DNA of 41,267 bases from Solirubrobacterales bacterium (GTDB taxonomy: Bacteria > Actinomycetota > Thermoleophilia > Solirubrobacterales > JACPNS01), in NCBI GenBank assembly GCA_016185345.1, contig JACPNS010000017.1, positions 1 to 41,267 on the forward strand, in the 5' to 3' direction. The notes below the pieces were generated by a model. It did no database searches. It was not told the origin of the DNA and worked only from the letters and a program-made list of their open reading frames with translations. The position numbers and the translations under genes are program-made. The number at the start of each line of letters is the position of its first letter. The first letter of the stretch is position 1. This document shows positions 1-41,267 of this stretch, one piece after another.

Positions 1-1
1 C

Positions 2-1048
2 AAGGTGCTCTCCCACCAGGAGATCCGACTCCTCATCTCCGCCCTGAGAACCGGCATTGGCCCGGAGGAGTTCGACATCACCAAGCTCCACTACCACAAG
101 ATCATCCTGATGACCGACGCCGACGTCGACGGCGCGCACATCCGCACGCTTGCGCTCACGTTCCTATTCCGTCACATGCCAGAGCTGATCGCCGGCGGCT
201 TCATCTACATCGCCAAGCCGCCGCTGTACAAGATCAAGGTCAGCGGTAAGGACCGATACGTAGAAAAAGAGAACGAGCTCGAGGAAGTGCTTCTCACCAA
301 CAAGTACGAGAAGCTGAAGATCCACGAGATCACCGCGCCTTCCAAAAGCGCGAACGGCAAGAAGCCGAAAACGCTCGAGCTCACCGAGACGCGCTGGCAG
401 CGTTTCACCAAGTTGCTCAAGCAGCACCAGGGTTGGTCCACGGTGCTTCGCGCGGAGTACGGCCATGAGGCGATCGACTTCCTGGAGCGATCGAGCATCG
501 TCGCCGACGGCCTCACCAACCCTGAGGACGTCATCAAGTTCGCGCAGAACGGCAAGGACGACACGGCCAGCGTCACGGTCGATCTCGTCCGCGAAGACGC
601 CATCGAGCTGACGCTCAAGGGCATCGAGACCGAGACCGGCCACGCGCAGGTCCATCACCTGCCGCGCTCACTGTTTGAGGGCAAGGAGTTCCGCGAGTTC
701 GTGAAGGTGCAGACCGCGCTGACCGAGTTGATCGGCGAGCTGCCGGTCGAGGTCGAGCTCGACGGCTCCTTCGAGCGGGCCCGCTCGTACGAAGAAATCC
801 GCCAGAAGGTCATCAAGCTCGTCTCGAAGGGCGTGTCGATTTCGCGCTTCAAGGGACTGGGCGAGATGAACGCAGAACAGCTTGCTGAAACCACGATGAA
901 CCGCGACACGCGCACCCTCGCGCAGGTCTCGATCGAGGATGCCGCAGCCGCCGAGACGATGTTCTCGACGCTGATGGGCGACAAGGTCGAGCCGCGCAAG
1001 GCGTTCATCGACGAACACGCCAAGGAAGCGGTGAATATCGATGTCTAA
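2..1048 (+). CDS. gyrB: DNA gyrase subunit B, C-terminal part (5' truncated by window edge)
   Basis: This is the B subunit of DNA gyrase, the ATP-dependent type II topoisomerase that introduces negative supercoils. The frame is open to the left edge, so the GTG at 5 is an internal Val and the GHKL ATPase and transducer domains are missing. The Toprim metal-binding motif is visible as DADVD, at residues 38-42 counted from that Val. The C terminus carries the conserved FKGLGEMN and ETTM segments and ends in the EPRKAFI and NIDV-type tail. Between Toprim and FKGLGEMN lie roughly 180 residues instead of the short linker of Bacillus-type GyrB, an arrangement known from E. coli GyrB. The gene overlaps gyrA by 8 nt (TAA at 1046-1048, gyrA ATG at 1041), so the two are probably translationally coupled. 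The identification is firm. Confidence 0.97.
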   Translation, partial: KVLSHQEIRLLISALRTGIGPEEFDITKLHYHKIILMTDADVDGAHIRTLALTFLFRHMPELIAGGFIYIAKPPLYKIKVSGKDRYVEKENELEEVLLTNKYEKLKIHEITAPSKSANGKKPKTLELTETRWQRFTKLLKQHQGWSTVLRAEYGHEAIDFLERSSIVADGLTNPEDVIKFAQNGKDDTASVTVDLVREDAIELTLKGIETETGHAQVHHLPRSLFEGKEFREFVKVQTALTELIGELPVEVELDGSFERARSYEEIRQKVIKLVSKGVSISRFKGLGEMNAEQLAETTMNRDTRTLAQVSIEDAAAAETMFSTLMGDKVEPRKAFIDEHAKEAVNIDV

Positions 1049-3623
1049 TCAGGGACCGCTTGAAAGCGCCTACGAAGATCGGTCGCTAGAAGACGAGATG
1101 CGCTCGTCGTACATCGATTACGCGATGAGCGTGATCGTTGGGCGCGCACTCCCAGACGCCCGCGACGGATTGAAGCCAGTCCACCGTCGCGTCATCTTTG
1201 CGATGAACGAGCTCGGCCTCGGGCCCACCCGTCCGTACCGCAAGTGCGCAACGGTCGTCGGTGAAGTGATGGGTAACTACCACCCGCACGGCGACCAGTC
1301 GATCTACGACACGCTCGCTCGCCTGGCCCAGGACTTCGCGATCCGCGCGCCGCTCGTTGACGGCCAGGGTAACTTCGGCTCGGTCGACGGCGACCGCCCG
1401 GCGGCCATGCGTTACACCGAGGCGCGCATGGCGCGTGTCGCAAGTGAAATGGTGCGCGACATCGACGAGGACACCGTCGACTTCATGCCCAATTTCGACG
1501 GCTCCAAGATCGAGCCGGTTGTGCTTCCGAGCCGGTTCCCGAACCTGCTCGTCAACGGCTCGACCGGTATCGCCGTCGGTATGGCGACGAACATCCCGCC
1601 GCACAACCTCGGCGAAGTGATCGACGCAACGGTCGCGCTGATCGACAACCCCGACATCGACCTCGACGGTCTGATGGAACACATCGAGGGCCCAGACTTC
1701 CCGACCGGCGCGCACATCCTCGGTCGCTCGGGCATCCGCGAGGCATTCGAGACCGGCCGCGGCCGCGTGCGCATGCAGGCGGTCTGCCACATCGAGCCGA
1801 TCCAGCAGGGCAAAGAGGCGCTGATCGTCACCGAGCTTCCGTACATGGTTCGCAAGGGCGGCGAGGACGGACTGATCACGAAGATCGCCGCGCTCGCCCG
1901 CGACAAGAAGATCCCCGAGATCTCTGACCTGCGCGACGAGTCGGACCGCAACGGCATGCGCCTCGTGATCGAGCTCAAGCGCGACGTCATCCCTGACGTC
2001 GTCAAGAACAAGCTCTTCAAGCACACGCCGATGCAGCAGACCTTCGGCGTCAACACCGTCGCGCTGGTTGACGGCGTGCCGCAGACGCTCTCGCTCAAGG
2101 CAGCGCTCACGTACTACCTCTCGCACCAGAAAGAGGTCATCACCCGGCGCACGAAGTACCGCCTGCGCAAGGCTGAGTCGCGTGCTCACATCCTCGCCGG
2201 CCTTCTGATCGCCGTCGGAAACATCGACGAAGTCGTCGCGTTGATCCGCGCGTCTTCGGACCCGGATGCAGCCCGCGAAGGACTGATGACCAAGTTCGAG
2301 CTCTCGCGCGAACAGGCACAGGCGATCCTCGACCTCCGCCTCCAGCGCCTCACCGCGATGGAAGCCGACAAGATCCAGGCTGAGTTCGATGACCTGACTG
2401 AACAGATCAAAGAGCTGCGCACGCTGCTCGGCGAAGAGACCCTGATCTACAAGGTGATCCGCGAGGAACTGCTCGAAGTTCGCGAAGCGCACGCCGACGA
2501 GCGTCGCACGAAGATCCTCGACCAGGAAGGCGACATTCCGCTGGAAGATCTGATCGCCGACCGCCAGATGGTCATCTCGATCACTAACTCCGGCTACATC
2601 AAGTCGCTGCCCCTGGACACGTATCGCTCGCAGAAGCGCGGCGGCGTCGGCATCAAGGGCATGGACACGAAGGAAGACGATTACATCGAACACCTCTTCG
2701 TGACCAGCACCCACGACTTCCTGCTGTTCTTCACGAACCGCGGAAAGGTCTACCGCCAGAAGGTCTACGAACTGCCCGAGATGGCGCGCACGGCGAAGGG
2801 CCGCGCGCTCGTCAACCTGTTGCCGCTCCGCGAGGGCGAGCGCGTGCAGGCAGTCATCGCCACGCGAGACTTCAAGGAAGCGCAGTACCTGGCGTTCGCC
2901 ACGCGCAAGGGCCAGGTCAAGAAGACCGAGTTCCTCGAGTACAACACGCCGATCAAGGCCGACGGAATCATCGCGATCAACATCAAGGACGACGACGAGC
3001 TCGTGGCCGTGCGAACGACCACCGGCAACGACGACATCCTGATGATCAGCAAGTCCGGGCAGGCCGTTCGCTTCAAGGAAGAAGAAGCGCGCCCGATGGG
3101 TCGCTCGACCGGCGGCGTCCGCGGCATGAACGTCTCGCGCGAGATCAGCAAGGGCGTTCCCAACGAAGTCATTGCGATGGAAGTCGCCTCCGACGAGTGC
3201 GACTTGCTCGTCGTGACTCAGGGCGGGTACGGCAAGCGCACCGCGATGACCGAGTACCCGATCAAGGGCCGCGGAACGATGGGCGTCCAGACGATCAAGC
3301 TCACTGACAAGAAGGGCGGCCTCGCGGCCGCGCTGATTGTCCGCGAGGGCGACGAGTTGCTCTTCATGTCGCAGGGCGGAATGGTCCAGCGCACGAGCGC
3401 GGGCGAAATCTCTCAGTACAAGCGCGCTTCACAGGGCGTGCGCGTGATGAACATCAAGGAGGATGACGAAGTCTCTGCCGTCGCTCCGGTGATGGAGGGG
3501 TCCTCCGAGGACAAGGTCGTCGAAGAGGCTGCTTCTGCTGCGGCAGATGCGCCGTCGGCTTCAGATCAGCCGCAGCTCGCAGCCGACGTCTCGGCCGTAG
3601 AGCCTGAAGAAGACTCTGAGTAG
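1041..3623 (+). CDS. gyrA: DNA gyrase subunit A
   Basis: This is the DNA breakage-reunion subunit of gyrase, 860 aa, full length for the family. The N-terminal winged-helix domain contains the catalytic Tyr125 in AAMRYTEARM, flanked by the usual Arg. The quinolone-resistance region reads HPHGDQSIYD at residues 81-90, with Gln86 at the place of E. coli Ser83. The C-terminal beta-pinwheel begins near residue 505 and has a GyrA box-like QKRGGVG at about 531, the element needed for DNA wrapping and supercoiling, which supports GyrA rather than ParC. The last 45 residues are an acidic, Ala/Ser-rich tail. The gene lies directly behind gyrB with an 8-nt overlap and is followed after 9 nt by a convergent regulator gene. 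The call is certain; only the tail function is unknown. Confidence 0.98.
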   Translation: MSNQGPLESAYEDRSLEDEMRSSYIDYAMSVIVGRALPDARDGLKPVHRRVIFAMNELGLGPTRPYRKCATVVGEVMGNYHPHGDQSIYDTLARLAQDFAIRAPLVDGQGNFGSVDGDRPAAMRYTEARMARVASEMVRDIDEDTVDFMPNFDGSKIEPVVLPSRFPNLLVNGSTGIAVGMATNIPPHNLGEVIDATVALIDNPDIDLDGLMEHIEGPDFPTGAHILGRSGIREAFETGRGRVRMQAVCHIEPIQQGKEALIVTELPYMVRKGGEDGLITKIAALARDKKIPEISDLRDESDRNGMRLVIELKRDVIPDVVKNKLFKHTPMQQTFGVNTVALVDGVPQTLSLKAALTYYLSHQKEVITRRTKYRLRKAESRAHILAGLLIAVGNIDEVVALIRASSDPDAAREGLMTKFELSREQAQAILDLRLQRLTAMEADKIQAEFDDLTEQIKELRTLLGEETLIYKVIREELLEVREAHADERRTKILDQEGDIPLEDLIADRQMVISITNSGYIKSLPLDTYRSQKRGGVGIKGMDTKEDDYIEHLFVTSTHDFLLFFTNRGKVYRQKVYELPEMARTAKGRALVNLLPLREGERVQAVIATRDFKEAQYLAFATRKGQVKKTEFLEYNTPIKADGIIAINIKDDDELVAVRTTTGNDDILMISKSGQAVRFKEEEARPMGRSTGGVRGMNVSREISKGVPNEVIAMEVASDECDLLVVTQGGYGKRTAMTEYPIKGRGTMGVQTIKLTDKKGGLAAALIVREGDELLFMSQGGMVQRTSAGEISQYKRASQGVRVMNIKEDDEVSAVAPVMEGSSEDKVVEEAASAAADAPSASDQPQLAADVSAVEPEEDSE

Positions 3624-3624
3624 C

Positions 3625-3671
3625 GATCGACCTCAGTCGATCAAGCCGTGGCGCATCGCCTGCGCCACGGC
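3625..3671. terminator. Two GC-rich hairpins between gyrA and the convergent response regulator
   Basis: Directly after the gyrA stop there is a perfect 7-bp inverted repeat (GATCGAC, 4-nt loop, GTCGATC; 3625-3642). It is followed by a perfect 11-bp stem (GCCGTGGCGCA at 3645-3655, 5-nt loop, TGCGCCACGGC at 3661-3671). Neither has a U-tract. The second stem lies inside the end of the convergent response regulator gene. Placement between convergent genes suggests a bidirectional transcription barrier of the tail-less type proposed for high-GC bacteria. That role is inference. Confidence 0.45.
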
Positions 3672-4280
3672 AGCCGCTCGTTCTGACACGCCAAGCTTGT
3701 CGTAAATGCGCGTGAGGTGGGTCTTGACCGTGCTTTCCGCGAGGTGCAGCTTGGTCGCAATTTCAGCGGCCGTGAAGCCCTCGGCGACTTCGCGCAGGAT
3801 CTCCAGCTCGCGATCGGAGAGCATTGGTCCGGGCGGGCTGCGATGTGCGCGAATCTGTTCGGCAAGTCCCCCGAGGAGCTCCTTGGGCAGCACGGTCTCG
3901 CCGCCGGCCACGGCAACGATTGCCTCGACCAGCTCCCCAGGCCCTGCCGTCTTGCGCTCGAAGCCCGAGGCGCCTGCCTCGATTAACGCGTAGACGACTT
4001 CGCTGTCGCCGTCCCCGGAGAGCACGAGCACACGCGTGTCCAACTCTTCTGAGACCACGCACTTGAGCACTTCAACTCCGTCAATGTCCGGGAGGCCGAG
4101 GTCGAGCACGCACACCTGTGGGCTCAGATCTCGCACGGCCTTCATGGCCTCGCGACCGGAACCGGTTGCGGCAACAACCTTCATGTCGTCGCGCGCTCGA
4201 ATCGCTCGGGTGAGCGCTTCACGGAACATCGGGTGGTCCTCGACCACGACTACGTCGATCATTTCGGTTGTTGTTGTCAC
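3633..4280 (-). CDS. LuxR/NarL-family response regulator
   Basis: This is a 215-aa two-component response regulator. The N-terminal receiver domain (about 8-125) has the acidic pair in VVVEDH, the phosphoacceptor Asp60 in VLDLGLP and the later conserved Lys in the GFERK segment. The C-terminal part (about 150-212) is a LuxR-type helix-turn-helix (LSDRELEILREVAEG, then IATKLHLAESTVKTHL), so it should bind DNA as a dimer when phosphorylated. The start is a GTG that overlaps the TGA of the upstream HD-GYP gene by 4 nt (GTGA), indicating coupled translation. It is the last gene of a three-gene operon whose first gene is a hybrid histidine kinase, the probable phosphodonor. Target genes cannot be read from the window. 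Confidence 0.93.
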   Translation of the reverse strand: MTTTTEMIDVVVVEDHPMFREALTRAIRARDDMKVVAATGSGREAMKAVRDLSPQVCVLDLGLPDIDGVEVLKCVVSEELDTRVLVLSGDGDSEVVYALIEAGASGFERKTAGPGELVEAIVAVAGGETVLPKELLGGLAEQIRAHRSPPGPMLSDRELEILREVAEGFTAAEIATKLHLAESTVKTHLTRIYDKLGVSERAAAVAQAMRHGLID

Positions 4281-5353
4281 AGGATCAGCTCATCAAAGTG
4301 CTCGAGAAACACTTCAGTTAGGCGTGGGTCGAATTGACTTCCAGATCCATCGGAAATCTCGCGCAGTGCCGTCTCGATCGGCAATGCGACGCGGTAAGGG
4401 CGGTCGGTTGTGATTGCACTGAATACGTCGACGATTTGAACGATTCGCGCAGACGCCGGAATCGCGTCGTTCGCGATGGCATTCGGGTAGCCGGTTCCGT
4501 CCCAGCGTTCATGATGTGAACGCGCGATCTCAGCGCCTAGCTGAAGCAGCGGATTGCTCGAGCCATGGAGCATTCGATACCCAATCTCCGTATGACTTTC
4601 CATTATGTGTCGCTCTGACTCGGTCAGCGGGCCCGGCTTCAGCAGTACCTGGTCAGAGACGCCGATCTTGCCGACATCGTGCATCGCGCTGGCCGAGGCG
4701 AGTGAGTTGGCGTCGGCTGCGGAGTAGCCCTGCTTGCGCGCAAAGCGTTCGACGATCTTGATCATTCCGTCCATGTGTTCTGCGGTAACGCGGTCTCTGG
4801 CTTCCACGGCCATGCTCAACCGCTGGAGCATCTCTACGCGGGAGGATTCGAGTTCTCCGATAGCCGAGCTGAGCGAGGCGGTGCGCTCGAGCAGTCGCTG
4901 CTCGAGTCGATCGGTGTAATCGCGATGTGCGAGTTCGAGCGTGCGACGGCGTAGGGCGTTCGAGGCGTTGATCAAGAGTTCGACTCCGCGAAAGGGCTTG
5001 ACTATGTACCCGTAAGCGCCAAATCCGAGCGCGATCTCAGCGGTTCGCACGTCATCGGTTCCCGTGACCATGATTACCGCGGCGTCTGCCCGTAGAGCCG
5101 GCAGCTCTCGTAACAGTTCGATTCCAGATTCGCCTGACAGCCCGATGTCGAGAACGACCAGGTCGAAGTGAACGGTCTGAAGCAGCGTCCGAGCATCGCT
5201 CACGCCGTCGGCGGTCTCGCAGTGATATCGGTCGGCCAGTGCGCGTTCCATCAAAGCGCGCTGTTGCGGCTCGTCGTCGATGATCAGTACGGAGCTGCGA
5301 AGTTCAGCGGATTCGGTCGCAGGCTGGTTCGGTGTCAGTTCAGTACTCGTCAT
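4277..5353 (-). CDS. HD-GYP domain response regulator (probable cyclic-di-GMP phosphodiesterase)
   Basis: This 358-aa cytoplasmic protein has an RpfG-like architecture. The receiver domain occupies about residues 21-135, with IIDDE and phosphoacceptor Asp69 in VVLDIG. A helical, probably coiled-coil linker follows (about 136-185). The C-terminal HD-GYP domain shows H225-D226 in MHDVGKIG, HH at 280-281 and the signature DGTGYP ending at 290, followed by the conserved QIVDVFSAITTDRPYR-type helix. All hallmark residues of an active c-di-GMP phosphodiesterase appear present, so degradation of c-di-GMP under phosphorelay control is the best prediction. It starts with ATG overlapping the kinase stop (ATGA) and its stop overlaps the LuxR-type regulator start, so it is the middle gene of a coupled operon. 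Confidence 0.93.
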   Translation of the reverse strand: MTSTELTPNQPATESAELRSSVLIIDDEPQQRALMERALADRYHCETADGVSDARTLLQTVHFDLVVLDIGLSGESGIELLRELPALRADAAVIMVTGTDDVRTAEIALGFGAYGYIVKPFRGVELLINASNALRRRTLELAHRDYTDRLEQRLLERTASLSSAIGELESSRVEMLQRLSMAVEARDRVTAEHMDGMIKIVERFARKQGYSAADANSLASASAMHDVGKIGVSDQVLLKPGPLTESERHIMESHTEIGYRMLHGSSNPLLQLGAEIARSHHERWDGTGYPNAIANDAIPASARIVQIVDVFSAITTDRPYRVALPIETALREISDGSGSQFDPRLTEVFLEHFDELIL

Positions 5354-6984
5354 ACCGCTCGCTTCTCGAGGACGCGCTCAACCTCGCCGAGCAGGTCATT
5401 GACCGTGAACGGCTTCTCGATCAGATCGACGCTTTCGCGTTCGTCGTCCACGCGGTGCAGCGCAAGGTCGCTGTAGCCCGACATGAACAGCACCGGGAGG
5501 TCCGGCTTCAACTCAATGGCGCGGTCGGCCAGTTCGCCGCCCTGCAGATCAGGCATCACGAGATCAGTCAGGAGCAGGTCGATGTGCTCTTCGGGGTCGC
5601 GAAGCAGCTCAAGTGCCTCGCCGGCGCGTGCAAATGAGACGACGTCGTAACCGTTGGTCGAGAGTGCGCGCACGACCATTCGTCGCACCGATTGTTCGTC
5701 CTCCACGACCAGGACGCGTTCGCTGTTGCCGCGTGCGCGACGCGGGGAGGCCTCGCGCAATGGAGAGCTCGCCGCGACTTCAATCGCGGGCAGGTGGATT
5801 TCAACGGTTGTACCAACCCCCAACTCCGAGTGCAGAAAGATGTCGCCGCCGTGACTCCGGACAATGCCGTAAACGGTGGCCAGGCCGAGCCCGGTTCCCT
5901 GAGGCTTGGGCTTGGTCGTGAAAAACGGCTCGAACGCGCGTTCAACGGTTTCAGCGTCCATGCCGACTCCCGCATCCCGCACGGTGAGCCGAATGTGACG
6001 ACCGGGCTCGACGAGGCCTGCGCGGCCGGAGACGAAGTCGTCGTCGAGCTCAACGTTCGCGGTTTCGATTGTCAGGGGGCCGCCGTCGGGCATGGCGTCG
6101 CGGGCATTCACCGCAAGGTTGAGCACGACCTGCTCGATCTGACTCGGATCCGCGACAACACCCCACAGCTCGGGATCGAATTGCGTTTCAAGCGTCACGT
6201 GTTCGCCGATCACTCTGCGCAGGAGCCGCTCGAGTTCCTCGAGCGTCGAATTGAGCTCCATTGAGCGAGGCGCGACGTCGTCATTCCTGCTGAACATCAG
6301 AAGTTGATTGGTCAGGGCGGCTGCGCGGTGAGCGGCCGACTGAATCTGCTCGACGTCGTCGCGCACGGTCGGCAGGTCTTCGAGTTCGGCGGCGGCGAAT
6401 TCGGCGTAGTTGATTATCACACCCAATAGATTGTTGAAGTCATGGGCGATACCCCCAGCGAGCTGGCCAATGCTCTCCATGCGGCGCGCCTGATCAAGCT
6501 CGAGTCGTTGCTCGAGTTCATTGCGCTCTCTCTCGAGCACGAGTCGCTCGCTGATGTCGCGCGTCGCGGCGATCCGAATGGGACCCTCCGATGATTGTGC
6601 GTAGGACACCGTGATCTCGGCCGGAAACTCCTCACCGTTCGCGCGACGCACGAACAGCGGTTGTTCGAGGCCGATAGTGCGACGGTGCGGGTGATCGAAG
6701 AATTCGTCGCGGTCCCGCTTCAACTCCTCATGGAGTCGTCCAGGCGCCAGATCGAACACCGACATACCGATCAGCTGTTCTCGTGGATAACCAAATACGT
6801 TGGTCGCCTCTGCGTTTGCGAGGACGATCGTGCCATCAGCACGGCTACCGATAGTTGCGTCCGGGATCAGCTCCAGAAATTCGTCGAAGTTAACGAGCGC
6901 CGTGTCTGCGGCCTCCACGTTGATCTCCCGAGGAAAATTGTTCTGCCCCGATAGCGAGGCGGCGACTGGGTTCAACTTACTCAT
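5350..6984 (-). CDS. Soluble PAS-containing hybrid histidine kinase with C-terminal receiver
   Basis: This sensor kinase is about 544 aa from the chosen ATG at 6984. No membrane segment is visible, so it should sense a cytoplasmic signal. A PAS domain spans about residues 30-150 (IGSRADGTIVLANAEA, then FGYPREQLIG). The HisKA helix holds His181 in GGIAHDFNNLLG, the ATPase domain has an N box near NARDAMP and a GTGLGL lid at about 363-368, and a receiver domain (423-541) has phosphoacceptor Asp474 in LLTDLVMP and Lys524. An in-frame GTG at 7143 would add 53 residues, but that stretch is Arg/Ser/Leu-rich and AT-richer and resembles non-coding DNA; ATG at 6987 or 6984 is preferred, although no good Shine-Dalgarno sequence precedes either. 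It is the first gene of the operon with the HD-GYP and LuxR regulators. Confidence 0.88.
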   Translation of the reverse strand: MSKLNPVAASLSGQNNFPREINVEAADTALVNFDEFLELIPDATIGSRADGTIVLANAEATNVFGYPREQLIGMSVFDLAPGRLHEELKRDRDEFFDHPHRRTIGLEQPLFVRRANGEEFPAEITVSYAQSSEGPIRIAATRDISERLVLERERNELEQRLELDQARRMESIGQLAGGIAHDFNNLLGVIINYAEFAAAELEDLPTVRDDVEQIQSAAHRAAALTNQLLMFSRNDDVAPRSMELNSTLEELERLLRRVIGEHVTLETQFDPELWGVVADPSQIEQVVLNLAVNARDAMPDGGPLTIETANVELDDDFVSGRAGLVEPGRHIRLTVRDAGVGMDAETVERAFEPFFTTKPKPQGTGLGLATVYGIVRSHGGDIFLHSELGVGTTVEIHLPAIEVAASSPLREASPRRARGNSERVLVVEDEQSVRRMVVRALSTNGYDVVSFARAGEALELLRDPEEHIDLLLTDLVMPDLQGGELADRAIELKPDLPVLFMSGYSDLALHRVDDERESVDLIEKPFTVNDLLGEVERVLEKRAV

Positions 6985-7004
6985 CATCGGTAGGAGACGA
7001 ATCA

Positions 7005-7016
7005 TTCGTATACGAA
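7005..7016. promoter_or_regulatory. 12-bp perfect palindrome upstream of the kinase operon
   Basis: TTCGTATACGAA is a perfect palindrome centred 26-27 nt before the chosen start of the hybrid kinase. Its position fits an operator or a site within the kinase promoter. No known regulator consensus is claimed. Confidence 0.35.
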
Positions 7017-7276
7017 GCAATCTCGTCGATTTGACGACGTAGCTTCTGTAGAGACATTCACTTAATTGGTGTACCCATAGATCGGCCTCGGATACCGGAC
7101 CCATTAGTCCGTTCGGACGAACCGATGGGATCGAGCGATCCACGCCAGTTTTAAGTCCGATCGCACGATCCTGAGAATGCCTGCAATCCCGATACTCCTG
7201 GAGACAAATGAGATCGCGCCCTTGAGCGACTCAGCAGGTAGGAAGAACATGTCTGCGTTCTATCCCGCCCATAAGG

Positions 7277-7330
7277 CCCGTCTGATACCAACCAAGCACG
7301 GATGCTGTTGGTATCAGGCGGGTTTTCTCT
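7277..7330 (+). terminator. Rho-independent terminator-like hairpin (orphan)
   Basis: An 11-bp perfect core stem (CTGATACCAAC at 7282-7292, GTTGGTATCAG at 7307-7317) is extended by a G-U pair and CCCG/CGGG to about 16 bp, with a 14-nt loop. It is followed on the plus strand by TTTTCTCTTT. The minus-strand side has no T-run, so it acts, if at all, on plus-strand transcripts. No plus-strand gene ends here: upstream is the start region of a minus-strand operon. It might end an unannotated small RNA or be left over from a deleted gene. Confidence 0.65.
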
Positions 7331-7439
7331 TTGCTTCAAGCGTTGCGAACAGCTTTGTGCGCGCAGTATCCAGCACTCGGAAGAAGCGATTTTCACATGG
7401 GTTTCGTCTTTTACTCGGCCAGGCGTGGAATGCGACGCT

Positions 7440-7776
7440 CGCTGTCTTCTCGACGAGCTTGGAGATTGCGCCGACTTCGAAGGCAACGCTTGGGGCGAGG
7501 CACTGTTCGAACTCGTGGCCTCGCCTCTGCTGCTGGACGAACTGCCCGAGGCGTTGGAGCGCCCTAGAATACGCACGCGATTGGCTGAAGGGGCGGCAAC
7601 CCGGCTTCTCTCGCTGATGAGATCGCAAGCCCACATCATCGACGACCTGGCCCATCGATCTTGCGTTGTCATTGAACGCCGCCCCAGTGAGCGGAGACCG
7701 CCACCTCACAGATCTGCGAGGGACGATCCCCGTATTTTCACCGGCGGAGTTCCTGGACTACTTGGCAGCCGCGTAA
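7440..7776 (+). pseudogene. Decayed PIN-domain (putative toxin, COG1569/PIN_3-like) gene
   Basis: Two pieces of one PIN-family protein lie in different frames. In the first frame, about 7440-7640, there is a possible start remnant RCLLD and then a clear FELVASPLLLDELPEALERPRIRT-type helix pair and a RLLSLMRSQAHIIDD segment. In another frame, about 7655-7776, the C terminus reads DLALSLNAAPVSGDRHLTDL and then [16 protein letters not shown] before TAA. The piece normally between them (about 20-25 residues including an acidic active-site motif) is missing, so both a deletion and a frameshift are indicated. The canonical N-terminal D-x-N motif is not recognisable. Intact relatives are VapC-like ribonuclease toxins; this copy should be inactive. 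It overlaps the 3' end of the convergent sod gene by 19 nt. No antitoxin partner is visible. Confidence 0.7.
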
Positions 7777-8360
7777 CGCTCTGCGACGACTTCCCAGTTC
7801 ACGACGTCCCACCATGCCTTGAGGTACGCAGGGCGCACGTTCTTGTAGGTCAGGTAGTAGGCGTGCTCCCAGACGTCGTTGCCGAGCAACGGGGTCTTGC
7901 CGTCGGTCAGCGGAGAGTCCTGATTTGCGGTGCTGGTGATTGCCAGTTCACCGCCATCGAGCACGAGCCAGGCCCAGCCGGAGCCGAACTGGCCGACGCC
8001 CGCGGCCTCGAACTTCTCCTTGAACTCATCGACTGATCCGAACTTCGCGGTGATCGCGTCGGCGAGTTCGCCGGAGAGCTCGCTGCCGCCCGGAGTCATC
8101 GACTCCCAGAACATCGAGTGGTTGAGGTGGCCACCGCCGTTGTTGCGCACCGGGCCCTTGATGTCGTCGGGAAGGCTTGCGAGGTTTGCGATCACTTCTT
8201 CGATCGGCTTGTCGGCCCATTCGGTGCCCTCGAGGGCGCCATTGGCCTTGTCCACGTAAGCCTGGTGGTGTTTGTCGTGGTGGAGGTGCATCGTCTCTTC
8301 GTCGATCGTCGGAGAGAGAGAGTCGTATGGGTAGGGCAGAGCTGGTACTTCGTAAGACAT
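7758..8360 (-). CDS. sodA: Superoxide dismutase, Fe/Mn family (Mn-type residues)
   Basis: This 200-aa enzyme converts superoxide to hydrogen peroxide and oxygen. Metal ligands are recognisable as His27 (MHLHHDKHH), His81 ([11 protein letters not shown]), Asp162 and His166 (DVWEHAYY). Gly at the GGGH position and Gln147 in STANQDSP are typical of manganese rather than iron enzymes, so Mn use is predicted. The frame stays open upstream for another 122 codons, but the family begins at [15 protein letters not shown], so the ATG at 8360 is taken; AAGGATC lies 7 nt before it as ribosome binding site. There is no signal peptide, so it is cytosolic. It follows the HNH gene after 74 nt that hold an inverted repeat and a TAGGAT -10-like hexamer, suggesting its own regulated promoter. 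Confidence 0.96.
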
Positions 8361-8382
8361 GTGTAGATCCTTGCTTGGTGTT

Positions 8383-8412
8383 GGATTCCGTAAAGCTGTG
8401 GGCGGAATCCTA
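8383..8412 (-). promoter_or_regulatory. Inverted repeat overlapping a candidate sod promoter
   Basis: GGATTCCG at 8383-8390 and CGGAATCC at 8403-8410 form a perfect 8-bp inverted repeat with a 12-nt spacer. On the minus strand the hexamer TAGGAT (8412-8407), a typical actinobacterial -10, overlaps one arm. The element lies 23 nt before the sod start codon. It could be an operator for a redox or metal regulator, or a hairpin in the leader. Confidence 0.45.
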
Positions 8413-8434
8413 ACGGTGGGTCTACAGATCGGCC

Positions 8435-9169
8435 TCAGGCAGCGTCGGCGCCGGCGACATCGCCGACGGCGCTCGCAGCTGCAGGCACATATGGCAGCCA
8501 CTGCGATGGAATCGTCGGACTTGCGACATGTATGAAGATCGTCGGGTGGGGCGCCATCGGGCGTGTGCTGAGCTTCATGCCCGACTGGGCGACGCTGCGG
8601 TCGCCCTTGCGGCGATTGCAGGTGGCGCAGCAGGCGACGACGTTCTCCCAGGAAGTGTCTCCGCCCTTCGAGCGGGGGATCACGTGGTCCATCGTCAGCG
8701 AGCCCCGACGGCCGCAGTACTGGCACTCCCAGCCGTCGCGCGCGAACACGGCGCGGCGGGTGATCTTGCGTCTGAAAGACTGGTACGGAATGTGCACGTA
8801 ATTGCGCAGGCGGATCACCGAAGGCCTCGTCATTGACATGCGCTCGGCGTGAACCTCGATCTCGTGCTCGTCGATCACCTCGGCCTTTGACTTCAGGATC
8901 AGGACGATCGCGCGGCGAACCGTGCAGACGTTGATCGGCTCAAATGAGGCGTTCAGAACGAGCACTCGGCCGCTCAGCGGAGAGCCGCCGCGCTGCACAT
9001 GCAGCGAAGGACCTGGTCCTGCGAGAGAGGAAAATCTGGCTCCTGCGGCCGTTTGTGGCGCAAGCGTTCCTACCGCCGGAGACTCGTCGATCTCCGACGG
9101 GATGAGCCCGGGTACATCGCCGGACTCTGAGCAGTCACTGCTCGAGCGTGGCGCCGCCTTGCTGGCCAT
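8435..9169 (-). CDS. HNH endonuclease family protein
   Basis: This is a 244-aa protein of the actinobacterial HNH endonuclease family. The conserved part begins at [12 protein letters not shown] (about residue 68). The HNH fold follows at 138-190: C149-x2-C152, then [11 protein letters not shown] with the catalytic His162, then an Asn and C181-x2-C184 in [17 protein letters not shown], the two Cys pairs probably binding structural zinc. The first 60 residues are Ser/Pro-rich and not family-like, so the true start may be internal (for example Val58, a GTG). The ATG at 9169 is kept because a TACAAT hexamer precedes it by 12 nt. The C terminus carries an Ala-rich tail. Substrate and role are unknown; relatives are housekeeping genes of unclear function rather than restriction enzymes. 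Confidence 0.85.
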
Positions 9170-9177
9170 CAGAACTA

Positions 9178-9193
9178 ACGCATTGTAATGCGT
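9178..9193 (-). promoter_or_regulatory. Palindrome with -10-like TACAAT upstream of the HNH gene
   Basis: ACGCATT-GT-AATGCGT is a perfect 7+2+7 inverted repeat between the HNH start and the end of pheA. On the minus strand it contains TACAAT, a near-consensus -10, ending 12 nt before the HNH ATG. A good -35 was not found. Operator overlap with the promoter is plausible. Confidence 0.4.
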
Positions 9194-9232
9194 GCTTCGG
9201 GCGGTTCTTACCGCGCAGTGAAGAGCGGCGGC

Positions 9233-10117
9233 TCAGCTCTCGAAAGCGTTGTACGAACCGAGCACCCTGAGCGCGCGCACCTTTGCGCGCACGGCCTCGA
9301 CAGACTCCGCGATCGCCGGGGCCTCGATCGATCCGTCGAGGTCCACGAAAAAGAGGTAGTGCCCGAGCTCGGTGCGCTCGGGTCGCGACTCGATCTTGCT
9401 CATGTTCACGCCGCGGGTGGCGAACTCCGACAGAATGCTGACCAGCCCGCCCGGCGAAGTGTCGTTGAAGCCGGAGAAGACGACCGAAGTGCGCGTCGCG
9501 GCGGCCATCGAGTTGCCGGCCCACGGCGAGGTGAGCGGCGCGCAGGCGAGCCAGACGAAACGTGTCTTGTTTTCGGCGACGTCCTCGATCGAGGACTCGA
9601 TGACTGTCCCGCCATACATCTCGGCGGCGATCGCCGATCCGATGGCGGCGTTGCCACCGCCGCGTTCGACGGCGCCGCGAACTGCCTCGGCGGTTGAGAC
9701 CTGTGCGAGCTTGGCGGCGTTGGGGAGTCGCTCGGCGATGAAACCGGCGCATTGCGCGAGCGCCTGAGGGTGGGACGCGACCACGCCAATCTCTGCGAGC
9801 GGCACATTGCGGGCGGCGACCAGGCAGTGGTGAACTGCCCAGACGACTTCGGCGACGATCTGTACGCCGGGCGCGTCGTGCACGAGAGCGTCGAGCGTTT
9901 CGGTGACCGCGCCTTCAACCGAATTCTCGATCGGTACGAATCCGGCTGCGACATCCCCGGACTCCACCGCTAGTACGACATCGCGGTTCGTGTCCAGCGC
10001 GACGAGGTCAACAGTGTTAGCGCCATCACCGAGCGCGGCGCGCAGAGCTTCTTCGCCGTAAGTTCCTGGAGGTCCGAGGTAGCCGATGCGCCGGGGCGCC
10101 AAGCGGTCAGCGTTCAA
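9233..10117 (-). CDS. pheA: Prephenate dehydratase
   Basis: This enzyme converts prephenate to phenylpyruvate in phenylalanine synthesis. The catalytic domain begins at RIGYLGPPGTYGEEAL and contains IPIENS-like FVPIENSVEGAVTETLD and the hallmark TRF triad in ENKTRFVWLA. A C-terminal ACT domain (TSVVFSGFNDTSPGGLVSIL, then KIESRPERTELGHYLFFVDL) with the ESRP motif indicates feedback control by phenylalanine. No chorismate mutase domain is fused. The frame stays open far upstream, but the family starts near RRIGYLG, and no ATG or GTG lies there: TTG at 10117 (294 aa, overlapping the upstream gene by 11 nt) or TTG at 10102 are the candidates. Overlap with the DUF4446 gene suggests an operon. Confidence 0.93.
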   Translation of the reverse strand: MNADRLAPRRIGYLGPPGTYGEEALRAALGDGANTVDLVALDTNRDVVLAVESGDVAAGFVPIENSVEGAVTETLDALVHDAPGVQIVAEVVWAVHHCLVAARNVPLAEIGVVASHPQALAQCAGFIAERLPNAAKLAQVSTAEAVRGAVERGGGNAAIGSAIAAEMYGGTVIESSIEDVAENKTRFVWLACAPLTSPWAGNSMAAATRTSVVFSGFNDTSPGGLVSILSEFATRGVNMSKIESRPERTELGHYLFFVDLDGSIEAPAIAESVEAVRAKVRALRVLGSYNAFES

Positions 10118-10733
10118 CGTTTGCCCGTCGCACGGCCTGGACGCGTGGGTCTTCGCCCGCCGGCTCGGGCGGATTGGTCGGGGCGTTGGATACAACGCGC
10201 GGCGGAGCTGGAGGCGCGGGCGGCGCCGGTGGCTGACCCGGCGCTGCGAACGCCAGCTCAAGAACGTGGCGCTCCTCGGGAGAGAGCTCGATGTCGGAGA
10301 CCCCCTCGGTGAGATTCTTCACGTAGAGGTGGGAGAAGTTGCGGCTGACGATCGCCGTCAGCACCACGCCCGTCTTGTGCTCATTGAGCAACGCGACGCT
10401 GCTCGATTGCTTGCCCGACTTGGCGCCGAAGGCGTCGTAGCGAATCATCGCGGTGTGGGTGATCGCGCCGGAGAGGCCGACCTCGAGGCGCGACATGCGT
10501 TGGTCGAGCTGAACCGAGGCGTCGTCCACCCAGTCGCGCAGCGATACGAACTCGCGCTGCAGCGCCTCGGCGTGGGCGATCACGTCGCGTTCGCTGCCAG
10601 CGAGGATGATCTTCTGAGCGCGGCGCACGCGCCGGAGAGCGAAGGCATTCCAAGCGAGCAGGATGAGGCAGACAACCGCTACTGCGGCTCCCGCCAAGGC
10701 CAGCCATTCATAGATCCCATCAGGAGCACTCAT
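10107..10733 (-). CDS. DUF4446 family membrane protein
   Basis: This 208-aa protein has one N-terminal membrane segment (about residues 8-32), a charged coiled-coil-like stretch (about 35-90) and the conserved DUF4446 core: IRYDAFGAKSG, SVALLNEHKTGVVLTAI and LSPEERHVLELAF. The C terminus is a Pro/Ala-rich linker. Function is unknown across the family. A TAGGCT hexamer 8 nt before the ATG and the absence of a Shine-Dalgarno sequence suggest a leaderless message. Its stop overlaps the likely start of pheA. Confidence 0.85.
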   Translation of the reverse strand: MSAPDGIYEWLALAGAAVAVVCLILLAWNAFALRRVRRAQKIILAGSERDVIAHAEALQREFVSLRDWVDDASVQLDQRMSRLEVGLSGAITHTAMIRYDAFGAKSGKQSSSVALLNEHKTGVVLTAIVSRNFSHLYVKNLTEGVSDIELSPEERHVLELAFAAPGQPPAPPAPPAPPRVVSNAPTNPPEPAGEDPRVQAVRRANVER

Positions 10734-10741
10734 CGACTTTC

Positions 10742-10747
10742 AGCCTA
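10742..10747 (-). promoter_or_regulatory. Candidate -10 (TAGGCT) for leaderless DUF4446 transcript
   Basis: TAGGCT on the minus strand ends 8 nt before the ATG at 10733, so transcription would start at or next to the start codon. No -35 is evident. Confidence 0.45.
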
Positions 10748-10772
10748 CTGGCCGCTGGCGCGGAGCGATCAG

Positions 10773-11849
10773 TTAGAAAGAGACTTCGAACGTCTGGCTG
10801 TTGTTGTCGAGGTTTTCCTCGCCGGCAACCTTCCGGACACTGACCTTCATCGTCGCGTTCGAGCCGGCAGCGGGGATCTTCGTCAGTGGCAACGTCACTG
10901 TCGTGGCATCGCCGGCGCTGATTGCCGGGATCGGCTTGTTCTGCCTGATCGCGGAGCCGGAACCAGTGATCGAGTATGAGACGACGACATCGACCTCATC
11001 GTTCTCGCCCTGGTTCTGAACGTTGACCCTGATCTCTTTCGCGCCGTTCAGGTTGTTCGTGCCGCCCTCGGCGAGCGCCGTGCCCGAAGGCTGCACGGTG
11101 ACGCCGGTGATGCCGGTGCCGTGCGTTCCGGGCGTGGCAGCCGCGGTGGCGCTACTGCTGCCGCCGCTCACGCGACTGAACACGTCGAGCACTTGCGCAG
11201 GATCGAGCCATTCGAGACTGGGCAAAAACTGGCTCGCCGGAAGCGAGACGCCGTCGACGCCCTTGTCCTTGACTGCCTGGTTCATGTAGGCGTAGGCGCG
11301 CTGCGAATAGATCACGTCGCTGGCAAGGAACTGCTGCATGTTGGCGGCGATCTTCTCGGTTGCCGTTTTGGCGTCCTGATCGCCCAGCGCCTGGCCAATC
11401 TGTTTGGAAACTTCGTTCAGTCCATCGCGGCGGAACTCGAGCGACTCGAGCAGGTATTGCTTGGCGGCCGTGAGGTCCTCGCCCGAGGCCGAGAGGTCCG
11501 CGGCCTGGCGCACGAGCTCTGACGCCTGCGAGCGCTGGACGTTCACCGAGGTTTCGATGTCCGTGGCGCTTGCGTCGCCAGGGTCCTTCAGCGTCGCGAA
11601 GAAATCGCGCGAGACCTGGTTGGACTGGGTGACGATCGAATTCGTCTGCTTGACGAAGTCCTTGATTGCGTTCTCCTGGCGGGCGGTTTGGCAGCCCTTA
11701 CCGAGAACAAGGACCAAGACCAAAAACAGCACGATCAGACCGCCGGCGATAGCGCGGCGTTGCATCACTGCCTGGTGCTCAGCGTCGCCGCCGCGAGGAT
11801 TTTCTCCGCGGATCGGTCGCTCCTGTTGGTCGCCTGGATAAGAAGGCAT
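10773..11849 (-). CDS. Membrane-anchored protein with CARDB-like ectodomain, function unknown
   Basis: The 358-aa protein starts at the ATG at 11849, preceded by GAGGAACC as ribosome binding site; a longer frame to 11945 exists but is not supported. A short charged cytoplasmic tail is followed by one membrane segment (about 32-50, IAGGLIVLFLVLVLVLG). A helical region of about 200 residues follows (QENAIKDFVKQTNSIVTQSNQ onward), with no cysteines after the TM-flanking one. A Ser/Ala/Thr linker leads to a C-terminal beta domain (about 265-358), with EIRVNVQNQGENDEVDVVV and LPLTKIPAAGSNATMKVSVR resembling CARDB/adhesion-type Ig folds. It is divergent from the kinase operon, so a cell-envelope role is plausible. 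No specific function is recognised. Confidence 0.75.
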   Translation of the reverse strand: MPSYPGDQQERPIRGENPRGGDAEHQAVMQRRAIAGGLIVLFLVLVLVLGKGCQTARQENAIKDFVKQTNSIVTQSNQVSRDFFATLKDPGDASATDIETSVNVQRSQASELVRQAADLSASGEDLTAAKQYLLESLEFRRDGLNEVSKQIGQALGDQDAKTATEKIAANMQQFLASDVIYSQRAYAYMNQAVKDKGVDGVSLPASQFLPSLEWLDPAQVLDVFSRVSGGSSSATAAATPGTHGTGITGVTVQPSGTALAEGGTNNLNGAKEIRVNVQNQGENDEVDVVVSYSITGSGSAIRQNKPIPAISAGDATTVTLPLTKIPAAGSNATMKVSVRKVAGEENLDNNSQTFEVSF

Positions 11850-11965
11850 AAAGGTTCCTCTCGGAAGGCGAGGATCGTAACTAAGTATTCCCTGCTTATC
11901 GGGCGGATTCCTTGACTGTTTTCTGACTTGCAGGCTTGGCGGCACCGCCCCCGAAAAACCTAGCC

Positions 11966-13690
11966 ATGGGATTCCGTACCCATAGTTTGCGTGAACGCAC
12001 GACTCGCGCGCTGCGCCCGAGCGCGCGCGGCACCCGGCTGCGCGACCGCTTTGAGCTGCTCGTACCGCTTGGGAGCGGGGGTTTTGGGACGGTCTACGAG
12101 GGCTTCGACATGCTGCTCGAGCGCCCAGTGGCGATCAAAGAACTTAAGATCGATCAGGAATTGACTGCCTCCGGCGACGCCCTCCGCGAGGCGCGCGCGA
12201 CCGCCAGGCTCAATCATCCGGCAATCGTCTCGCTCTACGAGATCCATGCTGAGGGTGACTGCATCTACATGATCAACGAACTCGTGCATGGTCACACGCT
12301 CGGCGCGATGATCGACGAGGGCCTGATGTCTGACAACGACGCGGGGCGGATTGGCTACGCGCTCTGCGAGGCGCTTGGTCACGCCCACGCTCAGGGCGTG
12401 ATCCACCGAGACGTCAAGCCCGCGAACGTGATGGTCACAAGTGCGTGGCTCGAGGGTTCGGGCGGCTGGCGCGTACAGCCGGCAAAACTCATGGACTTTG
12501 GCATTGCAAGCATCGTCGACCCCGGCGAACACGGCGGTCGCGCTCACGCCGGGCCTCACGCCGGCTCGCGCGGGTATGTGGCGCCCGAGCAGGAGGCTGG
12601 CGAGCCCGCGTCGCCTGCGAGTGACGTCTACTCACTCGCACTTGTTTTGTTCGAATGCTTCACCGGCGCTGGGCCGGGCAAGGGCCGGCGTTCGCGACTT
12701 GCTCGCGCCAGGCGCGATCTTCCGTATGAGCTGACGGGGACGATTGACCGCTGCCTTGAGCCTGACCCAGAGTTCAGGCCCGACGTGGTCGAGCTTGGCC
12801 AGGCGATCTACGACGCGCTCCCCGAGCTCTCACACAACCTCGCGGCGCCGACCATCACCTCTCGCCTGCGCGGACTCCTGGGTCGCACGTCGCGCGAGCG
12901 CTCCGACAGATACACGCACGGCCGCCCGGCGCAGCGCGTTGCTGCGCGCGATCAACGAGAATGGCGCGAGCCCGGCTCCGGGCGAATCTGGCGCTTTGGC
13001 ATCGCGCTGCTCGCGGCGGCGATGTGTGTGGTGACGATGCTGGCCGCCAGCGTGACGATCTCGTTCATTCAGCCGTTGATTGCGGCGGCGCTTGTCTTCA
13101 TCTTCCCGCGTGCCGGCTGGGCGCTCGCTGCGACTGCAGGCGCCGTGGTGCTGGCGATCGACGGGCAGGTCGGCTCGGCGATGTTCCTCGTGCTGCCTGC
13201 AGTTGTCGCGGCGCTTGCCGCGATGGTGCCGTTGCCGCGCCTGCTCGACGGCGCGCTCGCGGGCGCTGGAGCGTTTGCCTGGGTCGTCGCCGTTCAGGCG
13301 ATGTCCGGGACGTCGCTCGCATTGAGCCTGCCCGAGGCGACCACTCGACCAGAAGATCTGCGCCAGTACGCGGACATCGCCGCTCAAGCGATCGTCACGT
13401 TCTGGCATCCCGCCTACACAGCGTCGCTCGGGCTCTGGGCTTTGACCGGTGCGGCTGGCGTGCTGCTGGTCGATCGCCGCGCAGCGGTGCCCGCCTGGGC
13501 TGTGCTCGGACTCGCCTTCGTGGTCGCGCAGGTTGTGATCGGCCAGGCGATGGGCATGCCGGTTCCAGCACTCTCGATCGTCGTCGCACTCCTGGCGCTC
13601 GGGGCTCTGATCTGCGCGGCCGCGGCCACCCGCCGTGCGGGTAGGGTTTTTGCACCTACAGCGGGCACCGGTAGGCATGTGAGAGCGTGA
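11966..13690 (+). CDS. Serine/threonine protein kinase with C-terminal multi-pass membrane domain
   Basis: This is a Hanks-type kinase of 574 aa from the ATG at 11966 (a TTG at 11936 is the alternative). It has the glycine loop GSGGFGTVY (from 36), Lys58 in VAIKEL, catalytic HRDVKPANVM with Asp149, and MDFGIAS with Asp177; the P+1 region reads GSRGYVAPEQE. Residues after about 280 form a basic linker, and from about 341 to 560 there are 7-8 hydrophobic segments, unlike the single-pass PASTA kinases. It opens a long plus-strand operon; its TGA overlaps the GTG start of fhaA by 4 nt. By position it could act on the FHA proteins and the elongation or division machinery, like PknA/PknB of mycobacteria, but the polytopic C terminus means the sensing mode must differ. 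Confidence 0.88.
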   Translation: MGFRTHSLRERTTRALRPSARGTRLRDRFELLVPLGSGGFGTVYEGFDMLLERPVAIKELKIDQELTASGDALREARATARLNHPAIVSLYEIHAEGDCIYMINELVHGHTLGAMIDEGLMSDNDAGRIGYALCEALGHAHAQGVIHRDVKPANVMVTSAWLEGSGGWRVQPAKLMDFGIASIVDPGEHGGRAHAGPHAGSRGYVAPEQEAGEPASPASDVYSLALVLFECFTGAGPGKGRRSRLARARRDLPYELTGTIDRCLEPDPEFRPDVVELGQAIYDALPELSHNLAAPTITSRLRGLLGRTSRERSDRYTHGRPAQRVAARDQREWREPGSGRIWRFGIALLAAAMCVVTMLAASVTISFIQPLIAAALVFIFPRAGWALAATAGAVVLAIDGQVGSAMFLVLPAVVAALAAMVPLPRLLDGALAGAGAFAWVVAVQAMSGTSLALSLPEATTRPEDLRQYADIAAQAIVTFWHPAYTASLGLWALTGAAGVLLVDRRAAVPAWAVLGLAFVVAQVVIGQAMGMPVPALSIVVALLALGALICAAAATRRAGRVFAPTAGTGRHVRA

Positions 13691-14454
13691 ATTTCCTTAA
13701 GAATTTTGAATCAAAACTCGAGCGGTTGATCGAGGGCGGCTTCAAGTCAGCCTTCAAGTCCGAGGTGCAGCCGATCGAACTCGCGCGCAAGCTGTCGCGC
13801 GAGATGGACGCGCATCGCGCGGCTTCGGTCTCGCGCACCTATGCGCCCAACGAGTACACCGTTTGGCTCTCGCCGAAGGATCGCGAGCAGTTCTCCCACT
13901 ATGAGGACGGCCTCCAGCGCGAGCTGTCGCTCTATCTGCTCGAGCACGCCAGGAAACGCGGCTACTCACTGATCAGCCGCCCCACCGTTGACTTCGACAC
14001 CGATGATCGCCTCGAGCTCGGCCTGTTCGGGATCCAGGCGCGACTTGCCGACGCTCCCGAGGAAGACATTCAGGCCATCGAACCGCAACCGGCGTCCGGT
14101 CATACGCAGGTCTACAACGTGCGTGACCTGCAGGCACCACCGATCGATCTCGATCGGCCGCAGAACCCGGTCGCCGCGCGCGCCGTGGTCGAATCCGGGG
14201 ACCGTCGATTCGCGCTCACGCCTCCATCGACCGTGATCGGTCGTGGCCGTGACGCCGACGTGCGCCTCGACGATCCGAACATTTCGCGCACGCACGTGCA
14301 GTTCCGCGTCGAGGGCGGCGACTGGGTTGTGGCCGACATGGGCTCGACCAATGGCTCGCGTTTGAATGGCGGATCGCTCAATGCTCCGACGCCGTTGCGT
14401 TCGGGCGACGTGGTCGAACTCGGCAACACCGTCCTGAAGTTTGTGCTGGAGTAG
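13687..14454 (+). CDS. fhaA: FhaA-like protein (DUF3662 plus FHA domain)
   Basis: This is a 255-aa cytoplasmic phosphothreonine-binding adaptor. The N-terminal DUF3662/FhaA domain (about 1-115) shows the typical opening FLKNFESKLERLIEGGF and RKLSREMDAH. The C-terminal FHA domain (about 170-255) has IGRGRDADVRLDDPNISRTH and DMGSTNGSRLNG with the conserved Arg, Ser, His and Asn for pThr binding. The linker is much shorter than in mycobacterial FhaA. It starts with a GTG overlapping the kinase stop (GTGA) and is followed after 2 nt by fhaB, so all are co-translated. In mycobacteria FhaA binds phosphorylated MviN/MurJ and PBP partners; the same is inferred here. Confidence 0.92.
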   Translation: MNFLKNFESKLERLIEGGFKSAFKSEVQPIELARKLSREMDAHRAASVSRTYAPNEYTVWLSPKDREQFSHYEDGLQRELSLYLLEHARKRGYSLISRPTVDFDTDDRLELGLFGIQARLADAPEEDIQAIEPQPASGHTQVYNVRDLQAPPIDLDRPQNPVAARAVVESGDRRFALTPPSTVIGRGRDADVRLDDPNISRTHVQFRVEGGDWVVADMGSTNGSRLNGGSLNAPTPLRSGDVVELGNTVLKFVLE

Positions 14455-14456
14455 CT

Positions 14457-14924
14457 ATGGGCGATCCGATCGCAGTCGCGCTGAAGTTCACGTTCTTGCT
14501 TCTTCTCTTCTTGTTCATCGTCTGGGTCGTGCGCAGCTCGTCGCGTGATCTCGTGGGCAGTGATCGCGCCGACTTTGATCCGCTGCTCGATCATGGCGAG
14601 GGAAAGGCCCCGATCGACCTCAGACGCGGCGTCAAGCCCCGGCTGGTCGTGGTCGCGGCGCAGAAGTACGACACCGGCAGCTCCTTTGATCTGCTCGGCG
14701 GACTGCTGCTCGGTCGCGACAAACCGGCCGAGGTGATCGTCGACGATGTCTTCGCCTCTGCCCGCCATGCGCGAATTACGCCGCGCGGCCCGTATAACTT
14801 CCTCGAAGACCTCGGCTCGACGAACGGGACATACCTCAACGGCACCCGTGCCGAGGGCCCACAGCGACTCTCACCGGGCGACAAGATCACCATTGGCGAC
14901 ACCGAGTTCAGATATGAGGAATAG
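14457..14924 (+). CDS. fhaB: FhaB-like membrane-anchored FHA protein
   Basis: This 155-aa protein has an N-terminal membrane segment (about 8-27, FTFLLLLFLFIVWVV) and a C-terminal FHA domain (about 75-153). The domain shows LLLGRDKPAEVIVDDVFASARHARI and DLGSTNGTYLNG, with the pThr-binding Arg, Ser and Asn in place. Length and layout match FhaB/FipA, a substrate and partner of the PASTA kinase in septum and side-wall growth. GGAG lies just before its ATG, inside the end of fhaA. The PP2C phosphatase follows 9 nt downstream. Confidence 0.92.
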   Translation: MGDPIAVALKFTFLLLLFLFIVWVVRSSSRDLVGSDRADFDPLLDHGEGKAPIDLRRGVKPRLVVVAAQKYDTGSSFDLLGGLLLGRDKPAEVIVDDVFASARHARITPRGPYNFLEDLGSTNGTYLNGTRAEGPQRLSPGDKITIGDTEFRYEE

Positions 14925-14933
14925 GGACAGCTG

Positions 14934-16232
14934 ATGCTGCGCGTTGCTGAATTTGCGGCCGCCAGCGACGTCGGTCGCGTGCGCAAGGCCAACGAGGATT
15001 CGTACTACGTGCGCTCGCCCCTGTTCGTCGTCGCCGATGGAATGGGCGGCGCGAACGCCGGCGAGGTGGCATCGAAGATCGCTGTCGATTCGTTCAAGGA
15101 TCCGCTCGACGATGCAGTCGCACCCGAGCCGCGCATGGCCGGAATCGTGCGCACCGCGAATCGTCTGATTCACAAGAAGTCCAACTCGAGCGACGAGTTC
15201 AAGGGCATGGGCACGACGGTCACGGCGCTGCTGCTGGGCGACGACGAACTGACGATCGCCCACGTCGGCGACAGCCGCGCATACCGACTGCGTGATGGCG
15301 ACCTCGAGCGCCTCACTCGCGACCACTCGTTGGTCGGCGAGATGGTCCGCCGCGGCGCGATCACCGAGGCCGAGGCAGAGGTTCACCCGCAGCGTTCGAT
15401 CTTGACGCGCGCGCTCGGGCCCGAGGACGATGTCGAGATCGACACGCTCAGCCACGGCGTCAAGGGCGGCGACATTTACCTGATCTGCAGCGACGGCCTG
15501 ACCGGAATGGTCGATGAGGCGACGATCGCAACGGAGATGGGTTCGGGCAGGCCGATGCAGGAGATCGCAGAGTCTTTGATCCGCAAGGCCAACGAAAACG
15601 GCGGCGTGGACAACATCACGGTCATTGCCTTCACGGTCGATGGCGAGAGTACGAAGTCGCCGCAAGCGCCGAGCGCCGAAGATGCGCCCCGTGGCGACGA
15701 GACGATCATCGCTCCGGCCGTCGTTGTCCCTGCCGCCGCAGCTCAGACGCCCACGGCCGAGCCGGCCAGGCCGGCCGACACGCCGCCCGCACGCCCGCAG
15801 ACGGTCGCTGGCGCCAACGGAAGCGGTCAGGCACCGCCTACAACAGCGCCGTCCGCGGCATACGCCCAACGCCGCGCCGAGTCGAAGAAGTCGCGCCGCT
15901 GGGTCGGCGCGGTGATCGTCTCGATCGTGCTGCTGATTGGTATTTCGGGCGCTGTGGTCGGTTCACTCAACGTCTATTTCATCGGCGGAAATGAGAAAGG
16001 CCTGGTGACGGTTTACCGTGGCCTGCCCTACGAGCTGCCGTTGAGCATCGATCTCTACACCCGCGATTTCGTCACGAACGTGCCGGTCAGCGAGCTGCCC
16101 GCGGCCACGCGCGCGAGGATCCTCGATCACAAGCTGCGCACTCGCACCGACGCGCTAGACCTCGCGCGCCAGATCGAAAAGGGCGAAATCAAGCCGGCCT
16201 CAGTCGACGGCGTCGGCGCGACCGCGCCGTAA
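14934..16232 (+). CDS. pstP: PP2C-family serine/threonine phosphatase (PstP-like)
   Basis: This 432-aa phosphatase is predicted to oppose the Ser/Thr kinases of the operon. The PP2C domain (about 1-240) shows SDVGRVRKANEDSYY, the metal-binding VADGMGGANAGEVAS, GMGTTVTALL, HVGDSRAYRLRDG, LICSDGLTGMV and GGVDNITVI. A Pro/Ala-rich linker follows (about 245-320), then one membrane segment (about 323-345) and an extracytoplasmic C-terminal domain of about 85 residues. This is the topology of mycobacterial PstP. AGGGAC precedes the ATG. It sits between fhaB and ftsW, as in other actinobacteria. Confidence 0.95.
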   Translation: MLRVAEFAAASDVGRVRKANEDSYYVRSPLFVVADGMGGANAGEVASKIAVDSFKDPLDDAVAPEPRMAGIVRTANRLIHKKSNSSDEFKGMGTTVTALLLGDDELTIAHVGDSRAYRLRDGDLERLTRDHSLVGEMVRRGAITEAEAEVHPQRSILTRALGPEDDVEIDTLSHGVKGGDIYLICSDGLTGMVDEATIATEMGSGRPMQEIAESLIRKANENGGVDNITVIAFTVDGESTKSPQAPSAEDAPRGDETIIAPAVVVPAAAAQTPTAEPARPADTPPARPQTVAGANGSGQAPPTTAPSAAYAQRRAESKKSRRWVGAVIVSIVLLIGISGAVVGSLNVYFIGGNEKGLVTVYRGLPYELPLSIDLYTRDFVTNVPVSELPAATRARILDHKLRTRTDALDLARQIEKGEIKPASVDGVGATAP

Positions 16233-16243
16233 CGGGGCACGGC

Positions 16244-17557
16244 ATGCTCTCCGCGCGAAACCGCGAACTGCTGGGACTGGTCCCGGTCGCGCTGGCGACG
16301 GCTGCCGGCTTTGCCGGCGTGCTGATCGCACGCGAGGCGCAGGTCAATGACCTGACCGTGACCTACGGCGCGATGTTCCTCGTGCTGTGCCTGGTCGGCC
16401 ACCTGTTCATTCGCTGGCGCCTGCCCGACGCCGACCCGTACATTTACCCGCTGACCGCAGCACTCGCCGGCATCGGCATCGTCACGCTGTATCGGATCGA
16501 TCCAGAACTCGCCCGCGAGCAGGCGCAGTGGTTCGTGATCGCGTTGATCGGCTTCATGGCCACCGTCGTGCTGGTGCGCGACATCTCGATCCTTGAGCGC
16601 TATCGCTACACGATCGCCATCGCCGCGTTTATTCTTCTGATCCTCCCTCGACTGACCGGCGGGGTGGTCAACGGCGCGTATCTGCAGATCAACGTCGGTC
16701 CGCTCTCCTTCCAGCCGACGGAAATCGCAAAGCTTGCGATCGTGATCTTCGTCGCTGCGTATCTCGCCGAGACGCGCGAGATACTCGTCACCCAAGAGCG
16801 GCGATTCCTCGGGATCAGTTTTCCGCCGCTGGGATTCTTCGGACCGATGATCGCGATCTGGGCGATGGCGATGATCATGCTCGTGTTCATTCGCGACCTC
16901 GGAAGCGCAGTGATGTTCTTCGGCGCATTCCTGGCGCTGCTCTACGTGGCGACGGGGCGCGTGAGCTATGTCGTGCTCGGGCTGGCAATGTTCGTATTCG
17001 GTTTCGAGTTCTTCTCGCAGACCGTGGGACACATCCAGGCTCGTGCAGACATCTGGCAGAACCCACTCGATCCGGCTCTCTTCCGCGCCCAGGGCGGCTC
17101 CTACCAAATCGCTCAAGGGCTTTTCACGATGGCTGACGGGGGCGTGCTCGGGAGTGGCTTCGGGCAATCACTGATCAGCGTTGGAGGCGTCCCGATCCTG
17201 CCTGCGGTCCGGACCGACTCGATCTACGCGCTGTTCACCGGCGAGACTGGGCTGATCGGCGCCGTGGGTATGTTGCTGCTTTACCTCGTGCTCATCGAGC
17301 GCGGGCTGAAGACAGCGATGATCGCCCGCGATGCCTTCGGCAAGCTCCTGGCCACCGGGCTCACGTTTGTCTTTGCACTGCAGGTCTTCGTAATCGTCGG
17401 CGGGGTCACGACGGTGATTCCGCTGACCGGCGTGACGCTGCCGTTCGTCTCCTACGGCGGTAGCTCGATCGTCGCCAACTTCATTCTCGTCGCGCTGCTG
17501 ATGGTTATCTCGAACGACGCGAGGCGTGACGACGCAACTACCGGCGGGCTGCTCTGA
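16244..17557 (+). CDS. FtsW/RodA/SpoVE-family peptidoglycan glycosyltransferase (SEDS)
   Basis: This 437-aa polytopic membrane protein has about ten or more hydrophobic segments. SEDS hallmarks are present: the LQINVGPLSFQPTEIAKLAIVIF segment after the third or fourth loop, the FIRDLGSAVMFFGAFLALLY segment and the C-terminal IPLTGVTLPFVSYGGSSIVANF. It should polymerise lipid II together with the class B PBP encoded next. Synteny with mycobacterial rodA favours a RodA assignment, but FtsW cannot be excluded from sequence alone. Its TGA shares one base with the ATG of the PBP gene. Confidence 0.95.
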   Translation: MLSARNRELLGLVPVALATAAGFAGVLIAREAQVNDLTVTYGAMFLVLCLVGHLFIRWRLPDADPYIYPLTAALAGIGIVTLYRIDPELAREQAQWFVIALIGFMATVVLVRDISILERYRYTIAIAAFILLILPRLTGGVVNGAYLQINVGPLSFQPTEIAKLAIVIFVAAYLAETREILVTQERRFLGISFPPLGFFGPMIAIWAMAMIMLVFIRDLGSAVMFFGAFLALLYVATGRVSYVVLGLAMFVFGFEFFSQTVGHIQARADIWQNPLDPALFRAQGGSYQIAQGLFTMADGGVLGSGFGQSLISVGGVPILPAVRTDSIYALFTGETGLIGAVGMLLLYLVLIERGLKTAMIARDAFGKLLATGLTFVFALQVFVIVGGVTTVIPLTGVTLPFVSYGGSSIVANFILVALLMVISNDARRDDATTGGLL

Positions 17558-18996
17558 TGGGCTCCGAGAAGATGAACAAGCCGATCCGGCGCGTGTTCTT
17601 CGTGGTCGTGTTTCTGTTCGCGCTGATGGTCTTCTACACGGCTCGGTGGACTGTGTTCGAGGCCCGCTCGCTGAACCAGAACGCACTGAACAAGATTCCG
17701 GCGCAGAAAAATGCCAAGAAGCCGCGCGGCGCGATCCTCGCCAGGAGCGGCCGCGTTGTTGCCCGCAGCGTCAAGCAGCCCGACGGCGAATACGTGCGGC
17801 GATATCCGCAGGGCGAACTCTTCGCGCATCCGGTCGGCTACTCGTTCGCCTTCTATGGTCAGAGCAGTCTTGAGAAGTACTACGACGAGCGGCTAAGCGG
17901 TCAGACCCAAAGCGTCAGCTCTATCCTCGATCAGGTACTCGGACGCGGCGGCGACGAGCAGAACATGCTCACAAATCTCGATCGCGGAGCCCAGCAACTG
18001 GCGCAGGCTCAGATGGCCGGGCGCAAGGGCGCTGTCGTTGTGATGGAGCCGGGCACCGGCCGCATTCCGGTCTATGTGAGCGTCCCCGGTTTTCCGCCCG
18101 GAGCGATGGGGACGGAAGCCGGCGTCAGACGTCTCAACTCAGATGAGAAGAACTCTCCGCTGGTAGACCGCGTCTCCTCCGCAACCTACCCCCCGGGCTC
18201 AACCTTCAAGGTCGTGACGGCCACTGCCGCGCTCGACAGCGGGGTGATGACGACGAAGAGCACCGTCGACGGGAACTCACCGCAGACCTTCGCCAGCAAG
18301 CCGCTGCAAAATGACTTCAACCAGCAGTTTGGGCCGATCACGCTTGAGACTGCGCTGGTCAAGTCGGTAAACACGGCCTTCGGAAATATCGCCGTGGACC
18401 TTGGTCCGGCGAAGATGCTCGAGTACATGAAACGCTACGGCTTCTACTCGCCACCCCCGGTCGATCTGCCGCTTGTCCAGTTGCGTTCAAGTGGTCTTCG
18501 CCAGGGCGCAGATCTCTTGCCGGCCGACGCCAACTTCGACCTCGCGCGTACGGGGATCGGACAGGAGCGACTTGGTGTGACGCCGATTCAGATGGCCACC
18601 GTCGCGGCGACGGTCGCCAACGACGGCGTGCGCATGGAGCCGCGCCTTGCCCGAGCATTTCGCGACGAGTATGGCCGCACGACCTTTTCAGTCTCGCCGA
18701 AGCGCGCCGAGCGCGTGATGAAGCCCGGGACCGCCGCCGACCTGAACAAGATGATGCGCAAGGTCGTTGAGGAAGGCACCGGAAGATCGGCCAACATCGG
18801 CGACCTGCGAATGGCGGGCAAAACGGGGACGGCAGAAGTGCGTGGAGGAAATCAGGCATGGTTCATCGGCTTTGCCCCGTACGACAATCCGAAGTACGCC
18901 GTCGCCGTCACAATCGAGAAGACGCAGGAATTCGGTGGCGTGGTCGCAGCTCCAATAGCCGCTGACGTGGTGCAGTATTTACTTCGTAATCGATGA
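17557..18996 (+). CDS. pbpA: Class B penicillin-binding protein (PbpA-like transpeptidase)
   Basis: This D,D-transpeptidase of 479 aa has a short cytoplasmic tail and one N-terminal membrane anchor (about 10-28). A dimerisation/pedestal region precedes the catalytic domain. All three penicillin-binding motifs are visible: S215-TFK in PPGSTFK, S270-VN and K422-TGT in AGKTGTAEV. It is expected to crosslink glycan strands made by the adjacent SEDS protein. ATG at 17557 overlaps the upstream stop; the ATG at 17572 is an alternative start. The PASTA kinase gene follows after 55 nt. Confidence 0.95.
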   Translation: MGSEKMNKPIRRVFFVVVFLFALMVFYTARWTVFEARSLNQNALNKIPAQKNAKKPRGAILARSGRVVARSVKQPDGEYVRRYPQGELFAHPVGYSFAFYGQSSLEKYYDERLSGQTQSVSSILDQVLGRGGDEQNMLTNLDRGAQQLAQAQMAGRKGAVVVMEPGTGRIPVYVSVPGFPPGAMGTEAGVRRLNSDEKNSPLVDRVSSATYPPGSTFKVVTATAALDSGVMTTKSTVDGNSPQTFASKPLQNDFNQQFGPITLETALVKSVNTAFGNIAVDLGPAKMLEYMKRYGFYSPPPVDLPLVQLRSSGLRQGADLLPADANFDLARTGIGQERLGVTPIQMATVAATVANDGVRMEPRLARAFRDEYGRTTFSVSPKRAERVMKPGTAADLNKMMRKVVEEGTGRSANIGDLRMAGKTGTAEVRGGNQAWFIGFAPYDNPKYAVAVTIEKTQEFGGVVAAPIAADVVQYLLRNR

Positions 18997-19051
18997 TGGA
19001 AGGTTGTCCCCGGCAGGGAGCTGAGTCTCTCCGGCCAATAAGGATCTGAAG

Positions 19052-20845
19052 ATGAGTGTGCTTGCAAACGGAACTTTGATCGACAACCGCTACACGGTGC
19101 GCGGCCGCATCGGCTCAGGCGGGATGGCGGATGTCTATTTGTGTGACGACCAGCACCTCGGCCGCCCCGTCGCGCTGAAGGTCATGCACGAGCGGTTCGC
19201 AGCTGATCAGTCCTTCGTCATGCGCTTCGAACGCGAGGCCCAGGCAGCAGCCGGCCTGCAGCACAAGAACGTCGTCAACGTCTTCGACCGCGGCAAGGTC
19301 GGCGAGACCTACTACATCGCCATGGAGTACCTGCCCGGCCGCACGCTTAAGGACGTGGTCATGGCGATGGGCGCGCTCGACCCCAAGCTTGCGATTCACA
19401 TCTGCCTGCAGATCCTTGCGGCCGAGCGCTTCGCGCACGCCAAGGGGATTGTGCACCGCGACATCAAGCCGCAGAACGTGATGATCGACGACGAGTGGAA
19501 TGTCAAGGTCACGGACTTCGGGATCGCACACAACCCAGTCGACGGCGACCTGACGCAGACCGGTCAGATGGTTGGCACCGCCCAATACATCTCGCCCGAG
19601 CAGGCGCAGGGCAAGCCCGTCGCCAATACCTCCGATCTCTACTCGACCGGCGTCGTGTTGTTCGAGATGCTGACCGGCAAAGTGCCGTTCGACGGCGACG
19701 CGTCTGTTGCGATCGCACTGCAGCACATCAACCAGCCGCCCCCGCGTCCGACGGCCGTCAACCCAGCTGTTCCGCCCGTGCTCGACGCAGTCGTGCTGAA
19801 GGCGATGGCCAAGTCTCCCGTCGAGCGCTTCGCGAACGCCGATGAGTTTTCCCAGGCGCTCGAACGTGCACGCGACAATCTCGGCGCGCCGGCGGGCAAG
19901 ACCGAGATGCGCGCCGCCGTCGCAGCCACGCCGGTGGCGGCCGTGGACAACAGGCGTCGCAACTGGCTGATCGCGGCCGGTATCGCGCTGGCAATTCTGC
20001 TCGCGGCGCTCGCATACTTCTTTCTCGTAGGAAACAAAGAGGCCGTGCCGAATGTCGTCGGTCGCGCGGCCGGTGACGCGCAGTCCCGCATCGCCGAGGC
20101 TGGCTTCAAGAGCCAGGTCTTCTCACAGACCAACAAGGCGCCGGTCGGCGAAGTGATCAGCCAGAGCCCGGCAGGCGGCGAGAAGGCCAAGAAGGGCTCG
20201 ACGATCATCCTCAACGTCAGCTCCGGGCCGGGTGAGGTCGAAATGCCTGATGTCGGGGGGCTCAGTGAAAGCGCCGCGACCAAACAATTGGAAGCGCTCG
20301 GCCTGACGGTCAAGGTGACCAGGGAATTCGATCCGGATATAGCCAGAGGCAAGGCCACGCGCACGGTGCCCGGAGTCGGCGAAAAGGCGCAGAAGGGCAG
20401 CGAGGTCGAGCTGTATGTGAGCAAGGGCCCCGAGCAGATCGTCGTGCCAGATGTCGTCGGCCAGGACGTCGATGCCGCAACCAAGGAACTCGAGGATGCC
20501 GGATTTGAAGTCTCGACGACCGAAGTCTCAAGCTCCAAGCCCGAGAACGAAGTCACAAAACAGTCGCCGGCGTCGGGCAGTAAGGCCGACGATGGCTCAA
20601 AGATCAAGCTCACGGTTGCCTCCGGTCAGAACACCGTTCCGGACGTGACCGGACTCAAGGAGTCCGACGCGACCGCCCAACTGCAAGAGGCCGGCTTCAA
20701 GGTCGACTCCACGTCTACAGACACGAACGACGACACCGAGGATGGCAACGTGATCTCGCAGGATCCGACCGAGGGCTCGGCCGACGTCGGCTCGACCGTG
20801 ACGATCGAAGTTGGCAAGTTCGTGGACGACGGCACGACTCCGTAA
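19052..20845 (+). CDS. pknB: PASTA-domain serine/threonine kinase (PknB-like)
   Basis: This 597-aa membrane kinase senses peptidoglycan fragments or lipid II in characterised relatives. The kinase domain (about 14-275) has GSGGMADVYL (from 21), Lys43, HRDIKPQNVM with Asp137 and DFGIA. After a linker there is one membrane segment (about 303-326). Four PASTA domains follow at about 330-395, 396-461, 462-526 and 527-592, each opening with a VP-D/N-V-x-G type motif. AAGGATC precedes the ATG at good spacing. It is the last kinase of the cell-wall operon, as pknB is in mycobacteria. Confidence 0.96.
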   Translation: MSVLANGTLIDNRYTVRGRIGSGGMADVYLCDDQHLGRPVALKVMHERFAADQSFVMRFEREAQAAAGLQHKNVVNVFDRGKVGETYYIAMEYLPGRTLKDVVMAMGALDPKLAIHICLQILAAERFAHAKGIVHRDIKPQNVMIDDEWNVKVTDFGIAHNPVDGDLTQTGQMVGTAQYISPEQAQGKPVANTSDLYSTGVVLFEMLTGKVPFDGDASVAIALQHINQPPPRPTAVNPAVPPVLDAVVLKAMAKSPVERFANADEFSQALERARDNLGAPAGKTEMRAAVAATPVAAVDNRRRNWLIAAGIALAILLAALAYFFLVGNKEAVPNVVGRAAGDAQSRIAEAGFKSQVFSQTNKAPVGEVISQSPAGGEKAKKGSTIILNVSSGPGEVEMPDVGGLSESAATKQLEALGLTVKVTREFDPDIARGKATRTVPGVGEKAQKGSEVELYVSKGPEQIVVPDVVGQDVDAATKELEDAGFEVSTTEVSSSKPENEVTKQSPASGSKADDGSKIKLTVASGQNTVPDVTGLKESDATAQLQEAGFKVDSTSTDTNDDTEDGNVISQDPTEGSADVGSTVTIEVGKFVDDGTTP

Positions 20846-20879
20846 GAGCCGTTTCAGCCAACTGACGTGCGCGAGGGAT

Positions 20880-20885
20880 TAATGT
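20880..20885 (+). promoter_or_regulatory. Candidate -10 (TAATGT) for a leaderless ddl transcript
   Basis: TAATGT ends 6 nt before the ddl ATG at 20892. No convincing Shine-Dalgarno sequence lies in the 46-nt gap after pknB. An internal promoter giving a leaderless message is plausible, next to read-through from pknB. Confidence 0.35.
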
Positions 20886-20891
20886 CCGCGC

Positions 20892-21947
20892 ATGCCCGAA
20901 GGTGAATTCAAGCGCGTGGTGCTGCTGGCCGGCGGCCGCTCAAGTGAGCGTGAAGTGTCCCTGGTCTCGGGCGAGGCAGTCGCCAAGGGCCTCCACGGTC
21001 AGGGCCACGACGTCGTGCGAGTCGAGATCGGCCGCGACGGTCGATGGTTCCAGGTCGTGCGTTTTGGACCGGAAGAAATGCCGACCGGCGAGCCGATTGC
21101 GATCACACCGGGCGAGGGCCTGCTCGGAGCAGACGTGGTCTTCCCGGTTCTGCACGGACCGTTCGGCGAGGACGGCGTGATCCAGGGGACGCTCGACTCG
21201 CTCGAGGTCGCCTACGTTGGATCGGGCGTCGCGGCATCCGCGATCTGTATCGACAAGCTGCTCTTCAAGGAAGTCGCCGCCCAGGCGGGGATCCCGCAGG
21301 TTCGTTACGCCGCGATCCTGGCTTCTGATTGGAACGCCGACGAGCGCAAGCACGCGGCGCTACTCGAAGAGGCCGCGGCGCTCGGGTTTCCAAGCTTTGT
21401 CAAGCCGGCACGCCTTGGTTCGAGCGTCGGGATCTCTCGCGTGACGGATATTTCAGAGCTGTCGTCGGCGATCGACGGCGCGCTCAAGTTTGACCCGCGC
21501 GTAATCGTGGAGGCTGGCTCGGCCGGCGACGAGATCGAGTGTTCGGTGCTCGGCAACGAAGTGCTTGAGGTTTCACAACCCGGCAAGCTCGAGTTTGATT
21601 CCGACTGGTACGACTTCGAGGCCAAATACGAGGCTGGCGGCATGCGGCTCGTCGCGCCGGCACCGATCAATGAATCGCTCGAAATCGAGATCGCCTCAAT
21701 GGCCGCGCGCGTCTTCAAGCTCGTCGGTTGCGCCGGGATGGCGCGCGTGGACTTCTTTGTGGAGGACCCCGAGGGCGACGCACCACGCGTGCTGGTCAAC
21801 GAGATCAACACAATCCCCGGCTTCACCAGCACGAGCGTCTACGCGAAACTTTTCGAAGTCTCGGGCCTGCCTTACGGCGAGCTGCTCGACAAGCTGCTCG
21901 AGTTCGCGATTGCTCGCCACCGAGAGCAGCGCAAGTTCAGCTTCTAG
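20892..21947 (+). CDS. ddl: D-alanine--D-alanine ligase
   Basis: This 351-aa ATP-grasp enzyme joins two D-alanines for the peptidoglycan stem peptide. Family features are VVLLAGGRSSEREVSLVSGEAV at the N terminus, the VFPVLHGPFGEDGVIQGTLD segment, YVGSGVAASAICIDKLLFK, the ATP-binding FVKPARLGSSVGISRV, and the metal-binding C-terminal VNEINTIPGFTSTSVY. It is cytosolic. The 46-nt gap to pknB and the same orientation suggest partial co-transcription; the stop overlaps the convergent VKOR gene by 4 nt. Confidence 0.97.
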   Translation: MPEGEFKRVVLLAGGRSSEREVSLVSGEAVAKGLHGQGHDVVRVEIGRDGRWFQVVRFGPEEMPTGEPIAITPGEGLLGADVVFPVLHGPFGEDGVIQGTLDSLEVAYVGSGVAASAICIDKLLFKEVAAQAGIPQVRYAAILASDWNADERKHAALLEEAAALGFPSFVKPARLGSSVGISRVTDISELSSAIDGALKFDPRVIVEAGSAGDEIECSVLGNEVLEVSQPGKLEFDSDWYDFEAKYEAGGMRLVAPAPINESLEIEIASMAARVFKLVGCAGMARVDFFVEDPEGDAPRVLVNEINTIPGFTSTSVYAKLFEVSGLPYGELLDKLLEFAIARHREQRKFSF

Positions 21948-22405
21948 AGCTCGGATTTTTCTTCGGGCGCTGAGTCCTCAAGCGCTACCGGCGCGAGAGG
22001 CTGGTACCGCCAGAGTCGTATTACTGCGACCACGGCGGCGATCGTCATGACCACTGCGTTGGCGACGCACCACTGACAGATCGCCTTGATCGTGAAGAGC
22101 TCGAGGTAGGTCAGGTAGAGCGAGAAGCCGAAGCCGAAGAGCGTCAGCAGCGCCGTGGTGGCGCGCCCTATGTCACCGGGAATCAGCAGGCTGGCGAGGA
22201 TTCCAATCCAACCGACCAGGCCGAGCAGCGGAACGGGTATACCGACGAACTTCGACCATTCGGAGTGCTGGACGCGCTCACAACCGCCCGTTGAACAAAC
22301 CGGCTCAAGGTCCGCGTAGTGCACGTAGGTCAAGTACGTCGCGATACCCAGGCCGGTGAAGCCCAATACTGCGATCACTATGCCCAGCCGACGGTCGGTC
22401 ATCAT
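21944..22405 (-). CDS. Vitamin K epoxide reductase (VKOR) family protein
   Basis: This 153-aa membrane protein has four hydrophobic segments. The loop cysteines C37 and C42 (VCSTGGC) and the active-site CQWC (C110, C113) near the last helices are in place, so it should reoxidise a thiol oxidase using a quinone, the actinobacterial counterpart of DsbB. It lies 3 nt behind the DsbA-like gene in the same operon, its natural partner. Two adjacent ATGs (22405, 22402) can serve as start. Confidence 0.93.
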   Translation of the reverse strand: MMTDRRLGIVIAVLGFTGLGIATYLTYVHYADLEPVCSTGGCERVQHSEWSKFVGIPVPLLGLVGWIGILASLLIPGDIGRATTALLTLFGFGFSLYLTYLELFTIKAICQWCVANAVVMTIAAVVAVIRLWRYQPLAPVALEDSAPEEKSEL

Positions 22406-22408
22406 TCG

Positions 22409-23152
22409 CTACTGCAGCGCATCGACCGCGTCGATGATCGCCTGCGGATCGGAGAGGTCAGTGAGTTCGACCTTCTCTGCAGTGTCCTCGGAGGAACCAA
22501 CGAACACTGTGGGCGTACCCCGGACGCCGTTCTTCGCCGCGACCTCCGCGGCTTCGGCGTTCTGATTGGTGACCTTCGGGTTGTTGCGGTTGGCCCAAGC
22601 CTCGTTTGCGTCGAGACCACCGACCTGGTTCGCGAGACCCTTCACGAATGACTCGGTCGCGTAGTCCTCGGACTCGGGTCCCTGATTCTGGTAGAAGAGG
22701 TCGAGGAATTGAAACATCTTGTTCTGCAGGCCCGTCGCTGCGGCGTAGTTGGCCGCGTTGGACGAATCCCTGCCGCTCGGGCTCGCCCCGTCCAAGATCG
22801 TGAGCGCCCGGAACATCATCTTTGCCTTGCCGGTCTTGATCAGTTCATTCACGATTGTGGGCATCAACTGCTCGTCGAACTCTTTGCAGAAGGGGCAACG
22901 CAAGTCGGCGTACTCGACGATGGTGGCCTTTGCTGCAGGATCACCGAGGGTGATGCCGGTCTGCGGGATGCCGGCGAAGCGAGCGTTCACCTCTTGGGCT
23001 GCCCCGGGGTCTGCTTCCTCGCCACCGCCCTGACCGACGATCACAGCGACCACGACCGCGATCAACGCGAGTCCGAGAACTCCGCCGATGATTGAAATGC
23101 GACGTACGCGCGCGGCCTTCGCCGCGTGCTCGTGCTCCTCGCGTGAATTCAC
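22409..23152 (-). CDS. DsbA-like thiol:disulfide oxidoreductase (thioredoxin_4 fold)
   Basis: This is a 247-aa protein with one N-terminal membrane anchor (about 19-41) and an outside thioredoxin-fold domain. The active site is C86-PFC89 in YADLRCPFCKEF, and the cis-Pro loop is GVRGTPTVFVG. It probably introduces disulfides in exported proteins and is recycled by the VKOR protein encoded next. It starts with GTG at 23152, preceded by GGGAGAGG at good spacing. Confidence 0.93.
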   Translation of the reverse strand: MNSREEHEHAAKAARVRRISIIGGVLGLALIAVVVAVIVGQGGGEEADPGAAQEVNARFAGIPQTGITLGDPAAKATIVEYADLRCPFCKEFDEQLMPTIVNELIKTGKAKMMFRALTILDGASPSGRDSSNAANYAAATGLQNKMFQFLDLFYQNQGPESEDYATESFVKGLANQVGGLDANEAWANRNNPKVTNQNAEAAEVAAKNGVRGTPTVFVGSSEDTAEKVELTDLSDPQAIIDAVDALQ

Positions 23153-23272
23153 GTTTGAACCTCTCCCTGGAATGTCGTTCGTTTCCTAATGACCATGTGG
23201 AAGCTAACCGGCATCGACCCGCAGTCATAGGTTCATATAAGCCGCATAACGCGCGCTTCACGTGCGCGCAAT

Positions 23273-24793
23273 TCAGCGGCGGAGGACAAACTCAGAGATA
23301 TGGGCCTGGCTGGCGCCGCCGCTGGCGGGCGGAAGCGCTGTGATCCACGCCAAGTAGTACCGCAGGTCCGGTTTGCTCTGAAGAGAAATGCGCTTGCCGT
23401 TCACGTCGCCGCTGGCGTCTCCGAGTTTGGTCCAGCCCGACAGCTCCGTCGGCAGGGACTTGGCGCCGTAGATTTCGACCGTCAGTGAAGCATCCGGGGT
23501 TCGCACCGTGGCAGTCGCAGCAGTGGCGGCCTTGTAGGTCCTCGCCCACAGGCCGGTTCCCGGTTTGCTGAACACCCCGCCCGTATATTGCTCGGTCGAC
23601 CAGTCGGTCTGGGGATTGCCGTCGATCGCGTTGCGCGTTTCGTCGTCGTGCTCCTTGTCATCGCCGCCGGTGGCGATGGGATCAAAGCTTCCGGTTGACT
23701 TGAACGGAATCACCGTTCCAGACGGCGACTTGGCAGATGGCTCGATGCCGGCCGAGCCGCGCTCAAGCTGACTGATCAAGAGCAGGACGATCCCGACGGC
23801 CGCGAGCAGCGCGACGAGCCATGCGACCTTGGTGCGGGTGGGGTGTGACACGCCGCTCGGCGCGAGGCGACGCGAACGCTTGGGGAGGGCGTCAAAGACA
23901 ATCGTTGCCTCCCCGGTGACACCGCCGGCCCGCGCCGACTCCATCGCCAGCACGTCTTCGAGGTCTGAGACGGCGGAGGCCGCGGTCAGGTAACGAGCGA
24001 CGGGCTCTTTCTCGGTCATCCTCTCGACCACCGCGGCGAGCGCGTTGGAGACTTCCGGGCGCTTGACCTGGATGTCAGGGAGCTGATCCTTGACGTGCTT
24101 CATCGCCACGGAGACGTGGTTTTCGCCCTTGAACGGCACGTCGCCGGTGAGCATTTCGTACAGCACGATCCCGAGCGAGTACACATCGCTCTGGCCAGTG
24201 ACGTTCTCGCCCATCGCCTGTTCGGGAGAGACGTAGTCAGTCGTGCCGAGCACGCGGCCGGTCTTGGTCAAACCGTCGCTCGCCTCGAGCTCGCGGGCGA
24301 TTCCGAAGTCCGCGACTTTGGCGTGGCCGTGGGTGTCGAGCAGTACGTTCTGCGGCTTGACGTCGCGGTGCACCAGCCCGGCCGCATGCGCTGCGACCAG
24401 CGCACTACCGATCTCGATCGAGTAAGCGACGGCCTCGGTGATCGGGAGCGGGTGCTCGCTTTTGATCCGTTGCTTGAGCGTCTCGCCGGGCACGTACTCG
24501 AAGACGATGTAGGGGCGGCTGTTCTCTTCGCCAGCGTCGATCACGGTGACGATGTGAGCGTGACTGAGCTTGGCGGCGGCGCGCGCCTCACGGCGAAAGC
24601 GCTCGAGCTGGTCGGCCTCTCTGACGACCTCGCGTCGCATGACTTTCACAGCGACCGGGCGCTCAAGGGTCTGGTCGAAGGCCTTGTAGACCGTCGCCAT
24701 TCCGCCGGCGCCGACGACTTCTTCGATCCGGTAGCGGCCGCCGACGATCTCGCCGATCAAGTCCGGGCCATCGTGGGTTGGAGAAATCGCCAT
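23273..24793 (-). CDS. Serine/threonine protein kinase with discoidin-like ectodomain
   Basis: This 506-aa kinase has the catalytic domain at about 21-285: GAGGMATVYK, Lys50 in VAVKVM, HRDVKPQNVLL, ADFGIARE and SPEQ. One membrane segment lies at about 322-343 (VAWLVALLAAVGIVLLLIS). The outside part (about 360-506) begins with a polar linker containing DPIATGGDDKEHDDE, then AIDGNPQTDWSTEQYTGG, a pattern seen in discoidin/F5-8C-like or carbohydrate-binding ectodomains, and ends in a beta-rich domain. It has no PASTA repeats, so it probably detects a different ligand from PknB. It is transcribed away from purM with a 60-nt gap and lies 120 nt before the DsbA-like gene. Confidence 0.9.
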   Translation of the reverse strand: MAISPTHDGPDLIGEIVGGRYRIEEVVGAGGMATVYKAFDQTLERPVAVKVMRREVVREADQLERFRREARAAAKLSHAHIVTVIDAGEENSRPYIVFEYVPGETLKQRIKSEHPLPITEAVAYSIEIGSALVAAHAAGLVHRDVKPQNVLLDTHGHAKVADFGIARELEASDGLTKTGRVLGTTDYVSPEQAMGENVTGQSDVYSLGIVLYEMLTGDVPFKGENHVSVAMKHVKDQLPDIQVKRPEVSNALAAVVERMTEKEPVARYLTAASAVSDLEDVLAMESARAGGVTGEATIVFDALPKRSRRLAPSGVSHPTRTKVAWLVALLAAVGIVLLLISQLERGSAGIEPSAKSPSGTVIPFKSTGSFDPIATGGDDKEHDDETRNAIDGNPQTDWSTEQYTGGVFSKPGTGLWARTYKAATAATATVRTPDASLTVEIYGAKSLPTELSGWTKLGDASGDVNGKRISLQSKPDLRYYLAWITALPPASGGASQAHISEFVLRR

Positions 24794-24853
24794 CTGATTG
24801 AAGAAGTTACGCCGAACGCACGCGGATCGCTTTGGTTGGCGGTTGTGCGGGAA

Positions 24854-25939
24854 TCAGTTTGCGCGCAGGCCCGACTTGTCACCGACGAGCCCGAGCGGCG
24901 TGACGCCAACCTGACCAGCGCTGTCGGTCACGCGACCGATCACGTGGGCGCCGCTGTAGTGCGTGCGAAGCAGCGTGTCTGCTGCGTCGGCGTGCTCGTG
25001 CGGGACGACGACGCAGAAGCCGCAGCCCATGTTGAAGACTTCGGCCATCTCGGCGTCGGAAACGCTCGCTGCCTTCTGGATCATCTCGAATATCGGCTGG
25101 GGCTTCAGCGGACTCTCGAATACGTAGCCAACGTCGCTGTTCAGGCGCAGGAGGTTGAGCACGCCGCCGCTGGTCAGGTGCGCGAGGCCGCGGACCTCGA
25201 CCGGCGACTTCAGCAACTCCATGATCGGTTTGACGTAAATCTCGGTCGGGATGAGCAGCTCTTCGCCGACTGACTTGCCGCCGAGTTCTTCGGGGGTGTC
25301 GGTGAGCGAGTAGCCGGCGTCATCGAGCAGCGCCTTGCGCGCGAGCGTGAGGCCGTTGCTGTGGATGCCCGAGCTGGGCAGTCCGATGATCACGTCTCCG
25401 GGCTCTATGCGATCGCCACTGATGATCTCATCGAGGGCGATTGTGCCGAAGGCTGCGCCGACGAGGTCAAACCCGTTCGGGCTCGGGTGACCCTTGATCA
25501 ACTCGGGAAGCTGCGCGAGCTCGCCGCCGGGGATCTCAACACCTGCGAGTTCTGCACCGACCTTCAAGCCTGTTGCGATACCCGCGAGCATCTCCGGCTC
25601 TGCGTGCTCGACGGCGATGTAGTCCACCAGTGCGATCGGCGTGGCCCCGACGCAGATCAGGTCGTTGACGCACATTGCCATGCAGTCGATCCCGACAGTG
25701 TCGAACTTGCCCATCTGCTCGGCGATGATCACCTTGCTGCCGACGCCGTCGGTGCCGATCGCAATGCCGAGGTTTTCGCCGACCTTCAGGACATTGGCGT
25801 AATGCCCGTTTCGCAGCTGGGCGAGGCTGGGCTTGCCGGTGTCGATCGTCGAGAGAATGCTGACCAGGGCGCTGGTCGCGGAATCTGCGTTTGTCGTGCT
25901 GACGCCTGCGGCGGCGTATGCGTCCTCATGAGCGCTCAC
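24854..25939 (-). CDS. purM: Phosphoribosylformylglycinamidine cyclo-ligase
   Basis: AIR synthetase, 361 aa, catalyses the fifth step of purine synthesis, closing the imidazole ring with ATP. Hallmarks are the N-terminal YAAAGVSTTNAD region, GIAIGTDGVGSKVIIAEQ, IDCMAMCVNDLICVGATPIALVDYIA, LIGLPSSGIHSNGLTLAR-like VIIGLPSSGIHSNG, LTSGGVLNLLRL and FNMGCGFCVVVP. The start is the GTG at 25939; TAGATT lies 7 nt upstream, with no Shine-Dalgarno sequence, as expected for a leaderless message. No other purine gene is in the window. Confidence 0.97.
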   Translation of the reverse strand: MSAHEDAYAAAGVSTTNADSATSALVSILSTIDTGKPSLAQLRNGHYANVLKVGENLGIAIGTDGVGSKVIIAEQMGKFDTVGIDCMAMCVNDLICVGATPIALVDYIAVEHAEPEMLAGIATGLKVGAELAGVEIPGGELAQLPELIKGHPSPNGFDLVGAAFGTIALDEIISGDRIEPGDVIIGLPSSGIHSNGLTLARKALLDDAGYSLTDTPEELGGKSVGEELLIPTEIYVKPIMELLKSPVEVRGLAHLTSGGVLNLLRLNSDVGYVFESPLKPQPIFEMIQKAASVSDAEMAEVFNMGCGFCVVVPHEHADAADTLLRTHYSGAHVIGRVTDSAGQVGVTPLGLVGDKSGLRAN

Positions 25940-25946
25940 GGGGGTG

Positions 25947-25952
25947 AATCTA
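25947..25952 (-). promoter_or_regulatory. Candidate -10 (TAGATT) for leaderless purM transcript
   Basis: TAGATT on the minus strand ends exactly 7 nt before the purM GTG, so the first transcribed base would be at the start codon. This also supports the chosen start. Confidence 0.5.
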
Positions 25953-26110
25953 GTTCACGGGCGGCACGGAACCTTGCAATTTTTCCTGTCTCGCATCCAG
26001 ATGTGCGAATAGGACGGCAGTGAAAACGGCGACGAGCTGTCTCCCCGAGCCAGCCTCTCCGGGGATCGTGCACGAGCACCCGTCACGCCGTAGCCGATTC
26101 GACCCGACAG

Positions 26111-26138
26111 CCCGCATAAGCCCGTCGTTATTTGCGGG
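26111..26138 (-). terminator. Hairpin spanning the uppP stop codon
   Basis: CCCGCA at 26111-26116 pairs with TGCGGG at 26133-26138, with TAA/TTA extending the stem beyond a 2-nt bulge. It overlaps the TAA stop of uppP. There is no T-run, so termination is only a suggestion. The rest of the 188-nt gap up to purM shows no gene. Confidence 0.35.
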
Positions 26139-26946
26139 GATTGCGCCGAGTGAACCACGTGACGCCTGCCGCGAGCGCCAGCCGATAGATCACGTACTTC
26201 ATCAAGCCGCGACCGCGGTTCTTGGATGCGATCAAGCGCGCGCTGGCGAATGAGCTGAAGAACGCGCCGAGGATGCCCAGCGCCATCGGCGCGCGCATGC
26301 TGGCGGGAAGCCCGTTCTGCTTCAGTCGCACGCCCTTCAAAACAGTCGCCCCGGCGATCACCGGCAGCGCGACATGCATGGAAAGCTCGCTTGCGCTCAG
26401 CGGATCAAATCCACGCGCCCGCGCGGCGACGATCGTTGAGCCCGAACGCGAAACCCCGGGGACCAGTGCAAGCGCCTGAGCGAGGCCGAGCGCGAGCCCG
26501 TCGCGCCAATCGGCATCCGCGCGCGGCCGAGCCCCTGAACGACCATCAGCCCAGGCCATCGCCGCAGATCCCGCGATCAGCCCAACAACAACGATCTCCG
26601 GCCGGCTGAGCTTCCCTTCGATGATCTTCTCCAAGCCGAGCGCCGCCGCCGCGGCCGGCGCCATCGAGCTGAGAATCATCCCGATCCGCCGGCCGTCGAT
26701 GTCGCGCACGGCCTCAAAGACTTCCTCGTGCAGAACGATCACAAGCGCCGCCGCCGTGCCGGCGTGCAGCGCAACTTCGAACGACTTGCGCAGCTCGGGG
26801 TCGAGCTCCACGTAGTCGCTGCCCAGCACCCACGGAGCGAGCACAAGGTGACCGGAGCTGGAAACCGGAAGCAGCTCTGTCGGGCCTTGGAGCAGCCCGT
26901 ACGCGAGGGCCTCGCCGAGGCCTAACTTTGCGTCCTTATCGGTCAC
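26128..26946 (-). CDS. uppP: Undecaprenyl-diphosphatase (UppP/BacA family)
   Basis: This 272-aa polytopic membrane enzyme dephosphorylates undecaprenyl diphosphate, recycling the lipid carrier for wall and surface-glycan synthesis. The family motifs are LLQGPTELLPVSSSGHLVL, with the catalytic Glu and Ser/His cluster, and the second motif GVSRSGSTIVAARARGF. The frame extends to 27027, but that would overlap the divergent DedA gene; the GTG at 26946 gives the usual length and has TAACCT exactly 7 nt before it, with no Shine-Dalgarno sequence. Homologues can confer bacitracin tolerance when overexpressed. Confidence 0.94.
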   Translation of the reverse strand: MTDKDAKLGLGEALAYGLLQGPTELLPVSSSGHLVLAPWVLGSDYVELDPELRKSFEVALHAGTAAALVIVLHEEVFEAVRDIDGRRIGMILSSMAPAAAAALGLEKIIEGKLSRPEIVVVGLIAGSAAMAWADGRSGARPRADADWRDGLALGLAQALALVPGVSRSGSTIVAARARGFDPLSASELSMHVALPVIAGATVLKGVRLKQNGLPASMRAPMALGILGAFFSSFASARLIASKNRGRGLMKYVIYRLALAAGVTWFTRRNPRK

Positions 26947-26953
26947 GCATGGG

Positions 26954-26984
26954 AGGTTACGGCCAGCAGGGTCTCGGCTAACCT
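26954..26984. promoter_or_regulatory. Divergent pair of TAACCT -10-like hexamers between uppP and dedA
   Basis: On the minus strand TAACCT (26959-26954) ends 7 nt before the uppP GTG. On the plus strand the identical hexamer (26979-26984) ends 11 nt before the DedA ATG. The intergenic space is only 49 nt, so the two promoters must share it. Confidence 0.45.
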
Positions 26985-26995
26985 GCGCCGCAGCC

Positions 26996-27664
26996 ATGAC
27001 ACTCCCTTTTCTGACCACCTCGAGCAATCAGATCGGCGGGATCGCCGGCAAGCTGGTGGACCTGATGGAGAGCATCGGCGGCCCCGGTGTCGCGATCGCT
27101 GTCGCTTCCGAGAACCTCTTCCCGCCGATTCCCAGTGAGCTGATCCTTCCGCTCGCCGGATTTACGGCCAGCCAGGCCGACGCGAACATGACGGTCGTCG
27201 GCGCGATTATCTGGGCGACGATCGGCTCGCTCGTCGGCGCGACGGTCCTCTACTACCTCGGCTATGCGATCGGACGCGATCGGGTCCGCGCGATCGTTCT
27301 GAAGATGCCGCTGGTCAAGATCACCGACCTGGACCGCACCGAGGCCTGGTACCTCAAGCACCAGACCAAGTCAGTCTTCTTCGGGCGCATGATTCCGATC
27401 TTTCGCAGCCTGATCTCGATTCCGGCGGGCGTCGAGCGCATGAAGTTCTCGCTGTTTCTGCTCTACACGGCAGCCGGCAGCCTGATCTGGAACACCGCGC
27501 TGATCGTGGCCGGCTACCAGCTCGGCTCGCGCTGGGACGAGGTCCAGAAGTACGTCGGTGCGTTCCAGAAGCTTGTGGTGGTGGCTGTGATCGTGGTTCT
27601 GATCTGGATCGGTTGGTACCTCTACAAGAACCGCGAACGCAAGCCGACCGACGTCGCCGAGTGA
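26996..27664 (+). CDS. DedA family (VTT/SNARE-associated domain) membrane protein
   Basis: This 222-aa protein has the DedA layout: a hydrophobic N-terminal re-entrant region with ENLFPPIPSELILPLAGF, a TM segment, and GRMIPIFRSLISIPAGVERM with the conserved Arg and Gly, then two C-terminal TM segments. DedA proteins include undecaprenyl phosphate and phospholipid translocases; next to uppP, lipid-carrier recycling is an attractive role but remains inference. Its stop overlaps the GTG of the aminotransferase gene (GTGA). Confidence 0.9.
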   Translation: MTLPFLTTSSNQIGGIAGKLVDLMESIGGPGVAIAVASENLFPPIPSELILPLAGFTASQADANMTVVGAIIWATIGSLVGATVLYYLGYAIGRDRVRAIVLKMPLVKITDLDRTEAWYLKHQTKSVFFGRMIPIFRSLISIPAGVERMKFSLFLLYTAAGSLIWNTALIVAGYQLGSRWDEVQKYVGAFQKLVVVAVIVVLIWIGWYLYKNRERKPTDVAE

Positions 27665-28746
27665 TCCCACTCTTTGACACCAGCACGCAGCTCGGGCCGC
27701 TGCGCCCGCAGATCGATGACGCGATCAAGCGCGTGCTTGACAGCGGTCGCTACATCCTTGGTCCAGAGGTCTCCGCCTTCGAAGATGAGTTCGCCGAGTA
27801 CGTCGGCGCCGACCACGCGATCGGAGTCGGCAACGGGACCGACGCGCTCAGCATCGCTCTGCTAGCGGCAGGCGTTGAGGCCGGCGATGACGTTGTCGTT
27901 CCTTCCTTCACCTTCTACGCCAGCGCCGAGGCGGCACTGACGATTGGCGCGAACGTCATCTACTGCGACGTCGACCCGGACACGCTCAACCTCACGGCCG
28001 AGACCGTCGCCGCTGCGCTGACGCCGAACACCACGGCCGTCATTGCCGTCCATCTGTTCGGACTGCCCGCGCCTGTTGACCAGCTGCGGCCGCTCGCCGA
28101 CGAGCACGACTTCAAGATCATCGAGGACGCGGCTCAGGCCGTCGGCGCGACGCTGGGCAGCGAGCGCGCAGGTTCGCTCGGCGACGTCGCGACGTTCAGC
28201 TTCTTCCCGTCGAAGAATCTCGGAGCCTTCGGCGACGCGGGAATCATCACGACCAACGATCCGCAGGTCAACGAGACCGCCCGGCTGCTGCGCCACCACG
28301 GCACGACCAACAAACAGCGGCACACGCTCGTCGGCTACAACTCGCGACTCGATGCGATCCAGGCCGCGCTGCTGCGAGTGCTGCTCCCGCACATCGATCT
28401 CTGGAATCGCGGCCGACAGAAGGCCGCTGCCGCTTACGCCGAGGCTGGCGTTGCCAGATTTGCGCGGCCGCAGCTCGTGCCGGCCGGGGCAGTGTCGGTC
28501 CACCACCTCTATGTCGTGCAACACGACGATCCAGATGATTTGGCCGAGGCGCTTGCTGAGCACGGGGTGGAGGCACGCGGCTACTACCGCACGCCGATCC
28601 ACCGCCAGCCGGCGACCGAGCAAGCGATCGACCTGCCCGCGACCGATCTGGCCGCCGCACGCAACCTCGCGCTACCGATGAGCCCCTCGCTGCGCGAGGA
28701 TCAGGTCCACGCAGTTGTTTCTGCGCTGGAAAAAGCGCACGGGTAG
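27661..28746 (+). CDS. DegT/DnrJ/EryC1 family nucleotide-sugar aminotransferase
   Basis: This is a PLP-dependent fold-type I aminotransferase of 362 aa. The start is the GTG at 27661 (MIPLFDTSTQLGPLRPQID), which overlaps the DedA stop by 4 nt; the longer frame to 27613 is not family-like. Motifs are HAIGVGNGTDALSIALLAAG, VVVPSFTFYASAEA, IEDAAQAVGAT and the PLP-binding Lys185 in FFPSKNLGAFGDAG. Such enzymes aminate keto-sugars on nucleotide carriers. The CapD-like dehydratase downstream could supply the keto-sugar. Confidence 0.94.
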   Translation: MIPLFDTSTQLGPLRPQIDDAIKRVLDSGRYILGPEVSAFEDEFAEYVGADHAIGVGNGTDALSIALLAAGVEAGDDVVVPSFTFYASAEAALTIGANVIYCDVDPDTLNLTAETVAAALTPNTTAVIAVHLFGLPAPVDQLRPLADEHDFKIIEDAAQAVGATLGSERAGSLGDVATFSFFPSKNLGAFGDAGIITTNDPQVNETARLLRHHGTTNKQRHTLVGYNSRLDAIQAALLRVLLPHIDLWNRGRQKAAAAYAEAGVARFARPQLVPAGAVSVHHLYVVQHDDPDDLAEALAEHGVEARGYYRTPIHRQPATEQAIDLPATDLAAARNLALPMSPSLREDQVHAVVSALEKAHG

Positions 28747-29754
28747 ATGAAGGTCTGGGTTGACCTGACCAACTCGCCGCACGTGCTCGTGCTGCGACCG
28801 GTCATTGAAGCCCTGCGCGCCGACGGCCACAAGGTTGAGGTGACCGCGCGCGATTTTGCCCAGACGCTCGCGCTGCTCGATCGGTACGGAATGCCGCACG
28901 CGGCGATTGGCCATCACCGCGGTGGGCACGCAGCCAGCAAGGCCATTGGTTTGTTCTCGCGCTCGGCCGCGCTGCTTCGCTGGTCACGCGGAAAAGACTT
29001 CGATCTTGCGATCGGACATGGCTCGAACGACATCACGGTCGCAGCGAAGTTCCGCAGGATCCCGGCGGTGACGATGTTCGACTACGAATGGGCGAAGGTC
29101 CAGCACGCGATCAACTGCCGCTTCACGGCGCGGACGATCGTCCCGGACGTGATCCCCGAGGAGCGGCTCTATTCGTACGGCGCCAAGGGCAAGATCTTTG
29201 GCTATCCCGGTTTGAAGGAGGAGTACTACCTCTCGGACTTCGAGCCCGATGAGTCGGTGCTTGACGAGCTGGGGCTTGATCGGTCGAAGAAGCTCGTGCT
29301 GCTGCGCACGCCGCCGGATGTTTCGTTGTACCACCGGCTTGAGAACGATCTCTTTCCGCGGCTGATCGAGGTGTTGGCTGCGGATGAGTCGGTGCAGGTT
29401 GTCGCGCTTCCGCGTACGCCCGAGCAGCGCGAGGAGTTGGTCAAGGCCGCGCACTCGAACATTGTGATTCCTGAAGGGGCCGTGGACGGGCCTTCGTTGG
29501 TTGCGCTGGTCGATGCAGTCATCGGCGCGGGGGGCACGATGAACCGGGAGGCCGTCGCGCTCGGCACGCCGGTTTGGACCACGTTCGCCGGTCGCCTCGG
29601 CGCGGTTGATGAAGAGCTCCTCGCCGACGGCCGTTTGAATCGACTGGAAGATCTGGACGGACTCGAAATCGTCAAGCGCTCTGGTGCCGGCAGCGACCGC
29701 ATCCGCCGCGACCCGAAGTTCCTGGCCGATCTCACCCTCGGCGCTGCTCGCTGA
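28747..29754 (+). CDS. DUF354 family protein (GT-B/UDP-GlcNAc 2-epimerase-like)
   Basis: This 335-aa protein starts with the typical DUF354 opening MKVWVDLTNSPHVLVLRPVI. It has TARDFAQT, a YGMPHAAIGHHRGG loop, FDLAIGHGSNDITVAAKFRRIP and VTMFDYEWAK, and in the C-terminal half a donor-site-like AVIGAGGTMNREAVALGTPVWT. The fold resembles GT-B glycosyltransferases and UDP-GlcNAc 2-epimerase. The specific reaction is unknown. Its ATG follows the aminotransferase stop directly (TAG-ATG), so the two are an operon. Confidence 0.88.
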   Translation: MKVWVDLTNSPHVLVLRPVIEALRADGHKVEVTARDFAQTLALLDRYGMPHAAIGHHRGGHAASKAIGLFSRSAALLRWSRGKDFDLAIGHGSNDITVAAKFRRIPAVTMFDYEWAKVQHAINCRFTARTIVPDVIPEERLYSYGAKGKIFGYPGLKEEYYLSDFEPDESVLDELGLDRSKKLVLLRTPPDVSLYHRLENDLFPRLIEVLAADESVQVVALPRTPEQREELVKAAHSNIVIPEGAVDGPSLVALVDAVIGAGGTMNREAVALGTPVWTTFAGRLGAVDEELLADGRLNRLEDLDGLEIVKRSGAGSDRIRRDPKFLADLTLGAAR

Positions 29755-29798
29755 AGCAGCAAGCGCTGCACACTCGGGAAATCCCGCGCGACCCCCCG

Positions 29799-29804
29799 TA
29801 GACT
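29799..29804 (+). promoter_or_regulatory. Candidate -10 (TAGACT) for leaderless CapD-like gene
   Basis: TAGACT ends exactly 7 nt before the ATG at 29812. No Shine-Dalgarno sequence lies in between. Confidence 0.5.
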
Positions 29805-29811
29805 CATCTCC

Positions 29812-31725
29812 ATGCCCGGAGCCCGACTGACCCGCAGGATGCGGCGTTCAGTGATGTTGCATCGCACGCAGCAAATCCTCACTGACGCAGCACTCGTCTC
29901 GATTGCCTTCTTCGGCGCCTTCTGGTTGGTCTTCAACAGCTCGATCCCGGCGCGCGTTGGCGTGGACGGGGTCCCGCCGCGTTATGAGGATCTCTTCTGG
30001 ACCGTTCTGCCCTTTGCAGTTGCCGGCAAGGTCGCCGTCTTCGCGCTCTTTGGCAGCTACTCGAAGTGGTGGCGTTACACCGACTCACACGACTTCCGTC
30101 GCCTGGTCCAGGCCGTCGTTCTGGGCAGCCTTCTGCTCGTGGGTGGCGTGTACCTGGTGCAGCCGGCCGGCATTGCGCTTCCGCGATCAGTTGCGGCCTT
30201 CGACTTCCTACTCACCCTTCTGCTGATCGGTGGCTCGCGCTTTCTCGTGCGCAGCGTCGTCGAGAAACCGATGCGCGGATACAAACTCCCGAGCGGCCGT
30301 GAGATCCTGATCGTCGGCGCCGGCGACGGCGGCCAGATGGTCGCGCGCGAAATGCTCAAGAACCCCGAGCTCGGCGAAACGCCGATCGGCTTCATCGACG
30401 ACGACCCGCGCAAGTCCGGCGCGCGCATGGTTGGCCTAAAAGTTCTCGGCCGCACCAAACAACTTCCGCAGATTCTCGAAGAGGCTGAGCCCGACGAAGT
30501 GATCATCGCGATCCCTTCCGCGCCGGGCTCGCTCAGAGAGAATGTCGTATCGGCCTGCCGTGAGCGCAACATCCCGGTCCGCACCCTGCCGACCGTCTTT
30601 GAGCTCCTGCGCGGCGACGTCAACCTCGTCAAGCAGCTTCGTGAAGTCCAGGTCGAGGACATCCTCGGCCGCGACCCGATCATCATGCAACTCGACCGCA
30701 TGGGCGCATATCTCGCGGGTGAAGTCGTGATGGTCACCGGCGCTGGCGGATCGATCGGCAGCGAGCTCTGCCGCCAGATCGCACGCGTTCGGCCAAGGAA
30801 GATCATCCTCGTTGACCACGCCGAGGACAACCTCTTCAACATTCGCCGCGAGCTGGAAGACGACCGGCACTTCGGCAGCGTCGAGGCGGTGCTCGGGGAC
30901 TGCAAGGACGTCCCGCGCATGCAGCAGATCTTCGAGGAGTTCAAGCCGCAGATCGTCTTCCACGCCGCCGCCTACAAGCACGTGCAGCTGATGCAGGAGA
31001 ACCCCGTCGAGGCGATCCGCAACAACGCGATCGCGACGCGCTCGGTGGCCGAACTCGCCGGACAGGCCGGTGTGCGCCGCTTTGTTCTGGTCAGCACTGA
31101 CAAGGCCGTCAAGCCCAAGACCACGATGGGGGCATCCAAGGCGCTTGCCGAGTGGGCGATCGAGTCGGCGCAGTCGCGCCACGAAGGCACCACTTACTGC
31201 TCGGTGCGATTCGGCAACGTGCTCGGATCGTCTGGATCTGTCGTGCCGATCTTCCGCCGCCAGATCGCAAGCGGCGGCCCGGTCACGGTCACGCACCCCG
31301 AAATGACTCGCTACTTCATGACGATCCCAGAGGCCGTGCAGCTGATCATCCGCGCCGGCGACCTCGGCCACGGCGGTGAAGTCTTCGTGCTCGAGATGGG
31401 CGAGCCCGTGAAGATCATCGACCTCGCGCGCAACATGATCTCGCTCGCCGGGTTGGATCCAGACGTGGACATTCCGATCGTCGTCACCGCGCCATCTCCC
31501 GGCGAAAAGCTGCACGAAGACCTCTACAACCCCGACGAGACTCCGCGGGAAACGAAGGCCGAAAAGATCGTCCGCGCCGAGCGGATGACGATGGACCCGG
31601 CCCGGGTCGAGGAGATCTTTGATGAGGTAGAACGCCTTATGGTCATCGGTAAGCCGCAGGCCCTGGCAGATCTGGTCCAGGCCGCGGCCGGCCTGACCTC
31701 CGAATCCGCGTTACCTGAGTCCTAG
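29812..31725 (+). CDS. CapD/FlaA1-like nucleotide-sugar dehydratase/epimerase
   Basis: This 637-aa membrane protein of the long extended SDR family has four N-terminal TM helices (about 20-150). A CoA-binding-like Rossmann module follows (ILIVGAGDGGQMVAREML, about 165-280). The catalytic SDR domain (from about 300) has VTGAGGSIGSELCRQIARV. The active-site region reads LVSTDKAVKPKTTMGASKALAEW, with Met in place of the usual Tyr of YxxxK, as known for PglF/WbpM-type 4,6-dehydratases. These convert UDP-GlcNAc-type sugars to 4-keto products. Upstream, the DegT aminotransferase could use this product. An aminated deoxy-sugar on a surface glycan is the inferred outcome. Confidence 0.93.
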   Translation: MPGARLTRRMRRSVMLHRTQQILTDAALVSIAFFGAFWLVFNSSIPARVGVDGVPPRYEDLFWTVLPFAVAGKVAVFALFGSYSKWWRYTDSHDFRRLVQAVVLGSLLLVGGVYLVQPAGIALPRSVAAFDFLLTLLLIGGSRFLVRSVVEKPMRGYKLPSGREILIVGAGDGGQMVAREMLKNPELGETPIGFIDDDPRKSGARMVGLKVLGRTKQLPQILEEAEPDEVIIAIPSAPGSLRENVVSACRERNIPVRTLPTVFELLRGDVNLVKQLREVQVEDILGRDPIIMQLDRMGAYLAGEVVMVTGAGGSIGSELCRQIARVRPRKIILVDHAEDNLFNIRRELEDDRHFGSVEAVLGDCKDVPRMQQIFEEFKPQIVFHAAAYKHVQLMQENPVEAIRNNAIATRSVAELAGQAGVRRFVLVSTDKAVKPKTTMGASKALAEWAIESAQSRHEGTTYCSVRFGNVLGSSGSVVPIFRRQIASGGPVTVTHPEMTRYFMTIPEAVQLIIRAGDLGHGGEVFVLEMGEPVKIIDLARNMISLAGLDPDVDIPIVVTAPSPGEKLHEDLYNPDETPRETKAEKIVRAERMTMDPARVEEIFDEVERLMVIGKPQALADLVQAAAGLTSESALPES

Positions 31726-31776
31726 ACTCCAACCTTCGGCAGATGCGCGCCTGCGCGTATCGACCAAAATCGCACT

Positions 31777-33045
31777 GTGGGCGAACTCAAAGACATACTC
31801 CTGAATTTCGGCGCGATCGCCGGCTTTGCCGGTTTGATCGGGCTGGCCGTGCTCTCGATGCTCTACTTCAGCCAGGCGCGCGACGTGCGCAGGTTGCGCG
31901 AGTGGGCAGGCCGCGAGCCCGAGCGCGCCGGAGAGATTGAGCTTCGCGCGCAGCAGATTGCTTCGCAGGCAATTGCGCAGGCTTATGAGTCGATGGCATT
32001 GCGCCAGTCTGAGGCATCGGCTGCCGCCAGCCTTACTCAGGACGCCGGAGTGGAAATCTCTTCCGCGCCATTGGTTGCCGCAGATGCCGGTCAGACCGAG
32101 GTGGCCGAGACAGCGCTCGCGCAGAATGACCCGCAGGAGACGCAGGCGCATGATGTTGTGGCGCACGAGTTTGGCGATGAAGAGTCCTCCGATGAGCGAC
32201 CCGCAGATGCCACCGAGGCCGAAGTGGCAACCGACGCCGGACGCCCGCACGAGCAGAGCGACGAGGTCGCCGAGCACGCGCCGTATGAAGTCGCCGCCGC
32301 GAGCGCCGGAGCCGACGACATGGTCATGCGTCCGGCCCCGTCCGAGGACAACGCCGCCGTACCCGGCGCGCCAGCTGACCCAGATCAAAACCGCTTGACC
32401 CCCTCCACGCCGGCAGCAGCCCGGGCCGCAGCACCGTTGCCCCCGCTTCCGCCGTTGGACACCTCAGAGTTCACGGCCATCCGCACGCCCAACACGCCCC
32501 CGATTCCGGACTACTACCTCTCGACTGGATCCACTGGCTCCGGTCACTTCGAAGCGGTTGATCCGCCGTCGGATCACCGCAGCCGCGTGCCCTTCGCCGT
32601 CGCCGGTGTGCTCGTCGCAGTCTTCGCCGTGATCCTGATTGGCACGCAGCTGATTGGCGGCGGAGATGGACCGAAGACGGCAGACAAGGGCACCCCCGCC
32701 TCGTCGCAAGAAACCAAGAACACGGCAACCAACCGTGACCCGCGCATCAATCGCGCCGCGGTCACCGTCGCTGTTCTGAACGGCACCGACACAGCGGGCA
32801 TAGCCGCCACGGCCGCCACCGGCCTGAACAAGGCCGGCTTCACCGACACCACAACCGGCAACCTCAACGACGGCACCGTGCGCCCGACGAGCATCGTCTA
32901 CTACGCGTCCGGCAGCAAACAGGAGGCGACTGAGGTGGCGAAGGAGTTGGCCGTCAAGGAAGTCGTGCCGGCGAATGATGACGTGCTGGCGGCTGGTGGG
33001 TCTGTGCCGGTGATTGTGGTGCTTGGCGCTAACTTCGGGCAGTAG
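31777..33045 (+). CDS. Membrane protein with C-terminal LytR_C domain
   Basis: This 422-aa protein starts with GTG (MGELKDILLNFGAI). It has one TM segment near the N terminus (about 8-30), then a long acidic Ala/Glu/Asp-rich low-complexity cytoplasmic region to about 265, a second TM (about 272-295, VPFAVAGVLVAVFAVILIG), and a C-terminal LytR_C domain (about 327-420, VTVAVLNGTDTAGIAATAATGLNKAGF, then IVYYASGSKQEATEVAKEL). It lacks the LytR-CpsA-Psr catalytic domain, so it is not a glycopolymer ligase itself. Two TMs place both termini on the same, probably outer, side, or the acidic middle inside. Function is unknown; the neighbours suggest the envelope. Confidence 0.8.
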   Translation: MGELKDILLNFGAIAGFAGLIGLAVLSMLYFSQARDVRRLREWAGREPERAGEIELRAQQIASQAIAQAYESMALRQSEASAAASLTQDAGVEISSAPLVAADAGQTEVAETALAQNDPQETQAHDVVAHEFGDEESSDERPADATEAEVATDAGRPHEQSDEVAEHAPYEVAAASAGADDMVMRPAPSEDNAAVPGAPADPDQNRLTPSTPAAARAAAPLPPLPPLDTSEFTAIRTPNTPPIPDYYLSTGSTGSGHFEAVDPPSDHRSRVPFAVAGVLVAVFAVILIGTQLIGGGDGPKTADKGTPASSQETKNTATNRDPRINRAAVTVAVLNGTDTAGIAATAATGLNKAGFTDTTTGNLNDGTVRPTSIVYYASGSKQEATEVAKELAVKEVVPANDDVLAAGGSVPVIVVLGANFGQ

Positions 33046-33266
33046 CTCGGCGCGCGCGACCGAAAACTTTTCGTTTTCCGCGGTAACCCGTGTGGGTTTC
33101 GTGTATTGTGGCCGCATCAGACCGCCTATACGGGTGTCCTGAATGAACGTAAACTCGGCATAGTGAGCCTATCGGCCGACCATGAAGGCGAATTTATCGG
33201 GCGAGCCTCAATCCCCATCACCCGAACGATCCACTTTATGAAAACCTGTCTCGCTCGGAGGAACTT
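33046..33266. other. 221-nt leader before the giant RHS gene
   Basis: This stretch is AT-richer than its surroundings. It contains a small hairpin (GAAAAC/GTTTTC near 33063-33078) and a second one (AACCC/GGGTT, 33085-33098) followed by TTTCGTG, which together might terminate the LytR_C gene, and a TATTGT hexamer at 33104-33109. No known riboswitch consensus or short gene could be recognised. GGAGG at 33257-33261 serves the downstream ATG. Confidence 0.5.
33257..33261 (+). promoter_or_regulatory. Ribosome binding site of the giant RHS gene
   Basis: GGAGG ends 5 nt before the ATG at 33267. The ATG opens a signal peptide, so this site fixes the start of an otherwise open-ended frame. Confidence 0.75.
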
Positions 33267-36200
33267 ATGGGTTCGCTCGGCAATGGTCACGCCCGTCACG
33301 CCCGTCCCGCTTTCATAGCCGCGTGTGCGTTGGTCGCGGCACTCGGCGCCGGAATCCTGGCCTCGTGGGCCTCGGCGGCTACTACCCCCACAATCACGTT
33401 CATCTCACCGCCTTCAGCAGCGGTGCTCGGCACGACAACGGCAGAACTCGCGTTCGAGACTGCGAACGATCCAACGAGCGTTACCTGCAGGCTTGACTCA
33501 GGCGCCGCAGATGCTTGCACATCGCCGGTCACATACACGACACTCAGCAACGGGTCGCACAGCGTGACCGTTGTCGCGAGGAACACCGCAGGCACGGCGA
33601 CGCTCGCCCGCAGCTTCAAGATCGACACCGTTCCTCCAACGATCTCGATCACGGCCCCGGGCGTGAACGCCACCGTGAAATCGCCCGCACGCTTGGCATT
33701 CACCACTACAGACGCGACTGCGATCGTGGCCCGCTCGTGCAAGGTCGACGATGGAGTGTCGATCCCGTGTGTTTCCGGCACCACCTTTACGTTGGTCGGC
33801 GGCGACCGCACGATTCAGGTCACGGCAACGGACTCAGGCGGCAACGTCGGAAGCTCGTCGGTGAGCTTCGATGTCGCTACGGCCCCAACGCTCGCGATTG
33901 CCTCGCCCGCCGCAAACGCAGTGCTTGGATCCCCCGAAGCGGCGATCACTTTTGAAACAGCCAACGACCCGACGAACGTCACCTGCAAGCTCGACACGGG
34001 AAGCGCAACTGCGTGCTCCTCGCCGATCAACTATGAAGGACTCGCAGACGGCAGCCACACTGTGAGGGTTGTCGCGGCGAATGTCGCTGGAACGACATCG
34101 GTGTCCCGTGCCTTCAAGGTGGATACAACGGCGCCAACCGTGAGCATCACGGCGCCGGTGGCCGGCTCAAGCGTGAAGCCCCCGGCCAGGCTGACGTTCA
34201 CGACGACAGACGCGACGCCAATTCTCACCCGCACGTGTGAGGTCGATGGCGGCGAACCAGCTCCATGTGTTTCGAACGCAACATTCGCCCTGCCAAGCGG
34301 AGACCACGTCATCGAAGTCTCAGCGACAGATACAGCAGGAAATGTCGGCAGCGCCTCCGTAAGTTTCAGCGTCGCGACACTGCCAACCCTCTCAGTGAGC
34401 TCACCAGCCAGCGCCGCTGTTCTTGGATCATCGACGGCGATTGTCGATTTTCAGACCGCCAATGCTCCTACAAGTGTCACCTGCAAGCTCGACACCGGAA
34501 CCGCAACCGCCTGCACTTCTCCGCTCAGCTACGAAGAGCTTTCAGAGGGGAGCCACTCGGTCACCATTGCGGCCTCCAATGTCGCTGGCAAGGCGACGGT
34601 TATGCGTACGTTCAAAGTGGACACGATCTCGCCAACCGTTTCGATTTCGGCGCCGCTCGTGGGTTCGAACATCAAATCACCAGTGCGTGTGACCTTTGCC
34701 AGCACAGATTCGACGCCAGTACTCGCGCGGTCATGCCGAGTCGACAGTGACGCGGCAGCCCCGTGCGTTTCCGGAGCAACGTTCCCGTTGGCGGGCGGAA
34801 ATCACACGATCACGGTCTCAGTCACCGACTCCGCTGCCAATGTCGGGAGCTCCTCAGTCAGCTTCTTTGCTCGTAGCGCTCCCCGGGTCACGATCGCCAC
34901 TCCCGCAGCGGACGCGTTCGTGGGCCCCGGGCCACTTGCGATCAGCTTCTCGGCCACCGAATCGCCGACCACGACCAAATGCAAACTCGACAGCGGCGTC
35001 GCTACTGCCTGCACTTCGCCAAAGACCTACTCCGGCCTTGCGGTAGGTCAGCACAGCATCACGGTGTCGGCCACGAACGCTACGGGCACCGGATCGGCAA
35101 CCGTTTCATTCACGGTTCAGAACTTGCAGGGACAAATCGAGATCGATTCTGGACCCGAAGACGGTTCGATCACCAACTCGCCGATCGCAGAGTTCGCCTT
35201 CACGCTCACGGGGGCCAGCTCCGCGGAGTGCCGAATGAACGAAGAGGACTGGGTGCCTTGTGAGTCACCGTATGTATCCGGATATTTGGACGACAACGTT
35301 CACACCTTCACGGCTCGTCCAAGCAATGACGAGAATCCCGCCGCCTCGGCATCGAGGACGTTCACCGTGGACACATCGCCGCCGAACCTGTGGTGGAACA
35401 GCACGCCAGGGCAATTTGACCCGAGCGATCTGAAGGTCTTCGAGTTCGAGTTCAGCGACAGCACAGCTCCCGTCGAGATTGAATGCGCGCTCGACAATGG
35501 CGCATTTGCACCGTGCAGCTCTCCATACGAAGTCTCCGGTTTGCCAACAGGCGAGCACCGCCTGACCCTTCGCGCCACGGACCCTGTGGGGAATAGGTCT
35601 CAGCTCGTGAGTGGACCGGTCACGTCATACGACCCGGCACACATGATTGAGTTCTCGCCGACTCCGCCCGCCGTCATATCCCCCGCCTCAACTCCGATAT
35701 CGATCTCTAGTTCAGTACCGGTCCCGCGAATTTCTTGCGAGGTCAAGCTGGTGTACGCAGACGGATCACAGTCGTCCCGGACCTACTATCGCTGCCCAGA
35801 AAGCTACGCCCCCGCGATTTGGGATCCGAGTGCTGAAGTGACGATCACGGCGACAGCGTGGAACTGGGCTGGCGCACAGATTGGAGAATCCGGAGTCGTC
35901 GTGTTTGACCTGGATGCTGACGCGCCGCAGGTTGCCATCACCGACAAACCCAATCCGGACGAGCCGTTCAGCTCCCCCTCACAAGAGGTCAACTTCACCT
36001 CGGACGCGACCGACCTAGACCATTTCGAATGCTCGGTGAACGGCGCCCCCGCTTTCGAGTGCGAGTCCCCGTGGACCGCCGAAAACCTTCCGGTTTGTGT
36101 CTCGACGCTCACTGTGTACGCGGTTGATTCTGTCGGAAACCGCGGTCAGGACGACGAGAGCTATTGGAGGCATACAGCTCCGAGCCAGGTTGACACGCGT

Positions 36201-39200
36201 ATCGGCTGCGCGAATCCCCAGATGGGCGGCGGTTGGGGCGAAGCCGGGCCGAGCTTCACTTCATTCTCCACTTTCGTGGACTACCCGAGTGGACCCGATC
36301 TACTCACCAACGCCCTCGTGGAAGATGCGGTCGATCCGCTGGGCGCGACCTTCGTCTGCAAACTTGATGACCGGCCGTGGGCCTGGTGTTTCGGAGCGCG
36401 GGACCGCAAGAACGCGATCTCAAATCCGGGACCACACACACTCCAGGTCGCCACCGAATTTGACGGAGAACGAGACCCGACTCCGGCAAGCGTGAGTTGG
36501 GTATCGACTCAGCCGGCTGCCGAACCGGGCGCGAGCTTCCAGCAGACCCCGCCGCGCGAGGGCGCGGACTCCACTCCATCTGCTCGTTTCTCATCCGATA
36601 CCCCGGGCGCCACGTTCGAGTGCCGACTCGATAGCAGGGCGTGGCTCGAATGCGCGAGCCCGATCGACATCACGACCGACTCAGGTGAGCCGCTCGCCAC
36701 TGGATCGCACACCTTTGAAGTTCGCGCCCAGACCCCTGGTGCAACTCAATCCGAACCGATCAGCACAACCTTCGTAGTCACCGAGTCGCTTCCCACCCCG
36801 ATCATCACCAGCGGCCCCGAGAATGGCGACGATGTGAACGCGCCGATCAGCTATGCGTTCTTCGCGCCAAGCACCTCGTCGACGTTCGTCTGCTCGATCG
36901 ACGGCGGCGAGTACACGCCGTGTGAGTCGCCCATCACCCTTCCCGAGAGCAATCTCGAGCGGCGAACCTTCTCAGTTAGGAGCGTCGCACCAGGCGGTGC
37001 CTTTGGACCTGCGGCGCATAGGTACGTCCATCAAGAAGGCGACCCAGTCCCGGCAGCTGAAGGCTCCGCATTCATCACGAAGGGTCCCGCCGAGTCAACC
37101 ACGCTCGTCGATGGACGTGTTCAGTTCGCGTTCGATTCGAACGACGCGCAGGCGAGCTTCGTTTGCAAGATGGACGAGGCCGAATTCGCGCCCTGTGAAT
37201 CTCCGGTGGACTATGAGCTGGGAGACGGCGCTCATCAGTTTGAGGTCGGAGTAGCGGGAGCGGCGGCTACAACCTCAAGATCCTTCGCCGTTGCCGTTGA
37301 TTATCCCGATTACGGAGGGGTCCGTATCGAATCCGGTCCCGAGACCGGTGGGACGCCTCCGAACTCGATGGCGGAGTTTGGCGCGCCAGAGTTCACCTTC
37401 TACTCAACGATCGATGGTGCCGACCTCGAATGTCGGATCGACGGCGGCGCGTGGACGCCGTGCGAGTCCCCGTACCGCGTTCCGTTGGGTGAAATATCCG
37501 CTGCGGTCGGCGCGCATATATTCGCAGTGCGGATAGCGCGGACTGGCGGCGAAGAAGACCGCGGCACCGAGATGTCCTTCAACCCGGCGAACTACGCGGA
37601 CGCGCAAATCCCAATCTCGATCTACCCAGTCGGGAACGCTGACGGGCTCCCCGAGTGGAAGTCTCTCTCCGACGGCATCGTGGTGAACTCAAGCTCGATC
37701 CAAGTTGCGGCTTATGAGTACGCCAACCCCTATTACGGCAGCCAAGGCCCTTCGGGCTACGCGCTCAAATGCACGGTGGACGACCGGCCGTGGGAGCTCT
37801 GCGGATCAATCTTCACCTCCGAGGGCCTGACGAACGGCACGCACAGAATTGGCATCAGGTCACCCGACGCGCCGGGTCACCGCGGATACACCGAATACCG
37901 CGATTTTGTAGTCGAAGATCCCGATTCGCCAAACCCCAGCCTCCCTACGCCAGTAGTCACGGCCGGACCCGACGGCGAGGCGATCGCGACCGACATCGCA
38001 GAATTCATATTCACTGTTCCGACCGGATACTCAGCCGAGTGCCGAGTAGACGACGACGCCTTTTCGGCGTGCGAATCGCCGTTCTCCACGCCTCCGCTGC
38101 TCGAGGGCGATCACGAGTTCCATGTTCGGGCCGTGTCTGCATCCGGCGAGGTAGGAGTCGAGACTTCACGCGGCTTCTCGTCCCCGGACTCAGAGCTGGC
38201 TGGCGACTACGGCGAAGTCGTGGATCGCGAGGACGGCAACGAGCAAGTGACTGACGAGGCGCTCGAACAAATAAAGCAGCAGGTGATCGATGGCCTGAAC
38301 GCGCCTAACGAGGCTTCAGGGGCAGCGAGCGCGTTCAGCGGAGCGTCGGCGTCTAATTTCGCGGCGACTGAAGCCAGCGTAGACAAGGAGACTATTGCCA
38401 ACTTCCTCCGGTCAGCAGGCGCTTGGCCGACGGCGGAGCAGTTTATGGGGGCAATCGGTGCCATCGGTCGAGAAGAGCCAGTGCAGGTGCGGATCAATCT
38501 CCAGGCGACCTATGAGGACGATCCGGACCCCGAAGAATCAACTCAGCATATGGCGGTCGCCACGCAGGACTTCAACGGCGGGCCCGGTGCGAACTACGCA
38601 GAACAGATAAACGGCGTCAACTATCGGAAGTTGATGATCAGTTGGAACCGCCTAACGAGTGATCCGGCCACGGGCGAAGACCTGTCGGAGCCGCGCATGT
38701 ATACCTACGGCTACGACCTCGGATTCACGGCCGAGTATTGCGACATGGCCTCTTGGTCCTGTCAAGGTGGGACCGGGTATTCGTGGAAGCGTTGGATGTC
38801 GAAGCCGGCCGGATTCGTCTGCAATCCGGTGAACGAATTCGGCATTCTTAATGGAAGCAGCGTGTGGCACAGTGGCTTTGAAGAGTCCTACGCAACCACT
38901 GGAACTGTGGAAACAGTGCTCGACGACGGTATTAGTCGGTGCCAGGATCCGAGCGCTCCATATGTTCTTGTACCCACTGCGCGGATCTATCAGTGGATGA
39001 GCCTGCCTGAGGCTTACGACGCGTTTGCTCGTGGGCTCCGGTTCGAAAACTGCACCAGCACCGGCGGTGTTTGCAGGCAGGTAACGGTTTCGCTCGACGA
39101 CATTGATCGGGAGCGCGCCGCGCGCCTATGCGTACTGCCGCAGTTCCAGGCGATCTGTCAGGTCTATGGCAACAAAGTGAAGCTTGACGGTTTAGGCAAG

Positions 39201-41267
39201 TCCGAGCTGTCAAAGGGGGACCCCGTCAACCCCGCGACCGGAAACTTCGAGCTCACCAAAACGGACCTCGCCGCAACCGGCAAGGGCGGAGAGCTGACCC
39301 TCGCGCGCACATACAACTCGACCGACAAGCGCACCGGTGCGCTCGGCCGCGGTTGGTCGTGGGCAGGCACGGAGGGCTTGGCGAGGCTGAACAATGGCGA
39401 CGCCCGCGTGGCCCAGGTGGACGGCAAAACGTTCGATTTCACGCTTCAATCTGACGGGAGCTTCGACGCGCCGTATGGACACGACGAGACACTGGTGCGA
39501 AATGAAGACGGCACGTACAGCTTAACCGCCCCATATGGCGAGGAGGTCACGAAATACGACCAGTTCGGCCGGGTCATCTACAAGGCAGACAAGAGCGGCA
39601 ATCAGGTCGTTTATCAGCGCGACGGCACGCGGCTGGATGCCCTGATCGGCAGCGGCGGTCAGCGCATCGACTTTGAATACTCAAGCGGTGGCATGCTCGA
39701 ATCGGCCACCGATAGCAACGGCCGCGAAGTGAGCTTCGAGTACGACGATTCGCTGCTCACGGGCGTCAAAAACCCAGAAGAAGCGACGGTCAATTACGAG
39801 TACGACTCGCGGAAATACCTAACTGTGACTTATCAGCCCGATGGCACGTTGGGACTCGTAAACACGTACGACCGGCGCGGACGAGTCCTCACACAGGTCG
39901 TTGGCGAGGATCCGCAAGCAACCTTTGAGTACGGCACTCGCACGACCAAGTACACGGACCCAGCTGGTCGCGTCGAGCTGATTCGCTCCGACCGATACGG
40001 CCGGCCAACTTCGCAGACGAGCGCATTGTCCGGCCGCACGGTCTTCCACCGCGATGCCAGAGGCCGAATTTCATCTCTGGTCCGAGCAGACGGCAAGCGC
40101 ACCACGTTCGAGTACGACTCGCAGGGGCGCCTGATTGAAGAAATAGACCCTGCTGGCAACACCAGCCAGACCGAGTACGACGCCGCGTCGAACGTCGAGT
40201 CAACGACAGATGCGCTTGGCCGCGAGACGACCTACACCTATGGCGAGAACAACGACCTTGAGACCTCGACGGACCCGATGGGATTCACCACCGAGTACGA
40301 GTGGTCAGAGCCCGGAGTGATGGAGTCCTCGACCGACCCGCTCGGACGCACGACTGAGTATGAAAACGACTCCAAGGGCCGGGTCGAGCGCGTGACTGAT
40401 CCGCTCGGCGGAGTCTCTTCGGTCACCTACGACGCGAGCGGATATCTCGCGAGCGCCACAGATGCACTTGGGCGCGAAACGAACTACGAGAACTCTGCGA
40501 TGGGGAATCTGAAGTCAACGACTGACCCTGCGGGCGCCACCACGACAAACGAATATGACGAACTCGGCAACCTCGTCAAGACCACCGATCCGCTTGGGAT
40601 CGAGACGACAACCGCGTTCAGTGCCCCGGGTCGCCCGGTGCAAACAAATGTTGACGGACAGGTGACCTCCAGGGCCGGCTACGACGCGCTCGGCCGCGCC
40701 GCTTGGACGAGCGATGGGCGTGGTGCAACCACGAATTACGCCTACGGCACCGACGGCAACCTCGCCCGCACCGTGAGCCCCGAGCGTTCTACCTCCTCGT
40801 ATCGGTACGACTCGCTCGGCCGCCGAACTGCAGAGATCGATGCGCGCGGCAACATCACGAGGTACGCGTACGACGTCGTCGGAAACGTCACCAAAGTCAC
40901 CGACGCGTCGGGCGCCGAAACCTCATACACCTACGACGCGGTCGGAAACCTGACGAGCGAAGTCAATGCGCTCGGCCAGGTCACAACCTATGAGTACGAC
41001 GACAACGATCGCCTCGAGCGAGAAGTGAAGCCCCTCGGCCTGATCACGGAATTCACCTACGACGCCGCCGGCCAGCTCACATCAAAATCAGTCGCAGGCG
41101 AAACAACATCGTACTTCCGCGACGCCCTCGGCCGCACCACCCGCATCCTGCTCGCCGACGGCAGCGAGCAGCGCTTCGAGTACAACCTCGCCGGCGAACT
41201 GAAAAAGGCAATAAGTGCAAACGTCCAAACCGTCGACTTCACCTACGACGCAGCCGGCCGGATAGAG
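33267..41267 (+). CDS. Giant secreted Ig-like/RHS (YD-repeat) protein, 3' truncated by window edge
   Basis: The frame is open for 2667 codons from the ATG at 33267 to the last base, without a stop. Residues 1-38 form a signal peptide (basic start, AACALVAALGAGILASWASA core and cleavage motif). Residues 39-1649 hold 17 Ig-like modules with an invariant C-x9-C pair (for example TCRLDSGAADAC, ECRIDGGAWTPC) and one irregular Cys-rich module; the first seven form a 166-residue tandem. Residues 1650-1982 are an unrecognised region with several Cys. From 1983 (KGDPVNPATGNFELTKTDL) a DUF6531-type RHS entry domain begins, and from about 2097 YD repeats (EYDSQGRLIEEIDPAGN type) run to the edge. RHS proteins form a shell around a C-terminal, often toxic, domain; that end is not in the window. 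A secreted contact-dependent or adhesive role is inferred. Confidence 0.93.
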   Translation, partial: MGSLGNGHARHARPAFIAACALVAALGAGILASWASAATTPTITFISPPSAAVLGTTTAELAFETANDPTSVTCRLDSGAADACTSPVTYTTLSNGSHSVTVVARNTAGTATLARSFKIDTVPPTISITAPGVNATVKSPARLAFTTTDATAIVARSCKVDDGVSIPCVSGTTFTLVGGDRTIQVTATDSGGNVGSSSVSFDVATAPTLAIASPAANAVLGSPEAAITFETANDPTNVTCKLDTGSATACSSPINYEGLADGSHTVRVVAANVAGTTSVSRAFKVDTTAPTVSITAPVAGSSVKPPARLTFTTTDATPILTRTCEVDGGEPAPCVSNATFALPSGDHVIEVSATDTAGNVGSASVSFSVATLPTLSVSSPASAAVLGSSTAIVDFQTANAPTSVTCKLDTGTATACTSPLSYEELSEGSHSVTIAASNVAGKATVMRTFKVDTISPTVSISAPLVGSNIKSPVRVTFASTDSTPVLARSCRVDSDAAAPCVSGATFPLAGGNHTITVSVTDSAANVGSSSVSFFARSAPRVTIATPAADAFVGPGPLAISFSATESPTTTKCKLDSGVATACTSPKTYSGLAVGQHSITVSATNATGTGSATVSFTVQNLQGQIEIDSGPEDGSITNSPIAEFAFTLTGASSAECRMNEEDWVPCESPYVSGYLDDNVHTFTARPSNDENPAASASRTFTVDTSPPNLWWNSTPGQFDPSDLKVFEFEFSDSTAPVEIECALDNGAFAPCSSPYEVSGLPTGEHRLTLRATDPVGNRSQLVSGPVTSYDPAHMIEFSPTPPAVISPASTPISISSSVPVPRISCEVKLVYADGSQSSRTYYRCPESYAPAIWDPSAEVTITATAWNWAGAQIGESGVVVFDLDADAPQVAITDKPNPDEPFSSPSQEVNFTSDATDLDHFECSVNGAPAFECESPWTAENLPVCVSTLTVYAVDSVGNRGQDDESYWRHTAPSQVDTRIGCANPQMGGGWGEAGPSFTSFSTFVDYPSGPDLLTNALVEDAVDPLGATFVCKLDDRPWAWCFGARDRKNAISNPGPHTLQVATEFDGERDPTPASVSWVSTQPAAEPGASFQQTPPREGADSTPSARFSSDTPGATFECRLDSRAWLECASPIDITTDSGEPLATGSHTFEVRAQTPGATQSEPISTTFVVTESLPTPIITSGPENGDDVNAPISYAFFAPSTSSTFVCSIDGGEYTPCESPITLPESNLERRTFSVRSVAPGGAFGPAAHRYVHQEGDPVPAAEGSAFITKGPAESTTLVDGRVQFAFDSNDAQASFVCKMDEAEFAPCESPVDYELGDGAHQFEVGVAGAAATTSRSFAVAVDYPDYGGVRIESGPETGGTPPNSMAEFGAPEFTFYSTIDGADLECRIDGGAWTPCESPYRVPLGEISAAVGAHIFAVRIARTGGEEDRGTEMSFNPANYADAQIPISIYPVGNADGLPEWKSLSDGIVVNSSSIQVAAYEYANPYYGSQGPSGYALKCTVDDRPWELCGSIFTSEGLTNGTHRIGIRSPDAPGHRGYTEYRDFVVEDPDSPNPSLPTPVVTAGPDGEAIATDIAEFIFTVPTGYSAECRVDDDAFSACESPFSTPPLLEGDHEFHVRAVSASGEVGVETSRGFSSPDSELAGDYGEVVDREDGNEQVTDEALEQIKQQVIDGLNAPNEASGAASAFSGASASNFAATEASVDKETIANFLRSAGAWPTAEQFMGAIGAIGREEPVQVRINLQATYEDDPDPEESTQHMAVATQDFNGGPGANYAEQINGVNYRKLMISWNRLTSDPATGEDLSEPRMYTYGYDLGFTAEYCDMASWSCQGGTGYSWKRWMSKPAGFVCNPVNEFGILNGSSVWHSGFEESYATTGTVETVLDDGISRCQDPSAPYVLVPTARIYQWMSLPEAYDAFARGLRFENCTSTGGVCRQVTVSLDDIDRERAARLCVLPQFQAICQVYGNKVKLDGLGKSELSKGDPVNPATGNFELTKTDLAATGKGGELTLARTYNSTDKRTGALGRGWSWAGTEGLARLNNGDARVAQVDGKTFDFTLQSDGSFDAPYGHDETLVRNEDGTYSLTAPYGEEVTKYDQFGRVIYKADKSGNQVVYQRDGTRLDALIGSGGQRIDFEYSSGGMLESATDSNGREVSFEYDDSLLTGVKNPEEATVNYEYDSRKYLTVTYQPDGTLGLVNTYDRRGRVLTQVVGEDPQATFEYGTRTTKYTDPAGRVELIRSDRYGRPTSQTSALSGRTVFHRDARGRISSLVRADGKRTTFEYDSQGRLIEEIDPAGNTSQTEYDAASNVESTTDALGRETTYTYGENNDLETSTDPMGFTTEYEWSEPGVMESSTDPLGRTTEYENDSKGRVERVTDPLGGVSSVTYDASGYLASATDALGRETNYENSAMGNLKSTTDPAGATTTNEYDELGNLVKTTDPLGIETTTAFSAPGRPVQTNVDGQVTSRAGYDALGRAAWTSDGRGATTNYAYGTDGNLARTVSPERSTSSYRYDSLGRRTAEIDARGNITRYAYDVVGNVTKVTDASGAETSYTYDAVGNLTSEVNALGQVTTYEYDDNDRLEREVKPLGLITEFTYDAAGQLTSKSVAGETTSYFRDALGRTTRILLADGSEQRFEYNLAGELKKAISANVQTVDFTYDAAGRIE
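33381..35126 (+). repeat. Tandem 166-residue (498-nt) repeats, 3.5 copies, in the RHS gene
   Basis: Units begin near 33381, 33879, 34377 and 34875 (last one half). Each consists of an A module (FETANDPT/S-V-TCKLD...CTSP-x-x-Y) and a B module (APTVSITAP...SC-V-D...PCVSG). The landmark Phe codons lie at 33453, 33951, 34449 and 34947, exactly 498 nt apart each time, although the DNA itself has diverged clearly between copies. Confidence 0.85.
39555..41267 (+). repeat. RHS/YD repeat region
   Basis: About 570 residues of degenerate repeats of roughly 20 residues with the pattern G-R-x-x-x-x-T/x-D-P/A-x-G-x-x-T-x-Y-x-Y-D (for instance TDPLGRTTEYENDSKGRVER). This is the typical beta-shell-forming YD signature of RHS proteins. 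The array continues past the right edge of the window. Confidence 0.9.

What the first reader, a model, noticed from the sequence alone, without database searches (positions are those of the whole stretch)
33267..41267. Giant secreted protein joining C-x9-C Ig-like modules to an RHS shell
One frame of at least 2667 codons combines a signal peptide, 18 Ig-like modules, an unknown region, a DUF6531-type entry domain and YD repeats. RHS and wapA-type proteins are established carriers of C-terminal toxins; a long disulfide-paired Ig stalk in front of the shell in an actinobacterium would be a distinct layout for presenting such a payload. The C terminus and any immunity gene are outside the window.
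Basis: partly seen in the sequence, partly recalled or inferred. Interest (0 to 1): 0.7.

Follow-up and report, generated by a model that had tools for sequence, protein, structure and literature searches.

The report
Ig-stalked RHS surface protein, end missing
A soil-type actinobacterium encodes a giant secreted protein with a long stalk of disulfide-type Ig modules carrying a hollow RHS "cocoon" of the kind that usually packages a toxin; the general layout is already known, only this particular stalk is unusual, and the toxin end is cut off by the end of the contig.

Summary
One frame from ATG 33267 (good ribosome site) runs 2667 codons to the contig end without a stop. It has a Sec-type signal peptide, 17 C-x9-C Ig modules plus one divergent module (17 motifs against 0.9 expected), an orphan 344-residue region, DUF6531 and 13 RHS repeats. 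AlphaFold2 gives an Ig-like pair (pLDDT 95) and an RHS cocoon (pLDDT mostly above 90), whose best solved matches are T6SS Rhs cocoons. It is most likely a WapA/RHS-type polymorphic-toxin carrier on a long stalk, but the RHS core, payload and immunity gene lie beyond the contig and were not found in the genome. The "distinct layout" claim is weak: bacterial teneurin-like proteins with Ig-like stalks are published, and in the same phylum I found Big_7 Ig repeats running straight into DUF6531 and RHS repeats (G499, G580). C-x9-C modules are a common surface building block of this genus (128 matches in this genome). What is unusual is the long C-x9-C array on an RHS shell: 17 modules here, at most 2 in 85 other RHS frames. 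The verdict is a new member of a known kind, of modest interest.

The parts
33257..33261 (+). Ribosome-binding site GGAGG, 5 nt before the ATG
   Evidence: Read from the sequence
33267..41267 (+). Giant gene, 2667 codons, open at the contig end (no stop)
   Evidence: ORF list; contig length equals window length
33267..33377 (+). Sec-type signal peptide, residues 1-37 (basic n-region, hydrophobic core, ASA|A)
   Evidence: Read from the translation; no signal predictor available
33384..38180 (+). Stalk of 18 Ig-like modules, residues 40-1638: 17 with C-x9-C, module 10 (790-887) with C-x18-C
   Evidence: Cysteine map and shuffles, module alignment, Big_13 and OmpL47-type hits, profile, AlphaFold2 model of modules 3-4, pLDDT 95
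33384..34877 (+). Modules 1-6 in A-B-A-B-A-B order: tandem duplication of a 166-residue two-module unit
   Evidence: A-A identity 55-61%, B-B 56-63%, A-B 24-35%; A and B clades with support 0.99 and 1.0
38184..39215 (+). Orphan region, residues 1640-1983, 8 Cys; no family, no solved relative, not modelled with confidence
39216..39440 (+). DUF6531 (PF20148), residues 1984-2058, start of the shell
   Evidence: E 1e-15; 2.3e-17 in the genome search
39441..41267 (+). YD/RHS shell, incomplete; 13 RHS repeats; no RHS core motif reached
   Evidence: PF05593 E 6e-65, TIGR01643; AlphaFold2 pLDDT mostly >90; Foldseek to Rhs cocoons

Best explanation
A Sec-exported, WapA/RHS-type surface protein. The 18-module Ig stalk holds the RHS cocoon away from the cell, past wall and glycan. 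The cocoon, opening with DUF6531, encloses a C-terminal payload that is released after self-cleavage at the RHS core and acts on a neighbouring cell. Shown: signal-like N terminus, Ig stalk, DUF6531, cocoon fold. Inferred: disulfide pairing in each module, surface display, cocoon closure, self-cleavage, payload and immunity gene. The stalk was probably recruited from the large Ig-module repertoire of this genus and lengthened at its N-terminal side by tandem duplication.
For: Architecture from Pfam and NCBIfam. Shell relatives in solved structures are Rhs toxins (7q97 E 6e-49, Tse5, RhsP, Tse15, Tre23). The Foldseek matches to the model are Rhs cocoons (8qja, TM 0.59, rmsd 3.2). Ig pair model pLDDT 95, matching SiiE and other adhesin stalks. 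Complete relatives continue with an RHS core and a variable C-terminal tail: G100 (35% identical shell, 3396 aa), G003, G004, and many others with different tails. N-terminal stalks differ between relatives, as reported for teneurin-like polymorphic toxins (PMC13018210). Stalk modules interleave in a tree with those of other giant proteins of the same genome.
Against: The RHS core, payload and immunity gene were not seen for this gene. The region between stalk and shell is orphan and unmodelled. No cell-wall anchor was identified. Disulfide pairing was not measured (no coordinates or Cys distances were available).
Confidence: 0.62

Rival explanations
1. A giant adhesin or surface-structure protein in which the RHS shell is only a large folded head, with no active toxin.
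For: The genome is rich in giant Ig-module proteins without an RHS shell, e.g. a 3562-aa frame with 33 C-x9-C modules. Some relatives end shortly after the core with no recognisable toxin, e.g. G004's 148-residue tail (tails were not searched against toxin families).
Against: RHS cocoons with known function enclose a C-terminal effector; tails of relatives differ from one protein to the next.
Confidence: 0.2
2. A broken or decaying rhs gene: the frame stops or rearranges just beyond the contig end.
For: The same genome holds rhs debris at both ends of contig C7: a 3' fragment with an RHS core downstream of a transposase fragment, and a short YD fragment running off the contig. The PF20148 search and the RHS-core search each find only one match in the genome, on different contigs.
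Against: 2667 codons are open with even GC3 and no stops; the shell is predicted with high confidence up to the last residues. C7's RHS core fragment is 61% identical to another rhs gene of genus-mate G004 and hits this gene's shell relatives only weakly, so it is not this gene's end.
Confidence: 0.12
3. A teneurin-like protein in the strict sense (Ig stalk, TTR, FN-plug, NHL propeller, YD shell).
For: Ig repeats upstream of a YD shell; sequence match to the solved bacterial TLP (9ifo/9pt5, E 1.7e-21).
Against: No NHL, FN-plug or TTR match in Pfam at E<=1; the shell starts with DUF6531; T6SS Rhs structures match far better than the TLP.
Confidence: 0.03
4. Assembly chimera joining an Ig gene to an rhs gene.
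For: Draft assembly with repeats on both sides; no reads available.
Against: No N, one frame throughout, even GC3; same-type fusions occur in independent genomes (G100, G499, G580).
Confidence: 0.03

Closest known systems
WapA / secreted RHS polymorphic toxins of Gram-positive bacteria (e.g. Streptococcus suis WapA, PMC12704120)
   Same: Signal-peptide-led, giant, variable N-terminal part, RHS/YD shell; DUF6531 is mentioned in that paper
   Different: The N-terminal part here is an 18-module Ig stalk, with no LysM or other wall-binding domain found; C-terminal toxin and immunity gene not observed
Bacterial teneurin-like proteins (PMC5851990, PMC6425310, PMC13018210)
   Same: N-terminal bacterial Ig-like or other beta-sandwich repeats in front of a YD shell; variable adhesion domains at the N terminus
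   Different: No TTR, FN-plug or NHL; the shell opens with DUF6531
G499:C22 and G580:C38 proteins (same phylum)
   Same: Signal-like N terminus, Ig repeats directly followed by DUF6531 and RHS repeats; G499 is complete with RHS core and C-terminal tail
   Different: Big_7 modules, cysteine-poor (4 Cys in each whole frame), not C-x9-C modules
G100:C13 / JAFDWH010000021.1 protein, 3396 aa (same order)
   Same: C-x9-C Ig modules, DUF6531, YD repeats, RHS core; shell 35% identical
   Different: Only 2 C-x9-C modules; most of the stalk is right-handed beta-helix, plus CARDB
T6SS Rhs effectors (RhsA, Tse5, RhsP, Tre23)
   Same: Cocoon fold
   Different: Those ride a T6SS (PAAR/VgrG, general knowledge); here a signal peptide and Ig stalk

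Membership tests
RHS/YD-repeat family | Tandem YD/RHS repeats forming a beta-cocoon | tested here: met
   13 repeats; model and Foldseek
RHS/YD-repeat family | RHS repeat-associated core (self-cleavage region) | not testable with these tools
   Contig ends first; the only core in the genome belongs to another rhs gene fragment
WapA-type secreted RHS polymorphic toxin | Sec signal peptide at the N terminus | tested here: inconclusive
   Clear by eye; no predictor available
WapA-type secreted RHS polymorphic toxin | DUF6531 at the start of the shell | tested here: met
   PF20148 at 1984-2058
WapA-type secreted RHS polymorphic toxin | N-terminal cell-wall binding domain | tested here: inconclusive
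   No known anchor in Pfam hits; Ig stalk and an orphan region instead
WapA-type secreted RHS polymorphic toxin | Variable C-terminal toxin and adjacent immunity gene | not testable with these tools
   Outside the assembly
Teneurin-like protein (TLP) | FN-plug + NHL propeller + YD shell | tested here: not met
   No FN-plug or NHL hit at E<=1; only 344 residues lie between stalk and DUF6531
Bacterial Ig-like (Big_13 / C-x9-C) module family | Ig-like beta-sandwich of about 84 residues with C-x9-C | tested here: met
   Big_13 E 1e-16; 17 profile hits; AlphaFold2 pLDDT 95

The most novel reading that the evidence does not exclude
A contact-dependent toxin carrier whose reach is set by a tandem-duplicating stalk of disulfide-type Ig modules drawn from a genus-wide pool of such modules, with a new 344-residue cysteine-containing adaptor between stalk and cocoon; stalk length and surface partner would then vary by module exchange with the other giant Ig proteins of the cell.
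Probability: 0.2. Interest if true: 0.5.

Novelty: new member of a known kind. Interest (0 to 1): 0.27.

Why it matters
It adds one more N-terminal stalk type to the secreted RHS proteins and shows that Solirubrobacterales, poorly studied soil bacteria, place RHS cocoons on very different stalks (C-x9-C Ig, PKD/DUF11, IPT, beta-helix, lectin-like). If the payload proves toxic, the long array of similar module pairs offers a natural test of whether stalk length sets killing range.

Tried and rejected
Extension of the contig: window and contig end together, and the last 25 bases occur nowhere else in the genome. The RHS core on C7 was rejected as this gene's end because it is 61% identical to G004's rhs. 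The YD fragment at the left end of C7 was rejected because its upstream side runs into an unrelated gene region. A genome-collection scan with residues 1640-2060 found nothing; a second with an alignment of DUF6531 and the first repeats found 33 relatives, none with a comparable C-x9-C array. TRF found no DNA-level tandem repeats, so the module duplication is old enough to be visible only in protein. The structure of 1640-1983 could not be predicted (pLDDT mostly <50, no homologues), so no fold is claimed for it. A strict teneurin-like assignment was rejected.

Full report
Observation. The frame 33267-41267 (+) is open for 2667 codons from an ATG with a GGAGG five bases upstream. The window is a whole contig, C17 of a 2.43 Mb draft genome of 22 contigs, so the gene is cut by the contig end. 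Residues 1-37 read as a Sec signal peptide. Residues 40-1638 hold cysteine pairs spaced C-x9-C, 17 of them against 0.88 expected and at most 5 in 2000 shuffles; a C-x18-C pair marks a divergent tenth module. Pfam gives Big_13, DUF6531 at 1984-2058 and 13 RHS repeats; NCBIfam gives 13 YD repeats and OmpL47-type Ig-like hits.

Stalk. Alignment shows that modules 1-6 alternate between two types, A-B-A-B-A-B, with 55-63% identity within and 24-35% between types, so a 166-residue pair was duplicated in tandem; modules 8-18 are much more diverged. AlphaFold2 on modules 3-4, aligned with other module pairs of the same protein, gives two all-beta domains, mean pLDDT 95. Foldseek places them with adhesin stalk domains such as SiiE, fibronectin-type modules and the grappling-hook protein GhpA. 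The cysteines are placed where a hairpin disulfide is plausible, but no distances were available, so the bond is inferred.

The module is common here. A profile of the modules finds 128 matches in this genome and 61-141 in its four genus-mates. Other giant frames include one of 3562 residues with 33 C-x9-C motifs. In a tree of 98 modules from this genome, those of the window do not form one group: A and B types do (support 0.99 and 1.0), while module 7 and several later ones sit among modules of other proteins. The stalk therefore draws on a shared repertoire.

Shell. A model of residues 1640-2667 with 23 relatives gives pLDDT mostly above 90 from residue 1985 on, apart from a poorly aligned stretch near 2446-2485, as a continuous series of beta-hairpins. 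The best solved matches are T6SS Rhs cocoons, up to TM 0.59 and rmsd 3.2 over 725 columns; by sequence, RhsA 7q97 at E 6e-49. Residues 1640-1983 match no family, no solved structure and no relative apart from the last few residues next to DUF6531, and were not modelled with confidence (pLDDT mostly below 50).

Missing end. The RHS core is not in the window. The only core in the genome lies at the right end of C7, downstream of a transposase fragment; it is 61% identical to a different rhs gene in genus-mate G004. A 69-residue YD-bearing fragment runs off the left end of C7. Neither continues this gene. Judged by G100, whose shell is 35% identical, roughly 330 residues of shell and a tail are missing.

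Relatives. DUF6531 occurs in 62 of 399 genomes of the class and 69 of 396 of the phylum. Complete relatives carry an RHS core followed by tails that differ from one protein to the next, as expected for polymorphic toxins. Their stalks differ too: PKD and DUF11 (G003), IPT and carboxypeptidase-regulatory domains (G087), CARDB, Big_13 and beta-helix (G100), LamG and AIR9-type Ig (G157), beta-helix (G246, G291, G576), and Big_7 Ig repeats running into DUF6531 and RHS repeats (G499, G580; also Big_7 in G497). Among 85 distinct RHS frames, chosen with a bias to long ones, a profile of the window's modules found at most 3 domains (2 with C-x9-C, G100) outside the window, which has 17.

Comparison with the literature. 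Bacterial Ig-like domains in front of YD shells were reported for a Bacillus subtilis teneurin-like protein (PMC5851990), extended to many phyla with varied beta-sandwich repeats (PMC6425310), and solved structurally in 2026 with diverse N-terminal adhesion domains and polymorphic C termini (PMC13018210). Bacterial Ig domains near RHS repeats were noted in 2012 (PMC3482391). WapA-type export by Sec with an N-terminal wall-binding part is described in Streptococcus suis (PMC12704120). This protein lacks FN-plug and NHL and is therefore not a teneurin-like protein by that definition; it fits the DUF6531/WapA type as far as it can be read.

Verdict. The distinctive points are the long C-x9-C array and the orphan region. 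Interest is modest, and the decisive datum, the C terminus, is not in the assembly.

Noticed in passing
G000:C16 (L156:2-10690): A frame of at least 3562 residues with 33 C-x9-C Ig modules and no RHS shell, followed by a 2508-residue frame with 8 more: giant Ig surface proteins are a feature of this genome.
   Followed up: partly
G000:C7 right end (L003:7874-10035): Integrase-core transposase fragment followed by a truncated rhs 3' end with an RHS core, 61% identical to an rhs of genus-mate G004.
   Followed up: partly
G000:C7 left end (L030:1-207, minus strand): Short YD-repeat fragment running off the contig, upstream side not rhs: orphan rhs debris or displaced cassette.
   Followed up: partly
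window 22409-23152 (-): Thioredoxin/DsbA-like protein about 10 kb from the cysteine-rich giant gene; a possible disulfide-forming helper, with no evidence of a link.
   Followed up: no
window 27613-33045 (+): DegT aminotransferase, DUF354, Polysacc_synt_2 and LytR_C genes just upstream: a surface-glycan neighbourhood.
   Followed up: no
L159:5197-10356 (Streptomyces sp. AD2-2 plasmid CP106747.1): An RHS frame of 1719 residues with 19 YD motifs, with no gene listed over most of it in the plasmid table (which is incomplete).
   Followed up: no
L032 and L086 C termini: Two rhs proteins from different genomes of the order end in similar tails (..RVSIQGETWIYRAYQFAEGRINVGTYYKP / ..RTMVDGETIEYRAYTLPDGTINVGTYYVAS) on quite different stalks, as expected for exchanged payload domains.
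   Followed up: no
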